Shown one piece after another: positions 1 to 64,000 of a stretch of 64,000 bases of DNA. Source of the DNA: Spongiactinospora rosea (GTDB lineage: Bacteria > Actinomycetota > Actinomycetes > Streptosporangiales > Streptosporangiaceae). A program made the translations under genes and the position numbers. How positions within the stretch are numbered: the first letter of the stretch is position 1; each line of letters starts with the position of its first letter. The notes beneath the pieces were generated by a model. The model worked only from the letters and a program-made list of their open reading frames with translations, did not search any database and was not told the origin of the DNA. The stretch lies in the NCBI RefSeq assembly GCF_003315795.1, contig NZ_QMEY01000001.1:434001-498000 (forward strand). The letters run 5' to 3'.

Positions 1-714
1 CGGCTCTACCGCCACCGTGTACTGCGACGTCGCAGTCCTGAGGTGTCGGCCGAATCCGCGCTGCGCGGCGCCCGCGCCTCCGCCGCGCTGGAGGGCGTGG
101 ACGCCCCGCTCGGCCCGCTGCGGGCGGGCGAGGTGACGGACCCCCTGGTCCAGGGCGCGCTGCGCGTCTCCGCCGAACTGGGCCGGCTCAGCAAGACCTG
201 GCGTACGGCCCCGCGTCAGGTACTGGCCCGCCTCCACACCCTCGCCGCCACCGGCCTGGTGGAGGAGGCCCGCCTGGGCCGCCCGCGGGTCGCGGACGCG
301 CCCGGCGTCCCGCCGAACGACCCTCTCGGCCTCGGCCCGGCCCCGTCCCCTGAGGAGACCGCGGCGCGCATGGACGCGCTCGTCGCCTTGGTCACGGGTG
401 AGACCAAGGCCCCGGCGGTGGTCCTGGCGGCGGTCGTACACGCCGAGATAGCCGTGCTCAGGCCCTTCGGAGTGGCCGACGGCCTCGTGGCCCGGGCCGC
501 CGAACGCCTGACGCTGACCGAGTTCGGACTCGACCCGAAGTCGCTCGCCACCGTCGAGGTCGGCCACGTCGAGTCCTCGTACGGGGAGAACCTCCAGGCT
601 TATCTGACAGGTAGTCGCGACGGGGTCGGCCAATGGTTACGGCACTGTGCCCTGGCGGTGACACTCGGCGTCCGAGAGGCCACCGCGGTGTGCGAAGCAC
701 TGCAGCGCGGCTGA
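1..714 (+). CDS. Fic-like family protein, 5'-truncated by window edge
   Basis: The frame is open to base 1, so the start lies outside the window. About 237 residues are visible. The protein is Ala/Leu/Val rich and resembles the helical Fic-type proteins that actinomycetes often encode near the Ssd/TadA genes. Visible segments include a region reading RALRGARASAALEG-like near residues 20-30 and a C-terminal helical bundle. I do not see an intact HPFx(D/E)GN(G/K)R motif; the segment near residue 155 reads LRPFGVADGLVAR, a degenerate version. AMPylation activity is therefore doubtful. An internal GTG at 43 would give 223 residues, but upstream codons keep the same coding character. It is host chromosomal, not prophage. 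A perfect hairpin follows about 110 bases downstream. Confidence 0.7.
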   Translation, partial: RLYRHRVLRRRSPEVSAESALRGARASAALEGVDAPLGPLRAGEVTDPLVQGALRVSAELGRLSKTWRTAPRQVLARLHTLAATGLVEEARLGRPRVADAPGVPPNDPLGLGPAPSPEETAARMDALVALVTGETKAPAVVLAAVVHAEIAVLRPFGVADGLVARAAERLTLTEFGLDPKSLATVEVGHVESSYGENLQAYLTGSRDGVGQWLRHCALAVTLGVREATAVCEALQRG

Positions 715-823
715 CGCACAGTGATCGATCTACCTGGGGTCTTGCGAGAAGTGCCAGCGTAGCGGGGGTCCTTCGCGGGCCCGTCGCCCTGCCGCCGTCC
801 ACCGGCGGGCCGTAAACACAGCG

Positions 824-851
824 GACGGCGTCCCTGGACTGGGACGCCGTC
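824..851 (+). terminator. Hairpin after the Fic-like gene
   Basis: An 11-bp perfect stem (GACGGCGTCCC with GGGACGCCGTC) closes a 6-base loop. There is no T-tract, which is usual in high-GC actinobacteria. It lies 110 bases after the stop of the Fic-like gene and is its likely transcription end. Confidence 0.6.
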
Positions 852-1390
852 GCCGGCACGTCGCACCGGGTTACCAAGCGTGCACCTCGTATCCGTCGGA
901 GCGGGTCAAGCCCGCCTCGACGCGCCTCCCGCGGCTGGTCGCGCGTGGGTGCCCGGCGGCCGTGCCCGGACAATCAGTCCGTGACACCTTTCTACGTCGG
1001 ATCTGCCCTGATGGGAACCCCCTGAAGCAAGACCTTTACCAATCATCTTCACCAAATTGTGACACAATCGGATGAATCCCCCGTATCTCCTCATATACCT
1101 CTTTGGTGTGAGATCGCGATGGGCGGCGGGGGGATGGGTGGCCGGGTGTGCTCACGCTGAGTGAGCGATATGGGGCTTCGGTCGGATGTCCGGATTCGGC
1201 AACGGAGAGTAGTTGTACGGTTACGTCGAAAAAACTTGGCGGAAATTGCAGATTGCTCCTCGACGAAACTCAAGTGGATCGGGCAGCATACGTGGGTATC
1301 TCCCTAAACTGGAGTGAGTGTGCACGGGGACGCATTGCATGTCCCTTGCCATGCCCTGGTGAAGTGTTGAAAGCTTTCTTCTGAAACGGG
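852..1390. other. Intergenic stretch, no gene accepted
   Basis: No open frame here has convincing high-GC third positions. A 78-codon frame at 1148-1384 (GTG start) ends just before two strong hairpins, which could mean a short transcript or small RNA is made here. Its codon use is mixed and I recognise no family. Bases 1040-1110 are relatively AT-rich and could hold a promoter, but I see no clear -35/-10 pair. Confidence 0.35.
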
Positions 1391-1391
1391 A

Positions 1392-1457
1392 CCGGCTCTA
1401 CCCCCCCGGAGCCGGACCGGTTGGCGACCCCCGCTCTCCCCCCCGGCGGGGGTCGCC
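1392..1457 (+). terminator. Two tandem hairpins
   Basis: The first hairpin pairs CCGGCTC (1392-1398) with GAGCCGG (1409-1415). The second pairs GGCGACCCCCG (1423-1433) with CGGGGGTCGCC (1447-1457), an 11-bp perfect stem. Tandem stems like these are typical actinobacterial terminators and imply transcription arriving from 1148-1390. Confidence 0.55.
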
Positions 1458-1599
1458 CCTTTGCCCCCCAAAGCACACCCCGCCTCGCCGCCCCGGTCCG
1501 CACCACCCCAGCCCCCCTCGCCGAGGACGCGTAACCCCCCGGCTCGCACCAAGATCGCAGGCATCACTTCCCGGGCCCCCGCGCGCGCCTAGCAGTCAC

Positions 1600-3340
1600 C
1601 CACCGAACTCCTCGACCCCAGTACCTCCCTTCCCGCTACTCCCCACCGCCCGTATACGCGGTGCCCGCCATCGCCCCGCCCGCCATCCACCGCCGGGCCC
1701 GGAGCCATCGCCGGCCCCCTCCCACCGCGAGGCGTCGCCATCCCCCGTCCACGCCCGCGCCCCTCACACCCCTTCCGGCCGCCCCACGCCCGGCCACCCA
1801 CCGACGCCGTACGGTCCTCGTGGACGCCACCCGCCGCCCACCGCTGGCACATGCTCGGCTTCTACGGCCGTCCACCGCCCATCACCGCCGCACACGCCTC
1901 GTCGATCATCGCGTCTTTCCGCCGGACGCTGCCCGCTCCCGACCGGTGCCACGGTGCCCCACTTGTCGACGTCGCCCGCTGACGCTGAACGGTCCTCATG
2001 GACGTCGCCCACTGCTCGTGCACTCTTCTCACCGAAGCCCACGTCCAAGCCAGGATGGCGTCCCACCTAGTGGTGTAAAAGTCCAGTGATCACGGTCATA
2101 CCTGGTGGACCGGCAAGAACGGCCGTGGTCCGCCGGATCGTGATCGCCCGGCCGCACCACCACGGGCGCCGCAACGGCGAGACGCACGACGGCGGTGCCC
2201 GGCGCCCGCCAGCGGCGGTCCGCCGGAACGTGGAGCCAGGCGGCATTTCCACCACTCGTGGGGACGCCATCCCAGCCAGCGCTGTGCACCCATGCCGATC
2301 GCATGCCTGCCGCAGAGGCCGCCCACTCTACTGGTGCCGCGGTCCCTCACCTGTCGACGCCGCCCCCGTCCGCTGACGCTGTACGGTCCTCGTGGACGCT
2401 GCTCGCCGCCCACCGCTGGCGCATGCTCGGCTCCTACCGCCCCATCGTCAATCGTGCGCTTTCCATTGGATTCCCCCCGTTTGCGACCGGTGCCGCGGTG
2501 CCCCGCGCCTCGGCGCCGCCCGCCGTCCGCCGACGCTGTACGGTCCTCGTGGACGCTGCTCGCCGTCCACCGCTGGCGCATGCTCGGCTTCTACGGCTGT
2601 CCAGCGCCCATCACCGCTGCACACGCCTCGGCGATCATTGCTTCTTTCCGCCGGACGCTGTCCGCTCCCGACGGGTGCCACGGTGCCTCACTTGTCGGCG
2701 CCGCCCGCCGACGCATACGGTCCCCGTGGACGTTGCCCACTGCTTGTGCGCTCTTCTCGCCGAAGCCCACGTCCAGCCAGCGCTGTGCACCCATGTCGAT
2801 CGCATGCCTGCCGCAGAGGCCGCCCACTCCGCTGGTGTCGCGGTGCCTCACCTATCGACGCTGCCAGCCGTCCGCCGCCGGCGTATAGCCCGTCGCGGCC
2901 CTGCCGGTGGACCGCGCCTTCTGGCGAAACCCACCTCCCGGCAGTGCTGTGCGCGTGTGTCGATGAAGCATCTCCCCGCTGACGCTACCCACTCCCCACC
3001 GGCGCCACAGTGGCTCTCTCGCCGGACGCTGCCGTCGTACGCAATGCTGTGCCATGGCGGTCCCTATCGACGCCGTTGCGCGCCGTCCGATGCTGCCCGC
3101 CGCTGACGCCCGCTCCCCACCGAAGCCGCCTACCATCCGGACCGCATTCCCGCCGACGATGTCCCTTCCCGCCGATGCTCCTCACTGGCGTCCCAATACC
3201 TCGCCCGCCAGTGCTCCTGCGTCTTCCCGCGCCGGCCAGCCCTAGAGTCCCACCTCCAGCGGTGTCTCATTCCTGCTGGTCACCCCTCGTTCCCGCTGGC
3301 TCTGCCCACTCCCAGCCCGGCGCCACAGTGCCTTGATCGA
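1600..3340. repeat. C-rich degenerate long repeats in host intergenic DNA
   Basis: The plus strand is strongly C-rich and G-poor. A unit beginning ACGGTCCTCGTGGACGC recurs at 1811, 2383 and 2540. The copy at 1811-2055 matches 2540-2785 over roughly 245 bases with scattered changes. A second unit beginning CCAGCCAGCGCTGTGCACCC recurs at 2271 and 2771. Frames across it are proline/arginine-rich with mixed third positions, and no frame stays open through all copies. I accept no gene. It lies between the tandem hairpins and ssd, in host DNA. Confidence 0.6.
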
Positions 3341-3484
3341 TACCCCCCGCCCCGCTGACGATGCGAGTTATCCACAGCCTCACCACCCCAGCCCACCCCC
3401 CTTTATCCACAGAATGCCGTTCGGTGCCGAACCGCTTGGCGCCGATAGCCCATTGTGGGGCTTCCGCTCTTGAAGGAGGCCACC

Positions 3485-4561
3485 ATGATCCGCCCGTTGG
3501 TCATCACAGAAGACCGTGATCTGCTCGACGACCTGCTCCGTATCTCAGCCGCCGCAGGCACCGAGCTCGATGTCGCCCACTCGCCCGCGCACGCCCGGCC
3601 CTACTGGACCCGCGCTCCCGTGGTGGTCGTGGGCGCCGACGCGGCCGATGCCCTCGCATCATGCGGGCCGCCCCCGCGTTCGCGGGTCCTCCTCGTCACC
3701 CGCGAAGGCGGGGACCCCGATACGTTCCGCCGATGCGTGGCCGTGGGCGCGCAGGCCGTCCTGGAGCTGCCCGCCGCCGAGCGCCGTCTGGTCGACGAGT
3801 TCGCCGACGTCACCGAGCCCGGCGCGCAGGTGGGACTGGTCATCTGCGTCGTCGGCGGCAGCGGCGGTGTGGGGGCAAGTGTGTTCTCGGCCGCGCTTGC
3901 CCGCGTCGCCGCCCGGCGACGTCTGCGCACTTTGCTCCTCGACGCCGATCCCCTCGGCGGCGGCATCGACGTCGTCGTGGCCGGCGAGGACACCACCGGT
4001 GCCCGCTGGTCCGAGCTGGTGGCCAGAGAAGGAAGGGTCAACCCAGGCGCGCTACAGGCAGTCCTACCGGCATTCGGCGAGCTCTTCGTGCTGGCCTTCG
4101 ACCGCGGGGTGACCGATCCCGTGCCGCCCGAGGCCATGCGATCCGTCCTGGAGTCGGCGAAACGCGGATTCGACCTCATCGTGGTCGACCTGCCACGCCA
4201 TCTCGACGCCGCGGCCACCGAGGCCCTGATACGGGCGACCACGACCGTGATCCTCGTCCGCCCCGACGTCCGCGGTGCCCTCGCCGCCGACCAAGTCCTC
4301 GGCGTCCTCAGATCCCACGCCGGAGACATCCGCGCGATCATGCGCCCCGGCCTCGTCGGAGACGCCGTTATCGCATCCTCACTGGACCTGCCCTCCGTCG
4401 GCACCCTTCCCGACCAACCCCGCCTCAGCGAACACATCAACGACGGCCACGGTCCACCGATCGGCCCCAAGACGCCGCTTGGACAGTTCTGCACATCATT
4501 CCTCGACGCGTTCCTGGTCGAGAACGGCACCGACCCTGCGACCGAACGGGGGCACGTGTGA
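3485..4561 (+). CDS. ssd: Ssd/CpaE-like MinD-family ATPase of the Tad locus
   Basis: This 358-residue protein belongs to the septum-site-determining (Ssd)/CpaE group that precedes the Tad pilus ATPase in actinobacteria. An N-terminal receiver-like region (about 1-115) carries VITED near the start. A MinD-type P-loop domain follows, with the deviant Walker A GGSGGVGAS at about 124-132, LLLDADPLGGG at about 155, and DLIVVDLPRHLD near 235. Start: the ATG at 3485 has a GAAGGAGG ribosome site 4-5 bases upstream, so the in-frame start 30 bases earlier is rejected. Its stop overlaps the ATG of the next gene (ATGA), so the two are co-translated. It likely helps position or regulate the Tad machinery. 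The gene is intact, but its partner is broken by the prophage. Confidence 0.88.
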   Translation: MIRPLVITEDRDLLDDLLRISAAAGTELDVAHSPAHARPYWTRAPVVVVGADAADALASCGPPPRSRVLLVTREGGDPDTFRRCVAVGAQAVLELPAAERRLVDEFADVTEPGAQVGLVICVVGGSGGVGASVFSAALARVAARRRLRTLLLDADPLGGGIDVVVAGEDTTGARWSELVAREGRVNPGALQAVLPAFGELFVLAFDRGVTDPVPPEAMRSVLESAKRGFDLIVVDLPRHLDAAATEALIRATTTVILVRPDVRGALAADQVLGVLRSHAGDIRAIMRPGLVGDAVIASSLDLPSVGTLPDQPRLSEHINDGHGPPIGPKTPLGQFCTSFLDAFLVENGTDPATERGHV

Positions 4562-5395
4562 TGAAGGCCGAATCCGTCTCTCCCGAACTCGTCGAGGCCG
4601 TGCGTGTACGCCTCGCCCGCGCGGGGGCCGAGCCGACCGCGTCCCACGTGGCGGTGGCCCTCAGAGCGGAGAACGCCATCCTCGGCGACGCCGAGGTCCT
4701 CAGCGTCGCGAGAGCCCTGTGCGCCGACCTGATCGGAGCAGGCCCGCTCGAACCGCTGCTGGCTCGCCCCGACGTCACCGACGTGCTGGTCAACGGGCCA
4801 GACGCGGTCTGGATCGACGACGGCCACGGGCTACGCCGTACCCAGGTGGGCTTCCCCGACGACGAGGCGCTGCGGCGACTGGCCCAGCGCCTGGCCGCGG
4901 GGGCCGGGCGACGGCTCGACGACGCCTCGCCGTTCGTCGATGCCCGTCTGGCGGGCGGCGTGCGATTGCACGCGATCCTGCCGCCCCTCGTGCCCGGCGG
5001 CACCTGCCTGTCACTCAGGCTGCCGCCACGGCGTGCCTTCACCCTCTCCGACCTCGTCGCGGCCGGCACCGTCCCGCCTGAGGCGGTCGGCACGCTCACC
5101 GGCCTGATCGCCAATCGCCTGGCGTTCCTCGTCACCGGGGGCACGGGCAGTGGCAAGACCACACTGCTCAGCGCGCTGCTGTCCCAGGTGGATCCGGGCG
5201 AACGACTTCTGCTGGTCGAAGACTCTGCCGAACTACGCCCGACACATCAGCACGTCGTCCGGCTGGAGTCCCGCCCGCCCAACGTCGAGGGCCTTGGCGG
5301 CGTCACCCTTCGCGACCTCGTACGACAGGCCCTGCGCATGCGACCGGACCGGCTCGTCGTGGGCGAGGTGCGCGGCCAGGAGGTCACGGAGATGA
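4561..5395 (+). pseudogene. tadA: Tad/CpaF secretion ATPase, 5' fragment cut by prophage
   Basis: About 278 residues of a type II/IV secretion ATPase (TadA/CpaF, which powers Flp pilus assembly at the inner membrane) are present. Visible are an N-terminal helical domain, LIGAGPLEPLLARPDVTDV near 60, Walker A GGTGSGKTTL at about 193-202, an Asp box (LLLVEDSAEL near 222) and Walker [10 protein letters not shown] near 264-272. Family members then continue with the His box and C-terminal domain. Here the reading frame leaves the family sequence after GEVRGQEVT and runs out of frame into the integrase gene until a stop at 5664. The missing third should lie at the far junction beyond this window. 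A protein without the His box should not work as a hexameric ATPase. Confidence 0.85.
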
Positions 5396-5423
5396 ATGTC
5401 AAGCAGACACCTATACTCGGCCC
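5371..5423. other. Left attachment junction (attL)
   Basis: Host coding similarity to TadA ends about 5385-5395, and the integrase start codon is at 5424. The crossover must therefore lie within this short interval. The exact core (usually 2-12 bases for serine integrases) cannot be set without the right junction. The target is the most conserved part of the ATPase gene, the GEVRG motif, which makes a good stable attB. Confidence 0.7.
5412..5417 (+). promoter_or_regulatory. Integrase -10 box, leaderless start
   Basis: TATACT ends 6 bases before the integrase ATG, and there is no Shine-Dalgarno sequence. Transcription should start at or next to the A of ATG, giving a leaderless mRNA. No good -35 lies 16-18 bases upstream, and that position falls in or next to host-derived sequence. 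Promoter strength may therefore differ between the integrated and circular states. Confidence 0.5.
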
Positions 5424-6821
5424 ATGCAGACTCCCCACCGCGTCGCCATCTACTGCCGCCTGTCTTACGCCCCCGACGGGTCTGTGGAAAAAGTCGAACG
5501 CCAGGAGGCCGACTGCCGGGCCCTGGCCGACCGGCTCGTCTGGCCGATCGCTGAAGATCACATCTACAGCGACAACAGCCGCTCTGCGTGGCAGCGTAAC
5601 CGGAAGAGACCCCGCTGGGACGCCCTATTGGAGGCTCTGCGCACGGAGCTCATCGATGGAGTGATCGTGTACCACGGCGATCGTCTCATTCGGCAGCCGT
5701 GGGATCTGGAGCTTCTCCTGCAAATCGCCGACGACCGTAAGATTCAGCTCGCCTCACCATCCGGCGTGCGGGACCTGGCGAGCGAGGACGACCGCTTCAT
5801 CCTGCGGATCGAGGCCGCCCAGGCGTGCAGGTCGTCCGCCGACACATCGCGGCGGGTCAAGCGGGGATGGAAGGCGCGTGCCGAGCGCGGTCTACCCGCC
5901 AGCGGCGGCAAGCGCGCCTTCGGATTCGAGGACGACGGCGTCACCCAGCGGGAGCACGAGGTGCGGATCCTGCGGGAGGCGATCCAGCGGATCATCGCGG
6001 GCCAGTCGATCGGCGGAGCCGCTCGCTGGATGAACACGCTGTGCAGAACCAGCATGGGCAATCGGTGGGATTCCACCGCCCTGCGCCACCATCTGCAAGC
6101 GCCGAGGACCGCCGGGCTGATCGTGCGGGGGCAAGAGATATATGAGGCCGCGTGGGAGCCCATCATCTCCCCAGAGGAGTGGGAAAACCTCAAGGCGATC
6201 CTGGAGTCCAACAAGTACGCGCAACCGTTCGCCGGCCGTGAGCGGCGCCACTTGCTGACCGGGATCGCCCAATGCCACGCCTGCGGATCCAAGGCGCGAG
6301 CTAAGCCCGTAGGTGGCAGGAACCGGAAGTCGGCTCGCCTCTACTACTGCTGGAATGAGGAGTGCCCGAACCGGGTCGCCCGCAACGTTGAGCATCTGGA
6401 CCGGTACGTTGCCGGCCGCGTGCTGCGACGGCTCCAAGATCCGAAGCTGATGGATCAGGTCCTCGGATCCGAGCCCGGTGTCGCACAGGAGATTGTGGCG
6501 CTGGAACGGCGCCGCGCCGAGACGAAGGCCGCCTTCAAGCGACTCGCCGACCACCCCGACCTCGACCCGGAGGATCTCGCCGATTCGCTCGCCGGATTCA
6601 CGCGACGAATCACCGAGTTGCGGTCGCAGCAGGCTGCGACGAGCAGGCAGCGGCTAATCTCCCGGATGGCGGGCATCACCCAGGAGCAGTGGGACGCGAC
6701 GCCGGTGGACATCCAAGCGGCCACGGTCCGCGCTCTGTACCGAGTGGTCATTCTTCCGGCTACATGGCGCGGACCGGGCTTTGATCCGAAGAGCGTCCGC
6801 CTTGACCCGATCAAGGGCTAG
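5424..6821 (+). CDS. int: Large serine recombinase, phage integrase
   Basis: This 465-residue protein has the domain order of phiC31/Bxb1-type integrases. A resolvase domain covers about 6-150, with the nucleophile Ser14 in YCRLSY and an [10 protein letters not shown] segment near 87. A recombinase domain covers about 165-260 (GGKRAFGF near 160). A zinc ribbon at about 283-320 shows CHACGSK followed by [10 protein letters not shown], giving four cysteines. A coiled-coil segment at about 350-410 ([16 protein letters not shown]) normally controls directionality with an excisionase-type partner. It is adjacent to the attachment junction and disrupts the tadA homologue. It should catalyse attP x attB integration; excision needs a directionality factor I could not identify. 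Confidence 0.95.
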
Positions 6822-6885
6822 TTCAGCGTGCCGTCGCCTTTGACTGCGCGCCCGGAGGCGACCCTGCCCTGCCTGGCGGTTCGTC

Positions 6886-7638
6886 TCAGGTGGCGGTGAC
6901 TCCCGACCTGGCGGTGGCCGGGGTCACCGGCGGCCGAGCGAGGGGAGATGGCAGTGTGCCGCCAATCGCGGTGACCTTGGCCGGAATGGTCGCGAGGATA
7001 GCGACGCCGCGCCGGGCAGTTATGGCAGTGGGGTACCGCATCACGGTCCGCCTCACGGCATCCGCCGCAAGGAAGATCGGTAAGGGGAGCGTCACGCCGC
7101 CGTTACCTTCATCGCCGCGGTGGTGGCGATCGCCGAGCTGGCCGACGAGGGTTCGGACGGCGGTGAGCCGTTGACGTGCGGGGATCGCTGCGTTGACCAT
7201 GACGTGGAGCTGGCCGTCCGGCCCTCTCCAGGCCAGGGCCGGAGTGTCGGACGGCAGATACGCGAAGTGGAGTTTCGGAATGCAAATCATGCTTCGCTCT
7301 GCGCCTTCCGAATCGCCTCCCTTTCGAATCGCTTCCTCGATCATTTGCCAGTCCCGCACATCACGGGTGGGATCGATTGGCCGTGGTGGGCCGTCCCGGA
7401 TAATCGTGACGGCCTGCCCGGAAGCATCTACCTCGACGGGTTGCATGGACGCCTGTGAGTGCCATGCGAGGAGGAGGGGCGCGGGCGGGGGAGCCCCGAG
7501 TGACCGTTCGAGTTCGCGTTGTTGGTAGACGGCCACGAGCTTCCTCATGACGGCTACGTCTCGCCGTAGTCGCGCGTTCTCGTCCGTGTCGCCGCCGTCG
7601 CCGTTGACGCCGGGCTTGATGGGTGGGGGTGATGTCAC
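6886..7638 (-). CDS. Hypothetical protein beside the repressor
   Basis: This 250-residue protein starts at a GTG. The N-terminus is Pro/Gly-rich. A short helical segment with RRDVAVMRKLVAVYQQREL (about 25-44) looks like a coiled coil. The middle (LHFAYLPSDTPALAWRGPDGQ near 120) and an Arg/Thr-rich tail match no family I know. It is converged on by int and lies downstream of the repressor on the same strand, so it is probably expressed in the lysogen. Roles in immunity or superinfection exclusion are possible from position only. I see no HExxH, so it is not an ImmA-type protease. Confidence 0.6.
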   Translation of the reverse strand: MTSPPPIKPGVNGDGGDTDENARLRRDVAVMRKLVAVYQQRELERSLGAPPPAPLLLAWHSQASMQPVEVDASGQAVTIIRDGPPRPIDPTRDVRDWQMIEEAIRKGGDSEGAERSMICIPKLHFAYLPSDTPALAWRGPDGQLHVMVNAAIPARQRLTAVRTLVGQLGDRHHRGDEGNGGVTLPLPIFLAADAVRRTVMRYPTAITARRGVAILATIPAKVTAIGGTLPSPLARPPVTPATARSGVTAT

Positions 7639-7756
7639 GGGTGCGCCTTTGTGTCTCTAGAGGGTCGTATGCGCTGTCCCAGGCAAAGACCCACCCCACG
7701 CCACATTTGTGCTCAAGTCCAGCCCAAGCAGAGGATCTGTAATTGGACCGTGACAA

Positions 7757-8290
7757 TTATGCGGATTCTTCGCTATCCCCCTTCGCCTGGGGCTGGGTTG
7801 ACCGCCAGGACGTAATGGCATTTATGGCCAGCCATTTTTCGGTGTCGGACAGATCGGGCAGCGCGTCGATCACCTCGTTCCATGGCCGGGAGCGGTCGGC
7901 CGCGGCAAGATCCGCGCCTTGGGCGGACTCACGTAGCTCTTCGCGAACGATCTTCCGGAGGACCTCCAGGGGAAGCTGTCGCGCGATCCGCCTGGCTTCG
8001 TCCGCGGTGATCGCGGCACGCTGGCCGGCGTCCGGGAGGTTCACAGGATCCTTGCCTTTGGAGACAAGCCCGACGCTGCCCGCCGTCCAGCCGAACACGC
8101 GCTCGACTCCGGCGTAGGAGAGTTCGCGGACGGCCTTGCCTTGTTCGACACGGCTCCATGTCACGGGGCTCATCCCGCCGGCCTCGGCGGCCTGGTCGAT
8201 GGATAGGCCGACCGCGGTCCGCGTGCGGCGCACGGCCTCGCCCAGCCTCTTCCGTGCTTCCTGGTCCATGGTGGCCATCATGCCAGACAC
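7757..8290 (-). CDS. Xre-family HTH protein, probable phage repressor
   Basis: This 177-residue protein has an N-terminal HTH_3 domain: RLGEAVRRTRTAVGLSIDQAAEAGG, then SPVTWSRVEQGKA, at about 15-52. A charged C-terminal region of about 110 residues follows, with a helical stretch ARRIARQLPLEVLRKIVREEL. It is divergently transcribed from a second HTH gene, the usual cI/cro layout, so it is the likely lysogeny repressor. Start choice is open between GTG 8290, ATG 8281 and ATG 8269; the HTH begins shortly after the last. Three 10-bp direct repeats overlap the first of these starts, suggesting autoregulation. Confidence 0.8.
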   Translation of the reverse strand: MSGMMATMDQEARKRLGEAVRRTRTAVGLSIDQAAEAGGMSPVTWSRVEQGKAVRELSYAGVERVFGWTAGSVGLVSKGKDPVNLPDAGQRAAITADEARRIARQLPLEVLRKIVREELRESAQGADLAAADRSRPWNEVIDALPDLSDTEKWLAINAITSWRSTQPQAKGDSEESA

Positions 8291-8314
8291 AGTCAGGCAC
8301 AGTAAGGCACATCT
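8285..8314. promoter_or_regulatory. Three 10-bp direct repeats at the repressor start
   Basis: AGACACAGTC, AGGCACAGTA and AGGCACATCT follow each other with no gap. They are spaced exactly one helical turn apart and overlap the 5' end and likely -10 (TACTGT on the minus strand) of the repressor gene. They are a plausible operator on one DNA face. Confidence 0.5.
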
Positions 8315-8412
8315 TCACATAACTTCAGGACTACATACTCCCTGCTCCTCGCTATCTACCCACAGTTCTGGGGTATCTCGGACATGATTTCGAAAGTACC
8401 TGGCGCTAGCTG

Positions 8413-8441
8413 TTGAAAGCTGTGCCAAGCTATGCCTAGAC
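8413..8441 (+). promoter_or_regulatory. Promoter of the early operon
   Basis: TTGAAA (8413-8418), 17 bases, then CTAGAC (8436-8441). Transcription would begin near 8447-8450, at the ATG chosen for the next gene. That gene lacks a ribosome site, so a leaderless message is likely. Confidence 0.45.
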
Positions 8442-8449
8442 TCATGGAC

Positions 8450-8737
8450 ATGTCCAAAGGCACCACGCCGACAACGATCGGGGTCAATGGGTTCGCTCTC
8501 CGAGAGCTGCGCGTCCGGAGCGGCTGGGACACCAAGCCGTTCGCCGCCACCATCGGCATCAGTCGCCCCTACCTCGTACGGATCGAACTCGGCGAACGCC
8601 AGAGGGTCAGCCCGAGCGTCTTCGCCGCCATGCTGCGAGCCCTCCAGCTCAAAGACCGGCGCGCGATCCTCGCCGATCCGCACGGCGTCGCCACCGACGG
8701 CGATATCGCGACCGACGATGAGGCGCTCTCAGCGTGA
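8450..8737 (+). CDS. Xre/Cro-like HTH regulator
   Basis: This 95-residue protein has an HTH_3 domain: FALRELRVRSGWDTKPFAAT then ISRPYLVRIELGERQRVSP. The C-terminal tail is acidic. It heads the rightward early operon and is divergent from the repressor, so it is probably the Cro-type switch partner or an early activator. ATG codons at 8432, 8444 and 8450 are all in frame. I chose 8450 because the predicted transcription start falls there and no ribosome site precedes any of the three. Confidence 0.75.
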   Translation: MSKGTTPTTIGVNGFALRELRVRSGWDTKPFAATIGISRPYLVRIELGERQRVSPSVFAAMLRALQLKDRRAILADPHGVATDGDIATDDEALSA

Positions 8738-8979
8738 ACGCGAACCCACAGACCTGCGGGACGGGGTCAACGGACCGCGGGGAAACCGCAAGGCCCGGCC
8801 ATGACGCCCGCACCGCCGAGCCGGTGCCTGCCCCGTCCCGCATCTGCCGCACTCCAGCCGAGGCGTACGCCGCCGGATGGGAGGACGGCGCGCACGACCC
8901 ACCGCTCACCGACGAGCAGCGCACTCGCGTGGCCGCGCTTCTCGCGCCGTACATCCGACCGGCCGCCAACGCGGCCTGA
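8734..8979 (+). CDS. Small phage protein
   Basis: This 81-residue protein starts at GTG overlapping the previous stop. The N-terminus is low-complexity. The C-terminal part (AYAAGWEDGAHDPPLTDEQRTRV...LLAPYIRP) is a recurring short domain in actinobacterial phage early operons; its function is unknown to me. Confidence 0.65.
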   Translation: MNANPQTCGTGSTDRGETARPGHDARTAEPVPAPSRICRTPAEAYAAGWEDGAHDPPLTDEQRTRVAALLAPYIRPAANAA

Positions 8980-8989
8980 CATGCAGATG

Positions 8990-9039
8990 CCCCGAGCTGA
9001 GCCAACAGCTCGGGGCGGGTGTCGGAGACCCCGACACCC
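8990..9039 (+). terminator. Two adjacent perfect hairpins
   Basis: CCCCGAGCTG (8990-8999) pairs with CAGCTCGGGG (9006-9015) over a 6-base loop. GGGTGTCGG (9017-9025) pairs with CCGACACCC (9031-9039) over 5 bases. They sit between two co-directional genes, just before a strong ribosome site (GAAGGAG). They could be a terminator or an attenuator of the early operon. Confidence 0.6.
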
Positions 9040-9062
9040 CGACTGTACCGAAGGAGACCCCC

Positions 9063-9395
9063 ATGGCCATCCCTCCGACCGCGAGACCACCGGTTCCACA
9101 GGCGTCCTGCTCCGTCTGCCTGGCCCCGCACCGGCTGATGTACAGAACCTCCGTCGCCCCGCACGACGTCGCGGTCGGCGGCGAGATGCTGCCCTGCCCC
9201 GGCGGGTGCGCAGCACCGCTGATGGCGTACGAAATCCGCGAGGGCGACGTGCTCGGCGTGGGCCAGGTCCGCAACGTCCTCGACGTCCCCGGACGGGACC
9301 TGCACGAGAACGACGTGCAGATCGGCCACGACTGGATCACCCTCGCGGCCGATCTGCCCGTCATCATCCGCTCGCGCACGTCGGCGGTGGCCTGA
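9063..9395 (+). CDS. Zinc-ribbon phage protein
   Basis: This 110-residue protein starts at an ATG with GAAGGAG eight bases upstream. Two cysteine pairs, CSVC near 16 and CPGGC near 45, look like a zinc ribbon. The remainder (REGDVLGVGQVRNVLDVPGRD) is beta-rich. I do not recognise the family. It is the first gene after the tandem hairpins, so its expression may depend on read-through. Confidence 0.65.
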   Translation: MAIPPTARPPVPQASCSVCLAPHRLMYRTSVAPHDVAVGGEMLPCPGGCAAPLMAYEIREGDVLGVGQVRNVLDVPGRDLHENDVQIGHDWITLAADLPVIIRSRTSAVA

Positions 9396-10144
9396 TGCGG
9401 TACGTCGAAATCGAGAGCCAGGCCGAGTACGCGGTGGCACCGGAAGACGCCGACCTGCACGCGTTCGAGGGCTACATCAAGATCGCCCCGGGCGATCGGC
9501 GTCCGCTGACCGTTTCCGGGTCCGCCCACGTCGCGGCCGGCAACACCCCGGTCATCGCCCGCGGCCACGCGACCATCGAGACACGTCGCGGTCAGGTCAC
9601 CGCCTACGACCAGGTCGCCGTCATCGCCTACAGCTCGCGGGTCACCGCGTACGGCGACACGGTGGTCCGCGCCTACGGCAGCAGCGAGGTGACCGCCGGG
9701 GCGCACGTCACCGTCTACCGGTGCGACCGCGAGACCACGGTGACAGGCGGGAAGGTCATCGAGGCCCCGCTGGTACGCCACGGCGACATCCGGCGGTGGT
9801 GCGAACACTACGGCGTCAAGGTCGCCGACGACGACACGATCGTCCTCTACAAGGGCGTTCGCGCGAGTTTCTACTCCGGCTGGGGCATGCACTACCCGCT
9901 CGGCGGGACCGTCACCGCGCCGGACTGGAGCACCTACCCGGACTGCGGCGGCGGCCTGCACCTGTCGCCGTCGCCCGCACACGTGCGCGAATACGTCGAG
10001 CTGTGGCAGCCCGGAATGCGCATCCTCGCCTGCCGCGTCGAGCTCGCCGACAGCATCGTCCACCTCGGCGACAAGGTCAAGGTGCGCCGCTGCACGGTCC
10101 TGCATGAGGTCGATTCCCTCGGTCGCACGCGGGTGGTGGCGTGA
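9395..10144 (+). CDS. Repeat-strand protein with DUF7666-like C-terminus
   Basis: This 249-residue protein starts at ATG overlapping the previous stop. Residues about 40-115 hold short repeats with VTAYDQVAVIAYSSRVTAYG and VVRAYGSSEVTAGAHV patterns, the spacing of a small beta-helix. The C-terminal half contains LYKGVRASFYSGWG and a GGGLHLSPSPAHVREY segment like the DUF7666 domain found in phage and actinobacterial proteins. The biochemical role is unknown. The two-part architecture suggests a scaffold plus a small effector domain. It lies inside the early operon. Confidence 0.7.
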   Translation: MRYVEIESQAEYAVAPEDADLHAFEGYIKIAPGDRRPLTVSGSAHVAAGNTPVIARGHATIETRRGQVTAYDQVAVIAYSSRVTAYGDTVVRAYGSSEVTAGAHVTVYRCDRETTVTGGKVIEAPLVRHGDIRRWCEHYGVKVADDDTIVLYKGVRASFYSGWGMHYPLGGTVTAPDWSTYPDCGGGLHLSPSPAHVREYVELWQPGMRILACRVELADSIVHLGDKVKVRRCTVLHEVDSLGRTRVVA

Positions 10145-10398
10145 TGTCTCGCCTCGACAACCTCGCCGACGTGTGGCCCGAGCGGACCGCCGTCGTCCAC
10201 CGCGCCACCGGCGCGACCGGCACCATCACCCCGTGCCCCGCCGGTGACCCAATCGCCACACAGTACGACTGGGGCCGCCGCACGGCGCACATCCTGCTCA
10301 ACGGGTCCGACCCCGGCGTGGTCTGGGTGACCTGGCGCGACCGGCCCGGCTGCTGGATCCGCCCCGGCGTCCTCCGCAAGGTCAGGAGGGGGGCATGA
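10144..10398 (+). CDS. Hypothetical phage protein
   Basis: An 84-residue beta-rich protein with repeated Trp residues (DVWPERTAVV, QYDWGRRTAHI, GVVWVTWRDRPGCW). The ATG overlaps the previous stop by one base; a GTG three bases earlier is in frame. No family recognised. Confidence 0.6.
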   Translation: MSRLDNLADVWPERTAVVHRATGATGTITPCPAGDPIATQYDWGRRTAHILLNGSDPGVVWVTWRDRPGCWIRPGVLRKVRRGA

Positions 10399-10694
10399 TC
10401 ACCCTGCCCGACTGCCGCATGGTCCTCGGCACCTACGAGGCGTACCACATCGAGTATGTCGGCCACCGCATCGGCGGCGACCTGGACGTGGTCGTGTCGG
10501 CGATCCCGTACGACCATCACGCCCGGCAGAGCTACATCGCCTTCCGCTGTAGCGCGGGGGAGTGGCGGGCGCTGGCCGGCCGGACGCACGACCTGGAGAC
10601 CGCCATCCACCGCGCCGAACGCGAGACGCGCTGGGCCGGATGGGGGTCGCCTGAACTGGCCGCGCTTCTCGATCTTGTGGAGGTGTCCCAGTGA
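10395..10694 (+). CDS. Hypothetical phage protein
   Basis: A 99-residue protein with AGGAGGGG immediately upstream and an ATGA-type overlap with the gene before. It reads TYEAYHIEYVGHRIGGDL near the start and ends in an amphipathic helix. Acidic and basic residues are mixed and there are no motifs. Function unknown. Confidence 0.6.
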   Translation: MITLPDCRMVLGTYEAYHIEYVGHRIGGDLDVVVSAIPYDHHARQSYIAFRCSAGEWRALAGRTHDLETAIHRAERETRWAGWGSPELAALLDLVEVSQ

Positions 10695-10897
10695 CCGGCC
10701 CAGAGCACTACCGCCAGGCCGAACAGCTCGCCGACCGCGCTCACCACTGGACCTACGGCGACGGCGGCGACCCGGTCGTCGGTGCTGCCCTGGCCGCTGA
10801 GGCTCAGGTTCACGCGACGCTCGCCCTGGCCGCCGCGACCGCCCTCAGCGTCTCTGCGTCAGACGATTGGATCGCCGTCGCGGGGGTGAGGTCGTGA
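10691..10897 (+). CDS. Small helical phage protein
   Basis: A 68-residue protein starting at GTG. The pattern HYRQAEQLADRA...AEAQVHATLALAAATAL is an Ala-rich helical hairpin common in small genes of Streptomyces phages and integrative elements. Function unknown. Confidence 0.65.
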   Translation: MTGPEHYRQAEQLADRAHHWTYGDGGDPVVGAALAAEAQVHATLALAAATALSVSASDDWIAVAGVRS

Positions 10898-11175
10898 GCC
10901 TCCCCGCTATCCCCAAGCTCGTCAAGCATCCGGGCCAATACGTCAAGCACACGGGCCGCCGCGTCCGCGACCCGCACCCCTGGCGTACGCGCGCCGCGCG
11001 GTTCCGCCCGACCGCCCATAGCGGCAATTGGGTGCTTCTCGTGGTCGGCCTCACAGAGGCCGGTGTGGCGATCGGCTGGACGGTCGAGTACGGCCCGACT
11101 CTGCCCGGCGCGATCCTCGCGGCCAACGCTTTTCTGCTCCTGTTGCTCCGCTGGAGGGTCCGATGGACGCCGTGA
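10894..11175 (+). CDS. Small membrane protein
   Basis: A 93-residue protein starting at GTG. A basic N-terminal half (KLVKHPGQYVKHTGRRVRD) precedes two hydrophobic segments, VLLVVGLTEAGVAIGW and LAANAFLLLLL, so it is probably an inner-membrane hairpin with a cytosolic basic tail. It overlaps the next gene by 13 bases. Confidence 0.6.
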   Translation: MSLPAIPKLVKHPGQYVKHTGRRVRDPHPWRTRAARFRPTAHSGNWVLLVVGLTEAGVAIGWTVEYGPTLPGAILAANAFLLLLLRWRVRWTP

Positions 11176-11702
11176 ACGAGCCCATGACGCCGCTGATCAT
11201 GCTCGCCGTGGACGGCGTGATTGCACCGTTCGGACGGCCGGGCTCGCAGTGGCAGGAGCACAGGGTCGTGGCCGACGGCTTGACCCTCACTTTGTGGCTC
11301 AACCCGGCGACAGGCCCCAAGCTGCTGAAGCTGGCCGAGATCACCGGGGCGGAACTCGTCTGGGCGACCGCCTGGGATCACGATGCCAACGTCGAGATCG
11401 GGCCTCTGATCGGTCTGCCGACGCAGTCCGTCTGCGTGGTGGGCCAGGATGCGCCGCCGGACCTGGCGGCGAAGATCTGGTGCTTCAAGACCCCCCGAAT
11501 CGCCCAGTACACCGCGGGGCGGCCGTTCGTGTGGTTCGACGACTCCCTCACCCTGCGCGACGCCGCGTACTTGCGCGGGGTCGAGGGTGTCGGCGACCAC
11601 CTCCTGATCCACGTCGAGCCGTACCGCGGGCTGACCGACGACCACATGGAGCGGGCCCGCGCATGGCTCGCCAAGAACCGACGACCACGAGGTGGGTCAT
11701 GA
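11163..11702 (+). CDS. HAD-like protein lacking the catalytic Asp
   Basis: This 179-residue protein starts at an ATG preceded by GGAGGGTCCG. It matches the layout of HAD domains of the Swiss-army-knife RNA-repair type: motif I region LIMLAVDGVIAPF, WATAWDHDAN near 62-71, and FVWFDDSLTLRD near 125. Motif I should be DxDGx. Here the first Asp, the phosphorylated nucleophile, is Ala (AVDG), so phosphatase activity should be lost even though the later acidic motif remains. It may be a binding or decoy version, or a decayed gene. Confidence 0.7.
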   Translation: MDAVNEPMTPLIMLAVDGVIAPFGRPGSQWQEHRVVADGLTLTLWLNPATGPKLLKLAEITGAELVWATAWDHDANVEIGPLIGLPTQSVCVVGQDAPPDLAAKIWCFKTPRIAQYTAGRPFVWFDDSLTLRDAAYLRGVEGVGDHLLIHVEPYRGLTDDHMERARAWLAKNRRPRGGS

Positions 11703-12109
11703 AGGTTCTGCGCTTCGGCGTTGGCGTCGCTATCGGCATCACCCTCGGCCTGGCCGTCCTGTGGCTCGCCCTCCACCTCGGGCCGCGATGGGCGCCGGTC
11801 TTCTTGGCCAGCCTGTTCGTCCTGACAGCGCTCGGCTGGCTGGCTCTCTACTTCATCGCTCGCGCGTCCAGTCAGGAGGCTGAGATGAACTATGCCGCGA
11901 TCATGGACGGGTGCCGCAGACGCAGCACCGAGTACCTGATCCGGACCCACGATGAGGGCGTCCGGTACGCCAACAGCGGCTCGCTGGCAACGCTTGGCGG
12001 CACGACGCTGGAGGCCGTCCGCGAAGTGCTCACCGAGCGCGGTGTGGCCCTGTGCCACTGTGGGGCACCCCCGGGCGGCGTCCACTCCAGGGCGTGCGGG
12101 GAGTCGTGA
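11699..12109 (+). CDS. Membrane protein with cytosolic tail
   Basis: A 136-residue protein. Two N-terminal hydrophobic helices (GVAIGITLGLAVLWLALHL and FLASLFVLTALGWLALYF) precede a soluble region with LATLGGTTLEAVREVLTERG and a C-terminal CHCGAPPGG cluster. The helices are followed by positively charged residues, so the tail is probably cytosolic. Function unknown. Confidence 0.6.
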   Translation: MKVLRFGVGVAIGITLGLAVLWLALHLGPRWAPVFLASLFVLTALGWLALYFIARASSQEAEMNYAAIMDGCRRRSTEYLIRTHDEGVRYANSGSLATLGGTTLEAVREVLTERGVALCHCGAPPGGVHSRACGES

Positions 12110-12468
12110 TGGCCGGGCTCCCGACATACGACTACGGCCGGATCTCGCCCCACGAAATCCGGCATGAGCTCGATGACCGGTGGTCGAAGTTCTACTTCGG
12201 CGACCGCCACATCGCGATTGCGCGTGACGACCTGGAGCGGATCCGGGACGCGCGCCGCCTGGCGCAGGTCCTCGCCGCCCAGGCCGGGATGTGGGACGCC
12301 GACCTCGCCGCCCTGGAGGAGCGCGCGGCACACGTCGTGAAAGCGGGCCCGCCCGCGACCGGCGTTCCGGCCGATGAGCCGTACGGCGGCGATGACCCCG
12401 CCCTCGACGCGCGGGTGACCGCCGTCATGCAGATCCCAGAGACCCACCGTAGGGAGGCCAGCGAATGA
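12109..12468 (+). CDS. Hypothetical phage protein
   Basis: A 119-residue charged protein, HEIRHELDDRWSKFYFGDRHIAI near the start, followed by helical DLERIRDARRLAQVLAAQAG. The ATG overlaps the previous stop. No family recognised. Confidence 0.55.
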   Translation: MAGLPTYDYGRISPHEIRHELDDRWSKFYFGDRHIAIARDDLERIRDARRLAQVLAAQAGMWDADLAALEERAAHVVKAGPPATGVPADEPYGGDDPALDARVTAVMQIPETHRREASE

Positions 12469-12734
12469 TCGGCCGACACCGCGCCGACGACGACTCGACC
12501 GACCCGTCCGCGCTCGCCGCGACCGCGCCGATCGCCGACCTGGCCGACTGGGAGCGCATCTGGCGCGAGACCGACCCGGATGCGTGGCTCGCCCCGCTGC
12601 TGTCGGGCGGGACCCGGGTCGAGCGGGCGATGACCCGGACCATGCGCGAGCGCGGCCAGCTCCTCGCCAAGCGCGTCGGCCGCCGCGCCGCGCGGATGCG
12701 CGCCGCGATCTGGAGGGGGGAGGGGGAGCAGTGA
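12465..12734 (+). CDS. Hypothetical phage protein
   Basis: An 89-residue protein with an acidic N-terminal half and an Arg-rich C-terminal helix (GQLLAKRVGRRAARMRAAIW) that could bind nucleic acid. ATGA overlap with its predecessor. Function unknown. Confidence 0.55.
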   Translation: MIGRHRADDDSTDPSALAATAPIADLADWERIWRETDPDAWLAPLLSGGTRVERAMTRTMRERGQLLAKRVGRRAARMRAAIWRGEGEQ

Positions 12735-13195
12735 AACTCCGCACGCAGGACGAGATCGCCGTCCGGATCCGCGCGGTGGCTGACGCCGACATCTTCGGCT
12801 TCCGCAGCGAGGTCCTGCTTGGTGCTCTCGACCTCGAACACGTCAGGCGTTTCAACCCCGAGATCACGGCGGCTGACTGGAGGGACGCACCTGACGCGGC
12901 CGGCCTGCTGGCCGAGGCCGAGTCGTATCACACCTTCGCTATCGGCAAGATCCGCGACCACCGCGGTATCTCCGCACTGCGCAGTGTGGCGAAGCTCGGC
13001 GAGTACGCGTGGCTGCTGTGCCGGGATGACGTGGTGGTCGCGATGGACGCCGCGCCTTACGAGCAGTACGGCGCGCCGAAGGTCAAGTCGTTCGGCGTGG
13101 GCTTTGACCTGGGGTGGCCGGACGAGCCTGAGCTGAACCGGATGGCCGCCGGAGACGGGTGCTGCCCGGACTGCGAGGAGGGATGCGGCCGATGA
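12731..13195 (+). CDS. Hypothetical phage protein with C-terminal Cys cluster
   Basis: A 154-residue protein starting at GTG after GAGGGGG. It is alpha/beta mixed, with YAWLLCRDDVVVAMDAAPYEQYG and a terminal GDGCCPDCEEGCGR, a cysteine cluster able to bind metal. No family recognised. Confidence 0.6.
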   Translation: MKLRTQDEIAVRIRAVADADIFGFRSEVLLGALDLEHVRRFNPEITAADWRDAPDAAGLLAEAESYHTFAIGKIRDHRGISALRSVAKLGEYAWLLCRDDVVVAMDAAPYEQYGAPKVKSFGVGFDLGWPDEPELNRMAAGDGCCPDCEEGCGR

Positions 13196-13788
13196 GCCAG
13201 CGATACGAGCCCGGCGAGATTATCGACATCACCATCACGGGCGCGCGCGTACTGACCCATACGGACGGCTCGCTGGTCTACGAGTACGAGTACGGCGAGG
13301 CAGGGGCCACCGACCGGGAAGAGGTCCGGCACGAGGCGAGCGCCGTCACGATCACCCGCCGTGTTCCCGCCGCTGGGATGCCCAGGCCGAACGAGGTGTG
13401 GGTGGACGACTTGGGCATCCGTTACCTGGTTGTTGAGAGCGAGGGGCAGATCCGCCTGCATGATGGCGCTCCGTCCGGCTCCCGGTCCGTGGAGCACATC
13501 CACGGGGTGTACGGCCCCATCACGCCCCTGATCCGCGATGAGCTGGCGCGGGAGGACATCACCCCGGACATCGCCCGCCAGGTCTTGTGGTGGTTCGGGC
13601 AGGGCTCGGAGGGGGGCGCAGAAGGCTCGACGTTCGAGAACGGGTTGATCGGCACCATCGCTCATGCGCCCAAGGAAGAACGGCGGCGCCTGGCCCGCGA
13701 GTATCCCGGCTATGTCCAGGCCGTGTACTGGGCCGAGGCCGACGGCGGGATCGACGACCTGCGGCAGATCGCGGAGCGTGACGTATGA
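13192..13788 (+). CDS. Hypothetical phage protein
   Basis: A 198-residue protein. The N-terminal half is beta-rich (EIIDITITGARVLTHTDGSL, VWVDDLGIRYLVVESEG). The C-terminal half is helical with LIGTIAHAPKEERRRLAREY. ATG start overlapping the previous gene. Possibly two small domains. Function unknown. Confidence 0.6.
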   Translation: MSQRYEPGEIIDITITGARVLTHTDGSLVYEYEYGEAGATDREEVRHEASAVTITRRVPAAGMPRPNEVWVDDLGIRYLVVESEGQIRLHDGAPSGSRSVEHIHGVYGPITPLIRDELAREDITPDIARQVLWWFGQGSEGGAEGSTFENGLIGTIAHAPKEERRRLAREYPGYVQAVYWAEADGGIDDLRQIAERDV

Positions 13789-14114
13789 ACCTCGTGCTCG
13801 AAACTCGCGACCAGCCCAATAGGACCGTGCACGTTGGCGCGGTTGCCCTGACGCCTGCGATCGACGAGGACTACTGGGCGTACCGTGTCCGGCTCGGTGA
13901 GCGCCAGGCGATCGTGGGGTTCCCGAAGTTCGGGACCATCGGCATCGGCTTCGCCGTCGAGGAGGACTGGAACGCCAATCTCCCCTACACCTGCGACGCC
14001 GAGAGGATCTACAACCACATCGCACACAACAAGGGCGATGACGACATCAGCGGTGAGGACTGCCTGACAGCGATCCGGATGATCCAGGATGCGGTCAAGG
14101 CGGAGCGAGCGTGA
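13785..14114 (+). CDS. Conserved phage protein, unknown function
   Basis: A 109-residue protein with the distinctive core VGFPKFGTIGIGFAVEEDWN followed by NLPYTCDAERIYNHIAHNKG. I recall this core from other actinobacterial phage and mobile-element operons next to recombination genes. It directly precedes the YqaJ/RecT pair and shares their operon. Confidence 0.65.
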   Translation: MNLVLETRDQPNRTVHVGAVALTPAIDEDYWAYRVRLGERQAIVGFPKFGTIGIGFAVEEDWNANLPYTCDAERIYNHIAHNKGDDDISGEDCLTAIRMIQDAVKAERA

Positions 14115-15163
14115 TGAGCGACCTCATCACCCCGACCGCGCGCCTCCTGGCGCCGTCCGGCCTGCCGCGTGACGAATGGCTCGACGTCCGCCGCCAAGGC
14201 ATCGGCGGCTCGGACGTCGCCGCGATCCTCGGCATGGACAAGCGGCGTGGGCCGCTGCACGTCTACCTCGACAAGCGTGGTGAACTGCGCGAAGAGCGCG
14301 ATGCCAAGCTCGATCGGGCTGCGCGGCGCGGTCACCGCCTCGAAGGGCTCGTGGCCGAGTTCTTCGCCGAGGAGACCGGCCGGATCGTGCTCAACACTCC
14401 CGGAACGCTCCAGCACGCCGAGCACCCGTGGATGCTCGCCAACCCTGACCGGATCAGCTTCGCCGACAGCAACTTCGCGGATCCGGCCGTACTGGAGTGC
14501 AAGAGCCGAACCTGGCGGAGCGCGCGCGCCGAGGACTGGGGTGGTGACGAGCCGCCCGATGGTCCCGCCCTCCAGGCGTATTGGTACCGCGCCGTCACCG
14601 GCTACGGCAAGGCGCACGTCGCGGGCCTGGTCGATGACGACTTCGTGCACTTCGAGCTCGCCGACGACACCGAGCTCATCGGCCACCTCGTGACGCTGGT
14701 CGCCGACTTCTGGCGCGACCATGTGGAGGCCGGCATCCCACCGGAGCCCGGCGATCTGGAGAGCACTGACGAACTGCTGGGGCGGCTGTGGGACGCCACT
14801 GCGGACTCGTTCCGCCTCTTCAATCCAGAGGAGAGCAAGGCGGCCGACGCGCTTCTCGCCCGGCGCGCCGAGGTCGTCGCTGAGCGGAGGGCGCTGGAGC
14901 GCGAACTCGGCGCGATTGAGAACAAGCTCAAGGCCCGGCTCGGTGACGCTGAGATCGCCCTCGCCCCCGGCCGAGAGCTCTACTCCTGGAAGCGCAACGG
15001 CAACTTCGCCTACAAGCGGTTCCGGCAGGCATATCCCGACCTGGCGCGCGAGTACACCCGTACGGCCAAGGCGATCGATGGCGAGCGCTTGGCCGCGGAG
15101 CAACCAGAAATTCACCGGCGCTTTCGCGCCCGCGTCTTCCGAGTTCCAGGGGGAACCGTATGA
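14114..15163 (+). CDS. YqaJ-family phage recombination exonuclease
   Basis: This 349-residue protein belongs to the lambda-exonuclease/YqaJ nuclease family, which resects dsDNA ends 5' to 3' for annealing. Seen: WLDVRRQGIGGSDVAAILG at about 23-41 (the conserved GGSDxAxxLG), RGHRLEGLVAEFFAEETG near 78, a central catalytic pair with LECKS near 133, and a C-terminal coiled-coil-like helix EVVAERRALERELGAIENKL. The ATG overlaps the previous stop; an in-frame GTG lies 3 bases upstream. The RecT gene follows with an overlapping start, so the two act as a RecE/RecT-type pair. Confidence 0.88.
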   Translation: MSDLITPTARLLAPSGLPRDEWLDVRRQGIGGSDVAAILGMDKRRGPLHVYLDKRGELREERDAKLDRAARRGHRLEGLVAEFFAEETGRIVLNTPGTLQHAEHPWMLANPDRISFADSNFADPAVLECKSRTWRSARAEDWGGDEPPDGPALQAYWYRAVTGYGKAHVAGLVDDDFVHFELADDTELIGHLVTLVADFWRDHVEAGIPPEPGDLESTDELLGRLWDATADSFRLFNPEESKAADALLARRAEVVAERRALERELGAIENKLKARLGDAEIALAPGRELYSWKRNGNFAYKRFRQAYPDLAREYTRTAKAIDGERLAAEQPEIHRRFRARVFRVPGGTV

Positions 15164-16122
15164 GCAACCTCGGCCAACGAGTGGCCAACCGCGCCCAGGG
15201 CGGTCAGCGTCGCACCGGCAACGCCGTCGAGCTCCAGAAGAAGAAGGTCGCCACCGCGCGGCAGCTCTTCCAGCAGATGCGGCCTCAGTTCGCCGTGGCG
15301 CTGCCTCAGCATGTGAGCGTTGATCGATTCCTGCGCATGGCGCTCACGGCCGTCCAGAAGACGCCGAAGCTCCTCGACTGCACGCAGGAGTCCCTTCTCG
15401 CCGCGTTGCTGGAGTCTGCCCGCCTGGGACTGGAGCCCGGAACCAAGCAGGCCGCCATCGTGCCGTACGGCAAGACCGCCACGTTCATCGCGCAGTGGCA
15501 GGGCCTGGTGGAACTGATGTACCGCTCCGGCCAGGTCATGTCGGTCACCGCAGAGTTCATCCACGAGAACGACCCGTGGAAATACCGGATCGGCGACGGC
15601 GGCACCTTCTGGCACGAGCCCGACGTGCTTTCCGGCGAGCGCGGGCCGATCGTCCTCGCCTACGCCTACGCCGAGATCAAGGGCGGCGGCCGATCGAAGA
15701 TCGTGACGCTCAATCGCGGCGAGGCCGAGTTCGTCCGGGACAGGTACAGCAAGGCGTACGCCCTCGCCGAGCAGCATCGCCGCGAGGAGCCTGACGAGTT
15801 CGCCCGCGTCCCTGACAAGGGGTGGTTTAACTCGACCTGGCACACCGAATTCGACGCGATGTGGCGTAAGAGCGCCGTCCGCCGCCTCGCGGACTGGGTG
15901 CCGCAGAGCCCGGAGCTGGTGGAGCTGTTGCAGCGCGAGAACCCGGCCGGAGAGAGCGAGCCCCCGGAGGTCGATTTCGACTTCGACGGCGAGGTCGTCT
16001 CCGAGACCGAGGAACCCTATACACCTGATGGAGACCAGGCTGGTGCGCGGTCCGACGTTGACGAGGCCGACTGGCCCCCGGTCGTCAGGCCCGGCTCGGG
16101 AGGCGGCACCGATGCCTCGTGA
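15160..16122 (+). CDS. recT: RecT-family single-strand annealing protein
   Basis: A 320-residue protein with the RecT signature. It reads LPQHVSVDRFLRMALTAVQK at about 48-67, then LLAALLESARLGLEPGTKQA, then AIVPYGKTATFIAQWQGLVE. The C-terminus is acidic (EPPEVDFDFDGEVVSETEE), as in many annealases that interact with host SSB or exonuclease. It partners the upstream exonuclease to repair or recombine replicating phage DNA. Confidence 0.92.
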   Translation: MSNLGQRVANRAQGGQRRTGNAVELQKKKVATARQLFQQMRPQFAVALPQHVSVDRFLRMALTAVQKTPKLLDCTQESLLAALLESARLGLEPGTKQAAIVPYGKTATFIAQWQGLVELMYRSGQVMSVTAEFIHENDPWKYRIGDGGTFWHEPDVLSGERGPIVLAYAYAEIKGGGRSKIVTLNRGEAEFVRDRYSKAYALAEQHRREEPDEFARVPDKGWFNSTWHTEFDAMWRKSAVRRLADWVPQSPELVELLQRENPAGESEPPEVDFDFDGEVVSETEEPYTPDGDQAGARSDVDEADWPPVVRPGSGGGTDAS

Positions 16123-16270
16123 CCCGCACCCCGGGCCCGGCTGCTCCTGCCGGGCCTGCATTGCCCGGACCGACCGGCTTGCCCGCGACGCCAAGGGCGC
16201 CCGCAGAACCGGCTGCCTGACCGCGCTGGCCATGCTCCCCATAGCGCTGATCAAGAGGACCACCCGATGA
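16112..16270 (+). CDS. Very small Cys-containing protein
   Basis: 52 residues. It reads MPRDPHPGPGCSCRACIART with a CxCxxC cluster and a hydrophobic stretch CLTALAMLPIALI, possibly a membrane or metal-binding peptide. It overlaps recT by 11 bases and the next gene by 4, matching the tiling of the operon. Confidence 0.5.
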   Translation: MPRDPHPGPGCSCRACIARTDRLARDAKGARRTGCLTALAMLPIALIKRTTR

Positions 16271-16737
16271 TGTACGCCCTGATCGACAATGACGGCGAGC
16301 TGAACATCAAGCACGGCGCGTGGCGTACCGAGGTCGGCCCCGAAGGGCCGGGCCGGGTGCGCCTCCAGCCGGACCCGGACGGCCACGAGTGGGCCGGATG
16401 GGTCAACGACGACGGCCACCGGCTCGGGCTGCCGCGCAACATCGTCGGCGGCCTGATCCTCAACGCCCTTGGTGCGCCGCCGAGCCCGTACCCCGGGCCG
16501 GTCGTCATCACCGGCTGGGGGCCGCTGCCGCACACCGAGGTGCGCGGCCTGTCCGCCTTCGAGGCCGACGCCGTCCGCGAGATCCACGACCATGCCCGGC
16601 GCGCGCTGGCCGGCGAGGCGGCGAGCTGGGCGGATGACGCCCGTGCGATCGCCGAGTACATGCGCACCACGCCGACTCCCGGCCTCACCGTCCTCGCGGG
16701 CGCGGATGCTCTTGCCCGGCTCAGGGGGCGACTGTGA
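16267..16737 (+). CDS. Phage protein, paralogue of the gene at 44535
   Basis: A 156-residue protein. Its middle (YPGPVVITGWGPLPHTEVRG, then LSAFEADAVREIHDHARRA) aligns with the 110-residue product at 44535-44867 (HGPIVITGWDAVAEEVRGLN then SDQAAAIRQAYDDA). The shared block suggests a small alpha/beta domain kept in two prophage regions. Function unknown. It starts MMY, so either ATG could be used. Confidence 0.65.
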   Translation: MMYALIDNDGELNIKHGAWRTEVGPEGPGRVRLQPDPDGHEWAGWVNDDGHRLGLPRNIVGGLILNALGAPPSPYPGPVVITGWGPLPHTEVRGLSAFEADAVREIHDHARRALAGEAASWADDARAIAEYMRTTPTPGLTVLAGADALARLRGRL

Positions 16738-16814
16738 CCGAGAAGCAGATCGTCATCATCGCTGGCCGCCGCCACGCGCTGGCCGCCGCCCGCAGTCTGC
16801 GAGGCGAGCCGTGA
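16734..16814 (+). CDS. Short peptide, 26 residues
   Basis: GTG start overlapping the previous stop; it ends in an overlap with the next GTG. It reads TEKQIVIIAGRRHALAAARS. It fits the tiling pattern exactly, which is the main support for translation. Confidence 0.4.
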   Translation: MTEKQIVIIAGRRHALAAARSLRGEP

Positions 16815-16939
16815 TCCGCCTGCTGATCGCGCTGGACCAGTGGCTGAGCGCCAGCCGGTGGCGCGTCCCCGCTGTCATGGTCACCGCTGCGGCGGCCACG
16901 GTCGTGCTTGCCGTGGCGCTCACCGAGGTCCTGACATGA
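16811..16939 (+). CDS. Small single-span membrane protein
   Basis: 42 residues from a GTG start. One transmembrane helix (VMVTAAAATVVLAVALTEVL) follows a short amphipathic N-terminus. It overlaps its neighbours by 4 bases on both sides. Confidence 0.5.
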   Translation: MIRLLIALDQWLSASRWRVPAVMVTAAAATVVLAVALTEVLT

Positions 16940-17268
16940 GTGGCCTGCGCATGACCGTGACCTGGGAGTTTTCGGACGGTCCTGCTGAGAAGGCCCTGGC
17001 GCTCGCCGAACGCTGGCTCGCCGAGCAGCTCGGCGAGGGCACGCCGCCGCCGCGCCCGGTCCGCGTCGAGTGCCAGAGCATCACCACGACCCGGCCGAGC
17101 GTGCTGACGGCGCGCCGCCAGGCGCTCGGGCTCACCGTCCGCCAGCTCGCCGCCCGTGCCCGCATCGACCCGCAGGTGATCGCAGCGGCCGAGAACGGTG
17201 CGCTCGCGCCCGGCACGGCCGGTTACTCCAGGGTCTCCGCAGTCCTCACCGACCTGGAAGCCCGATGA
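16936..17268 (+). CDS. Xre-like HTH protein
   Basis: A 110-residue protein. The N-terminal half is a beta/alpha segment (LRMTVTWEFSDGPAEKALAL, then AERWLAEQLGEG). The C-terminal half is an HTH: LTARRQALGLTVRQLAARAR, then IDPQVIAAAENGALAPG. It probably binds DNA. It lies just upstream of a hairpin-rich block and whiB, so it could regulate them. Confidence 0.65.
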   Translation: MSGLRMTVTWEFSDGPAEKALALAERWLAEQLGEGTPPPRPVRVECQSITTTRPSVLTARRQALGLTVRQLAARARIDPQVIAAAENGALAPGTAGYSRVSAVLTDLEAR

Positions 17269-17570
17269 CCACTCGACCCGCCGCAGCCTCCCTTCCTGCG
17301 GCGCGCCCGCCAGGCGACCACCCGACGCCGTCGGCGGGCACCCACCTGGCCCCGGACCATATCGGGGGCCGGGACCAGGTGGGACCACCAGACGTGCAGT
17401 CCCGCCCGCCGGGGGACGGGCGGGACTGCACACCAGCGGGCGCGGTGGGGGCCGCGCCCGAACCCCGCGCGACGGACCCCTCGCGCGGGTGCCCCTGGCG
17501 CTCCTCCGGCCATGGAGCGGGCCGTGGAGTCGAGCGCCAGGGGCCTCAGCTCAGCGGAGGTGTGCGATGA
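17265..17570 (+). CDS. Pro-rich open frame over a four-hairpin block
   Basis: 101 codons starting at an overlapping ATGA and ending in an overlap with whiB. Third positions are GC-rich, so it could be translated. The product is disordered (Pro, Gly, Arg, Ala) with no family. The same bases form four strong stem-loops, listed separately. The region may therefore be selected as RNA structure, and the open frame could be incidental. Confidence 0.4.
   Translation: MTTRPAAASLPAARPPGDHPTPSAGTHLAPDHIGGRDQVGPPDVQSRPPGDGRDCTPAGAVGAAPEPRATDPSRGCPWRSSGHGAGRGVERQGPQLSGGVR
17341..17544 (+). promoter_or_regulatory. Four consecutive stem-loops upstream of whiB
   Basis: H1: CCCACCTGG (17341-17349) with CCAGGTGGG (17375-17383), plus an inner CCGG/CCGG pair. 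H2: TGCAGTCCCGCCCG (17395-17408) with its 14-bp perfect complement at 17417-17430. H3: CCCGCGCGA (17464-17472) with TCGCGCGGG (17481-17489). H4: GCCCCTGGCGCTC (17491-17503) with GAGCGCCAGGGGC (17532-17544). All arms are exact complements. This is a structured leader, a set of terminators or a small RNA ahead of the WhiB gene, 23 bases downstream. Confidence 0.65.
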
Positions 17571-17869
17571 GACTGCGTGACCGGTACGGCGCGTACGGCA
17601 CGAGCACGGAGACGACGACTTCGTGGCAGCAGCGAGGGATCTGCTGGGGCCACGAGGACCCGGATTTGTGGTTCCCGTCTGTCGCCGACTTCAAGGGTTA
17701 CCGGGACGCAGGGCATGCCGCCTATTCCGACGCCCGCGTGATCTGTGCTCGCTGCCCGGTGTGGCGGCAGTGCCGGGAGTACGCCCTGGAGGCGGGCGAG
17801 GAAGACGGCATGTGGGGCGGCCTGACACCTCGGGAGCGCCGTGCCATCAGGCAGAGCCGAGCGGCCTGA
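17567..17869 (+). CDS. WhiB-family iron-sulfur regulator
   Basis: This 100-residue protein has the WhiB layout. One Cys lies in ICWGHEDPDLWFP near 27, followed by the cluster CARCPVWRQC (CxxCxxxxxC) near 62-71, giving four [4Fe-4S] ligands. The GMWGG turn lies near 85 and the basic tail RERRAIRQSRA is for DNA contact. Phage WhiB proteins can replace host WhiB proteins and change septation and superinfection; that is known for phage TM4 and inferred here. AGCGGAGG precedes the ATG. A second WhiB-like protein is at 21683. Confidence 0.9.
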   Translation: MRLRDRYGAYGTSTETTTSWQQRGICWGHEDPDLWFPSVADFKGYRDAGHAAYSDARVICARCPVWRQCREYALEAGEEDGMWGGLTPRERRAIRQSRAA

Positions 17870-17904
17870 AGTGCAGGTCAAGGCGACCGTAAGGGGGAGT
17901 GCGT

Positions 17905-19242
17905 GTGGGGCTGATTGCGGTAGATCCGTTCACCTGGCGGCGGCTGATCCGGCGGGTCCGCCTCGGCTCGCCCGCGACGAAGCTGGTCGCCTCGATCCTG
18001 GCCGACTACGCCAGCCCGGACGGAAGGGACGTGCGGCCGGGCATCGAGCGGCTGGCGCTGGTGACGGAGCTGAGCGAGCGGTCCGTACGGCGAGCGCTCG
18101 ACACCCTGCGGGCGCTGGGGCTGATCGAGCGGGTGCGCGAAGGCAGCCGCCAGGGGCGGCGAGCGCTGGCGGACGAGTACCGGCTGACGTTCCCTGACGA
18201 CCTGGAGCGACGGGTGCTGATGCTCGGCCCCGACGAAAAGCCTCTGGTTCCTGTGGATAACCACCGATCTCCGGTCACCATGTCCGCCGATCAGGCCCCA
18301 TCCAGAGATTCACCGCCCGATGAACACCGGACATCTGATACCCGATCACCGGACATGAGCGACCGGATCACCGGACACCATGTCCGCCCACCTAATCAGG
18401 ACCTAACCACCCACCAACCAGAACTCATCTCTTCGCCGTACAGGGCTGAGGTGGAAGGGGTCCGGCCACGCGCCGCGCCTGTGGAAAACCCGAATTCGAT
18501 CACGAGAGGAGGACGCCGTGCAGCCCGCAACCGACCCGATCGCCGAACAAGCCCGGCGCCTCACTGCGGCCTTCGTGCGCCGACTGACCGAGGAGGGCCA
18601 CCGCGACCCCGGCCAGCTCGCCGCCGAACTCGTGGTGATGGCCCGGGGCCACGGCTGGCGTCCCGTCGCGGCGCTCCAGAAGCCTGCCGCGAACGGAGGT
18701 GGCAGCGAGCCGGACGAGGACTTCCGCGCCCAGCGTGCTGCGCTCGACCGTCGGCGGCCCTGCACCTGCGGCGATGGCGTACTGGACCACCGCCTCGACG
18801 GCCCGCGCCGTACCGACTGCTCGAAGTGCCCGTGCGTCCAGTACGCCCCGGTCCCGGAGAGGAGCGCATGATGCCGATCCGGCCCCAGGAGCGCCACCGG
18901 TACCCGGCCGACTGGCGGGCGATCAGCGACCGCATCCGGTTCGTCCGGGCGGGCGGCCGGTGCGAGTGCATGGGGGAGTGCGGCCACGACCACGGCGCCC
19001 GATGCACGGCGGTGCACGGCGAGCCGCACCCGGTCACCGGCTCGCGCGTGGTGCTCACCACGGCGCACCGCAACCACCGGCCCGAGGACTGCGCCGATGA
19101 CAACCTCGCGGCCTGGTGCCAGCGGTGCCACCTCGCCTACGACGCCGAGCACCACGCGGCCACCGCCGCCCGCACGCGCGAGGCCCGCCGTACGGCAGGC
19201 ATGAGCGCGCTATTCACGATCCCCGAGAGGAGTACACGATGA
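17905..19242 (+). CDS. HTH replication-type protein, frame continuous with HNH gene
   Basis: GTG 17905 has GGGGGAG five bases upstream. The first about 200 codons encode a winged-helix HTH protein: LGSPATKLVASILADYASPD, then IERLALVTELSERSVRRALD, then TLRALGLIERVREGSRQGRR. A low-complexity linker with Pro/Ser/Asp and repeated D-R-x-P-D segments follows. It resembles phage replication-initiation or primosomal HTH_36 proteins. No in-frame stop occurs before 19242. From about 18500 to 18867 the frame is Arg/Pro-rich with random third positions and overlays the gene at 18518, then it merges in phase with the HNH gene. Either the original stop was lost or a frameshift removed it, so the true end of this protein is uncertain. 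Confidence 0.65.
   Translation: MGLIAVDPFTWRRLIRRVRLGSPATKLVASILADYASPDGRDVRPGIERLALVTELSERSVRRALDTLRALGLIERVREGSRQGRRALADEYRLTFPDDLERRVLMLGPDEKPLVPVDNHRSPVTMSADQAPSRDSPPDEHRTSDTRSPDMSDRITGHHVRPPNQDLTTHQPELISSPYRAEVEGVRPRAAPVENPNSITRGGRRAARNRPDRRTSPAPHCGLRAPTDRGGPPRPRPARRRTRGDGPGPRLASRRGAPEACRERRWQRAGRGLPRPACCARPSAALHLRRWRTGPPPRRPAPYRLLEVPVRPVRPGPGEERMMPIRPQERHRYPADWRAISDRIRFVRAGGRCECMGECGHDHGARCTAVHGEPHPVTGSRVVLTTAHRNHRPEDCADDNLAAWCQRCHLAYDAEHHAATAARTREARRTAGMSALFTIPERSTR
18518..18871 (+). CDS. Phage protein with C-terminal zinc site
   Basis: A 117-residue protein from GTG with a strong AGAGGAGGA site. The helical N-terminus includes ARRLTAAFVRRLTEEGHRDP. The C-terminus has CTCGDG then CSKCPCVQY, a four-cysteine zinc ribbon. 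Third positions are strongly GC, which shows this is the coded frame here rather than the overlapping one. Confidence 0.7.
   Translation: MQPATDPIAEQARRLTAAFVRRLTEEGHRDPGQLAAELVVMARGHGWRPVAALQKPAANGGGSEPDEDFRAQRAALDRRRPCTCGDGVLDHRLDGPRRTDCSKCPCVQYAPVPERSA
18868..19242 (+). CDS. HNH-type nuclease-like protein
   Basis: 124 residues from ATG (two ATGs in a row). N-terminal Cys pairs CECMGECGHDHGARC are followed by RVVLTTAHRNHRPEDCADDN and LAAWCQRCHLAYDAEHH. This is an HNH layout with His near 71, Asn pairs and a CxxC knuckle. The usual ExxH/DHI first motif is seen as LTTAHRNH. It could nick DNA or just bind it. It is in phase with the upstream HTH frame. Confidence 0.7.
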   Translation: MMPIRPQERHRYPADWRAISDRIRFVRAGGRCECMGECGHDHGARCTAVHGEPHPVTGSRVVLTTAHRNHRPEDCADDNLAAWCQRCHLAYDAEHHAATAARTREARRTAGMSALFTIPERSTR

Positions 19243-19844
19243 CCCCGCCGACTCCACTGCGGCTCGCGGGCAGGCCCACACAGGGCGGCCTGGTGGTGCC
19301 ATGGATCTCCGTCCACCACGCCGACGGACGCGCCACGCTCGGCGCGGTCCACGGCTCTCGGGTGGACACCTGCCTGCGCGGCCGACGCTGCCAGACGTGC
19401 GGCGAACACCTCGGCGATCGCCTGGTGGTGCTGGTCCGGCCGCAGGACATGACCGACAGGTACACGGCCGAGCCCGCGATGCACCCGGAGTGCGCGGCGT
19501 ACTCGATCGCCGCCTGCCCGATGACCAACGGCCAGATGGACCATTACCGCCCGACGCCGCGTCACCTGGCCGGGCGGTCCTGCGACATCCCGGGCTGTGA
19601 CTGCGCCGGGTGGGTGGCCGCTGAAGATGCGACGGCGCGCCGGAACGCTCCAGCCGAGCCCTATTACGCCGTGTGGCTGCGGCTGACGGACTACAGGCTC
19701 GCGACCGATCGCACGGGGAAGCTGCTCGGCATCGCGCTGGCAATCAGGCCGCTGAAGATGCGACGAGTCGGTTCCGGCGAGCCAACCCCCGAGCAGGCGG
19801 CGCTCGCCCTGCTGCTGGACATGCCCGGGGACGGTGCATCGTGA
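19239..19844 (+). CDS. Phage protein with zinc motifs
   Basis: A 201-residue protein preceded by GAGAGGAGT. It contains CLRGRRCQTCGEHLGDRLVV near 47-66, DMTDRYTAEPAMHPECAAYS, and CDIPGCDCAGWV, so at least two cysteine knuckles. Similar proteins occur widely in Streptomyces and its phages. Function unknown. Confidence 0.65.
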   Translation: MTPPTPLRLAGRPTQGGLVVPWISVHHADGRATLGAVHGSRVDTCLRGRRCQTCGEHLGDRLVVLVRPQDMTDRYTAEPAMHPECAAYSIAACPMTNGQMDHYRPTPRHLAGRSCDIPGCDCAGWVAAEDATARRNAPAEPYYAVWLRLTDYRLATDRTGKLLGIALAIRPLKMRRVGSGEPTPEQAALALLLDMPGDGAS

Positions 19845-20929
19845 GCAACCCGGTTGACGATGTCGCCTACACCCGGCCGATGATCAAGGCGTTGCGCGGG
19901 CACGTGGATGCCTTCGCCGAGTCCATGGCGGGCGCGCGGTCCGCTCATGGCGCGCTGGAGCGGGTACGGCCGTGTGCAGTCGCCTGGGTGTACTTCTCCA
20001 CGCTGGTGGCCTGGGCAGAGGATCACGGCCTTGTCGATCCCTGGCTTCGAGCGGAGGCGAAGGGGCGGCGCGAGCTGTACGCGCCGCCACAGGCCGGCGG
20101 CATGCTCGGGTGGCTCGCCCGCGCGTACGCCTCGTTGTGCGTGCATCCGGCGACGTGGTGCCTGCTCGACCCCCGGTACTCCCAGCTTCGCGAGCACGAC
20201 CCGAGCGAGCAGGTCTGCCGCGATCTCGTGGACTGGTGGACGGGCGACGCGCCGTCGCTGGCCTACGAGACCACGACCGGCCCGGCGTCGATTTCCGGGT
20301 GGATCGTCGGCGACCTTCTCCAGGCGCTGTCTACCGAGCGAGTCAAGGCGTTCGCGTTCGCGCAGACGCCGTGGTGGGTCGCCGACGGGATCACCGACTT
20401 GACCTTGATCCCGGCCTGTGACGAGTTTCGCGACGAGCCGGTGGTCCGCACGATCGACGCGACGTGCGGGACCGGGCACTTCCTGGTACGGAAGATCGAC
20501 TACCTGTGGGAGTGGTACACCACCGGCGAAGTCCACCCTCGGCAGATGCAGCCTGGAGGGGAGCCGGACAGCCGGGTTCGCCCGGCGACCGGTGGACCGC
20601 GCCTTGAGCCGGCTGAGGCGATCCGGCGCATCATCGCCGGGGTGGACGGCTGCGAGATCGATCCGCTCACCGCGGCCGTCGCCCGCCTGCGGGTCGTCGT
20701 GGCCATCGGCGAGCTGATGCATCGTTCCGCCTTGATCCCGGCCCTGCGGCTCGACGGGATCCCGCCGTTCCAGCCGCGCATCGTCGTCGGCGACTCGCTG
20801 CTCGCGGGCAGGATTTCGGCGGCGGAGTACGCCAAGGTGCATCCCGAGCTCGCCGAGATCACCAACCTCGGCATTCCTGATGAGCGCTCCGCTCGGTCGG
20901 TTCAGCTCGCCATCGGCGGTGGAACGTGA
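19841..20929 (+). CDS. Methyltransferase-like protein without NPPY motif
   Basis: A 362-residue protein starting at GTG. It resembles the N-6 adenine methylase fold of Type I/II and PglX-like enzymes: SAM-binding motif I DATCGTGHFLV near 205, the acidic strand GVDGCEIDPLTAAVARLRVV near 265, and VVGDSLLAGRI near 312. The catalytic (N/D)PP(Y/F/W) motif that should follow is absent; the protein ends after about 40 more residues. It may bind SAM without methylating, need a partner subunit, or be a decoy against restriction. A similar shortened type occurs in other actinophages as far as I recall. Confidence 0.7.
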   Translation: MSNPVDDVAYTRPMIKALRGHVDAFAESMAGARSAHGALERVRPCAVAWVYFSTLVAWAEDHGLVDPWLRAEAKGRRELYAPPQAGGMLGWLARAYASLCVHPATWCLLDPRYSQLREHDPSEQVCRDLVDWWTGDAPSLAYETTTGPASISGWIVGDLLQALSTERVKAFAFAQTPWWVADGITDLTLIPACDEFRDEPVVRTIDATCGTGHFLVRKIDYLWEWYTTGEVHPRQMQPGGEPDSRVRPATGGPRLEPAEAIRRIIAGVDGCEIDPLTAAVARLRVVVAIGELMHRSALIPALRLDGIPPFQPRIVVGDSLLAGRISAAEYAKVHPELAEITNLGIPDERSARSVQLAIGGGT

Positions 20930-21201
20930 TCGACGTCACCGCCCTGCGCGTACACCTGGACGCGCTGTTGCCGCTCGCCGTCGCCGACCTGCGTCGCCAC
21001 GGCCACACACGCGATGAGCTCACGGCGATGGCGGCCCGCTGCGGCAAGGAGTTCAGCCACCTGGGCGATGCCGCGCAGTGGCCTGCCCGAAGCAGCGGGG
21101 AAGCGCTAGGCGCACTGCTCACGGGCCTGGCCGCCGCCGAACTCGTCAACCCGGGGACCGGCCACCAGATGATCGCACTACTCGACAGGAGAGGGGCATG
21201 A
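20926..21201 (+). CDS. Small helical phage protein
   Basis: 91 residues from GTG. Helical, with LLPLAVADLRRHGHTRDELT, then AMAARCGKEFSHLGDAAQW. It sits between the methyltransferase-like and RusA genes with 4-base overlaps. Function unknown. Confidence 0.6.
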   Translation: MIDVTALRVHLDALLPLAVADLRRHGHTRDELTAMAARCGKEFSHLGDAAQWPARSSGEALGALLTGLAAAELVNPGTGHQMIALLDRRGA

Positions 21202-21683
21202 CGGCCCCGCTGATCACTCTCACCGTCCGGGGCGAGCCCGCGGGCCAGGGCAACCTCAAAGGCACCGCTGGCGGCAAGCTCCGTCACGCCAACGGCCGCG
21301 ACCTGCACGACTGGCGGGGCCGGGTGCGGGGGGCCGCGCTGGACCTGCTCGGCGCGCACGAGTACGCGGCGCTCGGCAAGAGCGGCGTGTGCGCGCTGTG
21401 CAGCGTCCCTAAGACCCAGCACGCCGAGCTGCTCGGCGCGGTCCGCCTGGAGGCCGTGGTCACCGTGGCCCGGCCGAAGACGGCGCGCTCCAACTGGCCG
21501 ATCACCCGTTCATCGAGCGACTGGGATCACTACGGCCGTGCGATCGGCGACGCTCTGACCGGCGTGACGTACCTCGACGACTCACAGGTGGTCGATGGGC
21601 GTTGCATCACCACCTATCCGTACGTCCACGAACTCGCGCTCGGTGAGCCCGGCGCGGTGATACGGCTCTGGGCAGTGACGTAA
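21198..21683 (+). CDS. RusA-type Holliday junction resolvase
   Basis: 161 residues. The N-terminal VRGEPAGQGNLKG strand and the key C-terminal part DWDHYGRAIGDALTGVTYLD, then DSQVVDG, match RusA. In RusA the Asp pair of DxDN and the DDSQV segment bind metal. The first motif is DWDHY rather than the more usual DxDN. An insertion with CALC near 78 could bind zinc. It should cut branched DNA made during RecT-driven recombination and prepare concatemers for packaging. Confidence 0.82.
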   Translation: MTAPLITLTVRGEPAGQGNLKGTAGGKLRHANGRDLHDWRGRVRGAALDLLGAHEYAALGKSGVCALCSVPKTQHAELLGAVRLEAVVTVARPKTARSNWPITRSSSDWDHYGRAIGDALTGVTYLDDSQVVDGRCITTYPYVHELALGEPGAVIRLWAVT

Positions 21684-22186
21684 TGGTCGCCATCGAGCGC
21701 GCCACCGCCGTGCCGTACCCGAAAGGCGGGCCGCCGGCATGCCGTGAGCACGATCCCGAGCTGTGGTTCCCGCCGCACGATGACCGCTTCGCGCGGCAAA
21801 TCTGCGCCGGATGCCCGCTGGCCAGATCCTGCCGAGAGCACGCCCTCGCCTACGACTTGTACGGCATCTGGGGCGGCACGTCCCGCCGCGAGCGTGAGAC
21901 CCACTGGCGGGAGCGCGGAATCCGGCCGCTGCCTGCCTACGTGCACAAGGACGTTGCTGAGCCGTCGCCTCAGCCCCGGCCCCGGAAGCGGCCCGCGCGC
22001 CCCGCGGCCGACGTTGTCCCCGACCCTCCACCCGTCGAGCAGGGGCCCAGCAAACGTTGCCCGCGCTGCCGGATGGTCCGGGCGCTCACCGACTACTACC
22101 CCAACGCGGCCAACCCGGACGGCCTGGCCGCCTGGTGCAAGCCATGTTTCCGAGAAATCGCAGGAAGGGACGCCACTCGCCCATGA
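21683..22186 (+). CDS. WhiB-like domain fused to a zinc-finger tail
   Basis: A 167-residue protein. Residues 1-75 carry the WhiB pattern: PACREHDPELWFPP, then ICAGCPLARSC, then GIWGGTSRRERE, with four Fe-S cysteines. A Pro-rich linker (about 90-120) leads to a second cysteine module, CPRCRMVRALTDYY near 126, then WCKPCFREIAG. This is an unusual WhiB architecture, twice the length of the WhiB at 17567. The start overlaps the previous stop as TAATG. Confidence 0.82.
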   Translation: MVAIERATAVPYPKGGPPACREHDPELWFPPHDDRFARQICAGCPLARSCREHALAYDLYGIWGGTSRRERETHWRERGIRPLPAYVHKDVAEPSPQPRPRKRPARPAADVVPDPPPVEQGPSKRCPRCRMVRALTDYYPNAANPDGLAAWCKPCFREIAGRDATRP

Positions 22187-22689
22187 CCACAGTTCTGAAA
22201 TTCGAGAGCAAGCTCGCCGTGGCCGCCGCCAACGCGCTGGAGCCGCACATCCGCCCTCTGTACGACCAGCCCGGAGCTACCCGGCTGGCGGTCATGGAGA
22301 TTCGGCACATTGAGCGGACGCAGCCCGCCGACGGCTCCGACAAGGACCCGTCGGTGCGCGTGAGGATCATCGGCTGCGAGGTGCCGAACCGCGAGCAGGA
22401 GCCGCACGTCCGCGAGATGATGCGCGCTCTGTACGTGCAGCGCACCGCACAGGGCACGCTCGACGACGCGGGCGAACTCCAGCTCTCCGACCGCACCCTG
22501 AAGAACGCGGGGCCGGTACTCCACGCCATTGAGGTGTCCCGGCTCCGTGCGGGCCTCGCACACTGGGTGGACTACGCCGCCCGGGTCAACGCCAACGGCA
22601 AACTCACGGTCAGCGAGATGCATCACGAGCTCGACATCGTGGCCCGCGGCTTGAAGGCGCTGCTCGACGGCACTCCCGAGGAGGCGTGA
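22183..22689 (+). CDS. Hypothetical phage protein
   Basis: A 168-residue protein. The N-terminal half is alpha/beta (VLKFESKLAVAAANALEPHI, then RVRIIGCEVPNREQEPHVRE). The C-terminal half is helical (RLRAGLAHWVDYAARVNANG). No motif recognised. Confidence 0.55.
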   Translation: MTTVLKFESKLAVAAANALEPHIRPLYDQPGATRLAVMEIRHIERTQPADGSDKDPSVRVRIIGCEVPNREQEPHVREMMRALYVQRTAQGTLDDAGELQLSDRTLKNAGPVLHAIEVSRLRAGLAHWVDYAARVNANGKLTVSEMHHELDIVARGLKALLDGTPEEA

Positions 22690-23126
22690 TGCTGCGCTAC
22701 CTCTTCGCCGCTGTCGGTGTCTTCCTGGCCGTATACGTCGGCCTGCTGCTGCTCGGCGTCGCGACGCTGCCGTTCCGCACCGCGGCCGGGGTCGCCGAGC
22801 GCGTGGGCGACCCCGACGCAGTCCTCTACAACTACGAGCACTTCTTCGACCTCTGCGCGGACGTCCGCACGGCTGACCGGCAGATCGCCGATAAGGAAGT
22901 GGAGATTGCGGCGTACGAGCGGCGGAAGCCAGACGGTGAGCCGGGCGACCGCTTCCAGGCCGCCCCAAAGGGTGAGCGGCTCGCGACCGAGCTGGCCGGA
23001 CTGCGCGAGCACCGCGCCGACTTGGCGGAGACCTATAACGCCGACAGCGCGAAGGCCAGCCGCAACGTGTTCAAGCCCGGGACGCTGCCGAAGCGCATCG
23101 GCGACACCACCCCCACCTGCAACTAA
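22689..23126 (+). CDS. Membrane-anchored coiled-coil protein
   Basis: A 145-residue protein. One N-terminal transmembrane helix (YLFAAVGVFLAVYVGLLLLG) leads to a charged coiled coil (DVRTADRQIADKEVEIAAYE and later ELAGLREHRADLAETY). It starts at an ATG overlapping the previous stop. It precedes a lipoprotein gene by 15 bases, so the two may act together at the cell envelope. Confidence 0.65.
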   Translation: MLRYLFAAVGVFLAVYVGLLLLGVATLPFRTAAGVAERVGDPDAVLYNYEHFFDLCADVRTADRQIADKEVEIAAYERRKPDGEPGDRFQAAPKGERLATELAGLREHRADLAETYNADSAKASRNVFKPGTLPKRIGDTTPTCN

Positions 23127-23141
23127 CCCGAGGAGACCCCG

Positions 23142-23672
23142 ATGAGAACCAGATACGTCGCTGCGGCGATGGCAGCGGTCGTTCTCCTGACGGCCGCCGG
23201 AGGCTGCGACAGCGCCGAGGACCGGAAGGCGGCGCAGGCCGTCTCCGGCGATCAGCAGAAGAAGTACGAGGCCGCCGACCCGTTCCCCGCCGCCGCGCTG
23301 AACGGCCAGTCGCTGGAGCGTAAGAACATCTCCGAGCGGCTGGTCCGCTACAACAACCCGAACAAGATCAGCTATATCTACCTGTTGGCGGAGAACGGCC
23401 AGGTCATCAGCTACTTCACCATCAAGGGCAAGGTGTCCAACGCGGGAAGTCAGCTCCTCCCGGAGGATGACATCCTTGACCCGTGTAGCGCGGACTACTG
23501 CCCGATGGCGGTCGATTCGGCCGGCGATGACGGGTCGTACGGCCCCGACGAGAACTCGATCTTCTTCTTCACGACGGACGGCACTCTCGTGGAGTGGGAC
23601 GGCCTCTACCTGCTGTCGGATCGCCCGCTGGAGATCAAGACGCCCGTCTCGCTCGTCGCTGAGGTGAAGTGA
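23142..23672 (+). CDS. Phage-encoded lipoprotein
   Basis: A 176-residue protein with CGAGGAG upstream. The N-terminus MRTRYVAAAMAAVVLLTAAG followed by GC is a lipoprotein signal (lipobox AGGC, Cys22). The mature part is beta-rich with RYNNPNKISYIYLLAENGQV, then ISYFTIKGKVSNAGSQLLP, a pattern seen in other prophage lipoproteins. Cell-surface exposure suggests superinfection exclusion or blocking of DNA entry, which is an inference from class and location. Confidence 0.78.
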   Translation: MRTRYVAAAMAAVVLLTAAGGCDSAEDRKAAQAVSGDQQKKYEAADPFPAAALNGQSLERKNISERLVRYNNPNKISYIYLLAENGQVISYFTIKGKVSNAGSQLLPEDDILDPCSADYCPMAVDSAGDDGSYGPDENSIFFFTTDGTLVEWDGLYLLSDRPLEIKTPVSLVAEVK

Positions 23673-23758
23673 TGGGCAAGCTCGAAGCAGAAATCGGCTG
23701 GGACGCCGTACCCGCGTCGCCGGTTGCCGAGTCGGACCGGATGGAGCACGGGTCGTGA
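23672..23758 (+). CDS. Short peptide, 28 residues
   Basis: ATG overlaps the lipoprotein stop and the end overlaps the next GTG. It reads MGKLEAEIGWDAVPASPVAE. The perfect tiling is the only support. Confidence 0.4.
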   Translation: MGKLEAEIGWDAVPASPVAESDRMEHGS

Positions 23759-24063
23759 GCCCCGACCCGAAGCCGCCGCTGCCCACAGCGCTCGGCGAGC
23801 CGATTCCTCGGATCCCGGTGGACGAGCGCGAGGGCGGCCCGTTCGACCAGATCCGGCACATCGCCACCATCGCCGTAGATCTCTGGTCGGTGGGGCCGGA
23901 CGGGCCCTACTACAACCCGGCCCAGACCCGATCTGAGACGACCCGCCTCCAGATGAGGGAGGCGCTGTTGCACCTGCTGGAGCTCGGATTGCTCGATATC
24001 GACACCGAGAGGCTGGCCGCCTCCCGGAGCTGGCCATCGACCCGCGAAGTTCAGGAGGGGTAA
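23755..24063 (+). CDS. Hypothetical phage protein
   Basis: A 102-residue protein from GTG. A Pro-rich N-terminus, then HIATIAVDLWSVGPDGPYYN and helix LQMREALLHLLELGLLDIDT. No family recognised. Confidence 0.55.
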   Translation: MSPDPKPPLPTALGEPIPRIPVDEREGGPFDQIRHIATIAVDLWSVGPDGPYYNPAQTRSETTRLQMREALLHLLELGLLDIDTERLAASRSWPSTREVQEG

Positions 24064-24473
24064 TGGGCTACATCAGCTACCTGTCGGGCGAGATCACGAT
24101 CGATCCGCCGATTCGCTGGGGTGAGCTTCGCGGTAGTGACTTCGTCCGCACCAAGGAGCGTGCGGAGCACGAGCGGCTCGTCTGGCTCCGCACTGTCGAG
24201 AAGACGGTGGACACCGAAGAAGGTGTGCTGACCACCGTGATGGCGGTCGCCATCAGGCCGAGCGAGGAAGACGAGCTTCGCGCTGACGCGCTGGCCCGCG
24301 AGGTGCAGGAGATCGTCGCAGCGCACGGCGACGGCCGGACCTTCGAGGGGCTGATCCTCGTTCGTGGGGAGGAGTCGCCGGACATCTGGCGCGTCCGTGT
24401 CGTGGACGGTCACGCGGTGGAGGAGCGGCCCATGCTCCGCTGGCCAGATGGCACCGAGGAGGTGGCCCAGTGA
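24063..24473 (+). CDS. DUF6205-like phage protein
   Basis: A 136-residue protein. The opening MGYISYLSGEITIDPPIRWG matches the DUF6205 family as I recall it from Streptomyces phages. It is beta-rich, then has acidic helical SEEDELRADALAREVQEIVA and a terminal WRVRVVDGHAVEERPM. The start overlaps the previous stop as TAATG. Function unknown. Confidence 0.68.
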   Translation: MGYISYLSGEITIDPPIRWGELRGSDFVRTKERAEHERLVWLRTVEKTVDTEEGVLTTVMAVAIRPSEEDELRADALAREVQEIVAAHGDGRTFEGLILVRGEESPDIWRVRVVDGHAVEERPMLRWPDGTEEVAQ

Positions 24474-24697
24474 TGATTCATGACCACACGACGGGGTTCG
24501 CCTCCATCCTGATCGTCAGGCGACAGCCGGACGGGACCACACTTGCCCGCCGCTGGCACACCCGCGCCTGCTGCGCCGAGACTCTGGCGGCGCAGCTCGG
24601 GAAGCCACATGAGGAGATGTTGGCCACCGCTCCGGCGGCCGACGCCGTACGGGATGTCATGCGTGACACCCCCGGCATCATCTGGGACGCGTCGTGA
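24473..24697 (+). CDS. Hypothetical phage protein
   Basis: A 74-residue protein with TTGFASILIVRRQPDGTTLA near the start and a CC pair near 33. A GTG three bases upstream is in frame. Function unknown. Confidence 0.5.
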   Translation: MIHDHTTGFASILIVRRQPDGTTLARRWHTRACCAETLAAQLGKPHEEMLATAPAADAVRDVMRDTPGIIWDAS

Positions 24698-24909
24698 ACG
24701 TGTCTGAGGCGCGCGACGTGCAGAGGGTGCTCGCCTGGATCCTCGGCGGTGAGGTGACCGACGAGGTCGCGATGTGTGCCGCCGGCCGCCTGGCCGCGCG
24801 GGCGCACGACCGGCTCGGCGCGGGCCCAGCCGAGGCCGCCCTTCGAGCCGAGTGGACGCGACGGCGCCCGATGGTCGTCCGCGACTGGCCAGGGAGCGAC
24901 GATGCGTAG
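24694..24909 (+). CDS. Small helical phage protein
   Basis: 71 residues from GTG. It reads SEARDVQRVLAWILGGEVTD and ARAHDRLGAGPAEAALRAEW, mostly helix. It overlaps the following HTH gene by 8 bases. Confidence 0.5.
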   Translation: MNVSEARDVQRVLAWILGGEVTDEVAMCAAGRLAARAHDRLGAGPAEAALRAEWTRRRPMVVRDWPGSDDA

Positions 24910-25114
24910 ACCGCACCCTGTGGTCCAGATCCTCATGGTGCGGCGTCACAAGCTCGGGCTGCGGCAGCGTGACGTGGCTGACCGCATGGGCGTGAACCGG
25001 GTGATCATCGCCGAGTGGGAGATCGGCAAGCGCGACCCCCGCCTCAGCAACTTGGAGGCGTACGCGCATGCGCTGAACCTGCGGATCTCCTTTGAGGAGG
25101 TCGGCGATGCCTGA
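24902..25114 (+). CDS. Xre-family HTH protein
   Basis: A 70-residue single HTH_3 domain: ILMVRRHKLGLRQRDVADRM, then GVNRVIIAEWEIGKRDPRLS, then a closing helix. It probably binds DNA. It sits mid-operon, so it may set the timing of later genes. Confidence 0.78.
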   Translation: MRRPHPVVQILMVRRHKLGLRQRDVADRMGVNRVIIAEWEIGKRDPRLSNLEAYAHALNLRISFEEVGDA

Positions 25115-25334
25115 TCACGCGATCGCCGCCGTCTACCGCTACGCCGACCGGGACGGCGACGAGCTGACGGTCGCCAGCGTGGCTTACGACGGTGTGCCAC
25201 ACGCGGCCATAGGAGTACAGACGAGCCGCGGCCCGGCCGCCGTACATGTCCACCCCGAGGAAGCGTGGGAGTTGTGTGAGGCGATCCTGACAGCCGCGGG
25301 CGTGGACGGCGTAGGGGGCGGTAGGGATGGCTAG
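25107..25334 (+). CDS. Hypothetical phage protein
   Basis: A 75-residue beta-rich protein (DELTVASVAYDGVPHAAIGV) with a closing helix VHPEEAWELCEAILTAAG, like small ligand-response domains. Function unknown. Confidence 0.5.
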   Translation: MPDHAIAAVYRYADRDGDELTVASVAYDGVPHAAIGVQTSRGPAAVHVHPEEAWELCEAILTAAGVDGVGGGRDG

Positions 25335-25527
25335 CTGGACACGCCGCGAGCGCACCGTCACCTATGTCGAATACGCGCTGGATCTGCCGGCTAATTGGGC
25401 CGAGGTCAGCAAGATCTTCGCGGAACTCAACCAGGAGCTCGGGGAGCGCGCCGAGTGGGACGACGCCGTCGAGGTGACCTCCGACAGCGCGGAGCTGGTG
25501 TTCCGCTACGTCAAGGAGGGCCCGTGA
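25327..25527 (+). CDS. Hypothetical phage protein
   Basis: A 66-residue beta-alpha-beta protein (RERTVTYVEYALDLPANWAE, then SAELVFRYVKEG). It overlaps the previous gene by 8 bases. Function unknown. Confidence 0.5.
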   Translation: MASWTRRERTVTYVEYALDLPANWAEVSKIFAELNQELGERAEWDDAVEVTSDSAELVFRYVKEGP

Positions 25528-26126
25528 TCGAGATCGCCATGCCGACTGATGGGCGCCCAGTCGCTGCCGGTGTCGCGCTGGACCGCGCCCGCAGCGATGG
25601 TGGCCTGCGCCTGCGGATCGCCTGCGCGCTGTGGCAACGGGACCCGCAGGACGACCGAACGCCGTCGGCCGCCGGGCACCTCGGCGGCTACGTCTACGAG
25701 ATGGCCGACCGGGTGGCCGCCGTGGTCGAGGAGATCCGGCGCGAGGACGCCGAGCGGATCGCCGCGGCGATCGAGGCACGCCGCTGCCCGTCCCCGGAGC
25801 TCTGCAAGAACTGCGTATGTCGCCGAGAGGACGCCGCTCTCGTCCGCACCACGACGGGGGAGGCGGTCGCCGAACCGGCTGAACCGGAGCTGTCCGCGCG
25901 CTTCCTCTGGCACTGGAGACCGATGTCGCCGCAGGAGGTATGCGACATGACCGGCATCCCCGAGGACGAAATCCGGCGCCTGTACGGCGACACCGTGCTC
26001 GTGAAATGGGACCTGCGCGGCCCGCAGGAGTTCCGCTGGGGCGGCCCCGGCCCGTCGCCCGAGATCGAGGAGACGCGAGCGATCGACGACCGCGCCATGG
26101 AGGGGAACGACGGTGACCAGCCCTGA
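25524..26126 (+). CDS. Phage protein with Cys motif
   Basis: A 200-residue protein from GTG. The middle has helical YEMADRVAAVVEEIRREDAE and CPSPELCKNCVCRRED, a four-cysteine site near 92-103. The C-terminal part has WHWRPMSPQEVCDMTGIPED, possibly a small HTH. Function unknown. Confidence 0.55.
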   Translation: MIEIAMPTDGRPVAAGVALDRARSDGGLRLRIACALWQRDPQDDRTPSAAGHLGGYVYEMADRVAAVVEEIRREDAERIAAAIEARRCPSPELCKNCVCRREDAALVRTTTGEAVAEPAEPELSARFLWHWRPMSPQEVCDMTGIPEDEIRRLYGDTVLVKWDLRGPQEFRWGGPGPSPEIEETRAIDDRAMEGNDGDQP

Positions 26127-26322
26127 CGACTACCTGCGCACCGCGCTGCCGGTGCTGCTCACCTACACCCGCCAGGTCCTGCTCGATCTCGACCTGGGCC
26201 GCATGCGCGCCGCGGCCGAGGAGGCGAGCGATCAGACCGCCGTCGATTTCCTCAGCGCGGCGATCGTGTTCGCCCAAGCGGCGAGCCTCGCCCGCGACCG
26301 CGTCTACCCGGAGGGAGCGTGA
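26113..26322 (+). CDS. Small helical phage protein
   Basis: 69 residues from GTG, all helical (YLRTALPVLLTYTRQVLLDL, then VDFLSAAIVFAQAASLARDR). It overlaps the previous gene by 14 bases. Function unknown. Confidence 0.5.
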   Translation: MTSPDDYLRTALPVLLTYTRQVLLDLDLGRMRAAAEEASDQTAVDFLSAAIVFAQAASLARDRVYPEGA

Positions 26323-26522
26323 TGTTCCGCCACCGCCACCGCTACACGCCGATCGGCGTGCTCCATGAGCGCGCGCCGTTCGCCAACGCGACCACCCTCG
26401 TCCTGCGCCGCTGCTCCCGGTGTGGTGCGCACGACGTCGAGACGCTGCCCGGTCGCTGGGACGAGGCGCTGTTCGTGCACGGCACGGCCGCGCCCGATCC
26501 ACAGGGGGCCGATCATGTCTGA
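26322..26522 (+). CDS. Small zinc-knuckle protein
   Basis: 66 residues. Basic His/Arg-rich start MFRHRHRYTPIGV and a CSRCGAHDVETLPGRW knuckle. An in-frame GTG lies 3 bases upstream. Function unknown. Confidence 0.5.
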   Translation: MFRHRHRYTPIGVLHERAPFANATTLVLRRCSRCGAHDVETLPGRWDEALFVHGTAAPDPQGADHV

Positions 26523-26850
26523 GGTCGCAGGCTTCTGCCCGATGGGCTGCGGCCGGACCCTGTTCCTTGCCGAGGGCGGGCACGTCACCTGCTCGTCACT
26601 CCGATGCCCGAGGCCGACGGTGGTCGATGAGCTGCTCGACGACCGGGAGTCCGAGCACCTCGTGCTGTTCGACGCCGCCGGATTCACCATTCGCCACCCC
26701 TTGCACGAACGCCTTGGCGACGCCCTGATGATCTGCCCGCTGCACTCCGACATCCAGGGCAGCAGCGGGCCGCCGGTCGCCCCAGGCCGCTATCGCGCCG
26801 TCCGGGTCGCGGACGGCTGGGTTTGGCAGATCAGCCGAGGTGTGTCGTGA
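26515..26850 (+). CDS. DUF6085-like zinc-ribbon protein
   Basis: A 111-residue protein. It reads GFCPMGCGRTLFLAEGGHVT then CSSLRCPRP, a zinc ribbon, and HLVLFDAAGFTIRHPLHERL, then CPLHSDIQGSSGPPVAPGRY. This matches my recollection of the DUF6085 family of actinobacterial phages. Function unknown. Confidence 0.7.
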   Translation: MSEVAGFCPMGCGRTLFLAEGGHVTCSSLRCPRPTVVDELLDDRESEHLVLFDAAGFTIRHPLHERLGDALMICPLHSDIQGSSGPPVAPGRYRAVRVADGWVWQISRGVS

Positions 26851-27026
26851 TCGCGGCGGCGGTCAACGCGGCGCTCGCAGCCTGGTGGCTGTACGCGGCC
26901 TGCTACGTGGGCCGCCAGCTCACCGTGCCGCTCAATGCCGCCGACTTGACCGTGTTCCTGCTCTGGACCGGCGCGGCCATTGCCAGCGCCGTCCTAGCCG
27001 CCCGCGCCATGGAGGACCGACCATGA
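26847..27026 (+). CDS. Small two-span membrane protein
   Basis: 59 residues from GTG. Two hydrophobic helices (VNAALAAWWLYAACYVG and LTVFLLWTGAAIASAVLAA), so an inner-membrane hairpin. Function unknown. Confidence 0.55.
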   Translation: MIAAAVNAALAAWWLYAACYVGRQLTVPLNAADLTVFLLWTGAAIASAVLAARAMEDRP

Positions 27027-27217
27027 CCATGATCAAACGCTGCGACGGCTGCGGCTCGGAGATCCGTGACCGTGACGACTGCGTGACCGTCGTGCGCGAC
27101 AGCCTGTACGGCGGGGGGATGATCCACGATCCGGTCCTTCCGGATCAGGACAAGCCACTGCACTGGTGCCACGGGTGCGCGACGAAGGCCATCACCGCCA
27201 CGAAGGGAAAGCCGTGA
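27023..27217 (+). CDS. Small zinc-ribbon protein
   Basis: 64 residues. KRCDGCGSEIRDRDDCVTVV near the start and HWCHGCATKAI near the end form a two-knuckle zinc ribbon. Function unknown. Confidence 0.6.
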   Translation: MTMIKRCDGCGSEIRDRDDCVTVVRDSLYGGGMIHDPVLPDQDKPLHWCHGCATKAITATKGKP

Positions 27218-27480
27218 ACGAACCACACCTCACACCCGCTGAGCAGGAGGCGCTCGACGCCCGTACGGCCCGCTGGGCACGCATCGCGGGGATCGCCGCC
27301 CTCGCGGCCCTGGCCATGGCCGGTGCCGCCATCTGGCTCGGCGACACGCGGTGGGCCTGGACCGGCGGCCTGGTCATGCTCGCCGCTGGCGGCTTCGGTG
27401 CAGCCGCCGCCATGGCCGCATCCCCTGAGACTCGGCGGCGCATGGCCGCTCGCCGTCGCGCGGACGAGGAGATGCCGTGA
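27214..27480 (+). CDS. Small two-span membrane protein
   Basis: 88 residues from GTG. Helices AGIAALAALAMAGAAIWLG and TGGLVMLAAGGFGAAAAMAA are followed by an Arg-rich tail RRRMAARRRADEE, so the C-terminus is cytosolic. Confidence 0.55.
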   Translation: MNEPHLTPAEQEALDARTARWARIAGIAALAALAMAGAAIWLGDTRWAWTGGLVMLAAGGFGAAAAMAASPETRRRMAARRRADEEMP

Positions 27481-27854
27481 AATCGCAACCGGTCAAGGTC
27501 GAGGTCGATTTGTCCACGATTGAAACGGTGTGCGCCGAGCTGCGTGAGCTGGTCCGCGAGGCCCACGGCGTCACCGGGGATCTGCGCAAGGCCGTGAAGG
27601 ACGCCAGACGGACCGTGGAGTCGGACATCGCGCAGACGATGGAGGCCGAGGTGAAGCGGCAGGTCGCCGAGCTGGGCGAGGTCACCGCCGAGGCGATGCG
27701 CAACTCCGTGGCCAAGGTCGGCCGCGAGTTCGATCGATTGGAAGCGATCTTCCTTGGCGCCGACCCGCAGTCGAAACGCAAAGGGCGGCCGCCGCTGGAG
27801 GACCTCATCCGCGAGCACCTCAACTCCACCCGATCCCAGAGAGGAGACACCTGA
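27477..27854 (+). CDS. Coiled-coil protein
   Basis: A 125-residue protein from GTG, almost wholly helical with heptads (VCAELRELVREAHGVTGDLR, then VKRQVAELGEVTAEAMRNSV). It precedes another coiled-coil gene with a one-base overlap; the pair may form one complex. Function unknown. Confidence 0.6.
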   Translation: MKSQPVKVEVDLSTIETVCAELRELVREAHGVTGDLRKAVKDARRTVESDIAQTMEAEVKRQVAELGEVTAEAMRNSVAKVGREFDRLEAIFLGADPQSKRKGRPPLEDLIREHLNSTRSQRGDT

Positions 27855-28249
27855 TGAAGCGGAAGCACGCGCACGAGTACTCACCTGAGGAGTTTGACCG
27901 TGCCGTCACGATGATCCAGTCGGACGCGGACCTGCGCGCCGACATCGAGGCCATCACCGGACAGAGCCTGGAGGGGAAGACCCCGCGCGAGCTGTTCGAT
28001 ACCTTCCGCTCGATCCAGCATGCCGCCGAGGTCCAGGCCGCCGTGGTCAACTACGGCCGGGCCCGTCAGGCCGTTCGGGACACCCGGGCCATGCTGGAGG
28101 CGGACGCGTCGGCCGAGGAGGCGCTGGGGCTCGCCCGCAAGGAGATCGAGCGCCTGGAGAAGTCCAACGAGGAACTGAAGCGGAAGAATCAGGCCCTGTC
28201 CGCCGGTCAGGGTGCGACGCCACTGCGGGTCGCTGGAGGCCGGGCGTGA
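27854..28249 (+). CDS. Coiled-coil protein
   Basis: A 131-residue protein. The N-terminal helical domain (YSPEEFDRAVTMIQSDADLR) is followed by a C-terminal coiled coil (ARKEIERLEKSNEELKRKNQ). Likely cytosolic. It is next to the 28246 gene and may serve as its partner. Confidence 0.6.
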   Translation: MKRKHAHEYSPEEFDRAVTMIQSDADLRADIEAITGQSLEGKTPRELFDTFRSIQHAAEVQAAVVNYGRARQAVRDTRAMLEADASAEEALGLARKEIERLEKSNEELKRKNQALSAGQGATPLRVAGGRA

Positions 28250-29001
28250 GCGCGGCCGACATCTTCGGGATCGCTGAGCCGGTCGCCACGTACCGCGTGC
28301 GGCTCCAGGTGCACAGCAAGATCGTGGGGGGCGTGCCATCGAGCTCGTCCGTCATCAAGGGCTGGCTGAAGACGCGCCTCGACCTGGGCGACCGCGACCT
28401 CCAGGAGCTGGCGGAGCAGACGTTGCGCGAGCGGTTCCCGGACCGCCAGCCGACCGCCGACGCGCTCGCCGGGGCGCTCATGGAGTCGGAGGCCGCCGAG
28501 CTGTCGGTGAACGGCTTCAAGCGCTTTGGGGACGTCCTGACCTACGAGGCGCGGTGCATGAAGGCCGCGATCAAGGAAGCGATGAACTCGGCGTATCCCG
28601 GCACCGACTGGGACGGAAAGAAGGGGGCCGGTGCCCACAAGCCGAAGATCGGCCAGCCGCTGCCCGCGAGCTTCCGCAAGGGCCTGATGAGCACCGCCGC
28701 TGAGCGCGTGTTCGTGGTCGGCGATGTGCACCGCGACTACATCTCGCTCGGTGTAAGCGCGCCGAGTGGGATCGAGGAGCGGGTGAAGCACGTCAAGACC
28801 CCGCAGGGGCCTAGGTCGTCGATCGCGCGCGTGGAGTACGTCGAGTGCCCGACCTTGAGTTTCACCGTGCGCGTGCACGACGACTTCCTGTCGCGCGAGG
28901 CGTGGGGCCGGATCTGGGTTCGCCTTCAGGACATCGGGATCGGTGCCGACCGCAGTAGGAGTGATGGGCAGTTCGAGCTGATCACCTGGGAGCGGGTGTG
29001 A
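28246..29001 (+). CDS. Phage protein of unknown fold with Gly-rich loop
   Basis: A 251-residue protein from GTG. It starts with YRVRLQVHSKIVGGVPSSSS and ends with IGIGADRSRSDGQFELITWE. The closing G-h-G-x-x-x-S/R-x-G segment preceded by a strand resembles the Gly-rich loop of RAMP/ferredoxin-like RNA-binding proteins, but the similarity is short. The middle has ERFPDRQPTADALAGALMES and KGAGAHKPKIGQPLPASFRK. It closes the first long part of the operon, before a 680-base gap. Confidence 0.5.
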   Translation: MSAADIFGIAEPVATYRVRLQVHSKIVGGVPSSSSVIKGWLKTRLDLGDRDLQELAEQTLRERFPDRQPTADALAGALMESEAAELSVNGFKRFGDVLTYEARCMKAAIKEAMNSAYPGTDWDGKKGAGAHKPKIGQPLPASFRKGLMSTAAERVFVVGDVHRDYISLGVSAPSGIEERVKHVKTPQGPRSSIARVEYVECPTLSFTVRVHDDFLSREAWGRIWVRLQDIGIGADRSRSDGQFELITWERV

Positions 29002-29681
29002 GGTTCCGTTCCAGCGACGCCGTATCCGACACGGCTAGCCCAACCATGCTGACAGCCCACCGTTGCTCTTCGCGGGACGACCTGCCCGGCCCTGCCTCCA
29101 CGGTCCCGGCCTCACCACGCCGACACCCCAGCTCTAGTCACGCGCCCGCCGCATCGGCCCGCTTCGACTTGCCTTGCTCGCGTCTGCTCATGCCAGGCCG
29201 TCGCACGTCAGCCCAGATCGACACGTCGAGCCGCGTCAACGCCAAGCCCTGTCGCGCCCGTCCTGTCCGCGCCGACCAGCCTTGCCGGGCCAATCCGCTG
29301 CTCTCCGCACCGACTTTTCGAACCCAACCCGCCCATGTCCGGAGCCGTCCATGTCCACCCCGTTCGACTGGCCTACCGCTACCCGAAGCCGACTGTCTCC
29401 GCGCGACTGCTCTCCCCCAGCCAGGTCCGGCCAAGGCGACATCCCCACCCAGGGCATGCCTGCCCGACCTCCCACCTCCATCCTGCCCATGCCGAGCCCC
29501 AGCGACAGGCCGTACCCAGCCTTTCCTGGCCCGGCGACACGTCATGCCGAGTCCCGGCGACAGGCCGTACCCAGCCTTTCCTGACCCTGCGACACGTCAT
29601 GCCGAGCCCTGACGGGCGCGGACCGACCCACCCCGACACGCCGATCCTCACCTCACCCATCCGGCCCACCTGGAGGTGCCC
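29002..29681. other. 680-base non-coding gap, C-rich plus strand
   Basis: This is the only long break in the tiled operon. The plus strand is C-rich and G-poor. An open frame (28998-29612) exists but gives a Pro/Arg/Ser low-complexity product with random third positions. The gap ends in a tandem repeat at 29488-29612. It could hold a replication origin, a small RNA or an untranslated leader; I see no clear promoter. Confidence 0.5.
29488..29612. repeat. 55-bp tandem repeat, about 2.3 copies
   Basis: Copies start at 29488, 29543 and 29598 with CATGCCGAG. The first two are near-identical over 55 bases, including GACAGGCCGTACCCAGCCTT. The third stops after about 15 bases. No CDS covers them with confidence. 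Confidence 0.75.
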
Positions 29682-29999
29682 ATGACCGACTTGCGCCAGC
29701 GGTACGCCGCGGCGATGCTCGACAACATCTATCCGCCCGAAGAGATCACCGAGCGGGCGACCTACTGTGGGCGGGTCTTCCCCGCCATAGAGCGCATTCT
29801 TGCCGTACGCGACCAAGAGGCCGAGCGGCACCGCATCGAACTGGCGGCTGTGCGCGAAGCTCAGGATCGCGCCACACGGGCCGAAGCCGCCCTTGCCCGC
29901 GCTCTGGCGGTCTGCGGCCAGGCTCTGGCCACACCCGACGCCCCGGATCGCTGGTTTGTCGCCGCGCAGGTGAAGGCCGCCATCGAGGGGCGGCCGTGA
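29682..29999 (+). CDS. Hypothetical helical protein
   Basis: A 105-residue protein. CTGGAGG five bases before the ATG decides the start over the GTG at 29676. It reads LRQRYAAAMLDNIYPPEEIT, then coiled-coil EAERHRIELAAVREAQDRAT and RWFVAAQVKAAIEG. First gene after the gap. Function unknown. Confidence 0.65.
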   Translation: MTDLRQRYAAAMLDNIYPPEEITERATYCGRVFPAIERILAVRDQEAERHRIELAAVREAQDRATRAEAALARALAVCGQALATPDAPDRWFVAAQVKAAIEGRP

Positions 30000-30316
30000 T
30001 CGCGCTGATCGTGCTGGGCGCGCTGGTCGTCTACGCGGCGGGATTCATGGCCACAGCCCGTGTGATGGCCGCTGTGGACCGCCGCGCGCATATGGAGCCT
30101 GACGAGGGTTTGATCACGCTGGTGGCCGCCGGTTGGCCCATCTTTGCTCCCGTCTGTCTCGTGCTCTTGATCGGAAGGCTGCTGTACCGCCTGGCCACGC
30201 GCGATGCCGGGATTCCTCGCGCCGAACGCCGCCGCCGGCAACTTGCCGAGCGACAGTCGGAGATCGCCGACCTGGAGCGCTGGCACGCCGCGTTCGACCA
30301 CCGGGAGGATGGATGA
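29996..30316 (+). CDS. Membrane protein with coiled-coil tail
   Basis: A 106-residue protein from GTG. Two transmembrane helices (LIVLGALVVYAAGFMATAR and LVAAGWPIFAPVCLVLLIG) are followed by a basic, then charged, tail RRRRQLAERQSEIADLERWH. Function unknown. Confidence 0.6.
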   Translation: MIALIVLGALVVYAAGFMATARVMAAVDRRAHMEPDEGLITLVAAGWPIFAPVCLVLLIGRLLYRLATRDAGIPRAERRRRQLAERQSEIADLERWHAAFDHREDG

Positions 30317-30951
30317 CCCCAGCCGAGGAGGTGCCCGCCCTCGTGGCCGAACTCAGGCCGCTGCTCGACCAGCTCGCCGAGCTGCTGCCCGAGCAGGTCG
30401 CCGATGCAGCGCGGGGAAGCGCGCAGCACCACAAGGTCACCGGCAGCCCCGCACCGTGGCACCCCGAGGCCGGTCCGGTGCTGCTCACCATCCACGCGGG
30501 GGTGCGCGAGCTGGAGCAGGATCTGCGGTATCACGTCGCCGGGCACACGGGAGCGGCCCGGGGCGGGTCCGATGCCAACACCGCGGCGGCGCTCGACTCG
30601 ATCGAGCGCCTGGTCCACGGCGTGCCGGACGACGTGGCCCGGGACGCGGCGCGCCGCCTCGGTCGCTGGGTCGAGCGGGCCCGCCAGGTCCGCGACGTGG
30701 GGGAGTCCGAGCGGTGGATCCCCATCCACGTACCGAAGGGCCAGATCCCGCCCGCCTGCCCGTACTGCCGTACGTACAGCCTGCGGGTTGCGCAGGAGTC
30801 CGGGCGGGTGCGCTGCGCCAACCCACGCTGCACGGACGAACGAGGCGAGCGGCCGTCTGGCCGCATCGACAAGAACCAGATCAACGGAGATGCGATGCTC
30901 ATCTGGCAGGACGGCCGAACGATCTACTACAGCCCCAGGGAGGCATCATGA
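30313..30951 (+). CDS. Phage protein with C-terminal zinc ribbon
   Basis: A 212-residue protein. The helical N-terminal part includes LLDQLAELLPEQVADAARGS. A C-terminal zinc ribbon has CPYCRTYSLRVAQESGRVRC, then NPRC, followed by DAMLIWQDGRTIYYSPREA. The type is common in Streptomyces phage operons. Function unknown. Confidence 0.65.
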   Translation: MTPAEEVPALVAELRPLLDQLAELLPEQVADAARGSAQHHKVTGSPAPWHPEAGPVLLTIHAGVRELEQDLRYHVAGHTGAARGGSDANTAAALDSIERLVHGVPDDVARDAARRLGRWVERARQVRDVGESERWIPIHVPKGQIPPACPYCRTYSLRVAQESGRVRCANPRCTDERGERPSGRIDKNQINGDAMLIWQDGRTIYYSPREAS

Positions 30952-31154
30952 GCGACGGTAGGCGGAGGCGAGCTGAGCTGCACAGAGCAATGGCCGCTCA
31001 GCACTCCCTGATCGCGGCGACCCTCGGTGTCACTGCGGCCTTCCAGGATGTGATCAGCGCGGCGCGAGACGGAGACGCTCGCGACATCGCCGCTCACCCG
31101 GATCTGGCGTACCTGGACGTCCAGATGGACGGCTTTTATGGGGAGGTGTCGTGA
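30948..31154 (+). CDS. Small hypothetical protein
   Basis: 68 residues, helical (RRAELHRAMAAQHSLIAATL, then DLAYLDVQMDGFYGEV). Function unknown. Confidence 0.5.
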   Translation: MSDGRRRRAELHRAMAAQHSLIAATLGVTAAFQDVISAARDGDARDIAAHPDLAYLDVQMDGFYGEVS

Positions 31155-31390
31155 TCTGCAAGCCGTGTGCCGCCATGGCTGACCTCGGCATGTCCGGCGA
31201 GTGGCACACCAACGGACAGTACGCCGGACAGTGCAACGACGAGTGCCCCGGCGGAACCTGGTGCGACTGCCAGCACCGGCCACCAAGGCTCGTGCTCGTC
31301 GCGCAGGGCGCGCCAGCAGCGCCGACCGCAGAGCAGATCGCCGCCGGGACCGGCATCGCCGAGCACCTCGCCTTCATCGAGGCGTCTTGA
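31151..31390 (+). CDS. Small zinc-binding protein
   Basis: 79 residues from GTG. Cys at CKPC near 3-6 and CNDECPGGTWCDCQHRPPR near 28-46 form a zinc-binding pattern. Function unknown. Confidence 0.55.
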   Translation: MICKPCAAMADLGMSGEWHTNGQYAGQCNDECPGGTWCDCQHRPPRLVLVAQGAPAAPTAEQIAAGTGIAEHLAFIEAS

Positions 31391-31896
31391 GTCACGACGA
31401 CATCCGGGCGCGCCTGGCCGCCGTCCAGGGCATCGAATGGAGGATCGAGCGTGAGCGCGGTGAGGAGTACTACGGCGACTGGTTGAATGTTGGTCCCGTG
31501 AAGCTGATGACCACGTTCAGCCCGGGGCCGCGCGATGCTGCGACCACCTCCCAGGCGGAGGCGGTCGCTGAGTTCATCCGGCCCGCCGCCGCCGACATTC
31601 GCCGCCTGCTCGATGCGGAGGAGGGCCTTGTGGAGAATGAGATCTACGGCCCGCCGCCCGCGCCCGACCGCGGCGAGCCGGCCCGCCTGCTCGCCGACGC
31701 CATCGAGGTGCTGCGCCCCGACGGCAGCGCGGTCAGGATAGACCTCGTGGCCTTCGCCAATATCGCCCTGGCGGCGCAGCGGGAGAATGTTGGGCTGCAC
31801 GCCGAGATCGACACCCTGAAACGGCGATTGGACAACCAAAAGGATCGTCAGCAGCGCGCGGGAGAACTCCTGGCGTGGCGGGGAGACGCTTGGTGA
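31387..31896 (+). CDS. Phage protein, TTG start
   Basis: A 169-residue protein. The TTG at 31387 overlaps the previous stop; no ATG/GTG nearby keeps the conserved-looking N-terminus SHDDIRARLAAVQGIEWRIE. The rest is helical with a C-terminal coiled coil (IALAAQRENVGLHAEIDTLK). The N-terminus recalls small phage proteins that bind near helicases, but this is weak. Confidence 0.55.
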   Translation: MSHDDIRARLAAVQGIEWRIERERGEEYYGDWLNVGPVKLMTTFSPGPRDAATTSQAEAVAEFIRPAAADIRRLLDAEEGLVENEIYGPPPAPDRGEPARLLADAIEVLRPDGSAVRIDLVAFANIALAAQRENVGLHAEIDTLKRRLDNQKDRQQRAGELLAWRGDAW

Positions 31897-32167
31897 GCGG
31901 CAAGCTCTGGCTCATCGACGGAACGGGAGCTCTCCGGCAGGACCGCGACCCGTACGACTGGGATCGGGGGGGAGGACATTCCGAACCCTCCGGTCGTCGC
32001 GATCGTCCGGGAGCTCCTCCTGGCCGGACACCGAAGTGAAGCGCGAGATGTACGAGAGGCACTTCGTGGGGCGGGTGTTCGGCGTGATCGACGACCGCGC
32101 CTCGGTGGTGGCCATGTGGCGAAGCCTGGACCTGACCGTCGTCCAAGTTGCAGAAGGGGCATTTTGA
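31893..32167 (+). pseudogene. Decayed HAD 3'-phosphatase (polynucleotide kinase type)
   Basis: Two overlapping short frames (31893-32039 and 32036-32167) together spell a broken HAD domain like the phosphatase half of phage polynucleotide kinase. The start LWLIDGTGALRQDRDPYDWD matches the family motif I region but lacks its first Asp. After DWDRG a run of seven G shifts the frame. One base fewer would give EDIPNPPVVAIVRELLLAGH. Next, the middle third (SGR and WL segments) is missing. The end, KREMYERHFVGRVFGVIDDR then VVAMWRSLDLTVVQVAEGAF, is a good match to the family C-terminus. The deletion junction lies at GGACACC, a likely 7-base microhomology. The pieces could also be translated as two peptides, since the second GTG overlaps the first stop. 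Confidence 0.72.
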
Positions 32168-32412
32168 TGAACGACCAGCCTGACCTCGCCAAGATCTTCG
32201 CCGAAGCTGGCGCGAAGCTCCAGCAAGGGCTACAGCAAGCGGGCAACACCCTCACTGTGCAGGGCGCGATGGGCTGGGCCTACCGTGGCGACCTGGAGAA
32301 GCTCGCGGCCGCCCTGCGCGGCATGAGCACCGAGCAACTCCGCGAGGTGTCGGCCGCCGCGGCATTGCTCGCCTCGACCGCTGACGAGGAACTGGCCGGC
32401 CGGGATGGATGA
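32167..32412 (+). CDS. Small helical phage protein
   Basis: 81 residues. It reads KIFAEAGAKLQQGLQQAGNT and LEKLAAALRGMSTEQLREVS. Acidic end. The ATG overlaps the previous stop. Function unknown. Confidence 0.6.
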   Translation: MNDQPDLAKIFAEAGAKLQQGLQQAGNTLTVQGAMGWAYRGDLEKLAAALRGMSTEQLREVSAAAALLASTADEELAGRDG

Positions 32413-32887
32413 GCTCTCACAGTTCGTCTCCGCCCGCCTGGACGAGGACGCCCAGGCGGCCGAGACGCTGTTGGGAGCGGACGCGCGCATCGGCCTCAAG
32501 CGGGGCGTGCCCGCGCCCCGCTGGGAGTACCAGACGGGCGGCATGATCCGGGGCACCGATGGCACTCTGCACGTCCGGTTCACGTGGGTGCGGGAGGCCG
32601 AGCACATCGTCCGGCACGACCCGGCCCGGGTGCTCCGTGATGTCGAGGCCAAGCGGCGGATCCTCGATGAGCACGCCATCGTGTATCGGGATGTCGTCTG
32701 GCTGGAAGATGACGGCGAGGGGTTCGAGGAGCGGTCTGCCGAGCTTCCTGTCTGCGGCCGATGCGTTTCAAAGAACGCAGCGTTCCACAGCCGTGGCGAC
32801 GTTCCCGAGGGGCCGTGCGTTACTGTGCACCTGCTCGCACTTCCGCACGACGGCCATCCCGATTACCAGGAGGAGTGGCGGCCATGA
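32405..32887 (+). CDS. DUF6221-like phage protein
   Basis: A 160-residue protein. LSQFVSARLDEDAQAAETLL near the start and VREAEHIVRHDPARVLRDVE, then AKRRILDEHAIVY in the middle match the DUF6221 family as I recall it. The C-terminus HLLALPHDGHPDYQEEWRP is also typical. A degenerate relative lies at 33425. Function unknown. Confidence 0.72.
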   Translation: MDELSQFVSARLDEDAQAAETLLGADARIGLKRGVPAPRWEYQTGGMIRGTDGTLHVRFTWVREAEHIVRHDPARVLRDVEAKRRILDEHAIVYRDVVWLEDDGEGFEERSAELPVCGRCVSKNAAFHSRGDVPEGPCVTVHLLALPHDGHPDYQEEWRP

Positions 32888-33036
32888 CGGGGCTACACGG
32901 GGGCGGAAACTGGGAGGGCGGGTATATCGACGCGTGGGGGCGTCGATGGGTCCATATTCCGTATCAGGGCTGGCGTCGCGACGATCGATGGGTGTACCTC
33001 CAGTCGCGAGCCTCCAGGGGGCGGCGTCGTACGTGA
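32884..33036 (+). CDS. Small Trp-rich protein
   Basis: 50 residues: GGGNWEGGYIDAWGRRWVHI then YQGWRRDDRWVYLQ. Short beta-strand protein with a basic tail. Function unknown. Confidence 0.5.
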   Translation: MTGLHGGGNWEGGYIDAWGRRWVHIPYQGWRRDDRWVYLQSRASRGRRRT

Positions 33037-33302
33037 CTCACACGCCTACCGCCGCCTGTCGAGAGGTGCACTGCTACTCGCATGGCGTGGACGAGCCCGG
33101 CCCGCACTACCTGATCTGCTTGGAGTGCGGGCACGGGTTTCCGACCGCTGACGCGCTTCTTGCCGATCGCGCGGCGCTGGTGGAACGGCTGAACGCCAGC
33201 CTGCCACCACCGCCATGGGATCCGGCCTTCGAGGGGCCCATCGAGCCCGACGGCGACCCCGAGAAGATCACCTATTGCCCGCATTGCACGCACGATTTCT
33301 AG
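33033..33302 (+). CDS. Small zinc-ribbon protein
   Basis: 89 residues from GTG. Cys pairs in CREVHC near 9, YLICLECGHGF near 26 and TYCPHCTHDF at the end form a zinc ribbon. Function unknown. Confidence 0.6.
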   Translation: MTHTPTAACREVHCYSHGVDEPGPHYLICLECGHGFPTADALLADRAALVERLNASLPPPPWDPAFEGPIEPDGDPEKITYCPHCTHDF

Positions 33303-33424
33303 ACGGACGACCGAAAATCCGGTTACGACTTGGACGAGTATCGCGGCAGAGACTTGACGAGCACATAGAGGTGCAGGAACGTGCCAATGCAACAAAAGGC
33401 ACATCCGCGTATTGGAGGGCCTCG

Positions 33425-33724
33425 ATGGGCGATTCACCGTCGATGCCGACACCGACATGGCGCAGGGCGATCAAGGTGCGTCCGCTGCCCGACTACCTTC
33501 GTGAGCGCTGGGACGAAGAAGAGGCCGAACTCGACCGACTCCTCGGCATGAGACGTCCGCAGCGCTACATCCGCATCCACGGCGAACGCATGAGGGCCGA
33601 CATCTTCGCCAAACGGAAGATCCTCGCCGAGTGCGAGAACATGGACAGCAACCTCGCCCGCCTCGTGCTCACGCTCTTAGCCGAGCCGTACGCCGACCGG
33701 CTTGACGGACCGGCGCGCTCATGA
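33425..33724 (+). CDS. DUF6221-related phage protein
   Basis: A 99-residue protein. ATG with TTGGAGGG upstream. Its end, DIFAKRKILAECENMDSNLA then LVLTLLAEPYADRLDG, parallels the DUF6221 pattern (AKRRIL...LLALPYxDxPDY). It appears to be a shortened paralogue. The 120 bases before it are less GC-rich and hold no gene. Confidence 0.6.
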   Translation: MGDSPSMPTPTWRRAIKVRPLPDYLRERWDEEEAELDRLLGMRRPQRYIRIHGERMRADIFAKRKILAECENMDSNLARLVLTLLAEPYADRLDGPARS

Positions 33725-34029
33725 GCGAGCGGGACCGGCTGGCCGTGGTCAAGGCCAGCCTCAAGGAGCAGCGCGACCTCGTGGTCTGCCTGGAACCGCG
33801 CGCGGACCATGACGCGTGGTGGCGACAGCATCTGCGCGGACTTCGCGGCGCGATCGAAGCCAGCGAGGCGCACCTCGCGGTGTATGAGCGGCTCGCCTCG
33901 GAGGGCGAGCGGGCGTCCGCGGCGGCGGCCTTGAGCCTGCTCGAACTGGAGCAGGCCGCGATGAAGGAATGGCACGATATCGTCGTCAGCCGTCCCGGGT
34001 GGGCGGCTGGCCCGCCAGTCGGCCGATGA
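33721..34029 (+). CDS. Helical phage protein
   Basis: A 102-residue protein. Mostly helix (ERDRLAVVKASLKEQRDLVV, then GLRGAIEASEAHLAVYERLA). It closes the tiled plus-strand operon. Function unknown. Confidence 0.55.
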   Translation: MSERDRLAVVKASLKEQRDLVVCLEPRADHDAWWRQHLRGLRGAIEASEAHLAVYERLASEGERASAAAALSLLELEQAAMKEWHDIVVSRPGWAAGPPVGR

Positions 34030-34106
34030 CCGGCCCGCTTCCTCAAGGTGGCCACCGATGACTAAGCGGGTTCTACAGTGAAACCAGTTGTAGCTGCGAG
34101 GAGATC

Positions 34107-34322
34107 ATGACCGAGGTCCGCGTCAACATCACCGTGGGGGACACCGCGGAAGTGACGACCCCCAGGCATCCGTACACCGCACCACTGCGCATCCCTGCCG
34201 CCCGGATCGCACAGCAGGCCGGCCTGCCCGCATCCGAGTTGCCAGGCCGCCGCTTCACCGTGGCGGCCCTGACCGATCAGGACGCGGACGGCTTCACGCT
34301 CCTGGACGACCCCCGCGTCTGA
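34107..34322 (+). CDS. Small protein, paralogue of the gene at 36536
   Basis: 71 residues. ATG preceded by GCGAGGAGA. It contains EVTTPRHPYTAPLRIPAARI then GLPASELPGRRFTVAAL. The minus-strand protein at 36536-36787 shares this pattern (EVATPFHPVADPLRVPAVEL, LPGRRFRAAV). A CTACA/TGTAG inverted repeat (34073-34093) lies just upstream. Its 3' end overlaps the converging gene by 46 bases. It is part of the duplicated cassette described in the findings. Confidence 0.65.
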   Translation: MTEVRVNITVGDTAEVTTPRHPYTAPLRIPAARIAQQAGLPASELPGRRFTVAALTDQDADGFTLLDDPRV

Positions 34323-34759
34323 GAGGTCCCGCGCGGTCGGCCGCCGCCGACGCCCCGCCCCGGCCGTGCGGCGATGACGCGGTCCAGAGTGGACCGCTTG
34401 ATGTGGGCCACACCGTACACGTCCACCCAGCCAGGCAATCGGCCCACTGCGCGGTCGTGCCGTACGGCCGCGTAGGTGACCCCCAGGGCGTCGGCGGCGT
34501 CCTGTTCATCGAGCAGGTCGCCGGGGTGCTCGCGTGTGCCCTGGGGCCAGACCGGCAGCTCGCGGCCGTCGCGTACGGCCTCGACTTGAGCGCGGTCGTA
34601 GAGCAGCGTCCGGCGGCCCTCGTTCAGTGGGCGCAGGCCGAACGCCTTGGCGCCGCCCTTGTTGCTCCAGGTCTTGTGGCTGATGCCCAGGATCTCGGCG
34701 GCGCCCCGCCCGTCCACCACGTCTCTTCCGTTCGGGATCACCTCTAAACGATACCGCAC
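34277..34759 (-). CDS. HTH DNA-binding protein of the duplicated cassette
   Basis: A 160-residue protein from GTG. Two MerR/excisionase-like HTH units are visible: VVDGRGAAEILGISHKTWSN (about 14-33) and LLDEQDAADALGVTYAAVRH (about 82-101). The tail is Arg/Ser-rich. The operator-like inverted repeat AAGCAGTT-N9-AACTGCTT lies 75-100 bases upstream of its start, between it and the plus-strand unit at 34891. It could be the regulator of that unit or an excisionase-like factor. Confidence 0.65.
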   Translation of the reverse strand: MRYRLEVIPNGRDVVDGRGAAEILGISHKTWSNKGGAKAFGLRPLNEGRRTLLYDRAQVEAVRDGRELPVWPQGTREHPGDLLDEQDAADALGVTYAAVRHDRAVGRLPGWVDVYGVAHIKRSTLDRVIAARPGRGVGGGRPRGTSQTRGSSRSVKPSAS

Positions 34760-34832
34760 TCATGCCCCTTTTGGGAAGCCGAGAGAGTCGCCGGATCTGG
34801 TCACACGGATGCGTACCGAATCCAAAACTTAT

Positions 34833-34884
34833 AAGCAGTTAGTGCCCGAAACTGCTTCCATTCGGGGTGTGAATGCGGTATAGT
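34833..34884 (+). promoter_or_regulatory. Operator-like inverted repeats and promoter
   Basis: AAGCAGTT (34833-34840) and AACTGCTT (34850-34857) are perfect arms 9 bases apart. CCCGAA (34845-34850) and TTCGGG (34861-34866) interleave with them. The promoter TTCCAT (34856-34861), 17 bases, TATAGT (34879-34884) points to a start near 34891, exactly at the hairpin leader. Confidence 0.55.
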
Positions 34885-34890
34885 TTTTCT

Positions 34891-34949
34891 TGTCGGAAGG
34901 GGGTCGGAACCCCACCCGACAGCAGGTTGAAAACTCAAGAGAGGAGATC
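34891..34949 (+). promoter_or_regulatory. 5' hairpin leader, copy 1
   Basis: It starts at the predicted transcription start. GTCGG (34892-34896) pairs with CCGAC (34916-34920). GGGGT (34900-34904) pairs with ACCCC (34909-34913) around a CGGA loop. GCAGGTTGAAAACTC and a GAGAGGAG ribosome site follow. The same element occurs inverted at 36384-36447 with compensating changes in the stem. Confidence 0.7.
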
Positions 34950-35312
34950 GTGGTGGAAGACCACGACCCGCTGGCCTGGCTGGGTGCTCTGCTCATGAGC
35001 GCCTACGCGACACTCGGCAAGTTCATGTGGAGCCTGCCGGTGCCCACCGGGCTCCCGGTCCCCGAAGGGCCGGACGGCCCCGACGCCGTAGAGGCGATCA
35101 CCAGGGCGCGAGCTGCCTTGCGTGACCAGCCCATGGACGACATCACCAGGTCCATGATCGACCGGATGTGCCTCGAATGGCTCACCGTCCTGGACCTGGG
35201 CGCTGTGGTCCGCATGGCGGGTCCTGATCCGTGGCGGCTGGAGGCGATGTCCTACGGGATCGACCGCTTCTTTGCCTTGGCGGAAGTCGTAGGCCCCCGG
35301 CTCGAAGAGTGA
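34950..35312 (+). CDS. Helical protein with leader copy 1
   Basis: A 120-residue protein. The GTG at 34950 follows GAGAGGAG. Upstream in-frame codons read the leader itself, so the longer start at 34890 is rejected. It is alpha-helical: LAWLGALLMSAYATLGKFMW, then ITRARAALRDQPMDDITRSM, then LEAMSYGIDRFFALAEVV. The helix pattern resembles the 36006 product on the other strand (MERTRTLIESEPAD, FACDMAIIHISLAHLV). It is divergently related, probably a duplicated gene. Function unknown. Confidence 0.65.
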   Translation: MVEDHDPLAWLGALLMSAYATLGKFMWSLPVPTGLPVPEGPDGPDAVEAITRARAALRDQPMDDITRSMIDRMCLEWLTVLDLGAVVRMAGPDPWRLEAMSYGIDRFFALAEVVGPRLEE

Positions 35313-35321
35313 GCCGTCGCT

Positions 35322-35344
35322 GCCCCGGGCTGACTGCCCGGGGC
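35322..35344 (+). terminator. Terminator hairpin, copy 1
   Basis: GCCCCGGGC, 5-base loop TGACT, GCCCGGGGC: a 9-bp perfect stem just after the 34950 gene. The same arms appear at 35972-35994 after the opposing gene. Confidence 0.75.
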
Positions 35345-35492
35345 GGCACTCCTGGTCTCCGCCCTTGGGTGCGCGGGCATGAAGAGGGCCGGCGCGACGG
35401 CACCCCGAGAGGTGCTGTATCGGAAGTCGCGCCGGCCCGCAGGTCGAAACTCCGAGGAGTTCAACGTCATCGTATCGCTCGCCCGCGCGGTG

Positions 35493-35888
35493 TTACCCCG
35501 ATCGGTGATACCCGCGCCGCTTGCCGAGGGCCGAATTTACTGTGCTGCGCCTCCATCGCTTGACGCCGTGCTCGATCTCGTCGGGCGCTGGCCATCGCCC
35601 GCGCGAGATGTCGGCGTCGATGGTGCCTCGGGCCAGACCGGTGTGGTCGGCGATCTGGGCGATGGTGAGCAGATCGTCCGGGCGGCCCTCGGCCACTGGA
35701 GCGGCCCGCAGGAACACACGGCGCACCAGCTTGTCCACGGCGTCCGCGTCGTACTCGGCCCACCGGCCGCGTCGCCCGCGCGGCTTGGGCCAGTCCGGGT
35801 GACGCGTCCACGTCTTCTGGACGGTCGTCAGCGCACGGTCGTACTTCTCGGCGATCTCCGGGGCGATGATGCCCGGCGCGGGTACCAC
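35493..35888 (-). CDS. HTH DNA-binding protein
   Basis: A 131-residue protein. The GTG at 35888 with GAGAGGAG upstream is preferred over an ATG 30 bases earlier. Two HTH-like units: GIIAPEIAEKYDRALTTVQK near the start and LLTIAQIADHTGLARGTIDA in the second half. It lies between the two leader units and shares their orientation on the right side. It is a likely regulator of the cassette. Confidence 0.6.
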   Translation of the reverse strand: MVPAPGIIAPEIAEKYDRALTTVQKTWTRHPDWPKPRGRRGRWAEYDADAVDKLVRRVFLRAAPVAEGRPDDLLTIAQIADHTGLARGTIDADISRGRWPAPDEIEHGVKRWRRSTVNSALGKRRGYHRSG

Positions 35889-35971
35889 GTGCGGACTCCT
35901 CTCGCGAGTGATCAACATGGCGGACCCGTCCGGTTCTGGGTGGCCCGCCTTCCTTCTGACTCCACCGCCCG

Positions 35972-35994
35972 GCCCCGGGCTGGCTGCCCGGGGC
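35972..35994 (-). terminator. Terminator hairpin, copy 2
   Basis: Arms GCCCCGGGC and GCCCGGGGC around TGGCT, the same stem as at 35322. It follows the stop of the minus-strand 36006 gene. Confidence 0.75.
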
Positions 35995-36005
35995 CGGTGA
36001 GAGGG

Positions 36006-36383
36006 TTACGCCTCCTCTTCGCCCGTCAGGACGAGGTGTGCCAGGCTGATGTGGATGATCGCCATGTCGCAGGCGAAGATGACAGCGTCATACCGCCAGT
36101 CGCGCATCTGATCGAGCCTGGCGAGGGACATGACGTCGAACGCCATCATGATGTGCAGCACCGCCAAGTCGAGTTCCCCGAGGGCCGCGTGGTCGGCGGG
36201 CTCGGACTCGATCAGGGTCCGCGTCCTCTCCATCCCGTCCATGAACTCCTCGATCGTGGAGCCGACCGCGAGGTGGGGGAGCTGGATGGGGAGGGGCAGG
36301 AACGTGAGTGCCTGCGTGAGGTGGTTGAGCGCGTGGGAGATGGCGGCTGCCATCTCGCCGTGGCGCTCGGGGTTGTCAGCCAT
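36006..36383 (-). CDS. Helical protein with leader copy 2
   Basis: A 125-residue protein. The ATG at 36383 lies after GAGAGGGG. It is helical: EMAAAISHALNHLTQALTFL, then STIEEFMDGMERTRTLIESE, then CDMAIIHISLAHLVLTGEEE. It is distantly like the 34950 product in length, order of helices and charged hinge. Function unknown. Confidence 0.65.
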   Translation of the reverse strand: MADNPERHGEMAAAISHALNHLTQALTFLPLPIQLPHLAVGSTIEEFMDGMERTRTLIESEPADHAALGELDLAVLHIMMAFDVMSLARLDQMRDWRYDAVIFACDMAIIHISLAHLVLTGEEEA

Positions 36384-36483
36384 TGCTGACCCCTCTCTGT
36401 GGAGTTTTCAACCTGCCGCCGGTCGGGGTTCCGACCCCCTTCCGACACCCCTTACATTACATGGTTGGAGTAGTGATTTGCAA
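36384..36483 (-). promoter_or_regulatory. 5' hairpin leader, copy 2, with promoter
   Basis: On the minus strand: TTGCAA (36483-36478), 18 bases, TAATGT (36459-36454), start near 36447. The leader then has GTCGG (36446-36442) pairing with CCGGC (36422-36418) through one G-U pair, and an inner GGGGT/ACCCC around CGGA. GCAGGTTGAAAACTC follows, as in copy 1. The outer stem differs from copy 1 at one arm but still pairs, which supports a conserved RNA fold. Confidence 0.68.
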
Positions 36484-36535
36484 GCTTTCGGGCATGCTGA
36501 ATCCACCGAAACGGCCCGGCCTCACAACCGCGGGA

Positions 36536-36787
36536 CTAGCTCTGGACCGCGGTGATCCGCTCCCCGTCCACCGCGGCCCGGAATCGCCGCCCGGGAAGGG
36601 AGGCGACCACCAGGCCGAGCATGGCCGCCAACTCCACCGCGGGCACCCTGAGCGGATCGGCCACAGGATGGAAGGGTGTCGCCACCTCTGCGTGCGGCCC
36701 GAAGAGCAGCGACACCCGGGCATCCACCCAGCGCGGCGGCGCGAGCCCCTCGCGCGCCGCGTCCGGCCCCGCCTCCCAGTCGTTCAC
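36536..36787 (-). CDS. Small protein, paralogue of the gene at 34107
   Basis: 83 residues from GTG overlapping the upstream gene. It shares EVATPFHPVADPLRVPAVEL and VVASLPGRRFRAAV with the 34107 product. It is the second gene of the minus-strand series 37302, 36784, 36536. Function unknown. Confidence 0.65.
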   Translation of the reverse strand: MNDWEAGPDAAREGLAPPRWVDARVSLLFGPHAEVATPFHPVADPLRVPAVELAAMLGLVVASLPGRRFRAAVDGERITAVQS

Positions 36788-37305
36788 TCTGACACCGCCT
36801 TCACCGCTTTCGGCCGACCACCCTTGCGCTCCCAGGTCGCCGCCCAGCGCCGCACGGCGGCCCCCGGCCAGATCGCCCCGGCCGCCAGCGTCTGAAGGGG
36901 CTGCGGGAAGTCGTCACGCCGACTGAGCTGATCGGCGCGCTGGCGGGTCACGTCGAGCAGCTCGGCGATCTCGCGCACGCCCATAAGCTCCGGGGGCGTC
37001 TGCCGGAGTTCTTCATCGAGCTCGTCCTCCGGGAGAGCCTCGACCCGCACCGCGCGGGCCGACACGCCGAACTCGCGCAGCGCGGCCGTCACCTCCCGCA
37101 CGGCCGCGTCGATCGCCTGCCGGACGGTGGATCCGTCGATGCTGAGCTGGATGCTCACCCGGTCGGCAACCTGCCTGCCCGCCGCATAGGCCGCGCCGGC
37201 GGCGGGGTGGCGCGCCGCGAGGCGCTCGCGCAGGTGCGCGTCAAGCGCCTCGCTGTAGTCGGCGCCGGTGTCGGCGTCGATCCGCACACTCCACACGGGC
37301 CTCAT
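36784..37305 (-). CDS. HTH protein following the HicA-like gene
   Basis: A 173-residue protein. Residues 1-90 are alpha/beta (VWSVRIDADTGADYSEALDA, then STVRQAIDAAVREVTAALRE). A C-terminal HTH (MGVREIAELLDVTRQRADQL) precedes a basic tail KGGRPKAVKAV. The start overlaps the HicA-like stop. This is the place a HicB antitoxin would occupy, and a DNA-binding C-terminus is seen in many antitoxins, but the sequence is not a standard HicB. Confidence 0.62.
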   Translation of the reverse strand: MRPVWSVRIDADTGADYSEALDAHLRERLAARHPAAGAAYAAGRQVADRVSIQLSIDGSTVRQAIDAAVREVTAALREFGVSARAVRVEALPEDELDEELRQTPPELMGVREIAELLDVTRQRADQLSRRDDFPQPLQTLAAGAIWPGAAVRRWAATWERKGGRPKAVKAVSE

Positions 37306-37511
37306 CCCCTCGCTGGCGGCCAGATGAACCCGGCTCGCCGTAGTACGGCTATGGCGTTTCGGAGACCGCGATCATCACCCGGCGTGGCCGCCAGGGTTCC
37401 GATTAGGCGGCTGTCCTTGTAGACCTTCCAGTGGCCCGAGCGGCCCATTGTCACCTCGAAACCTTGCCGCCGTAGCGCCTTGATGATCTCTGCGATCTCC
37501 TTGCGGCTCAT
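37302..37511 (-). CDS. hicA: HicA-like mRNA interferase
   Basis: 69 residues, the usual HicA size. It reads SRKEIAEIIKALRRQGFEVT, then MGRSGHWKVYKDSRLIGTLA. The His of SGHWKVY is at the place of the HicA catalytic His in the GSH motif. The dsRBD-like alpha-beta-beta-beta-alpha order fits. ATG 37511 has AAGGGAAAGGG upstream. Frames running on to 38234 are shadows. It would cut mRNA unless neutralised, probably by the next gene. Confidence 0.72.
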   Translation of the reverse strand: MSRKEIAEIIKALRRQGFEVTMGRSGHWKVYKDSRLIGTLAATPGDDRGLRNAIAVLRRAGFIWPPARG

Positions 37512-37532
37512 GATGCCCTTTCCCTTGCTCAC

Positions 37533-37589
37533 TGTCAATGCAATCACAGTACCGAAACTATTGACAAAGCGCAAGAGTAAGCGCATCAT
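37533..37589. promoter_or_regulatory. Divergent promoter region with inverted duplication
   Basis: TGTCAAT (37533-37539) and ATTGACA (37560-37566) are inverted copies. On each strand TTGACA is followed after 17 bases by CATCAT. Around these the two strands are alike (ATTGACA...GCAAG...GCATCATG), so the minus-strand hicA side and the plus-strand WYL side look like an inverted duplicate. On the minus strand the CATCATG contains the hicA start codon. Confidence 0.5.
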
Positions 37590-37616
37590 GGAATCAGGAA
37601 GGCAGGAGGTCGGGGC

Positions 37617-38159
37617 ATGTACGAAGTCGGCGCAGAGGTCACCTACCAGGGCTCTATCGAGCATCTTCACGGCCAGATCTTTACCGTCGTGGCGCACTGC
37701 TGCGGGGGAGAGCGCTACCGGCTCCAGGGCCGCAGCGAGGCTCTGCGCCACGCCCGCCCCGCCAGCGTCGCCCGCTACGCGGAGCCCATCGAGGCCCTTG
37801 CCGTCCTGGAGCGGGCCATCGCCGCAGAGCGCCCGGTGGTGATCACCTACATCGCGGCGGACGGCGAGTGGACGACCCGCACGATCGAGCCGTACGAGCT
37901 GGACGTCACCGCGCGCGGGCACCTGATCGTGCGCGCGATGGACCGGCTCAGGCGCGCGGAGCGCACCTTCCGCCTCGACCGGATCGACAGCCTTACGCAG
38001 TACCCCGGCGTGTTCCTGCTGACCGCCGCCCGCATGGAGCGTGACGCGCTGGCCCGTATCCGCGCCGAGATCGCCGAAGTCGCGTCGGCGGGCTTCGGCG
38101 GCTACGACGGCTACGGCGCGATGCGCTGGACCCCCGAGTGTCCTGTTCCCGCTCTTTGA
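37617..38159 (+). CDS. WYL-domain protein
   Basis: A 180-residue protein with GGAGG seven bases upstream. The core RPVVITYIAADGEWTTRTIE, then PYELDVTARGHLIVRAMDRL and RRAERTFRLDRIDSL (about 75-125) is a WYL fold, which binds nucleotides or nucleic-acid ends and is common in phage and defence regulators. There is no N-terminal HTH; the first 60 residues form a small beta domain. It could be a ligand-sensing partner of the divergent hicA/HTH unit. Confidence 0.72.
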   Translation: MYEVGAEVTYQGSIEHLHGQIFTVVAHCCGGERYRLQGRSEALRHARPASVARYAEPIEALAVLERAIAAERPVVITYIAADGEWTTRTIEPYELDVTARGHLIVRAMDRLRRAERTFRLDRIDSLTQYPGVFLLTAARMERDALARIRAEIAEVASAGFGGYDGYGAMRWTPECPVPAL

Positions 38160-38166
38160 TCCCCAC

Positions 38167-38191
38167 GCCGGGCGGCATCCGGCCGCCCGGC
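38167..38191 (+). terminator. Hairpin between WYL and DUF932 genes
   Basis: GCCGGGCGGC (38167-38176) pairs with GCCGCCCGGC (38182-38191) over a 5-base loop. Probably a terminator of the WYL gene. The downstream gene has its own site CGAAGGGAA. Confidence 0.6.
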
Positions 38192-38214
38192 TCAACCCTC
38201 GAAGGGAATCCGCG

Positions 38215-39342
38215 ATGACCATCACCGACGTCAACGAACAGCTCTATCAGCAGCGGCGGACCGCGATCGAGTCCGGCCGGTGGACCCGCCGCGATGACGG
38301 CTCCTATGTCGCCTGGGACCGGGCCGAGGTCCTCGGGCGTGAGGGGCTGGACATGACCACCGGGCAGGCCGCGCTCTACACCTCCACCCCCGCGTGGCAC
38401 GGTCTCGGCAACGTCATCCCCGGCGGCATCTCCGACATCGACGAAGTGCTCCGCCTGGGCGGGATCGACTTCGACGTCGAAAAGCGCGACGTCCGGTACT
38501 CGTTCATGGGCGATGCCGACGCCGTGCCCGCGCTGCGCACCATGCCCGGCCAGTACGTCACCGTCCGCTCCGACACGGGCGCGGCCCTCGGTGTCGTCGG
38601 CTCGCGTTACGAGGTCATCCAGAACCGCGAGCTGTTCACCTTCCTGGAAGACCTGGTGGATCAGCACGGCGTGATCTGGGAGTCGGCGGGCGCGCTGCGC
38701 GACGGACGGCGGGTATTCGTGTGCATGCGCCTGCCGGAGAACGTGATCATCGACCGGGGCGGCCTGGCCGACGAGATCGTCCTGATCCTCTCGGTGATCA
38801 ACTCTCATGACGGGCGCGGCACGGCCGAGGCCGTCCCGTCCGGGTGGCGGATCGTCTGCGCCAACACCGAGCGGTTCGCCCTGCGCGACGCGGTGTCCCG
38901 TTGGAGCATCCGCCACACCTCCGGCGCGCTGGGGCGGATCGAAGAGGCACGCCGCGCCCTCGGCCTCACCGTTGAGTACGCCCACGCGTTCGAGGAGGAG
39001 GAGACCGCACTCGCGCGCACGGACATCGCCCTGGACGAGTTCCACCGCGTGATCGCCGACCTGTGGCCGGTGGACCGGGACGCGTCCGCGCGCACCACGG
39101 GCATGGCCGACCGCCGCCGCGAGACCCTGACCGCGATGTTCGAGGGCGAGTCGGTCCGCGTCGGCCGTACCGCTTATGCGGGGGAGCGGGCGATCACGGA
39201 CTACCTCGACCACGTCGCGCCGCGCCGCCCCGGCAAGACCATGACGGAGGAGATCGCCCGGGCGACCGCGCTCATGGAAGGCGCGGACGACGCCATCAAG
39301 ACCACGGCCCACAAGAGGCTCATGACCCTGGTCCGCCGCTGA
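38215..39342 (+). CDS. DUF932 phage/plasmid-like protein
   Basis: This 375-residue protein matches the DUF932/TIGR03299 family carried by phages and plasmids. Seen: STPAWHGLGNVIPGGISDID, then VGSRYEVIQNRELFTFLEDL, then GGLADEIVLILSVINSHDGR and VPSGWRIVCANTERFALRDA. Its role is unknown, but the family often lies near replication or recombination genes. It is followed by a strong hairpin. Confidence 0.85.
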   Translation: MTITDVNEQLYQQRRTAIESGRWTRRDDGSYVAWDRAEVLGREGLDMTTGQAALYTSTPAWHGLGNVIPGGISDIDEVLRLGGIDFDVEKRDVRYSFMGDADAVPALRTMPGQYVTVRSDTGAALGVVGSRYEVIQNRELFTFLEDLVDQHGVIWESAGALRDGRRVFVCMRLPENVIIDRGGLADEIVLILSVINSHDGRGTAEAVPSGWRIVCANTERFALRDAVSRWSIRHTSGALGRIEEARRALGLTVEYAHAFEEEETALARTDIALDEFHRVIADLWPVDRDASARTTGMADRRRETLTAMFEGESVRVGRTAYAGERAITDYLDHVAPRRPGKTMTEEIARATALMEGADDAIKTTAHKRLMTLVRR

Positions 39343-39352
39343 CCACCCACCC

Positions 39353-39383
39353 GGGGCGGCCCGATCGGAGGCCGGGCCGCCCC
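39353..39383 (+). terminator. Hairpin after the DUF932 gene
   Basis: GGGGCGGCCCG (39353-39363) and CGGGCCGCCCC (39373-39383) form an 11-bp perfect stem with a 9-base loop. Confidence 0.7.
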
Positions 39384-39403
39384 TTCACCCGGAAAGGGAG
39401 ATC

Positions 39404-39634
39404 ATGATTCACCACTGCGAACGCGGCAGCGCCACGCTGGCCGCCGTCCAGATGACGCCGGACGGCGGCGCGATCTACCAGTCATGGCAGATCTGCGGCT
39501 GCGTCCTGGCCGGGCTCCTCGAGGCGCTCGGCGCACCCCAGCGCGAGGCCGTGGCCACCGCCGAGCAGGTTGATGCCACCGGCAATGCCGTCATGGCTGC
39601 GGGCGGCGGCATCCACCTGGTGGGGCCGGAATGA
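39404..39634 (+). CDS. Small phage protein
   Basis: 76 residues. ATG after GGAAAGGGAG. It reads CERGSATLAAVQMTPDGGAI and WQICGCVLAGLLEALG, with three cysteines. Function unknown. Confidence 0.6.
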   Translation: MIHHCERGSATLAAVQMTPDGGAIYQSWQICGCVLAGLLEALGAPQREAVATAEQVDATGNAVMAAGGGIHLVGPE

Positions 39635-39807
39635 GCGGCGAGCCCGAGATCCAGGACGAGCTGGCCCGCCTCGCCGACATCGTGGACGGCCAGGGCGAGG
39701 TGACCTGGTGCGGCTGCGGTGAGCCGATCACCGAGTACTACGGCGAGTGGTTGCACGTCTACAACCCCGCGCTGACCGGCGCGAACGACCACGACGCGGA
39801 GCCCTGA
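39631..39807 (+). CDS. Small acidic protein, 58 residues
   Basis: ATG overlaps the previous stop. It reads MSGEPEIQDELARLADIVDG, then VTWCGCGEPITEYYGEWLHV. A Cys-Gly-Cys-Gly site and repeated acids. Third positions are GC-rich. Function unknown. Confidence 0.55.
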   Translation: MSGEPEIQDELARLADIVDGQGEVTWCGCGEPITEYYGEWLHVYNPALTGANDHDAEP

Positions 39808-39818
39808 GAGGAGGGGAG

Positions 39819-40031
39819 ATGGTCATCGCCGATGACGTGGCCGCTGACTTCGCTGACGCCTTCGGGATGTACTGCTCGGGGGACGTCGCAACGAAGCTTG
39901 CCTGCTCAGAAGTGGACGCCCTCGCCGCCATGTTGACCGCGATCGGCCGCGAGGATCTTGCCGCCGTGTGGATCGAGGACCACGCCGAGGACGACGAGGA
40001 GGGCGACGCGCACTATCGCCCGCCCTTGTGA
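39819..40031 (+). CDS. Small acidic protein
   Basis: 70 residues. ATG after GAGAGGAGGGG. Helical with FADAFGMYCSGDVATKLACS, then HAEDDEEGDAHYRPPL. Function unknown. Confidence 0.6.
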   Translation: MVIADDVAADFADAFGMYCSGDVATKLACSEVDALAAMLTAIGREDLAAVWIEDHAEDDEEGDAHYRPPL

Positions 40032-40040
40032 TCTGAGACC

Positions 40041-40105
40041 CCCTGCGGGCCGGATATGCGACCCGGGGCCCAGCCGCCCCATCGACTCGCTTCCGGCCCG
40101 CAGGG
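40041..40105. terminator. Bidirectional terminator between converging genes
   Basis: CCCTGCGGGCCGG (40041-40053) and CCGGCCCGCAGGG (40093-40105) are perfect 13-bp arms with a 39-base loop. It lies exactly between the plus-strand gene ending at 40031 and the minus-strand gene ending at 40107. Confidence 0.75.
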
Positions 40106-40106
40106 C

Positions 40107-40680
40107 TCAGGACTCCTCGGCGGGGTCCAGGGCGTCGGACAAGCGCAGGTAGTCGAGCACCGTCCGCAGCCGCACGCCTGCGGCCTGGGCCTCGCGCACG
40201 GCCGCCGCGATCGGGGCGAGCACCTCTCGGTGCTCGGCGATCGCTGCCTCCAGGCGGTGCAGGTCGGAGGTTACGTGCGGCCGGTTCTCGGCCATGAACC
40301 TGATCACGTCCGCGGCCGGCGTCGGGGCGTCGAGTGGGAACAGGCAGTACTCGCCCGTCGCCCACCGCCACGCGGCGTCCTCTGTAGGGCTGGAGACCTC
40401 CGGCGTCAGTTCCACGCCTGCCGCGGTGCCGGCGGTCCCGGGTAGAAGAAGCCGGTTCGGGGACACGTCGAGCGCGAGGGCCAGGGCGACGAGCTCATCG
40501 GAGTCCACCCGGCGCTGGCCTTGCTCGATCTTGTGGATGCCGGATGCCAGGATGGGGCGCCCAAGCTCGGTCACGCGCGCGGACAGGGCGCGCACGCTGA
40601 TCCCGCGCGCGTCGCGCAGAGCCTTGATGTTGGCCGCCACGCGCAGGCCGGTCGGTCCTGGCTCCTGGATTGTCCCCATG
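40107..40680 (-). CDS. Xre-family repressor, second regulatory switch
   Basis: A 190-residue protein. The HTH_3 domain occupies about 12-65: LRVAANIKALRDARGISVRA, then LSARVTELGRPILASGIHKI, then EQGQRRVDSDELVALALALD. The C-terminal part is helical and acidic. The ATG at 40680 overlaps an operator copy. The promoter TTGCAC-N17-TACTGT leaves only about 8 bases before the ATG, so the message is probably leaderless. It is divergent from the 40798 gene, so this is a second cI/cro-like switch within the prophage. Confidence 0.78.
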
Positions 40681-40748
40681 GCGGGCACAGTAGTAGCCGG
40701 TTGACGAACGTGCAATACGGCACCAGACTGTCCCCATCACGGGTACAA
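40672..40748. promoter_or_regulatory. Paired 19-bp operators and divergent promoters
   Basis: TGTCCCCATGGCGGGCACA (40672-40690) and TGTCCCCATCACGGGTACA (40730-40748) differ at 3 of 19 positions. The first covers the repressor start codon. Between them is TTGACG-N17-CAGACT (40702 onward) for the plus strand and TTGCAC-N17-TACTGT for the minus strand. Confidence 0.65.
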
Positions 40749-40797
40749 ACATCAGTGCGAGGGGGACGCGAGCGGTGTCGGAGCACTGGCGGGCCCA

Positions 40798-41150
40798 TGG
40801 GCGCCGGTAACGCCAAGCTGGCCTTCGGGCACTACGCCGGTCGCGTCCCGCCGAACTCCATGCTGGCCCTCGTCTTCATGGCCTTGACCGCGATGGACAA
40901 GGACGATCCGCCGCTCTTCTGGGGCGGCCACCAGTCCATCGCGGTCAACGTCCTCGGGCGGCGCGGCGAATATACCGACGCCGACGCGCGCGCCGTGCGG
41001 CGGCTGATCACCCCTCTGTTCCAGGTGGGGGCGATCGAGGTGTACCAGCACGCGTCGGTGCGGCGTCAAGGGTCCAGCACCGTTTGTTATCGGCTCAATC
41101 TGCATCCCGACGTAGGACGGTTTCCGTCCTATGAGCAGTCGGTCACATAG
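40798..41150 (+). CDS. Winged-helix protein ending in iterons, replication-type
   Basis: A 117-residue protein. It reads GHYAGRVPPNSMLALVFMAL, then WWG-like FWGGHQSIAVNVLGRRGEYT, then DARAVRRLITPLFQVGAIEV and VRRQGSSTVCYRLNL, a winged-helix fold like replication-initiation or primosomal HTH proteins. The 3' end of the gene contains the first palindromic iteron and part of the second. A small initiator next to iterons is the layout of theta-type plasmid and phage origins, so it may be a Rep. The ATG has a weak ribosome site. Confidence 0.6.
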
Positions 41151-41268
41151 GACGGAAACCGTCCTATGAGGAGCCATTCACGTAGGACGGTTTCCGTCCT
41201 TCACGTAGGACGGAATGTGGTCGTCACGTAGGACGGAAAGTGTCCGTACACAGGACGGAAACCGTCCT
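41114..41268. repeat. Six palindromic iterons
   Basis: The core AGGACGG-NNN-CCGTCCT, a 17-base palindrome, occurs at 41114 (NNN=TTT), 41149 (AAA), 41184 (TTT) and 41252 (AAA). A half site lies at 41207 and a degenerate copy at 41230. Start spacing is 35, 35, 23, 23, 22. The block lies at the 3' end of and downstream from the winged-helix gene. It is an origin-type or operator array. Confidence 0.85.
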
Positions 41269-41441
41269 ACAGAGGAGTACGGCGGAGGATGAGGACCCTA
41301 TTGAAGAAGGAAGGGGCGAACTTGGGAACCGACGTGCAGGTATCGCGCGCGCGAAGCTCTCCCGACGAGGAATCCCATCTACGGACTCTCGGGTGTCCGC
41401 AGAACGCCGGGCATCGCCCAGCCGGGAGTCATCATGAAGTC

Positions 41442-41690
41442 GTGGACGCCTGGACGATCGACGACGCTGTGGCCCTCCTCCATCCCGTCATGACGGCCGC
41501 CGAGGTCCGCGCCATGCTCGACCTGATCGGCATCACCGCCGTCGGCACACGCCGGACGGCATGCGTGTGCGCCGCTCGTGCTCAAGTCGAGGTGGAGCAG
41601 TCGGCATTGTCAGGACACAGCCGGGTTGCAGCAGCGCCACAACGCTGCATGTCGCCCGCTCGTGTCGCCACGTTTCTGGACGCGGATTGA
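41442..41690 (+). CDS. Small protein, paralogue of the 43323 gene, decayed tail
   Basis: About 82 residues from a GTG; an in-frame ATG at 41289 exists, but bases between have random third positions. The N-terminal half VDAWTIDDAVALLHPVMTAA, then EVRAMLDLIGITAVGT matches the 43323 product (ELWTVEDAARELHPVMTVQQ, IRALITLAGLCPIGKK). After about codon 38 the codon pattern collapses, so the C-terminal half is probably frameshifted. The GAGTCATCATG preceding both starts is the same. Confidence 0.5.
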   Translation: MDAWTIDDAVALLHPVMTAAEVRAMLDLIGITAVGTRRTACVCAARAQVEVEQSALSGHSRVAAAPQRCMSPARVATFLDAD

Positions 41691-41794
41691 GGAAATATGG
41701 CCTTAGCCCCTTTCTTTGGTGCCAGGGACGCGGCATTGCCACATCGTACCTATGGGCCGATTTGAGAAGCGACTTCACATCGCTGAGCCCAGCG

Positions 41795-42364
41795 CTATAA
41801 TTGAGAATTATCGATAGCGATATCCGGCCAGATAGCCTGCAATGGGGTAGGCGCCCGAGTAACCACCGGGATATTAGCTTGGCGAGCCGCATGGACTACC
41901 GATGCTGCGACTAGAGAATAAGGGCCGGCAGGTCGTAGTACATCTGCTATCTCGCGGGCTGTGGTACGTGTCAGGTCGATGCATTGAGTGGTCGGTAGCG
42001 ACAGGATCAGGTCGATGACAGGCGTCATAACCTCCGGAGCTTGGGCCAGTGCGGCAGAAAGTGCAGGTGAGGGGATTATTAGCCGCCCGCCGCTGGCCAA
42101 GCTCCGCCATATGATCGCCTCTACATATTTGGCGCGCCCTGAAGTAAGGTCGATAAGCGAGGTGTAGTCGAGCACGCGGGATGTCACAGGATCGCCATGT
42201 GAGTCCGCTAATTCGGCATCTCTACCTCTAGCGACAGCAAGTATCTCGGGCGTGGGAATGCCGAATAGGGCCTCTATTCGCTCGCGCCTTTCCTTGCGAA
42301 CCTCTGATGGAGAGATGGTCATTGGGCCTATTCTGGCAAATAGATCGTCGTCGCCAGTGTGCAT
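41795..42364 (-). CDS. PIN-domain-like protein
   Basis: A 189-residue protein with lower GC and looser third positions than its neighbours. Residues from about 65 read RVLDYTSLIDLTSGRAKYVE, then RLIIPSPALSAALAQAPEVM, then SLVAASVVHAARQANIPVVT, then PTPLQAIWPDIAI, a PIN (VapC-like RNase) order. Of the usual acidic quartet I see Asp68 (LDYTS) but not clear replacements for the later Asp pair, so activity is uncertain. TATGAT lies 6 bases before the ATG, implying a leaderless message. No obvious antitoxin gene is next to it. Probably a cargo gene expressed in the lysogen. Confidence 0.6.
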   Translation of the reverse strand: MHTGDDDLFARIGPMTISPSEVRKERRERIEALFGIPTPEILAVARGRDAELADSHGDPVTSRVLDYTSLIDLTSGRAKYVEAIIWRSLASGGRLIIPSPALSAALAQAPEVMTPVIDLILSLPTTQCIDLTRTTAREIADVLRPAGPYSLVAASVVHAARQANIPVVTRAPTPLQAIWPDIAIDNSQL

Positions 42365-42751
42365 AGCGACATCATAGTGTGGCTCGCCTCTGAATGCTGG
42401 CCGATGCTGAGATGCTGTCAGGAGCGTTGAGACAGTCGGAATGACATTGAGGCAGGCAGGGTCGTTTAAGGTGCAGGAGCGGCTGTCGGGCGCGGGGTGT
42501 AGTGCCCGCTCCCCTGGCCAGCTACCAAGCCTGCCACGCGAGAGGCAGGTCGCGGCGGCGCCGCCGGAAATAGGGAGGGGCTTGCTACCCCAGCTAAACG
42601 ACAGTCCGAAAGCCTGCTATTGGGGTGACCGATATTTGCCAGTGCAAGGCTATTGCAAAGCCCTTGCGATGCCGCTATCGTCATCCACGATTTGTCCTTA
42701 CATGCTGCTTGGTGAACCACTATCCAAGTAAATGTCTAAAGGAGAAGCCCA
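42365..42751. promoter_or_regulatory. Promoters of the two cargo genes
   Basis: Minus strand: TATGAT at 42376-42371 serves the PIN gene. Plus strand: TTGCAA (42653-42658), 17 bases, TATCGT (42676-42681) serves the secreted protein. I accept no gene between; an open frame at 42441-42731 has mixed third positions. Confidence 0.5.
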
Positions 42752-43042
42752 TTGAGGTTACAGGCAAAGATTGCTGCTGCAATGCTGGTCGCAGCTCTTG
42801 CGATCCCAGGCTTTGCGGCCACACCGGCTTCCGCAGCAGCTCATGATGTTCCTCCGCAGCCCAATGCGACTTACCAAGAATACTGCATGAGTATCCTCGC
42901 TCAAGAGGGCTATATCGTGGGCCCCAAGGTGACGGAGGCATGCTCCCATGCGAATACGTCTACAAGGCTCAGCCAGTGCTACGACCCCCTGCGGGCGCTG
43001 GGAGTCACGTCAGCCCATGCGAGTAGGGCCTGCTTCCTCTAA
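42752..43042 (+). CDS. Small secreted protein
   Basis: A 96-residue protein. TTG start chosen because AAAGGAG sits 7-8 bases upstream and the frame starts a classic signal peptide (MRLQAKIAAAMLVAALAIPG, cut after ASA near 28). The mature part of about 68 residues has four cysteines (YCMSI, ACSHA, QCYDP, ACFL) that could form two disulfides. Lower GC than the phage operons. It has its own promoter and a strong terminator, so it is a lysogenic-conversion gene. Function unknown. Confidence 0.72.
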   Translation: MRLQAKIAAAMLVAALAIPGFAATPASAAAHDVPPQPNATYQEYCMSILAQEGYIVGPKVTEACSHANTSTRLSQCYDPLRALGVTSAHASRACFL

Positions 43043-43069
43043 ACGGCGCTGCCGTCGGGCCATCTAATG

Positions 43070-43110
43070 GGCGATGCCTCGGCTGTGTCGGAACCAGGCG
43101 AGGCATCGCC
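43070..43110 (+). terminator. Terminator of the secreted protein gene
   Basis: GGCGATGCCTCG (43070-43081) and CGAGGCATCGCC (43099-43110) form a 12-bp perfect stem followed by TCCTT. From there to 43322 I see no gene. Confidence 0.75.
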
Positions 43111-43322
43111 TCCTTAAATTGTGGAGTACGAATTAATTTAGCAAACGCGTGTGCCTACGAAATGCCTGTACGTCCACTCGCCTCCAGATGTTGAGAGGCA
43201 GTCATCCATGAGACCGAACGCGAAGCAATCTGCTACCCATGGTGGTACCACAGGCGACGGTGGGGAGTGAGGGGCACCGGCCACCGCAGCCAACGGGAAT
43301 TGTCCTGAGTCATCATGGAGAT

Positions 43323-43550
43323 ATGGCTGTCGATCTCTGCCCTGAGCTATGGACCGTCGAAGACGCTGCGCGCGAGCTCCACCCCGTGATGACCGTCCAG
43401 CAGATCCGGGCGCTCATCACCCTGGCCGGCCTCTGCCCGATTGGGAAGAAGCCGCCTGGCCCCTACGGCGGCCGGCCGGCCGCCGTCTACGACGGCGAGC
43501 AACTCCGGCACGCCCATGCCGTCATCGCGCCACTGTTGATCGCCGCGTGA
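43323..43550 (+). CDS. Small protein, paralogue of the 41442 gene
   Basis: 75 residues. It reads MAVDLCPELWTVEDAARELH, then VMTVQQIRALITLAGLCPIG, then a Gly-rich turn and VYDGEQLRHAHAVIAPLLIA. It looks like a compact HTH-type DNA-binding domain. An alternative start at 43239 adds 28 poorly coded residues. With the decayed copy at 41442 it brackets the PIN and secreted-protein cargo. Confidence 0.6.
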   Translation: MAVDLCPELWTVEDAARELHPVMTVQQIRALITLAGLCPIGKKPPGPYGGRPAAVYDGEQLRHAHAVIAPLLIAA

Positions 43551-43707
43551 GGTTTGTGACAAACTGCCTGACAGGAGAGGTGTCTCCAGACCTGACTGAT
43601 GGGCCGGATTCCGTGCCATCCGGATCTCCCAGAACTGTCAGACCCCTACGGCAGACTGGCGTGATGACCCCGCCGCGGTTGGCCGACCCAAGGGGAGAGC
43701 GACAGGC

Positions 43708-44226
43708 GTGACCCTGCATTTTCGCGACCCCAGCCCCTTCGAGCAGGACGAGACGTTTGACCTTGCCGCACGCGATCTGGAGCCGCCGCAGGCCCGGACG
43801 CCCTGCGTGCTCGACGATGCAGATCCCGAGCGGTGTGGGGGCTGGGCGGAGCCGACCGCGCCGGTCCCGCTGTGCCGGGATCACCTCGTCTTCGTTCGGA
43901 TGTGGGTCAATGACCGGTTCAATGACCTGCTGAACAAGCCGTTCGCCCCACGCTCCCGGCCGATGAAGCAGTACGTGTACTTCATCCGCCGAGGCGACCT
44001 GATCAAGATCGGGTGGACCTCCGACATGGCAACGCGGATGCGGTTCCACAAGCCGGACGCGATCCTGCATTTCGAGCAGGGCGACCAGAAGGACGAATCC
44101 GAGCTCCACCGCAAGTTCGCCCACCTGCGGGTTCCGGCAGTCGATGGATGCCCCGTGCGCGAATGGTTCCGCCCCGGCGACGACTTGATCGCCTACATCG
44201 AAGAGCGCAGGCGCCTCACCGCCTGA
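43708..44226 (+). CDS. GIY-YIG nuclease-like protein (T5orf172/MUG113 type)
   Basis: A 172-residue protein from GTG after GGGGAGAG. The C-terminal half has KQYVYFIRRGDLIKIGWTSD, MATRMRFHKPDAILHFEQGD, SELHRKFAHLRV and EWFRPGDDLIAYIEERRR. That is the GIY-YIG fold: YVYF for GIY, IKIGWT for YIG, with a basic helix and a Glu. The N-terminal 85 residues carry CVLDDADPERCGGWAE and CRDHLVF, possibly a zinc site. It is likely a DNA-nicking or binding protein. Confidence 0.8.
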   Translation: MTLHFRDPSPFEQDETFDLAARDLEPPQARTPCVLDDADPERCGGWAEPTAPVPLCRDHLVFVRMWVNDRFNDLLNKPFAPRSRPMKQYVYFIRRGDLIKIGWTSDMATRMRFHKPDAILHFEQGDQKDESELHRKFAHLRVPAVDGCPVREWFRPGDDLIAYIEERRRLTA

Positions 44227-44282
44227 CGGGGCGAGGCAGGCAACTGCGGGACCTGTGTTCGATCGGACTTTCGGGAGGGTTC

Positions 44283-44495
44283 GTGAGTCCAGTAGAACTG
44301 GCGAACCGGTTCGCCTACCACCCGCCGCTCACTGACCAAAGACGTGCTGCGCACGAGACGGTCCGGGATCTGTGCTGGAAGCTCGCCGTAGAACTTAACG
44401 GCATGCTGCCCGAAGGGCGAGAGAAGGGTCTCGCCATCAAGTCCCTGGAAGAGGCCATGTTCTGGTCGAACGCGGGCCTGGCCCGGCAGGACTGA
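44283..44495 (+). CDS. Acb2/Tad1 hairpin-domain protein, anti-CBASS candidate
   Basis: 70 residues from GTG after GGGAGG. It reads ANRFAYHPPLTDQRRAAHET, then VRDLCWKLAVELNGMLPEGR, then EKGLAIKSLEEAMFWSNAGL and AR. The R-F-x-Y-H-P-P start, the GREKxLAxxxLEEAMFWxNAxxAR ending and the length match the Acb2 family. Acb2 binds and sequesters the cyclic nucleotides that CBASS defence uses as alarm signals; that is known for the family. The binding residues are not confirmed here. Confidence 0.78.
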   Translation: MSPVELANRFAYHPPLTDQRRAAHETVRDLCWKLAVELNGMLPEGREKGLAIKSLEEAMFWSNAGLARQD

Positions 44496-44534
44496 TGCAC
44501 GCCCCGCCACGGACAGACCAAAGGAGAGCTGGCC

Positions 44535-44867
44535 ATGCGCTACGTCCTGATCGGCACCGTCGGCACGTACACCGTCCCCGGCGGCGCGGAACGCTGGAAG
44601 ATCGACCTCGGCACCCAGTCGCCGACTCGCGTCCCCCTCGCGGCGCTCCCGAACGGTCTCGGGACGATCACCGGCTGGATCAACTCAGCCGAGACGATCA
44701 TCAACAGCATCGGGGGCGAAGTCCTGGTGGACCTCGGCGCGGCGTTGGCCGACTACCACGGCCCCATCGTCATCACGGGGTGGGACGCGGTGGCCGAAGA
44801 GGTCCGCGGCCTCAACTCCGACCAGGCCGCCGCCATCCGCCAGGCGTACGACGACGCCAACGCGTAG
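44535..44867 (+). CDS. Phage protein, paralogue of the gene at 16267
   Basis: A 110-residue protein. ATG after AAAGGAGAG. It reads RYVLIGTVGTYTVPGGAERW, then HGPIVITGWDAVAEEVRGLN, then QAAAIRQAYDDA; the last two blocks match the 16267 product. Alpha/beta fold. Function unknown. Confidence 0.65.
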   Translation: MRYVLIGTVGTYTVPGGAERWKIDLGTQSPTRVPLAALPNGLGTITGWINSAETIINSIGGEVLVDLGAALADYHGPIVITGWDAVAEEVRGLNSDQAAAIRQAYDDANA

Positions 44868-44968
44868 GGCGCGCGCCGATAACCACCGGCCATGAGGTGC
44901 CTGCCGTTCCGCCACCGCTGGATCCAGCGGTGTGCGCGATGCGGAGCCACCCGCACACGGGTCCGCTG

Positions 44969-45241
44969 ATGTCCCGCAGCAAGGGACGCCAAGGCCGCCC
45001 CTACCGCCGGGCCCGCGCTCAGCTCCTCGCCGAGTCCACGATCTGCTGGATCTGCGGACACGACGGGGCCGACACCGCCGACCACGTCATCCCGCTCAGC
45101 CTCGGCGGAGACCCGCTCGCCCCTGAGAATCTGCGCCCGGCCCACGGCGTCCGGGGCTGTGCGGTATGCGGGCGCAAGTGCAACAGCTCTCGGGGGGCGA
45201 AAATGACCCTCCCGGCCCCGCGCGCATCCCGGGCCTGGTGA
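44969..45241 (+). CDS. HNH nuclease-like protein
   Basis: 90 residues. It reads STICWICGHDGADTADHVIP, then LSLGGDPLAPENLRPAHGVR, then CAVCGRKCNSSRG. CxxC, DHV, N and NxxR elements give an HNH fold with a zinc-binding CxxC pair. An ATG 30 bases upstream (44939) is in frame. It may support packaging or homing. Confidence 0.78.
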   Translation: MSRSKGRQGRPYRRARAQLLAESTICWICGHDGADTADHVIPLSLGGDPLAPENLRPAHGVRGCAVCGRKCNSSRGAKMTLPAPRASRAW

Positions 45242-45368
45242 CTACTGGGGCGTCGGTATCGGGGCGGACCGGGGCCCTGCACTAGGGGCTCGGTGACGGG
45301 GCCCGGAGTGAAGCGGGGAACGGCTGCATCCAGGGCTACGGGGCCGAGATCAGGGGGCTGGATCGGGG

Positions 45369-45821
45369 ATGGCGCTCTGGGTAGTGACCGGGCCGCCGGC
45401 CTCCGGCAAATCCACCTGGGTGCGCAGCAGAGCCAGGCCAGGTGACATCGTCATCGACTACGACCTACTGGCCACAGCCCTCACAGCGCCTGGCGCTGCA
45501 CCACACGACTATCCCAAGGCACTGCGACAAGTCACCTCACGAGCCAGAGCCGCAGCGATCACCGAAGCGCTCAAGCACGCTGCTGGCGTCGATGTGTATG
45601 TGATCCATTCACAGCCCTCGACAGAAGCAGTCAGACGCTACACAGAGCAGACTGACGACCAGACAGAACTCCATCTCATCGTCGTTGACCCAGGTCGCGA
45701 CGTGGTGATGAGGCGGATCGCCGAGCAGCGTCCACCCCAGATGCGTGCCGTCGCAGAGCGTTGGTACAGCAATGCTCACCACACAGAGCAAGCAGCGTCG
45801 AGATCGTCCCGAAGCTGGTGA
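45369..45821 (+). CDS. P-loop kinase-like ATPase
   Basis: A 150-residue protein. Walker A VTGPPASGKSTWV at about 6-18, DIVIDYDLLATAL as Walker B region, and VYVIHSQPS then ELHLIVVDPGRDVVMRRIAE. It has the size and order of phage polynucleotide or nucleoside kinases (the 5'-kinase half of a PseT-like enzyme). Its possible phosphatase half lies broken at 31893. Codon use is slightly less GC-biased than its neighbours. Confidence 0.75.
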   Translation: MALWVVTGPPASGKSTWVRSRARPGDIVIDYDLLATALTAPGAAPHDYPKALRQVTSRARAAAITEALKHAAGVDVYVIHSQPSTEAVRRYTEQTDDQTELHLIVVDPGRDVVMRRIAEQRPPQMRAVAERWYSNAHHTEQAASRSSRSW

Positions 45822-46183
45822 CGCATCGTCACAGCCAACGAGATGTCACACGTTGTGATTACTGTGATGGCGAACACGAAGAGTTATTGCAGGTGAAGCC
45901 GGTAGCCCTACGTTTCCGCAGTTCAGAATGGGTAGGGGGGCGGCTTCGCATCGTGATCATGGACCCGCGGATCACCCGCCCGCCCAGCCTCCCTCGCCCC
46001 TCCCCGCTCAAAAAAACTTTCGCCGTCACGTTCCGTGATGCGAGCCGGAGCGCCACTCGCTTCCGCTCATCCTCGTCACCGTCCGCTACATCACATCCTG
46101 TAGTCGCCCGCCGCTGATCCCGGTGGGAAGGAAGCCCCGGCCGCCCCCAGGCGCCGGGGCTTCCGCATGCCTGGGGAGTTCTC
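45822..46183. promoter_or_regulatory. Intergenic region before the late module
   Basis: No gene. TCACAC-GTT-GTGATT and further TGTGAT and TCACAG copies lie at about 45830-45870 and could be regulator sites. A long hairpin, GGAAGCCCCGGC (46130-46141) with GCCGGGGCTTCC (46153-46164), 12 bp perfect, lies 20 bases before the HNH gene. It separates early/accessory from late genes. Confidence 0.5.
46130..46164 (+). terminator. Hairpin upstream of the late genes
   Basis: A 12-bp perfect stem with an 11-base loop. As it lies just before the packaging genes, it may be a terminator that late expression must read through. cos-site features cannot be excluded. Confidence 0.6.
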
Positions 46184-46810
46184 ATGCCACGTAGGCCGGA
46201 CACGCCGTGCTCGTCTTGCGGCAAGCTGCTCTGGTCGGGGACAACATCGCTACCGGCGGGAAGTCGCAAATGCCGACCGTGTCGGCGGGCTGCGAGCAAG
46301 GCACCGTGCAGTACATGCGGGCTGGAGTTCGACGCCTGGACGGGCGGTCATCGAAGGCGGACGTGCTCATCAGCTTGCGAACGTGAGGCTCGCCTGCGTG
46401 CTATCACCGAGGCGCGCCAGGCACCGCGCCCGCTCCGCGAGTGCGAGGACTGCCTAGTTGCAGTGGCCACGTGTGGTGTCGTTGCGCTGTGCGATCGCTG
46501 CCGGGTCGTCCGGAAGGCGCTGCGGGACCGTGAGCACTGGCGGCGGAAGAACCGGCGGCGGCGGGTCGATCTCGCCCGTGTGACGTCGGAGCCGTACACG
46601 CTTGTGGAGATCGCCGAGCGGGATGGTTTCTGCTGTCAGATCTGCCGCGATCCGGTGGACATGAAGCTCGTCTGGCCGAAGCTGTGGGCCCCGACGATCG
46701 ATCACGTCGTACCGGTGGTGGCGGGCGGCGATGACACGTTGGCGAACGTGCAGCTCGCGCATTTCGTGTGCAACAGCCGCAAGGGCGCGCGGCTGGAGCT
46801 GGCCTCGTGA
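46184..46810 (+). CDS. HNH endonuclease of the packaging module
   Basis: A 208-residue protein. Three Cys pairs (CSSCGKLL, CRPCRRA, CSTCGLEF) make N-terminal zinc ribbons. The C-terminal HNH is DGFCCQICRDPVDMKLVWPK, then APTIDHVVPVVAGGDDTLAN, then VQLAHFVCNSRKGAR. HNH proteins next to terminase are needed for cohesive-end cutting in HK97-like phages (known). Its stop overlaps the small terminase start. Confidence 0.88.
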   Translation: MPRRPDTPCSSCGKLLWSGTTSLPAGSRKCRPCRRAASKAPCSTCGLEFDAWTGGHRRRTCSSACEREARLRAITEARQAPRPLRECEDCLVAVATCGVVALCDRCRVVRKALRDREHWRRKNRRRRVDLARVTSEPYTLVEIAERDGFCCQICRDPVDMKLVWPKLWAPTIDHVVPVVAGGDDTLANVQLAHFVCNSRKGARLELAS

Positions 46811-47070
46811 CGCGCAGCGTGCGCGTGGACCTGGTGGCATCGGTCCGTGGGGACCTGCGGCGGCTGGGCGTCGATGCGAAGAGCACGCTAGCGATGGCCG
46901 CGCTGGACATCGCGGTACGGCTCGGCGTGGACGGCGTGCGCCCGACAGCGGCGGCGATGCTGCACAAGGAGCTGCGCGCGACGCTGGAGGCGCTGGAGCG
47001 GGTCGCCGCTGGGCAGCCGGCCGAGGACGCGATCGACGAGCTGCGGACCCGTCGGGCGAACCGTGCCTGA
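46807..47070 (+). CDS. terS: Terminase small subunit candidate
   Basis: 87 residues from GTG. Helical: VRGDLRRLGVDAKSTLAMAA, then AAMLHKELRATLEALERVAA. Position between HNH and the large terminase, with overlaps on both sides, and size fit TerS. There is no clear HTH, so the call rests mainly on position. Confidence 0.65.
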   Translation: MTRSVRVDLVASVRGDLRRLGVDAKSTLAMAALDIAVRLGVDGVRPTAAAMLHKELRATLEALERVAAGQPAEDAIDELRTRRANRA

Positions 47071-48589
47071 GCTGCTCGGCGATCAGACACCGCGGATCCG
47101 GTGGGTGCCGGAGTCGTACCGGTCATCGGGGGCTGACGCGACGGAGCTCGCCGAGACGGCCGGGCTGCTGCTGGATCCGTGGCAACGCCTGGTGCTCGAT
47201 GACGCCCTGGGGGAGCGGCGTGACGGCCGGTGGACTTCGTTCGAGACCGGCCTGGTCGTGGCGCGTCAGAACGGCAAGGGCGCGATCTTCGAGGCCCGGG
47301 TGCTCGCTGGCCTGTTCCTGTTCGACGAGCGGCTGATCATGTACTCGTGCCACGAGTTCAAGAGTGCGCAGGAGTTCTTCCGGCGGATCCGGCTCCTGAT
47401 CGACGGCAAGGACGAGTTCCGGCGGCGGGTCCGGAAGATCGTGACGGCGCACGGCGATGAGGGCATCGAGCTCACGACGGGCCAGCGTCTCCGGGTCATC
47501 GCCCGCTCGACCGGCAGCGGCCGGGGCTTCAGTGGCGACCTCAACATCTGGGATGAGGCGTTCAACCTCCCTTCGACCGCCGTTGACGCGCAGATGCCTA
47601 CCATGTCCGCGCGGCCCAACCCGCAGGCGTGGTACGGATCATCGGCCGCAGACAAGACCATTGCGCCGTGCGAGCAACTCGCTGCTGTGCGACGCCGGGG
47701 CATCGCGGGCGACGATCCCGCGCTGACGTATCTGGAATGGAGCATCGACCCGCACACCGAGCAGTGCGCGCGCGACGCCGAGGGCACTATCACCTGCATC
47801 GACCACGACGACCGCGACGACCCGGCAAGCTGGGCGAAGGCGAATCCCAGCCTCGGCATCCGGATCTCGGTCGAGCACGTTCAGCGCGAGTACAACTCGA
47901 TGTCGCCGACGGGCTTCGACCGCGAGCGCCTATCGGTGGGGAACTGGCCGACCGACAAGGCGAGTCAGTGGACGGTCATCCCCGAGGCGAAGTGGCGGGC
48001 GGTCGCCGACGAGCAGTCGGAGGCCGAGGGCCGGGTGGCGTTCGCGATCCACGTCAGCCCGGACCGGAGCTGGGCGGCGATCGCCACGGCGGGCCGCCGC
48101 GCTGACGGGCTGCTGCACCTGGAGGTCGTGGACTACCGGCCGGGCACTCGGTGGGTACCGGACCGCGCCGCGCAGCTTCAAAAGCGGTGGGATCCGGTCG
48201 CCTGGGTGGTGGACGCGGGCGGCCCCGCGGGGTCGCTGATCGCCGATCTTGAGGCGGTGCGGATCGAGGATCCGCAGACCCGCAAGGTCACCACCCTGGA
48301 GATCACCAAGCCGACGGCGCGCGAGGTGGCGCACGCGTTCGGGCAGCTCCTGGACGCTGTGATGCCCGAAGAGGGCGACCCGGGCGCACGTGTCCGGCCA
48401 CACCCAGCTCTCGACGCCGCGGTGGCCGGGGCTGCGACGCGGAAGCTCGGCACCGCGCACGCGTGGGACGCCCTGACCACGGCGGTGGACATCTCGTCGC
48501 TGGTCGCGGTGACCAGCGCCGCGTGGGGGTTTGCGACAAAAGGCCATGTCGAGGACGAGGCACCTGAGCCGTGGGTGCAGTTCGGGTGA
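47063..48589 (+). CDS. terL: Terminase large subunit
   Basis: A 508-residue protein from GTG. ATPase: LLLDPWQRLVLDDALGE near 35, Walker A VVARQNGKGAIFEARVL at about 65-81 (lysine in QNGKG), Walker B LNIWDEAF at about 160, and the coupling motif SSAAD. The nuclease domain has VAFAIHVSPDRSWAAIATAG near 330 (first Asp), VAWVVDAGGPAGSLIADLEA, and HPALDAAVAGAATR near the end. It pumps DNA into the prohead and cuts it. Confidence 0.95.
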   Translation: MPELLGDQTPRIRWVPESYRSSGADATELAETAGLLLDPWQRLVLDDALGERRDGRWTSFETGLVVARQNGKGAIFEARVLAGLFLFDERLIMYSCHEFKSAQEFFRRIRLLIDGKDEFRRRVRKIVTAHGDEGIELTTGQRLRVIARSTGSGRGFSGDLNIWDEAFNLPSTAVDAQMPTMSARPNPQAWYGSSAADKTIAPCEQLAAVRRRGIAGDDPALTYLEWSIDPHTEQCARDAEGTITCIDHDDRDDPASWAKANPSLGIRISVEHVQREYNSMSPTGFDRERLSVGNWPTDKASQWTVIPEAKWRAVADEQSEAEGRVAFAIHVSPDRSWAAIATAGRRADGLLHLEVVDYRPGTRWVPDRAAQLQKRWDPVAWVVDAGGPAGSLIADLEAVRIEDPQTRKVTTLEITKPTAREVAHAFGQLLDAVMPEEGDPGARVRPHPALDAAVAGAATRKLGTAHAWDALTTAVDISSLVAVTSAAWGFATKGHVEDEAPEPWVQFG

Positions 48590-48599
48590 GGGGGCGGCG

Positions 48600-48836
48600 G
48601 TGACCTTGACGATCCCCGTGGAGCGGATCTCGCATGAGGCCCGGCGGCGCGACGTGCGCGCCGGTCTGCGCAGGCTGGTACGGGCTCTGGCGACGCTTCT
48701 GGTGGGCGTCCCGTACGTGCTCGGCTGGGCGGCCGGTCGGCTGTGGCTCGGTCTGACGATTGCGTGGGTCGCGGCCGGGGAGGGCTGGCGCGAGGGCCGG
48801 CGTTCGCATCCGGGCGCGGGAGGCCGATCCCGATGA
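48600..48836 (+). CDS. Small membrane protein between terminase and portal
   Basis: 78 residues from GTG after GAGGGGGCGG. A basic N-terminus (ISHEARRRDVRAGLRRLVRA) and helices LATLLVGVPYVLGWAAG and LWLGLTIAWVAAGEGW. It may be a membrane or portal-associated peptide. Function unknown. Confidence 0.55.
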   Translation: MTLTIPVERISHEARRRDVRAGLRRLVRALATLLVGVPYVLGWAAGRLWLGLTIAWVAAGEGWREGRRSHPGAGGRSR

Positions 48837-49060
48837 GCGAGCGACAGGCCCTGGAGGGCATCGTCGAGGGCCTGGTCGTGCGGTCTGGGGACACGCTGAT
48901 TTTGCACCTGCCTGCCGACATGACGGCGGCGGACATGCAGCGGATCGCGGAGAACGTGAAGGATGGCCTGTGCCAGAAACTGCCTGACGTCGAGATCCTG
49001 ATGGTGGCGGGCATCGAGCGGATCGCGGTGTACCGGCCGGGCGAGGACGCGCCGGCCTGA
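48833..49060 (+). CDS. Small alpha/beta protein before portal
   Basis: 75 residues. It reads SGDTLILHLPADMTAADMQR, then LPDVEILMVAGIERIAVY. Similar small genes lie between terminase and portal in other actinophages. Function unknown. Confidence 0.6.
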   Translation: MSERQALEGIVEGLVVRSGDTLILHLPADMTAADMQRIAENVKDGLCQKLPDVEILMVAGIERIAVYRPGEDAPA

Positions 49061-50490
49061 TGGGCCTCCTGGAGCGGGTCTCGGCGCGGCACGCCGAGCG
49101 GTTTCGGCGACCCGCCGCTGAGAATCGGTTCGGCTGGGACGACTACCTCAATCTGTTCGAGCGCAACCCGTTCGGGCTGGGCTGGTTCCAGACGATCACC
49201 GGCTCCCAGGAGCGGATCGAGGGCCACTTCGAGGGCATCGTCAACCTCGGCTACAAGCGAAGCGGCGTGGTGTTCGCGTGCATCCTCGCGCGCCTCCTGG
49301 TCTTCAGCGAGGCGCGGTTCCAGTGGCGCGGCTTCAACCGCGGTCGGCCGGGGGCGCTGTTCGGCGCCCCGGAGTTGGCGTTGCTGGAGCGGCCGTGGCC
49401 GGGGGCGACGACCGGTGACCTGCTGGCCCGGATGGAGCAGGACTCGACGCTCGCGGGCGGCTTTTTCGCGACCCGGCGGGGCGGCCGGGGCGGGCAGGAC
49501 CGGATCGTCCGGATGCGCCCGGACTGGGTGACCATCGTTCTCGGCTCGTACGAGGACCCGGACTTGCAGGCGTTCGACCTGGACGCCGAGCTGATCGGCT
49601 ACATCTACCAGCCGCCGGGCGGGCAGGCGGAGATCCTGCTGCCCGAGGAAGTCTGCCACTACGCGCCGGTGCCGGACCCGATCGCCTCCTACCGCGGCAT
49701 GTCGCTGCTTCAGTCGGTGATCCGCGACATCGAGGGCGACCAGGCGGCCACCACCCACAAGCTGCGCTTTTTCGAGCAGGGGGCGACCCCCAACATGGTG
49801 GTCACGATGGACTCGGCGGTGACGCCTGAGGCGTTCGCTCGCTTTAAGGCCGTCATGGAGGCCGGTCACGCCGGGGCGCTCAACGCCTACAAGACCTTGT
49901 ACCTGGGCGGCGGCGCCGACGTGAAGACCGTCGGCAACAGCTTCGAGCAGATGAGTTACAAGGCCATCCAGGCGCTGGGGGAGACGCGCGTGGCCGCGGC
50001 CATGGGCGTCCCGCCGGTCATCGTCGGCCTGTCCGAGGGGCTCTCATCTGCCACGTACTCCAACTATTCGCAGGCCAGACGGCGTTTCGGCGACGGTACG
50101 TTGCGCCCGCTGTGGCGTAACGCGGCCGGGTCGCTGGCCAACCTGCTGCCGCCCCGGCCGGGCGCGGAGCTCTGGTACGACGACCGCGATGTGTCCTTCT
50201 TGCGGGAGGACCAGAAGGACGCGGCGCAGATCTTCTCCATCCAGGCGTCTACGATCGCGACGCTCGTCCGCGAAGGTTTTACACCCGAGTCGGCGACGGC
50301 GGCCTGCGCCGCCCAGGATTCCAGCCTGCTGGTGCACACCGGCCTGCTCAGCGTGCAGCTTCAGCCGCCCGGTACGAAATTCAACCAGCCGAACGGCTCC
50401 GGCCAGTCCGACGAGACCGAAGACGACCCCGAGGACGATGCCGCAGACGACGAAGGCACCGGCCCCGACGAGGAGGAAGAGCAGCCGTGA
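49060..50490 (+). CDS. Portal protein, HK97 type
   Basis: A 476-residue protein. Central region with YKRSGVVFACILARLLVFSE, then MRPDWVTIVLGSYEDPDLQA, then HKLRFFEQGATPNMVVTMDS, then IQALGETRVAAAMGVPPVIV; the last (GVPPxxvG) is typical of this portal family. The C-terminus is acidic (DEEEEQP). Twelve copies would form the ring at the head vertex that holds terminase and connector. Confidence 0.93.
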   Translation: MGLLERVSARHAERFRRPAAENRFGWDDYLNLFERNPFGLGWFQTITGSQERIEGHFEGIVNLGYKRSGVVFACILARLLVFSEARFQWRGFNRGRPGALFGAPELALLERPWPGATTGDLLARMEQDSTLAGGFFATRRGGRGGQDRIVRMRPDWVTIVLGSYEDPDLQAFDLDAELIGYIYQPPGGQAEILLPEEVCHYAPVPDPIASYRGMSLLQSVIRDIEGDQAATTHKLRFFEQGATPNMVVTMDSAVTPEAFARFKAVMEAGHAGALNAYKTLYLGGGADVKTVGNSFEQMSYKAIQALGETRVAAAMGVPPVIVGLSEGLSSATYSNYSQARRRFGDGTLRPLWRNAAGSLANLLPPRPGAELWYDDRDVSFLREDQKDAAQIFSIQASTIATLVREGFTPESATAACAAQDSSLLVHTGLLSVQLQPPGTKFNQPNGSGQSDETEDDPEDDAADDEGTGPDEEEEQP

Positions 50491-51398
50491 AGCATCTGAT
50501 CACCGTGCGGGCGAACGCCGCGCCCGTCAGCCTCCATCCGCGGGCCGCCGCAGAACCCGAAGGACTGGACTCCACTCCCGCCGCCGAGGCCCGCGCTGAG
50601 AGCACGGGGGAGCAGGTCATGGTGTTGCGCTTCTCGGCGTTCGGCGTGTGGTACGAGATCAACTCCTGGTACGAGGGCCGCTATCTGGAGCGCGTCCTGC
50701 CCGGCGCGTTCGCCAAGACCATTCAGGAGCGCGGCGACCGGGTGAAGATCTTCTTCAACCACGGCTACGACTACCAGATCGACCAGAAGATCCTCGGCGT
50801 GCCCGAGCTGCTGGAGGAGCGCACCGACGGCGTGTGGGCCGAGGTCCCGCTGCTCGACACCTCCTACAACCGCGACCTGATCCCGGGCCTGCGCGCCGGC
50901 GGGTATGGCAGCAGCTTCATGTTCAACGTGCTGGACGAGCTGTGGAATCACGAGCCCGGCGAGTCCGAGCACAACCCGGAGGGCCTGCCCGAGCGCAGCA
51001 TCCTTCAGGTCCGTCTCTTCGAGGCCGGGCCGGTCACCTGGCCGGCGTCGCACGCGGCGACCGCCGGGATGAGGTCCGTCGCCGGGCTCACCGACTGGTA
51101 CGGCGAGCAGCTCCGCACCCGCGACTCGGGCCGCCACGACGCGCTCGTGCGCGGCTTCACCGACTTCCGTGCCCAGCACGGACTCCGCACCTCCGAAAGC
51201 GAGGCCGTCCCGCCCGCCGCCGACCCGCAGCAGGTCGCCGACGAACGGCAGGACACCGCGCCGGACGAGGCCGCGACCACCCCGACCGACGCGCCGGACA
51301 CCCTGGTAGTGCACCACGCGGCAGGTCTCACCCATTCGCAGCGCGCCGCCCGACTGCGGGCGCAGCGCTATTCGTTCCTGACCAGGGAGGCGTCCTGA
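50487..51398 (+). CDS. HK97-family prohead protease
   Basis: A 303-residue protein from GTG. Seen: LRFSAFGVWYEINSWYEGRY, then LERVLPGAFAKTIQERGDRV, then KIFFNHGYDYQIDQKILGVP (His of the protease). RLFEAGPVTWPASHAATAGM carries the Ser-type motif. The Asp/Ala/Thr-rich C-terminal 90 residues may act as a scaffold tail. It matures the capsid by removing the N-terminal delta domain. Confidence 0.9.
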   Translation: MKHLITVRANAAPVSLHPRAAAEPEGLDSTPAAEARAESTGEQVMVLRFSAFGVWYEINSWYEGRYLERVLPGAFAKTIQERGDRVKIFFNHGYDYQIDQKILGVPELLEERTDGVWAEVPLLDTSYNRDLIPGLRAGGYGSSFMFNVLDELWNHEPGESEHNPEGLPERSILQVRLFEAGPVTWPASHAATAGMRSVAGLTDWYGEQLRTRDSGRHDALVRGFTDFRAQHGLRTSESEAVPPAADPQQVADERQDTAPDEAATTPTDAPDTLVVHHAAGLTHSQRAARLRAQRYSFLTREAS

Positions 51399-52861
51399 TG
51401 GACGAGATCCTGCGCAGGCTCGGTGAGATCGAGACCGAGATGCGTGAAATGCACGAGGCCGCTGGCGATGCGGCGTTCACCGAAGAGCAGCAGGCCCGCT
51501 GGGCCGAGCTGGAGGAGCAGCGTGCCGAGCAGCTCCGGCTCCAGGAGGAGGAGCGCGCCCGCCAGGCCGACCTGGACCGGCGGCGCAGCGCGGTCGCCGG
51601 GTTCGCCGCGCGCGGCACCACCGAGGCCGGGGACGGCAACCTCGACGTGCGTGGCGTGCAGGTGATGCAGCGCGTTGACCCGTGGGACGGCGCCGACGTG
51701 CGGGCCCTGCCGGACCTGAAGGCGCGCGACAAGGCGCTGAAGGCGCTGGAGGACCGTGACCTGACGGCGCACACCAGCGACGAGCAGCTCGCGCGGGCCA
51801 TCAAGGTCCTGCGCACCCGCACCCGGGACTGCAACGGCGCGTACGTCGCCCGCCGCATGCTGCTGACCGAGAACGAGCACTACCGGTCGGCGTTCATGAA
51901 GTTGATCATGCGCGCCCACCCCGTGCTCACTCCCGAAGAGCAGCACGCCGTCGAGGCGTACGAGGAGTACCGGGCCATGTCGATCGGCAGCGACCCGGGC
52001 GGCGGCTTCGGCGTCCCGGTGCTGATCGACCCGACGATCATCCTGACGGCGCAGGGCAGCCCGAACGACATCCTCAACCTTGCGCGCGTCGAGACGATCA
52101 CCAACGACGAATGGAAGGGCGTCACCAGCGCGGGCGTGTCCTGGTCGTTCGACCCGGAGTCGGCCGAAGTGTCGGACGACAGCCCGACGCTGGCACAGCC
52201 CACAGTGCCAACGCACAAGGCGCAGGGCTACCTCCCGTACACCATCGAGGTCGGGATGGACTACCCCGGTTTCGCGACGGAGATGAACGCACTCCTCGAT
52301 GAGGGCTACCGGGAGCTGCTAGCGCAGACCCTCACCACCGGGTCGGGCGTCAACGCGCCGACCGGCATCGTGACCGCGCTCGACGCGAACACCAACGTCG
52401 AGGTCGCCGTCACCACGGATGGCGCGTTCGGCGGTGCGGACATCTACAAGCTGTGGGACGCGCTGCCGATCAAGTACCGCAACCGGATGCCGAATTGGAT
52501 GTCGTCCACGGATGTCATGAACGAGGTCAGGCAGTTCGGCTCCGGCGGGTCCGGCGGCTCGAACTTCTCGGTCAACCTGACGCAGGAGTCGATCCCGCGG
52601 CTGTTCGGGAAGCCGTACTACGAGAACGACTTCATGGACGACTTCACCGCTACGACCGGCGCCGCGAACCTGCTGATCGTGGGCGACTTCCAGAACTACC
52701 TGGTCGCCCAGCGCGCGGGGATGAGCGTCGAGCTCGTGCCGCATGTGTTCGGCACCACGAACAACCGGCCGATCGGCCAGCGCGCCTGGTACGCCTGGGC
52801 CCGCGTCGGTGCCGACTCGATCAACGACGCCGGGTTCCGCATCCTCCAGAACATCGCGTAA
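51398..52861 (+). CDS. Major capsid protein, HK97 fold
   Basis: A 487-residue protein. An N-terminal coiled-coil delta domain of about 80 residues (EILRRLGEIETEMREMHEAA, then RWAELEEQRAEQLRLQEEER) is followed by a linker and the HK97 core: SDPGGGFGVPVLIDPTIILT near 200, YLPYTIEVGMDYPGFATEMN near 278, TTGSGVNAPTGIVTALDANT, and LLIVGDFQNYLVAQRAGMSV near the end. The ATG overlaps the protease stop. A hairpin follows 30 bases later, so the transcript partly ends here, giving high capsid expression. Confidence 0.95.
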   Translation: MDEILRRLGEIETEMREMHEAAGDAAFTEEQQARWAELEEQRAEQLRLQEEERARQADLDRRRSAVAGFAARGTTEAGDGNLDVRGVQVMQRVDPWDGADVRALPDLKARDKALKALEDRDLTAHTSDEQLARAIKVLRTRTRDCNGAYVARRMLLTENEHYRSAFMKLIMRAHPVLTPEEQHAVEAYEEYRAMSIGSDPGGGFGVPVLIDPTIILTAQGSPNDILNLARVETITNDEWKGVTSAGVSWSFDPESAEVSDDSPTLAQPTVPTHKAQGYLPYTIEVGMDYPGFATEMNALLDEGYRELLAQTLTTGSGVNAPTGIVTALDANTNVEVAVTTDGAFGGADIYKLWDALPIKYRNRMPNWMSSTDVMNEVRQFGSGGSGGSNFSVNLTQESIPRLFGKPYYENDFMDDFTATTGAANLLIVGDFQNYLVAQRAGMSVELVPHVFGTTNNRPIGQRAWYAWARVGADSINDAGFRILQNIA

Positions 52862-52891
52862 GCGCAGGCGCTGAGCCTGCTCTTCACCCAC

Positions 52892-52927
52892 CTCCCGTCG
52901 GCCGCCTGGGTGGTCGGCCGGCGGGAG
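52892..52927 (+). terminator. Hairpin after the capsid gene
   Basis: CTCCCG (52892-52897) pairs with CGGGAG (52922-52927). A second arm pair GGCCG/CGGCC lies inside after a two-base mismatch. Confidence 0.65.
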
Positions 52928-52972
52928 TCACCACCACCCACCGCCACCGCCCGGAAGAGAAGAGAGGTTCCG

Positions 52973-53215
52973 ATGAGGTACGTCTTCCCGACCTGTGTCG
53001 CGGTCGTCCATTGGGAGGGGGGCCGCGTCCACCTGCTCCGTGACCAGCCATGGGATGCCGACGACCCGTTCGTCAAGGCCAGGCCGGATCTCTTCGCCGA
53101 GCATCCGCAGGATCCGCAGCGGACCGCCCCTCCGGTGGAGCGGGCCACCCAGGCGCCAGGTGAGCGGCGGCAGACCCGCAGGCAGACCCGGAAGGACGGC
53201 CCGGCGGGTGAGTAA
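52973..53215 (+). CDS. Small head-module protein
   Basis: 80 residues. ATG after AGAGAGG. It reads AVVHWEGGRVHLLRDQPWDA, then DDPFVKARPDLFAEHP. The WDADDPxVxxRPDLF block recurs in small genes after capsid in actinophages (recollection). The tail is basic. Function unknown. Confidence 0.65.
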   Translation: MRYVFPTCVAVVHWEGGRVHLLRDQPWDADDPFVKARPDLFAEHPQDPQRTAPPVERATQAPGERRQTRRQTRKDGPAGE

Positions 53216-53960
53216 CGGCACCGTCCTGGCCGCCTACCTACACCCCAACGCCGTTTCACACTCCTTCTCCGACTCGCTGATGAAGCTGATCTCCCACGAC
53301 ATGGTCAACCAGGCCCGGGTGGTCCGCGCCGGGGTGCTGCAATTCCGCTGTGGCGCGGGCGGCCTGGTGCAGGCCCGCAACGAGATCGTTCAGCAGTTTC
53401 TCGACCGGTCGGACGCCGAGTGGCTCTGGTGCGTGGACTCCGACATGGGATTCCTGCCGGACACCGTTGACCGCCTGGTCGAGGCGGCCGACCCGGCGGA
53501 GCGGCCGGTCGTGGGGGCGTTGTGCTTCGGGCTGCGGGAGGTGGCCCCGGACGGCATGTGCGGCTGGAAGGTGCGGCCCTTTCCCACGATCTATGACTGG
53601 GGGCGCGACCCCAAGGGCACCTTTGGCTTTCATGTGCGGCGCGACTACGCGCGCAACGCGCTCACCCAGGCCGCGGGCACGGGCGCCGCATGCCTGCTGA
53701 TTCACCGGTCGGCGGCCGAGAAGGTGCGCGCCGACGCGGGCGACTCCTGGTTCGACCCCGTGAACTTCGCGGACGGCCGGCCGGTCAGCGAGGACCTCTC
53801 CTTCTGCTACCGCCTGAACAAGGTCGGACTGCCCGTCTACGTGCACACCGGCATCCCGACCTCGCACCACAAGCAGATCTGGCTGGGCGAGGAGGAGTAC
53901 CGGGTGTTCGAGGCGGCCTATCGAGCCACGGCCGACAGCATGGCGGCGGTGAGCGCATGA
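53208..53960 (+). CDS. Glycosyltransferase, GT-A type
   Basis: A 250-residue protein from GTG. The nucleotide-sugar fold has VLAAYLHPNAVSHSFSDSL at the start, LQFRCGAGGLVQARNEIVQQ near 45, and WLWCVDSDMGFLPDTVDRLV near 70 with the DxD motif that holds Mn and UDP. VSEDLSFCYRLNKVGLPVYV and GIPTSHHKQIWLGEEEYRVF follow. It is the first of a four-gene glycan cassette placed between capsid and structural genes. Confidence 0.82.
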   Translation: MSNGTVLAAYLHPNAVSHSFSDSLMKLISHDMVNQARVVRAGVLQFRCGAGGLVQARNEIVQQFLDRSDAEWLWCVDSDMGFLPDTVDRLVEAADPAERPVVGALCFGLREVAPDGMCGWKVRPFPTIYDWGRDPKGTFGFHVRRDYARNALTQAAGTGAACLLIHRSAAEKVRADAGDSWFDPVNFADGRPVSEDLSFCYRLNKVGLPVYVHTGIPTSHHKQIWLGEEEYRVFEAAYRATADSMAAVSA

Positions 53961-54649
53961 GCGACGGCGAGGGCCTGGTCGTCATCGTGCCGTCACGCGG
54001 ACGCCCGGCCGCGGCGCACGACCTGGCCAAGACGTTCAAGCAGACCTGCGGCCTGCGCACCGAGCTCGTGTTCGCCATCGATGACGACGACCCCGAACGG
54101 CCCGGCTATGAGGGCCTCGACACGCTGGCCGGTCCCAACACCACGATGGTGGAAGCGCTGAACCGCGCCGCCGCCGAAGTACTCGCCCGGCCGCGACCGC
54201 CGATGGCGATCGCCTTCATGGGAGACGACCACCGGCCGCGCACCGCTGGCTGGGACCTCGATTACCTGACCGCGCTACGCAGTCTGCCCGGCTTCGTGTA
54301 CGGCGACGACCTCGTGCAGGGAGTACGCCTACCGACGCAGGTCGCGATCAGCACGACGGTCGTTCGGGCGCTCGGGCACATGGCCCCGCCGACCCTGCGG
54401 CACATGTACGTGGACAACTACTGGCTACGGCTCGGCCAGGCGGCCGGATGCATCACCTACCTGCGCAACGTGGTCGTCGAGCACCTGCACCCGGTGGCCG
54501 GGACCGCGGCCTGGGATGCGGGCTACCGACGCGTCAACGCGCGCGAGGTCTACGACCAGGACAGGAAGGCGTTCGAGGCGTACATGGCCGCCAACGGCCA
54601 CCGTGAGACCCTCGCCGTGCTCCAGGCCGCCGCCGCGGTACCGAAGTGA
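53957..54649 (+). CDS. Glycosyltransferase-like protein
   Basis: A 230-residue protein. It reads GLVVIVPSRGRPAAAHDLAK at the start, FAIDDDDPERPGYEGLDTLA near 38 and AIAFMGDDHRPRTAGWDLDY near 88 with a DxD-like GDDH. TLRHMYVDNYWLRLGQAAGC, then YLRNVVVEHLHPVAG complete the family pattern. GT-A fold. It should act on the same target as the upstream enzyme. Confidence 0.78.
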   Translation: MSDGEGLVVIVPSRGRPAAAHDLAKTFKQTCGLRTELVFAIDDDDPERPGYEGLDTLAGPNTTMVEALNRAAAEVLARPRPPMAIAFMGDDHRPRTAGWDLDYLTALRSLPGFVYGDDLVQGVRLPTQVAISTTVVRALGHMAPPTLRHMYVDNYWLRLGQAAGCITYLRNVVVEHLHPVAGTAAWDAGYRRVNAREVYDQDRKAFEAYMAANGHRETLAVLQAAAAVPK

Positions 54650-55203
54650 CCAGGAAGCGCCTGCGTCCGGCCTACTCGGACGCCGAGCTCAAAGCCCTCT
54701 ACTGCACGCCGCACGACCATCGCCGGTGGCGAGATCACCACCTGCGCGTCGATGTGACCATCGCGATGGCCCGGTGGATGGCCGGGGACGGCGTCGCTGC
54801 GGCGGCGGACCTGTCGTGCGGGAACGGCGCGATTCTGTCCGCGGTCCCCGCGGGGGCGAAGTACTTCGGCGACTTCGCGCCCGGCTACCGGTTCCAGGGC
54901 CCGATCGAGGACACCATCATGCAGATCCCGCAGGTGGACCTGTTCGTGTGCTCGGAGACGCTTGAGCACGTGGACGCGCCCATGCTGGTGCTGGGCCGGA
55001 TCCGCGACCATGCCCGCATGCTGGTGCTCTCGACGCCCGTGGACGCCTGGGACGACGACAACCCCGAGCACTACTGGGCCTGGTCGCGCGAGGACATCGA
55101 GGAGATGCTCGCCGCCGCCGGGTGGCGGCAGCACGTGTACGCGACCGCTGACTTCCGGCCGATGGGCCTTCCGTACGCATTCGGGATCTGGGGGGTGCGG
55201 TGA
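54646..55203 (+). CDS. Class I SAM methyltransferase
   Basis: A 185-residue protein from GTG. Motif I AAADLSCGNGAILSAVPAG near 50, acidic QIPQVDLFVCSETLEHVDAP near 92, and a post motif HARMLVLSTPVDAWDDDNPE. Its neighbours suggest methylation of a sugar rather than DNA (inference). Confidence 0.8.
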   Translation: MTRKRLRPAYSDAELKALYCTPHDHRRWRDHHLRVDVTIAMARWMAGDGVAAAADLSCGNGAILSAVPAGAKYFGDFAPGYRFQGPIEDTIMQIPQVDLFVCSETLEHVDAPMLVLGRIRDHARMLVLSTPVDAWDDDNPEHYWAWSREDIEEMLAAAGWRQHVYATADFRPMGLPYAFGIWGVR

Positions 55204-56117
55204 AGCGGGCTCTGGTCACTGGGAGCGCGGGGTTCGTCGGCCGCCACATGGCCGCAGAGCTGTTTGACCGCGGGTGGGAAGTGCACGCCGCCGACATCGT
55301 CAACGGGCACGACGCACACGAGATCTTCCGCGGCGGTGGCGACGCGCCCGGGTTGTTCGGCGGGGAAGTCGGCCGCTACGACCTGGTGGCGCACGCGGCG
55401 GCCACCGCCCCACACCGGGCGGCGATCGACGGCCAGCCGATGAACCTGGCGCTGGACCTGGCGCTCGATGCCGCGATGTTCGAGTGGGCGGTGCGCACCG
55501 GCCAACGGCGGGTGCTCTACCTGTCCAGCAGCGCGGCCTACCCGATCGACCTGCAAGATGACCTTGCCGCGGCGAAGGACCTGCGCGAGGAGATGATCCG
55601 GTTCGACCGATACAACATCGGTGCTCCGGATGCCTCATACGGCTGGATGAAGCTCACCGGCGAGCGCATCGCCGCCGCCGCGGCGCAGGCCGGGCTCGCC
55701 GTTCACGTCGTGCGGCCGTTCTCCGGCTACGGCACAGACCAGGGCGAGCAGTGGCCGTTCGGCGCCTTCATCGCGCGGGCCCTGCGGCGCGAGGACCCGT
55801 TCACGATCTGGGGCAGCGGCGAGCAGGTCCGCGACTGGCTGCACATCGACGACCTGGTGGCCGGCGCGCTGGCCGTGGTGGACGCCGACGTGCGCGAACC
55901 GGTCAACCTGTGCACCGGACGCGGCACGAGCATGCGCGAGCTCGCCGCGATGGTGTGCGCCGAGGTGGGATACCGGCCGCGGTTCGAGCTGCGCGAGGGC
56001 GCCCCGGCCGGGGTGGCGTACCGGGTCGGTGACCCGGCCCGGATGCACCGCATCTTTCAGCCGGCGGTGTCGATCGAGGACGGTGTCCGGCGCGCGTTGG
56101 CGTCGGCCTATCGGTGA
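55200..56117 (+). CDS. NAD-dependent sugar epimerase/dehydratase
   Basis: A 305-residue protein from GTG. Extended SDR: Rossmann TGSAGFVGRHMAAELFDRGW at 7-26 (GxxGxxG), YDLVAHAAATAPHRAAIDGQ near 60, YLSSSAAYP near 103, catalytic YGWMK near 143-147, and RPFSGYGTDQG, then GSGEQVRDWLHIDDLVAGAL. It likely converts an NDP-sugar for the two glycosyltransferases. Confidence 0.88.
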   Translation: MKRALVTGSAGFVGRHMAAELFDRGWEVHAADIVNGHDAHEIFRGGGDAPGLFGGEVGRYDLVAHAAATAPHRAAIDGQPMNLALDLALDAAMFEWAVRTGQRRVLYLSSSAAYPIDLQDDLAAAKDLREEMIRFDRYNIGAPDASYGWMKLTGERIAAAAAQAGLAVHVVRPFSGYGTDQGEQWPFGAFIARALRREDPFTIWGSGEQVRDWLHIDDLVAGALAVVDADVREPVNLCTGRGTSMRELAAMVCAEVGYRPRFELREGAPAGVAYRVGDPARMHRIFQPAVSIEDGVRRALASAYR

Positions 56118-56135
56118 TCAGAGCAAGGAGGACGC

Positions 56136-56759
56136 GTGATTATTGACGCGGGTTCGGCCGCTGAGGGGATGGGCGTGGGCGTAGCCACCGCGCCGACCGA
56201 CTGCGGCCGAGGAACGACACTGTGGCGGGTGGAGCGGTGGGACGCCGACGCGGTCGGCTGGGTGCGGCGCCGGTCGGGCCTGGCGGCACCGGAGGGCCAC
56301 GTGTTCCACGAGCTTAAGGTGCCGTCCTACCGGACGACGGAGCACCTGGGAAACGCGATCCTCAGCGCAGGGTGGACACGCATCCTGAACTTGCTGATCG
56401 GTACCGGCTCGACCCAGGCCATGGACGCGACCCACACCCGTGTCGGTGTGGGCGACGGGACCACGGCGGTCACCACGGCGGACACCACGCTGACCGGGAG
56501 CACCAACAAGTACTTCAAGACCGCCGCGGGTGTGGGGACGATCGGGGCGGGCGCCGGGCCGCCTACGACGACGTTGACGATCGCGGCCACCTTCGGCATA
56601 TCGCAGGCGAACTTCGATTGGAGGAAGTTCGGCGTCGATTTCGGGACTGCGGACGGCACGACAGAGGTCGCGCCGCTGCTCAACGCCGCCGTATCCAACC
56701 AGGGAACCAAAGCGTCCGGCCAGATCTGGACGGCCACCGCGACCCTCTCATGGACCTGA
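56136..56759 (+). CDS. Phage surface or decoration protein
   Basis: A 207-residue protein from GTG after AAGGAGGA. It reads NAILSAGWTRILNLLIGTGS, then THTRVGVGDGTTAVTTADTT, then NKYFKTAAGVGTIGAGAGPP, a pattern of virion head-fibre or tail-associated proteins. Thr-, Ala- and Gly-rich. A possible glycan acceptor given its location. Confidence 0.65.
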   Translation: MIIDAGSAAEGMGVGVATAPTDCGRGTTLWRVERWDADAVGWVRRRSGLAAPEGHVFHELKVPSYRTTEHLGNAILSAGWTRILNLLIGTGSTQAMDATHTRVGVGDGTTAVTTADTTLTGSTNKYFKTAAGVGTIGAGAGPPTTTLTIAATFGISQANFDWRKFGVDFGTADGTTEVAPLLNAAVSNQGTKASGQIWTATATLSWT

Positions 56760-56787
56760 TCACTTAGCGCTCGATCGGTAGACGTTC

Positions 56788-57993
56788 ATGGCGATCCGGT
56801 TCAGTGGCTCTGGTCAGCGGTACACGGCATCCCTCGGGCTCGGCGTCCGGACCAGCCTGACGGTCGCCTGCTGGATCAAGATCTCCGTTGACCGGAACAC
56901 TCGTGTAGTGCCGTGGGTGATCCACAACGGCGCAAGCAACTACCTGTCGCTGGAACTCACCAGCGCTGGCGAACTCGGGGTCTACACCGAGAACACCACA
57001 CCCCCCGTGGCCCTCACCCCCGACGTGGGGGACTGGCTCTACGTCGCGGTGACCGTGGACGCCTCGAACGTGCGCATGACCTACGAAACGACGCCGTTCT
57101 CCGGTTCCTTCTCCAGCTCGTTCTGGGGCATCTCCCATTCGACGAACGCGGCGAGTCTGAGCATCGGCGAGTGGGTGTCCGGAACGAGCGCGTGGCTCAA
57201 CGGCTGCGTGTGCGGGCTGAAGATCTGGACGGCCACGCTCACTGCGGACGAGCTTGAAACGGAGGCCACCCAGTACGCTCCGGTCCGAACCTCGGGTCTG
57301 GCGGCGTACTACCGGTTCGACGGCCCATCGACGACCGACGACAGTGGTAACGGGCGCACCCTCTCCGGCGGAGCGGGTGTCACCCAGGAGCCGGATCCGG
57401 ATGACGTCACCGTGGTCACGCCGGCCGACTCCGCCGCCGCCGCCGACGCGCTGACCGCCGCCGCCACGGTGACGCTCGCGGAAGCCGCCGCGGCAAGCAC
57501 AGGTGTGGCCGTGGCCGCGGGCCTGGGAGTGGCCGACTCCGGCACGGCTGCCGAGAGCCTTACGATCACCGCGACCGTACCTCTCTTGGACACCGGCACG
57601 GTCACCGAGGTGATGAGCAGCGGCATGCCGGTCCCCGTTGCCGACGCGGGCACGGGTGCAGATGCGTTCGCGACCGGCGCCACCGTGGTGCTCACTGAGA
57701 CCGCCACTGGCGCCGATGCGCTGTCCATCACCGCGGCCGTACCGCTCGCCGACTCGGCGGTCGCGGCCGATGCGGTCGAGCGCGCGCAGCTCGTTGGGAA
57801 GGCGCTCGCCGACGCCGCGGCCGGGCTCGACGCGCTGGCCGTGCAGAGCTACATCGTGCGGGAGATCGGCGACCCTGGCCCGCCGCGAACGGCGTGGCCG
57901 GTGCGCACCCCGCGCCGCGCCTGGTCGGCGGCCGGGCCGCGCCGCCGCTGGTCCGTCCGCCCGCCCCGTACCGATGTGCCGCTGGAGGTGTGA
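56788..57993 (+). CDS. LamG-type lectin-fold protein with Ala/Asp repeats
   Basis: A 401-residue protein. Residues about 1-200 are a LamG/concanavalin A-like jelly roll (SLTVACWIKISVDRNTRVVP, SIGEWVSGTSAWLNGCVCGL, AYYRFDGPSTTDDSGNGRTL). Residues about 210-350 hold six or seven copies of a roughly 22-residue unit around ADSAAAADALTAAATVTLAE. The end is basic (RTPRRAWSAAGPRRRWSVRP). Likely a virion surface protein. The repeats are shared with the products at 58294 and 59604. Confidence 0.75.
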   Translation: MAIRFSGSGQRYTASLGLGVRTSLTVACWIKISVDRNTRVVPWVIHNGASNYLSLELTSAGELGVYTENTTPPVALTPDVGDWLYVAVTVDASNVRMTYETTPFSGSFSSSFWGISHSTNAASLSIGEWVSGTSAWLNGCVCGLKIWTATLTADELETEATQYAPVRTSGLAAYYRFDGPSTTDDSGNGRTLSGGAGVTQEPDPDDVTVVTPADSAAAADALTAAATVTLAEAAAASTGVAVAAGLGVADSGTAAESLTITATVPLLDTGTVTEVMSSGMPVPVADAGTGADAFATGATVVLTETATGADALSITAAVPLADSAVAADAVERAQLVGKALADAAAGLDALAVQSYIVREIGDPGPPRTAWPVRTPRRAWSAAGPRRRWSVRPPRTDVPLEV

Positions 57994-58289
57994 TGCACGC
58001 CGCGCTGTCGATCTCCAGCTTGAGCCGCGAGTACGTGTACGCGTGGGTGGGCGGTGTGCTCGGGACCGAGACCGTCGAGATCGCGCTGATCCAGGGCGAC
58101 GAACCCACCTCGGGGGACTGGGAGACCGCGGACTGGGCCAACCAGACGCCCTCGGGTGCGGACGCGCGGATTCTGGTCGGGCCCGGCGGCACGGTCACCC
58201 CGACCGACGGGGTGTGGCACATGTGGGTGCGGGTCACCGCGGTCACCGAGACGCCCGTGCTGTACTCGGGGCCGATCCTCATCACATAG
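57993..58289 (+). CDS. Small structural protein
   Basis: 98 residues. It reads SSLSREYVYAWVGGVLGTET, then VEIALIQGDEPTSGDWETAD, then WHMWVRVTAVTETPVLYSG, a beta-sandwich pattern like head-tail or surface adaptor subunits. The ATG overlaps the previous stop. Confidence 0.6.
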   Translation: MHAALSISSLSREYVYAWVGGVLGTETVEIALIQGDEPTSGDWETADWANQTPSGADARILVGPGGTVTPTDGVWHMWVRVTAVTETPVLYSGPILIT

Positions 58290-58293
58290 CCGC

Positions 58294-59595
58294 ATGACGA
58301 CGGTCAGTACCAACTTCGACGGGGGCACGAACGGCCAGGTGATCACCCTGGCCAACTCCGGTACCTCTGGCAACGCGCTCCAGTTCATCAGCGGCAGCCC
58401 CGTCTACTCCAACGCACAGGCCCACTCCGGCACCCTCTCGTGTCGATATCCCGCCTCGGCCTTCACCTCGATCGGCTACGAGCTGGCGGGCACGTCGATC
58501 TGGATCCGGTTCTACGTGCGGTTGCCGCAAAACCGTGACGAGAGCCTGGTGCGGCTGTGGGACGCGGTCGATGCCCAGGGCACGTACATGGGCGGCATCG
58601 ACGCCACGGCCAGCGGTGCCATGGATCTGAACGTGGGGTTCGGCAACACCGGCACCGTGTCCGGGGCAGTGGTCCTCGGGCAGTGGATCCGCGTCGAGGC
58701 GATGTGGAGCACGACCCTCGGGGGCGAGCTTCGCGTCTACCACGACCAGGACTCGGCGACCCCCTCGGTCACGGGCACCCTCGCCACCAATCTGAGCGGC
58801 ACGGTGCGCACCGAGGAACTCATCCGATTCAGCAGTACGACCGCAGTTACGTATTTCGATGACTTCGCTGTCTCCACCGATGGGTGGATCGGCCCCACGG
58901 TCACGCCGATCGCGGTCACCGACGTCGGCCAGGGCGCGGACGCCATCGGGCTCGCCGCGGCCGTCCCGGCTGGAGATGCCGCAACCGCTGCCGACGCCGT
59001 GGCGGTGTCCGCAACGGCCGGGCCGGCGGACAGTGCCGGAGCGGCCGACACGGTGACCGTGGCGGCGTCCACCGCGCTCGCTGACGCCGCGACCGCAGCG
59101 GACGCCATCACCGTGACGGTCGCCGCAGGACTGCCGGACTCGGCGGCCGGCGCCGAACTGCTCGGCGCGAACGCGGGCCTGGCGATCACTGACTCGGCGG
59201 CCGGCGCGGACACGCTGACACCCACCGCCGCAGTGGGCCTCGGCGACGCCGCCACGGCGGCCGAGTCCATGGTGAGCGGTCAGCTCCGGCCGGGCGTGGA
59301 CGCCGGGTCCGGCACCGACGCCATGGCCGTGAGCGTGGACGCTGTGCCGGGCGACGCGGGCAGCGCGGCCGACCTGCTCGGCGTGAACACCGCGCTCACC
59401 CTGATGGACACGGCCGTCGCCGCAGACCACTTCGCGGCCATCGAGGTCACGCCGATCAGCCTGGCCGACGCCGCGACCGCCTCAGACGCACTGTCCGTGA
59501 TCCGGGATCGCGACGTCGGGCCGGTCGGGCGCCCGCGCCGGAACTGGAGCGTCCGGGGCCCGCGCCGTGGGGTGGCCGCGGCCCGACCGCTGTAG
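58294..59595 (+). CDS. Lectin-fold protein with Ala/Asp repeats
   Basis: A 433-residue protein. Residues about 1-200 form a jelly roll (YELAGTSIWIRFYVRLPQNR, LRVYHDQDSATPSVTGTLAT, VTYFDDFAVSTDGWIGPTVT). Residues about 210-410 hold eight or nine copies of the same 22-residue unit (for example AAVPAGDAATAADAVAVSAT). The end is basic, GRPRRNWSVRGPRRG, like the 56788 product. A paralogue with a different lectin head. Confidence 0.75.
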   Translation: MTTVSTNFDGGTNGQVITLANSGTSGNALQFISGSPVYSNAQAHSGTLSCRYPASAFTSIGYELAGTSIWIRFYVRLPQNRDESLVRLWDAVDAQGTYMGGIDATASGAMDLNVGFGNTGTVSGAVVLGQWIRVEAMWSTTLGGELRVYHDQDSATPSVTGTLATNLSGTVRTEELIRFSSTTAVTYFDDFAVSTDGWIGPTVTPIAVTDVGQGADAIGLAAAVPAGDAATAADAVAVSATAGPADSAGAADTVTVAASTALADAATAADAITVTVAAGLPDSAAGAELLGANAGLAITDSAAGADTLTPTAAVGLGDAATAAESMVSGQLRPGVDAGSGTDAMAVSVDAVPGDAGSAADLLGVNTALTLMDTAVAADHFAAIEVTPISLADAATASDALSVIRDRDVGPVGRPRRNWSVRGPRRGVAAARPL

Positions 59596-59603
59596 GGGGT
59601 GCC

Positions 59604-60941
59604 GTGGCCGAGCCGTCGTACGTCGCCATCGGCGGATACGTCGCAGAAACGGGCGTTCAGGCGGCGGTGCCGGTCCCGCCCGGCGCGGCGGCCGGGATGG
59701 CGATCGTCGTCGGAATGTTCATGGACGGGCCCCCTCTGGCGGTCCCCCCGACGATGCCGCCAGGGTTCGAGGTTCCTGAGAACGCGCCGGTGCAGATCCC
59801 GTCCGGGGCCGGGACGCACAGCCTGTACGTGTGGATCAAGCGCCTCACCGGCAGCGACGGCGGCACCTATACCTTCACCTGGGGCGAGGAGCGCTACCAG
59901 GAGTCGCAGGCGATCCTGTACCGGGACGTGGCCACCACGGGCCCGCTGTTCGACTCACCAACCGACTCCGCAGCCGACACCGCCGCCATCACCACCAGCC
60001 CGCCTGTCGAGGTGACCAGCGCGGGCCCGGACCGGCGGCTGGTCTGGCTATCGACGAACTGGTCGGGCGGCACATGGACGGCACCAACAGGCTTCACTCG
60101 GCGCGTGCAGGGCGGCGCGCAGATCTGGAGCGCGGCCGACCGCTCGTGGCCCACGGCCGGAGCGACCGGCTCGGTGGTCGGTTCGTGTACCGGTAGCGAC
60201 CGGCGCACGGCCTGGCTCGGCGCCCTGCGCGGCACCACGTCCGACAGCACACCCGTCGCCGTGGCCGATGCGGCGTCGGCCGGTGACGCGCTTGCCGTCG
60301 GCGCCACCATCGCGCGGGGCGACACCGCGACCGCAGCCGACACCGTGGCGGTCACCGCGACCGCAGCCGCCAGCGACTCCGCCACCGCGGCCGCCGCGCT
60401 GACCGCCGCGGCCACGGTGGCGACCACCGAGAGCGGCACGGGGGCGGACACCCTGGCGGTCGGGGGCCTCGCGCCGCTGGCCGACGCCGCAGTGTGCGGT
60501 GATGGGCTGATGGTCGCGGTCACCGTTCCGCTCGCGGATTCCGTGGTCGGCGGTGAGGCCCTGCTGCCCGCCGTGACCGCGCCGCTCGGCGATGTCGCGG
60601 CCGGGGCGGACCTGCTGACCGCCGCCGTACAGGCGGCCATGGCCGACACTGCGGCCGGCGCGGACCAGCTCGCTCGCGGCGAGCAACTCGCGCTCGGCGA
60701 CGCCGCCACGGCGGCCGATGCGCTGGCGGTGCTCGTCGCCGCCGGGCTGGACGAGCAAGCGGCGGCCGTCGAGGTGCTCGCCGCGGCAGTGGACGTGACG
60801 CTCACCGACGCCGCGGCCGAGCTCGACGTGCTGGCCGTGGCCGGTCCGGCGGCGACCGGCGGGTTCATGACGGCCACCGACCGCCGTGGAACAGCGATGG
60901 CAGGCGCAGCGCGCGCCGGCGCGAGGATGGAGGCGCGGTGA
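59604..60941 (+). CDS. Beta-rich head domain with Ala/Asp repeats
   Basis: A 445-residue protein from GTG. Residues about 1-210 are a beta domain (SYVAIGGYVAETGVQAAVPV, LYVWIKRLTGSDGGTYTFTW) resembling phage surface adhesin-type heads. About 215-425 carry nine or so repeats (AVADAASAGDALAVGATIAR and variants). The tail is basic. Third member of the repeat family. Confidence 0.72.
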   Translation: MAEPSYVAIGGYVAETGVQAAVPVPPGAAAGMAIVVGMFMDGPPLAVPPTMPPGFEVPENAPVQIPSGAGTHSLYVWIKRLTGSDGGTYTFTWGEERYQESQAILYRDVATTGPLFDSPTDSAADTAAITTSPPVEVTSAGPDRRLVWLSTNWSGGTWTAPTGFTRRVQGGAQIWSAADRSWPTAGATGSVVGSCTGSDRRTAWLGALRGTTSDSTPVAVADAASAGDALAVGATIARGDTATAADTVAVTATAAASDSATAAAALTAAATVATTESGTGADTLAVGGLAPLADAAVCGDGLMVAVTVPLADSVVGGEALLPAVTAPLGDVAAGADLLTAAVQAAMADTAAGADQLARGEQLALGDAATAADALAVLVAAGLDEQAAAVEVLAAAVDVTLTDAAAELDVLAVAGPAATGGFMTATDRRGTAMAGAARAGARMEAR

Positions 60942-61759
60942 GCTACGACCTCGGGGACGTCGTCCCACTGACCGTCACGATCACGGATGCGGACGGCCAC
61001 CCGGCGAACGCCAGCACGGTGACACTGACGATCACCCTGCCGGACGGCACCGTGACCACGGTGGGCCCGGTCGCGCCGACCGAGACCGGCGTATACGGCC
61101 ACGACTATCCGACCGTCCAGACCGGGCTGCACGTCGTGCGCTGGGTCGCCACCGGCGCCAACGCGAGCGCGTATGACGACGTCATCGACGTCCAGCCGGC
61201 GGCCGTGACCTTCGTCAGCTTGAGCGACGCGCGGGAGCACCTGAAGAAGACCGGACTCGCGGGCGACGACGAGAAGCTCCGGCGGTTCGTCGGGGCCGCC
61301 TGCCGCATGATCAGCGACCGGATGGGCCACGTCGCGCCGACCACGCGCAGCATGGACGGCTCCGGCTGCACGGTGATCCTGGAGCGCCCGGTCATCGCGG
61401 TGACCTCAGTGACGAAGCTTCCCGGCGGCGACGTCGTACCGGCCGCCGACCCGATCGCGGGGACCGCCGGATGGACCCTCGACGGCGCGGCCGCGGTGCT
61501 CACGCTGACGCGGTCGTACGGCCGGGTGCGCGTCACCTACCGTGCCGGACGCAGTCCGATTCCGGCGAACTTCCGCCTTGCCGCGCTGGAACTCACCGGG
61601 CACCTGTGGCGGACGTCGCAGCTCAACGGCGGCGGCGGGCGCCCGTCGCTCGCTGGCGACGAGCAGGTGGTGCCCGGCGTCAGCTACGCGCTCCCGTACT
61701 CGGTGCGGCAGCTCCTGGGGCTCGACAAGAGGCCCCAGGAAGAGCTCCTGGTCGGCTGA
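60938..61759 (+). CDS. Head-tail connector fused to an Ig-like domain
   Basis: A 273-residue protein from GTG. Residues 1-85 are an Ig-like/Big-type beta sandwich (VVPLTVTITDADGHPANAST, TVTTVGPVAPTETGVYGHDY). Residues 90-273 are an HK97 gp6-like adaptor: VTFVSLSDAREHLKKTGLAG, then RRFVGAACRMISDRMGHVAP, then AALELTGHLWRTSQLNGGGG. The connector sits under the portal. The fused domain is unusual and is probably exposed on the virion neck. Confidence 0.78.
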   Translation: MSYDLGDVVPLTVTITDADGHPANASTVTLTITLPDGTVTTVGPVAPTETGVYGHDYPTVQTGLHVVRWVATGANASAYDDVIDVQPAAVTFVSLSDAREHLKKTGLAGDDEKLRRFVGAACRMISDRMGHVAPTTRSMDGSGCTVILERPVIAVTSVTKLPGGDVVPAADPIAGTAGWTLDGAAAVLTLTRSYGRVRVTYRAGRSPIPANFRLAALELTGHLWRTSQLNGGGGRPSLAGDEQVVPGVSYALPYSVRQLLGLDKRPQEELLVG

Positions 61760-61788
61760 TACCGACCGCGCCCTGTTCGCCGATCGAG

Positions 61789-61834
61789 GGTCAAGCCCAG
61801 CTTGACCTCTGCCAGGTCAAGCCCAACTTGACCT
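61789..61834 (+). promoter_or_regulatory. Two tandem hairpins in direct repeat
   Basis: GGTCAAGC-CCA-GCTTGACC (61789-61807) and AGGTCAAG-CCCAA-CTTGACCT (61814-61834). Both share GGTCAAGCCCARCTTGACCT and lie between the connector and the next gene. They may be an RNA signal, mRNA-end element or a protein site. Confidence 0.55.
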
Positions 61835-61859
61835 CAGAACTCCCAGGAGGACACGGCCG

Positions 61860-62354
61860 ATGGAGCCGACCATAAGCACCGTCCCGGCCTGCCTGCGGGC
61901 GCTCGTGGCCGCCGCCGAGCGCGCCGTGCCACCGCGGATCGTCCGGGGCCGCGAGGTGCCGGTGACGGTCGTGCTCGGGCAGCCGAACGTCGGCCAGATG
62001 GACTCGGACGAGATGGTCCTGATCGCGTTCACGGGCGAGCCCGGCGACCCCGGCGTGACCTCCAACAGGACGCAGCCTCAGGGGGTCACCGCGCCGGACC
62101 GGGAAAGCTACGACGTGATCTGCCTCGCGACGAGCTGGCACGGGCACGATGATCAGCCGCTCCCAGTGCTGGATCGCACCTACGAGATGGTCAACGCACT
62201 GGCCGCCGAGCTTGCTGCCGACGGCACGCTCGGCGGGGTTGTCGGCCGAACGCGCATCTCGACGGACCAGCTCGTTCAGGTCCAGACCGAGCAGGGCGCG
62301 GTCGCGCTCCTCAGATTTACAGTCCACGTCGAGGCGTTCACGAGGGCGTACTGA
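61860..62354 (+). CDS. Head-closure or tail-terminator protein
   Basis: A 164-residue protein. AGGAGG lies ten bases upstream. It reads VVLGQPNVGQMDSDEMVLIA, then LATSWHGHDDQPLPVLDRTY, then RTRISTDQLVQVQTEQGAVA and FTVHVEAFTRAY, the pattern of small tail-terminator/neck proteins following the connector. The exact role is assigned by position. Confidence 0.65.
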   Translation: MEPTISTVPACLRALVAAAERAVPPRIVRGREVPVTVVLGQPNVGQMDSDEMVLIAFTGEPGDPGVTSNRTQPQGVTAPDRESYDVICLATSWHGHDDQPLPVLDRTYEMVNALAAELAADGTLGGVVGRTRISTDQLVQVQTEQGAVALLRFTVHVEAFTRAY

Positions 62355-62806
62355 TGATGGCCAGGAAGACCCGGACGTACACCCGCGGCGCGGAGGAGAT
62401 CCGGGCGTTCGCCCGAGAGCTCGGCAAGATGCCGAAGGAGGTCCGCCGGGAGCTGCGGCCCCGACTCAAGTCAGTCGGTGCCAAAGCGTTGATCAGCGCG
62501 CGGCTCCGGGCGGCCTGGTCCACCCGGATCCCGCGGGCGACCCGCCTCAAGATCGGCCTGAGCCAGCGGAATCCCGGCCTGGCCATCGAGGTGGACCGGA
62601 AACGCGCCCCGCATGCCCGCCCGTACGAGAACAACGACGAAGACGGGATTTTCCTGGCGCCGTTCTTCGGCAACAAGAACGGCCGCTGGTACGGGCACCG
62701 GGCGCGGCCGTTCCTGGTCCGAGGCGCCCGGCCCTGGTTTGAGACGACCGATCGCGATGTTGCCGAGGTCGTGGACGACGTCGCCCGCCGGACGGGCTTC
62801 CGATGA
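62354..62806 (+). CDS. HK97 gp10-like neck protein
   Basis: A 150-residue basic protein. It reads AFARELGKMPKEVRRELRPR at the start and HARPYENNDEDGIFLAPFFG, then RARPFLVRGARPWFETTDRD; the R(P)FL...P pattern and size match HK97 gp10-type tail-completion proteins. The start is at one of two overlapping ATGs. Confidence 0.75.
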   Translation: MMARKTRTYTRGAEEIRAFARELGKMPKEVRRELRPRLKSVGAKALISARLRAAWSTRIPRATRLKIGLSQRNPGLAIEVDRKRAPHARPYENNDEDGIFLAPFFGNKNGRWYGHRARPFLVRGARPWFETTDRDVAEVVDDVARRTGFR

Positions 62807-62818
62807 GAGAGGACACTC

Positions 62819-63325
62819 ATGGCTCTTAGCGTGCGCGCGCTCGTGCAGCTCGCGGCCGACCTGACCAGCGCGCAGGACCTGACGACCGCGAGCGCACCGC
62901 TCAGTTTGGCCCGGCAGGTCACCCTGACCGACGGCGCCGGCCTCAACCAGGCCAACCGGATCTGGAGCGACCAGAGAACGCTCGCCGCGTCGGCCAGCGA
63001 GGACATCGACCTCGCCGGGACTCTGACCGACCCGTTCGGCGCGACGATCACCCTGGCCCGCGTCAAGGCGCTGATCGTGTCCGCCGCGGTCGGCAACGTG
63101 AACAACGTCGTCCTGGGCAATGCCGCGGCCAACGGCTGGGTCGGACCATTCGGGGCGGCCGAACACACCCTGGCCGTGCGTCCTGGTGGTGTCCTCGCGC
63201 TGCTCGCGCCGGACGCCACCGGCTACGCGGTCACCGCGGGCACCGCCGACCTGCTGCACGTCGCCAACAGCGGCGCCGGGTCCGGGGTGACCTATCAGAT
63301 CGTCGTCGTCGGCGCAGCCAGCTAG
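62819..63325 (+). CDS. Phage structural protein
   Basis: A 168-residue protein. ATG after GAGAGAGGA. It reads LAASASEDIDLAGTLTDPFG, then VKALIVSAAVGNVNNVVLGN, then GGVLALLAPDATGYAVTAGT. Beta-rich with Gly/Ala turns, typical of virion decoration or tail-associated subunits. Not assigned further. Confidence 0.65.
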   Translation: MALSVRALVQLAADLTSAQDLTTASAPLSLARQVTLTDGAGLNQANRIWSDQRTLAASASEDIDLAGTLTDPFGATITLARVKALIVSAAVGNVNNVVLGNAAANGWVGPFGAAEHTLAVRPGGVLALLAPDATGYAVTAGTADLLHVANSGAGSGVTYQIVVVGAAS

Positions 63326-63333
63326 GGGGAGCC

Positions 63334-63567
63334 GTGGAGCTGGAAACCGTGGAGATGATCCACCCGAACCTGCCGGGCCAGTCCGCGAACGTGCCACGGC
63401 AGGCCGTATCCCACCATCAGCGCGCGGGCTGGCGACTCGCCGAGGAGCCGCCGCCGGATCCACCCGCACCCGAGAAGACCGATCAAGCCCCGTCCGCCGC
63501 CGGGGCTTCTTCTTTGCCCGAAAACGAGAAGTCGCCGCGGGGTCGGCGCACCAGGGGGGATGAGTAA
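63334..63567 (+). CDS. Small structural-module protein
   Basis: 77 residues from GTG after GGGGGAGC. It reads VEMIHPNLPGQSANVPRQAV, then HHQRAGWRLAEEPPP, then an acidic/basic disordered tail. Similar short proteins lie before tail-tube genes in actinophages. The next gene overlaps as TAATG. Confidence 0.6.
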   Translation: MELETVEMIHPNLPGQSANVPRQAVSHHQRAGWRLAEEPPPDPPAPEKTDQAPSAAGASSLPENEKSPRGRRTRGDE

Positions 63568-64000
63568 TGCCCGCTACGCCGATCGCCACGGTCAACAGGT
63601 ATTGGCCGACCGGCACGTCCAAGTGGTTGTTCTGCCCGAGCGTCGCCAACATCCAGGCGATCACCCGGGCGGAGATCAACGCCGGGACGGACCTGACCCG
63701 CGAGGTCGCGGCGACCGAGGGATGGTCCACGACCGGTGAGCTGATCGAGACGCCGGACGGCGACAGCCGGTTCGTCGCGAGAATCCCCGGCAAGATCACC
63801 GCCGACGACTCCAGCATCACCTTCTACCTCGACCCGTCCGGCGTGGACGCGAGGGCCCTGTTCCCGCGCGACACCTCGGGCTTCATCATTCGCATGCCCG
63901 GCGGCGACATCGCCGGGCGTCTCTGCGACGTGTTCCCCGCGAGGGTCACCACCGCGACCAAGCTCGTGAACGTCGGCGAGGAAGAAGCCGGGCGCCTCCA
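63567..64000 (+). CDS. Major tail tube protein, 3' end outside window
   Basis: About 144 visible residues, truncated by the window. It reads TVNRYWPTGTSKWLFCPSVA, then ITRAEINAGTDLTREVAATE, then RFVARIPGKITADDSSITFY and FIIRMPGGDIAGRLCDVFPA. This fits tail tube proteins of siphoviruses. Tail length would be set by a tape measure gene beyond the window. Confidence 0.75.
   Translation, partial: MPATPIATVNRYWPTGTSKWLFCPSVANIQAITRAEINAGTDLTREVAATEGWSTTGELIETPDGDSRFVARIPGKITADDSSITFYLDPSGVDARALFPRDTSGFIIRMPGGDIAGRLCDVFPARVTTATKLVNVGEEEAGRL

Follow-up and report, generated by a model that had tools for sequence, protein, structure and literature searches.

Two small genes in a prophage of the soil actinomycete Spongiactinospora rosea face each other, and both are preceded by what appears to be the same hairpin. 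The locus raises the question of whether these hairpins belong to a genuine regulatory RNA and, if so, what such an RNA would control. The 64 kb stretch of DNA analysed here (the window; G000:C1:434001-498000 of a 9.8-Mb genome) represents a prophage, whose landmarks are listed in Table 1 together with the features of the locus. An earlier note on this DNA, made from the sequence alone, had proposed an inverted pair of leader-RNA units, perhaps acting as a toxin/antidote, a phage-phage exclusion or a counting device.

Leader and genes of the prophage cassette

Both facing genes (34950 on the plus strand and 36006 on the minus strand) indeed open with the same 5' hairpin, as the earlier note had described: a 53-nt inverted repeat (34891-34943 and 36395-36447, 89% identity) is located in front of them, and both copies are predicted to fold, with TGTCGG..CCGACA or TGTCGG..CCGGCG stems around GGGG-GUCGGAA-CCCC. 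The layout of each leader is a -10 box, 5-7 nt, the hairpin, a 15-nt box and a Shine-Dalgarno (SD) sequence, the latter two forming the string GCAGGTTGAAAACTC-nn-AGAGGAG. The box GCAGGTTGAAAACTC is exact in both window leaders and has no other site in the 9.8 Mb of the genome, even when one mismatch is allowed. At the gathering cut-off of Rfam 15 the sole match in the window was a 6C RNA, the cassette elements matching no family, and a relaxed-threshold Rfam search of 33600-37500 gave no credible match.

The proteins encoded by the facing genes are small, helical and distantly alike, as had been proposed, since they share 22% identity over 96 aa, match the same PHROG and include one for which a four-helix bundle is predicted (pLDDT 92). 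Foldseek gave no significant match for this model, and its best VIA Z of 8.2 lies within the range of any helix bundle. The helical proteins are acidic (pI 4.4-4.6) and the HTH proteins basic (pI 10.4-10.6). The HTH gene between the units, the flanking HTH genes (34277 and 36784) and the paralogous pair 34107/36536 (47% identical) reported previously are all present. The PHROGs matched by the helical and the 71/83-aa proteins, phrog_33636 and phrog_34071 (PHROGs v4), are of unknown function and carry no RNA element. A tblastn search of the helical and 71-aa proteins against 50,697 phage records yielded no match, and neither the helical nor the small proteins matched Pfam, NCBIfam or PADLOC. 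As no toxin, antitoxin or defence family was found in the cassette, a weak match of the HTH protein to 'mad1' being the only one of this kind, the toxin/antidote, exclusion and counting functions suggested earlier are not borne out.

The claim that both genes end in the same terminator holds for the repeat itself, a GC-rich hairpin conserved in both units, while its designation as a terminator is no more than putative, since the hairpin lacks a U-tract and neither copy was called by terminator prediction. A DUF932 gene (38041-39342, plus strand) adjoins the cassette, as is also the case in Spongiactinospora gelatinilytica (G002) and in genomes G109, G333, G379 and G381.

Table 1. Features of the cassette and landmarks of the prophage in the window
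Feature	Position	Strand	Details
-10 of unit A, TATAGT (predicted)	34879..34884	+	hairpin starts 6 nt later; sequence
Leader A	34891..34945	+	hairpin 34891-34921, box GCAGGTTGAAAACTC 34922-34936, SD; covariance model R1 76.6 bits; fold
Helical protein A, 120 aa, phrog_33636-like	34950..35312	+	GTG start; E 1.5e-5
GC-rich hairpin after gene A, 23 nt	35322-35344	+	repeat comparison
Second element (type 3), unit A	35386..35470	+	covariance model R2 79.2 bits, part of seed
71-aa partner of unit A, phrog_34071-like	34107..34322	+	E 2.8e-10; beside most leaders
HTH protein, unit A cassette	34277..34759	-	
HTH protein between units, 131 aa	35493..35888	-	from GTG at 35888, longest ORF start 35918; phrog_597 E 5e-8
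-10 of unit B, TAATGT (predicted)	36454..36459	-	TTGCAA -35 lies 18 nt upstream; sequence
Leader B	36393..36447	-	hairpin 36417-36447, box 36402-36416, SD; covariance model R1 69.3 bits; fold
Helical protein B, 125 aa, phrog_33636-like	36006..36383	-	four-helix bundle model; E 3.5e-7
GC-rich hairpin after gene B, 23 nt	35972-35994	-	96% identity with the hairpin after gene A
Second element, unit B, diverged (UCAGAA, CATGTTGATCACTC)	35888..35975	-	R1 18.9 bits, E 0.002; R2 16.2 bits, E 0.5
83-aa partner of unit B, phrog_34071-like	36536..36787	-	paralogue of 34107; PHROG match
HTH protein, unit B cassette	36784..37305	-	
6C RNA (Rfam RF01066)	1386-1461	+	62.6 bits; located upstream of the prophage's integrase end
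Integrase gene	5424		prophage landmark
Repressor-like gene	7757		prophage landmark
RecE-like gene	14111		prophage landmark
RecT-like gene	15160		prophage landmark
Replication initiator gene	17899		prophage landmark
Terminase large subunit gene	47063		prophage landmark
Portal gene	49060		prophage landmark

Distribution of the leader and selection on its stem

A search for relatives with a covariance model (R1), built from 11 leaders and run on 343 genomes of the family Streptosporangiaceae, established that the leader is not restricted to the window: 44 copies were found in 22 of these genomes, representing 12 of 68 genera. Outside the window's own genome, a sample of the entire class yielded two weak matches only, while several IMG/VR viral contigs also carry the leader. 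The inverted arrangement seen in the window proved inessential, as the leader is found elsewhere singly, in tandem, divergently or in three copies. As judged by sequence comparison, the essential unit of the cassette comprises the leader, a small helical gene and a second RNA element described below, and the two RNA elements recur together in dozens of related prophages and phage-like plasmids.

The helical family (~125 aa, phrog_33636-like) is the commonest gene behind the leader, and the 71-aa protein (phrog_34071) and HTH genes lie beside it in most loci. In several loci (L103-L105, L092:8398-8928 and L068:4762-5217) an unrelated second family follows a divergent leader. Its predicted b4a-b4a fold (model mead6e53ffa89) has human PURA as its best VIA match (Z 4.9, 100 residues, rmsd 3.7) and no significant match in Foldseek, and this family is possibly a faintly PUR-repeat-like nucleic-acid binder. 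Beyond the family, a linear Micromonospora plasmid with a terminase carries three full leaders, two helical genes, the 71-aa partner and a second element (43.7 bits) ahead of an HTH gene, while a DUF3846 gene follows one of its leaders. Because unrelated families (b4a-b4a and DUF3846) also follow leaders, the leader must move independently of the coding sequence.

A related promoter and hairpin (GGTATAGTTnTTCT-TGTCGGAA..) was encountered on Streptomyces plasmids (82% identity, E 1e-5) at 93 places on 13 plasmids, with up to 19 copies per plasmid; these include NZ_CP108098.1, CP108397.1, NC_023316.1 and NZ_CP061283.1 (L116-L118, L132). On one such plasmid 12 copies are located within 50 kb, all of them 59-65 nt before annotated start codons, and in the 50 kb read the leaders carry a different box, CACACGCACACC..AAAGGG. 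These promoter-hairpins are interpreted as a dispersed regulon on plasmids of ~120-138 kb.

The position of the hairpin is well conserved. A -10 hexamer precedes it by 5-7 nt in 43 of 50 leaders, compared to 8.1±2.6 for shuffled upstream sequences, from which transcripts are predicted to begin with the hairpin itself; a start codon is found 3-12 nt past the SD in 49 of the 50.

The earlier note had suggested selection on RNA structure from arms which differ between the two window copies and yet still pair. The pairs are indeed kept where the 3' arm has changed, but the changes are one-sided only (U-A to U-G), and the two window copies do not support the suggestion. Nor did the first 11 leaders contain any double-sided stem change. 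Once relatives were added, double-sided compensation became apparent: 62 copies, in an alignment that was fitted to the covariance model, contain 32 double-sided cells against 8.0±2.5. Since MAFFT misaligns the 3' arm of the leader, an alignment-free test was also employed, in which arms paired better with their own partners than with permuted ones (1/5000), while RNAalifold predicted nothing from the mixed leader alignment A5. The non-Watson-Crick cells of the outer stem comprise 42 G-U as against 9 A-C, 27 of the G-U cells lying in one column, and this excess is moderate evidence in favour of an RNA of this strand rather than a DNA palindrome. The earlier note had named a leader confined to this DNA and stems not conserved in relatives as outcomes that would refute it; the 44 leaders and their covarying stems contradict both. 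Its proposal of a regulatory cassette that has been duplicated is upheld, as is that of a structured leader, hitherto undescribed, on which selection acts.

A second RNA element with a matched loop and box

Both units contain a second RNA element, absent from the earlier note, ~450 nt downstream of the leader, which brings the window to four elements in 64 kb. In unit A, this element consists of a 13-bp stem (35386-35398/35426-35438), an inner hairpin, UAUCGGAA, the box GCAGGTCGAAACTCC and an SD-like sequence; no ORF follows, and CATCGTA takes the place of a start codon. The diverged element of unit B directly precedes the start codon of the HTH gene between the units. Elements of this family (R2) are present in nearly every leader locus, with a same-strand leader 320-510 nt upstream in 31 of 31 pairings, from which the L068 element was left out as it has only a divergent leader. 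The stem is very stable (mean z -4.4), and double-sided changes affect 10 of 19 pairs, compared to 3.4±1.3 in shuffles, in a MAFFT alignment of nine sequences that was not fitted to structure.

In at least nine loci the second element runs directly up to the start codon of an HTH gene. In others it is not followed by an ORF, yet the box, the SD and a CATCGTA-like remnant are retained (e.g. L012:10355-10442 and L015:10065-10145), and in some of these loci terminator-like hairpins occur ~110 nt further on. An odd minimal element, TGTTCGGAACA plus the box, precedes a small zinc-finger-like protein at L084:5224-5258 (minus strand).

Loci differ in their loop triplet (UNNNA) and in their box, while the second element agrees with its own leader. 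In a first, hand-made reading 15 of 16 were matched, a result reached in 0 of 20000 permutations for the loop and likewise for the box. Automatic extraction found the same loop core as in the own leader in 22 of 29 cases (expected 5.1±1.9; 0/20000), although this extraction is crude and several of the mismatches are, by eye, extraction errors. Among loci outside those that had prompted the matching idea, the agreement was 10 of 14 (2.1±1.3 expected). True mismatches with the own leaders are found in the HTH-linked second elements of this genus (the window, minus strand, and L014, plus strand). Rare box variants are common to both elements, namely TTCAC (L078), GTTTGAAAACAC (L075) and GCAGTTTGAC (Micromonospora), and two adjoining cassettes at 6823-8391 of L092 (IMGVR_UViG_2867988698_000004) have separate matched pairs, GTGGCAG/GCATCTTGAC and GTGGAAC/GCAGGTTGAC. 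In L092, a divergent leader beside the second unit carries that unit's code.

The matching points to a trans-acting, cassette-specific factor that would read both elements. Recent duplication explains it poorly because the two elements differ in stem sequence and architecture; part of it could stem from gene conversion acting on the short loop and box, or from a common descent of the elements at one locus.

Several other accounts of the loop and box were set aside. A loop-box pseudoknot through UCNG-UUGA pairing is possible in the TCGG, TCAG and TCGA types and impossible in the TGGC or TGAG types, and kissing of two identical loops would require self-complementary loops, which these are not. 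The box appears to resemble a 16S rRNA stretch, GGUUAAAACUCAA, but many GACAACTC/AAAACAC variants break the likeness, which was taken as chance. A relationship with Y RNA and Ro60 was likewise discarded, as just two of six genomes have a TROVE gene close to the cassette; the gene is absent from G063 and lies on another contig in the genome of the window. The TROVE/Ro60-like genes observed are L016:11814-13532 (G104), next to the cassette, and G109:C23:28595-29548, near it.

Possible modes of action and known systems

Taken as a whole, the locus resembles a system of gene control that is specific to each cassette and hitherto undescribed. Its best explanation, to which we assign a probability of roughly 0.4, is a pair of translational, perhaps autogenous, operators with the same specificity on one mRNA. 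The leader hairpin, box and SD would constitute a 5'-terminal operator ahead of the helical gene, while the long-stem RNA past this gene, ending in the same box and SD and often placed at the start of the HTH regulator, would be the second. A cassette-specific trans factor would bind both elements through loop and box and thereby open or close the SD, such that the helical and the HTH gene would be translated in concert; in the second element the CUCC end of the box could pair with the GGAG of the SD. In loci lacking an HTH gene behind it, the second element may serve as a decoy or a 3' end. Most likely the cassette itself encodes the factor, implying autogenous control. The helical protein is the natural candidate by linkage, yet its acidic charge argues against it, and the basic HTH proteins, or the PUR-like protein where present, are alternatives. 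Several points speak against the operator pair: SD pairing is hardly above shuffles in the second element (mean z -0.83) and absent in the leaders (z -0.06), where an SD-occluding hairpin was consequently rejected; the protein always encoded between the elements is acidic, unlike an RNA binder; the second element, SD included, persists without a start codon behind it; and the loop matching has the possible other sources named above and fails to be exact in the two HTH-linked elements of this genus.

It is also possible, if rather less probable, that these are orthogonal RNA-recognition cassettes, each encoding its own factor for a private loop-plus-box code borne by two architecturally unrelated RNAs of one message, the first of them at its 5' end; such codes would allow several cassettes to operate in one phage without cross-talk. 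Antitermination, with the 5' leader modifying RNA polymerase (in a put-/nut-like or LoaP/NusG-type manner) to pass the GC hairpin and the second element serving as a further site before HTH or late genes, would suit the 5'-terminal hairpin, the GC hairpin conserved between gene and second element and the location ahead of HNH/terminase genes in several phages. We nevertheless regard it as unlikely, since the conserved box is joined to an SD and start codon at a near-fixed distance, the GC hairpins lack U-tracts and a factor-free put-like site leaves the loop matching unexplained. Somewhat more doubtful still is a role in mRNA stability or processing, whereby a host RNase or chaperone would cut or bind a protective 5' hairpin and a structured downstream end: the terminal hairpin, and second elements at times without an ORF and with terminator-like hairpins beyond, are in keeping with it, but a general host factor explains neither the cassette-specific loop and box variants nor the two orthogonal pairs of L092.

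Two further readings are less probable again, both to the same degree. DNA-level operators or recombination sites for an HTH or other DNA-binding protein, transcribed incidentally, would agree with the several HTH genes per cassette, the promoter-proximal location and the view of the cluster K ESAS as a promoter/operator (PMC11373665); against this, the hairpin lies downstream of the -10, the box is asymmetric and ends in an SD, and the departures from pairing in the stem are as one would expect of an RNA, which is moderate evidence in view of the concentration of G-U cells in one column. A second element acting chiefly as a trans-acting, CsrB-like decoy that titrates the factor off the leaders, its HTH linkage being secondary, would account for the shared loop and box, the very stable stem and its retention without an ORF, but with a single copy in each unit it would make a poor sponge, and in at least nine loci the element sits exactly at an HTH start.

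Comparable known systems include the autogenous translational operators of phages, such as the MS2 coat and the T4 gp43 and RegA sites, in which a hairpin with a specific loop lies at or beside the SD; the cassette differs in presenting one specificity in two architectures and in varying that specificity among cassettes. The HK022 put RNA and the dual hairpins bound by LoaP are likewise structured RNAs with which phage or operon transcripts begin, or which lie close to the 5' end; the cassette differs from them in its SD-linked box and its matched downstream element. Two structured RNA families, previously undescribed and found together, are added to actinobacterial phages and phage-plasmids; their natural specificity variants make binder and mechanism testable through loop and box swaps, and they could yield orthogonal translation controllers for actinomycetes.

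The closest known kind is the SAS/ESAS system of cluster K mycobacteriophages (PMC3203893, PMC11373665), and Microbacterium phages of cluster EF have motifs of a similar sort (PMC7302621). SAS is a 13 bp sequence, GGGATAGGAGCCC, just before the start codons of non-structural genes at 11-19 copies per genome, and ESAS is a 17-bp inverted repeat that overlaps with a promoter of the SigA type (PMC3203893, PMC11373665). The likeness to the cassette is evident in a conserved phage motif joined to the SD ahead of start codons, frequently preceded by an inverted repeat, carried by unrelated genes and with a consensus that varies among phage groups. The cassette nevertheless falls outside this system by sequence, by where its repeat lies relative to the promoter and by copy number. 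Its box and SD string has AGGAG alone in common with GGGATAGGAGCCC; the ESAS repeat contains the promoter, whereas the cassette hairpin starts after the -10, inside the predicted transcript; and copies number 1-5 per cassette, the window having its four elements and two exact boxes genome-wide. The variable recognition loop and the long-stem downstream partner further distinguish the cassette, while the Streptomyces plasmid promoter-hairpins, with their many copies, are nearer to SAS/ESAS in layout. The comparison may possibly help to explain the role of the start-associated repeats of actinobacteriophages, which has been a puzzle since 2011.
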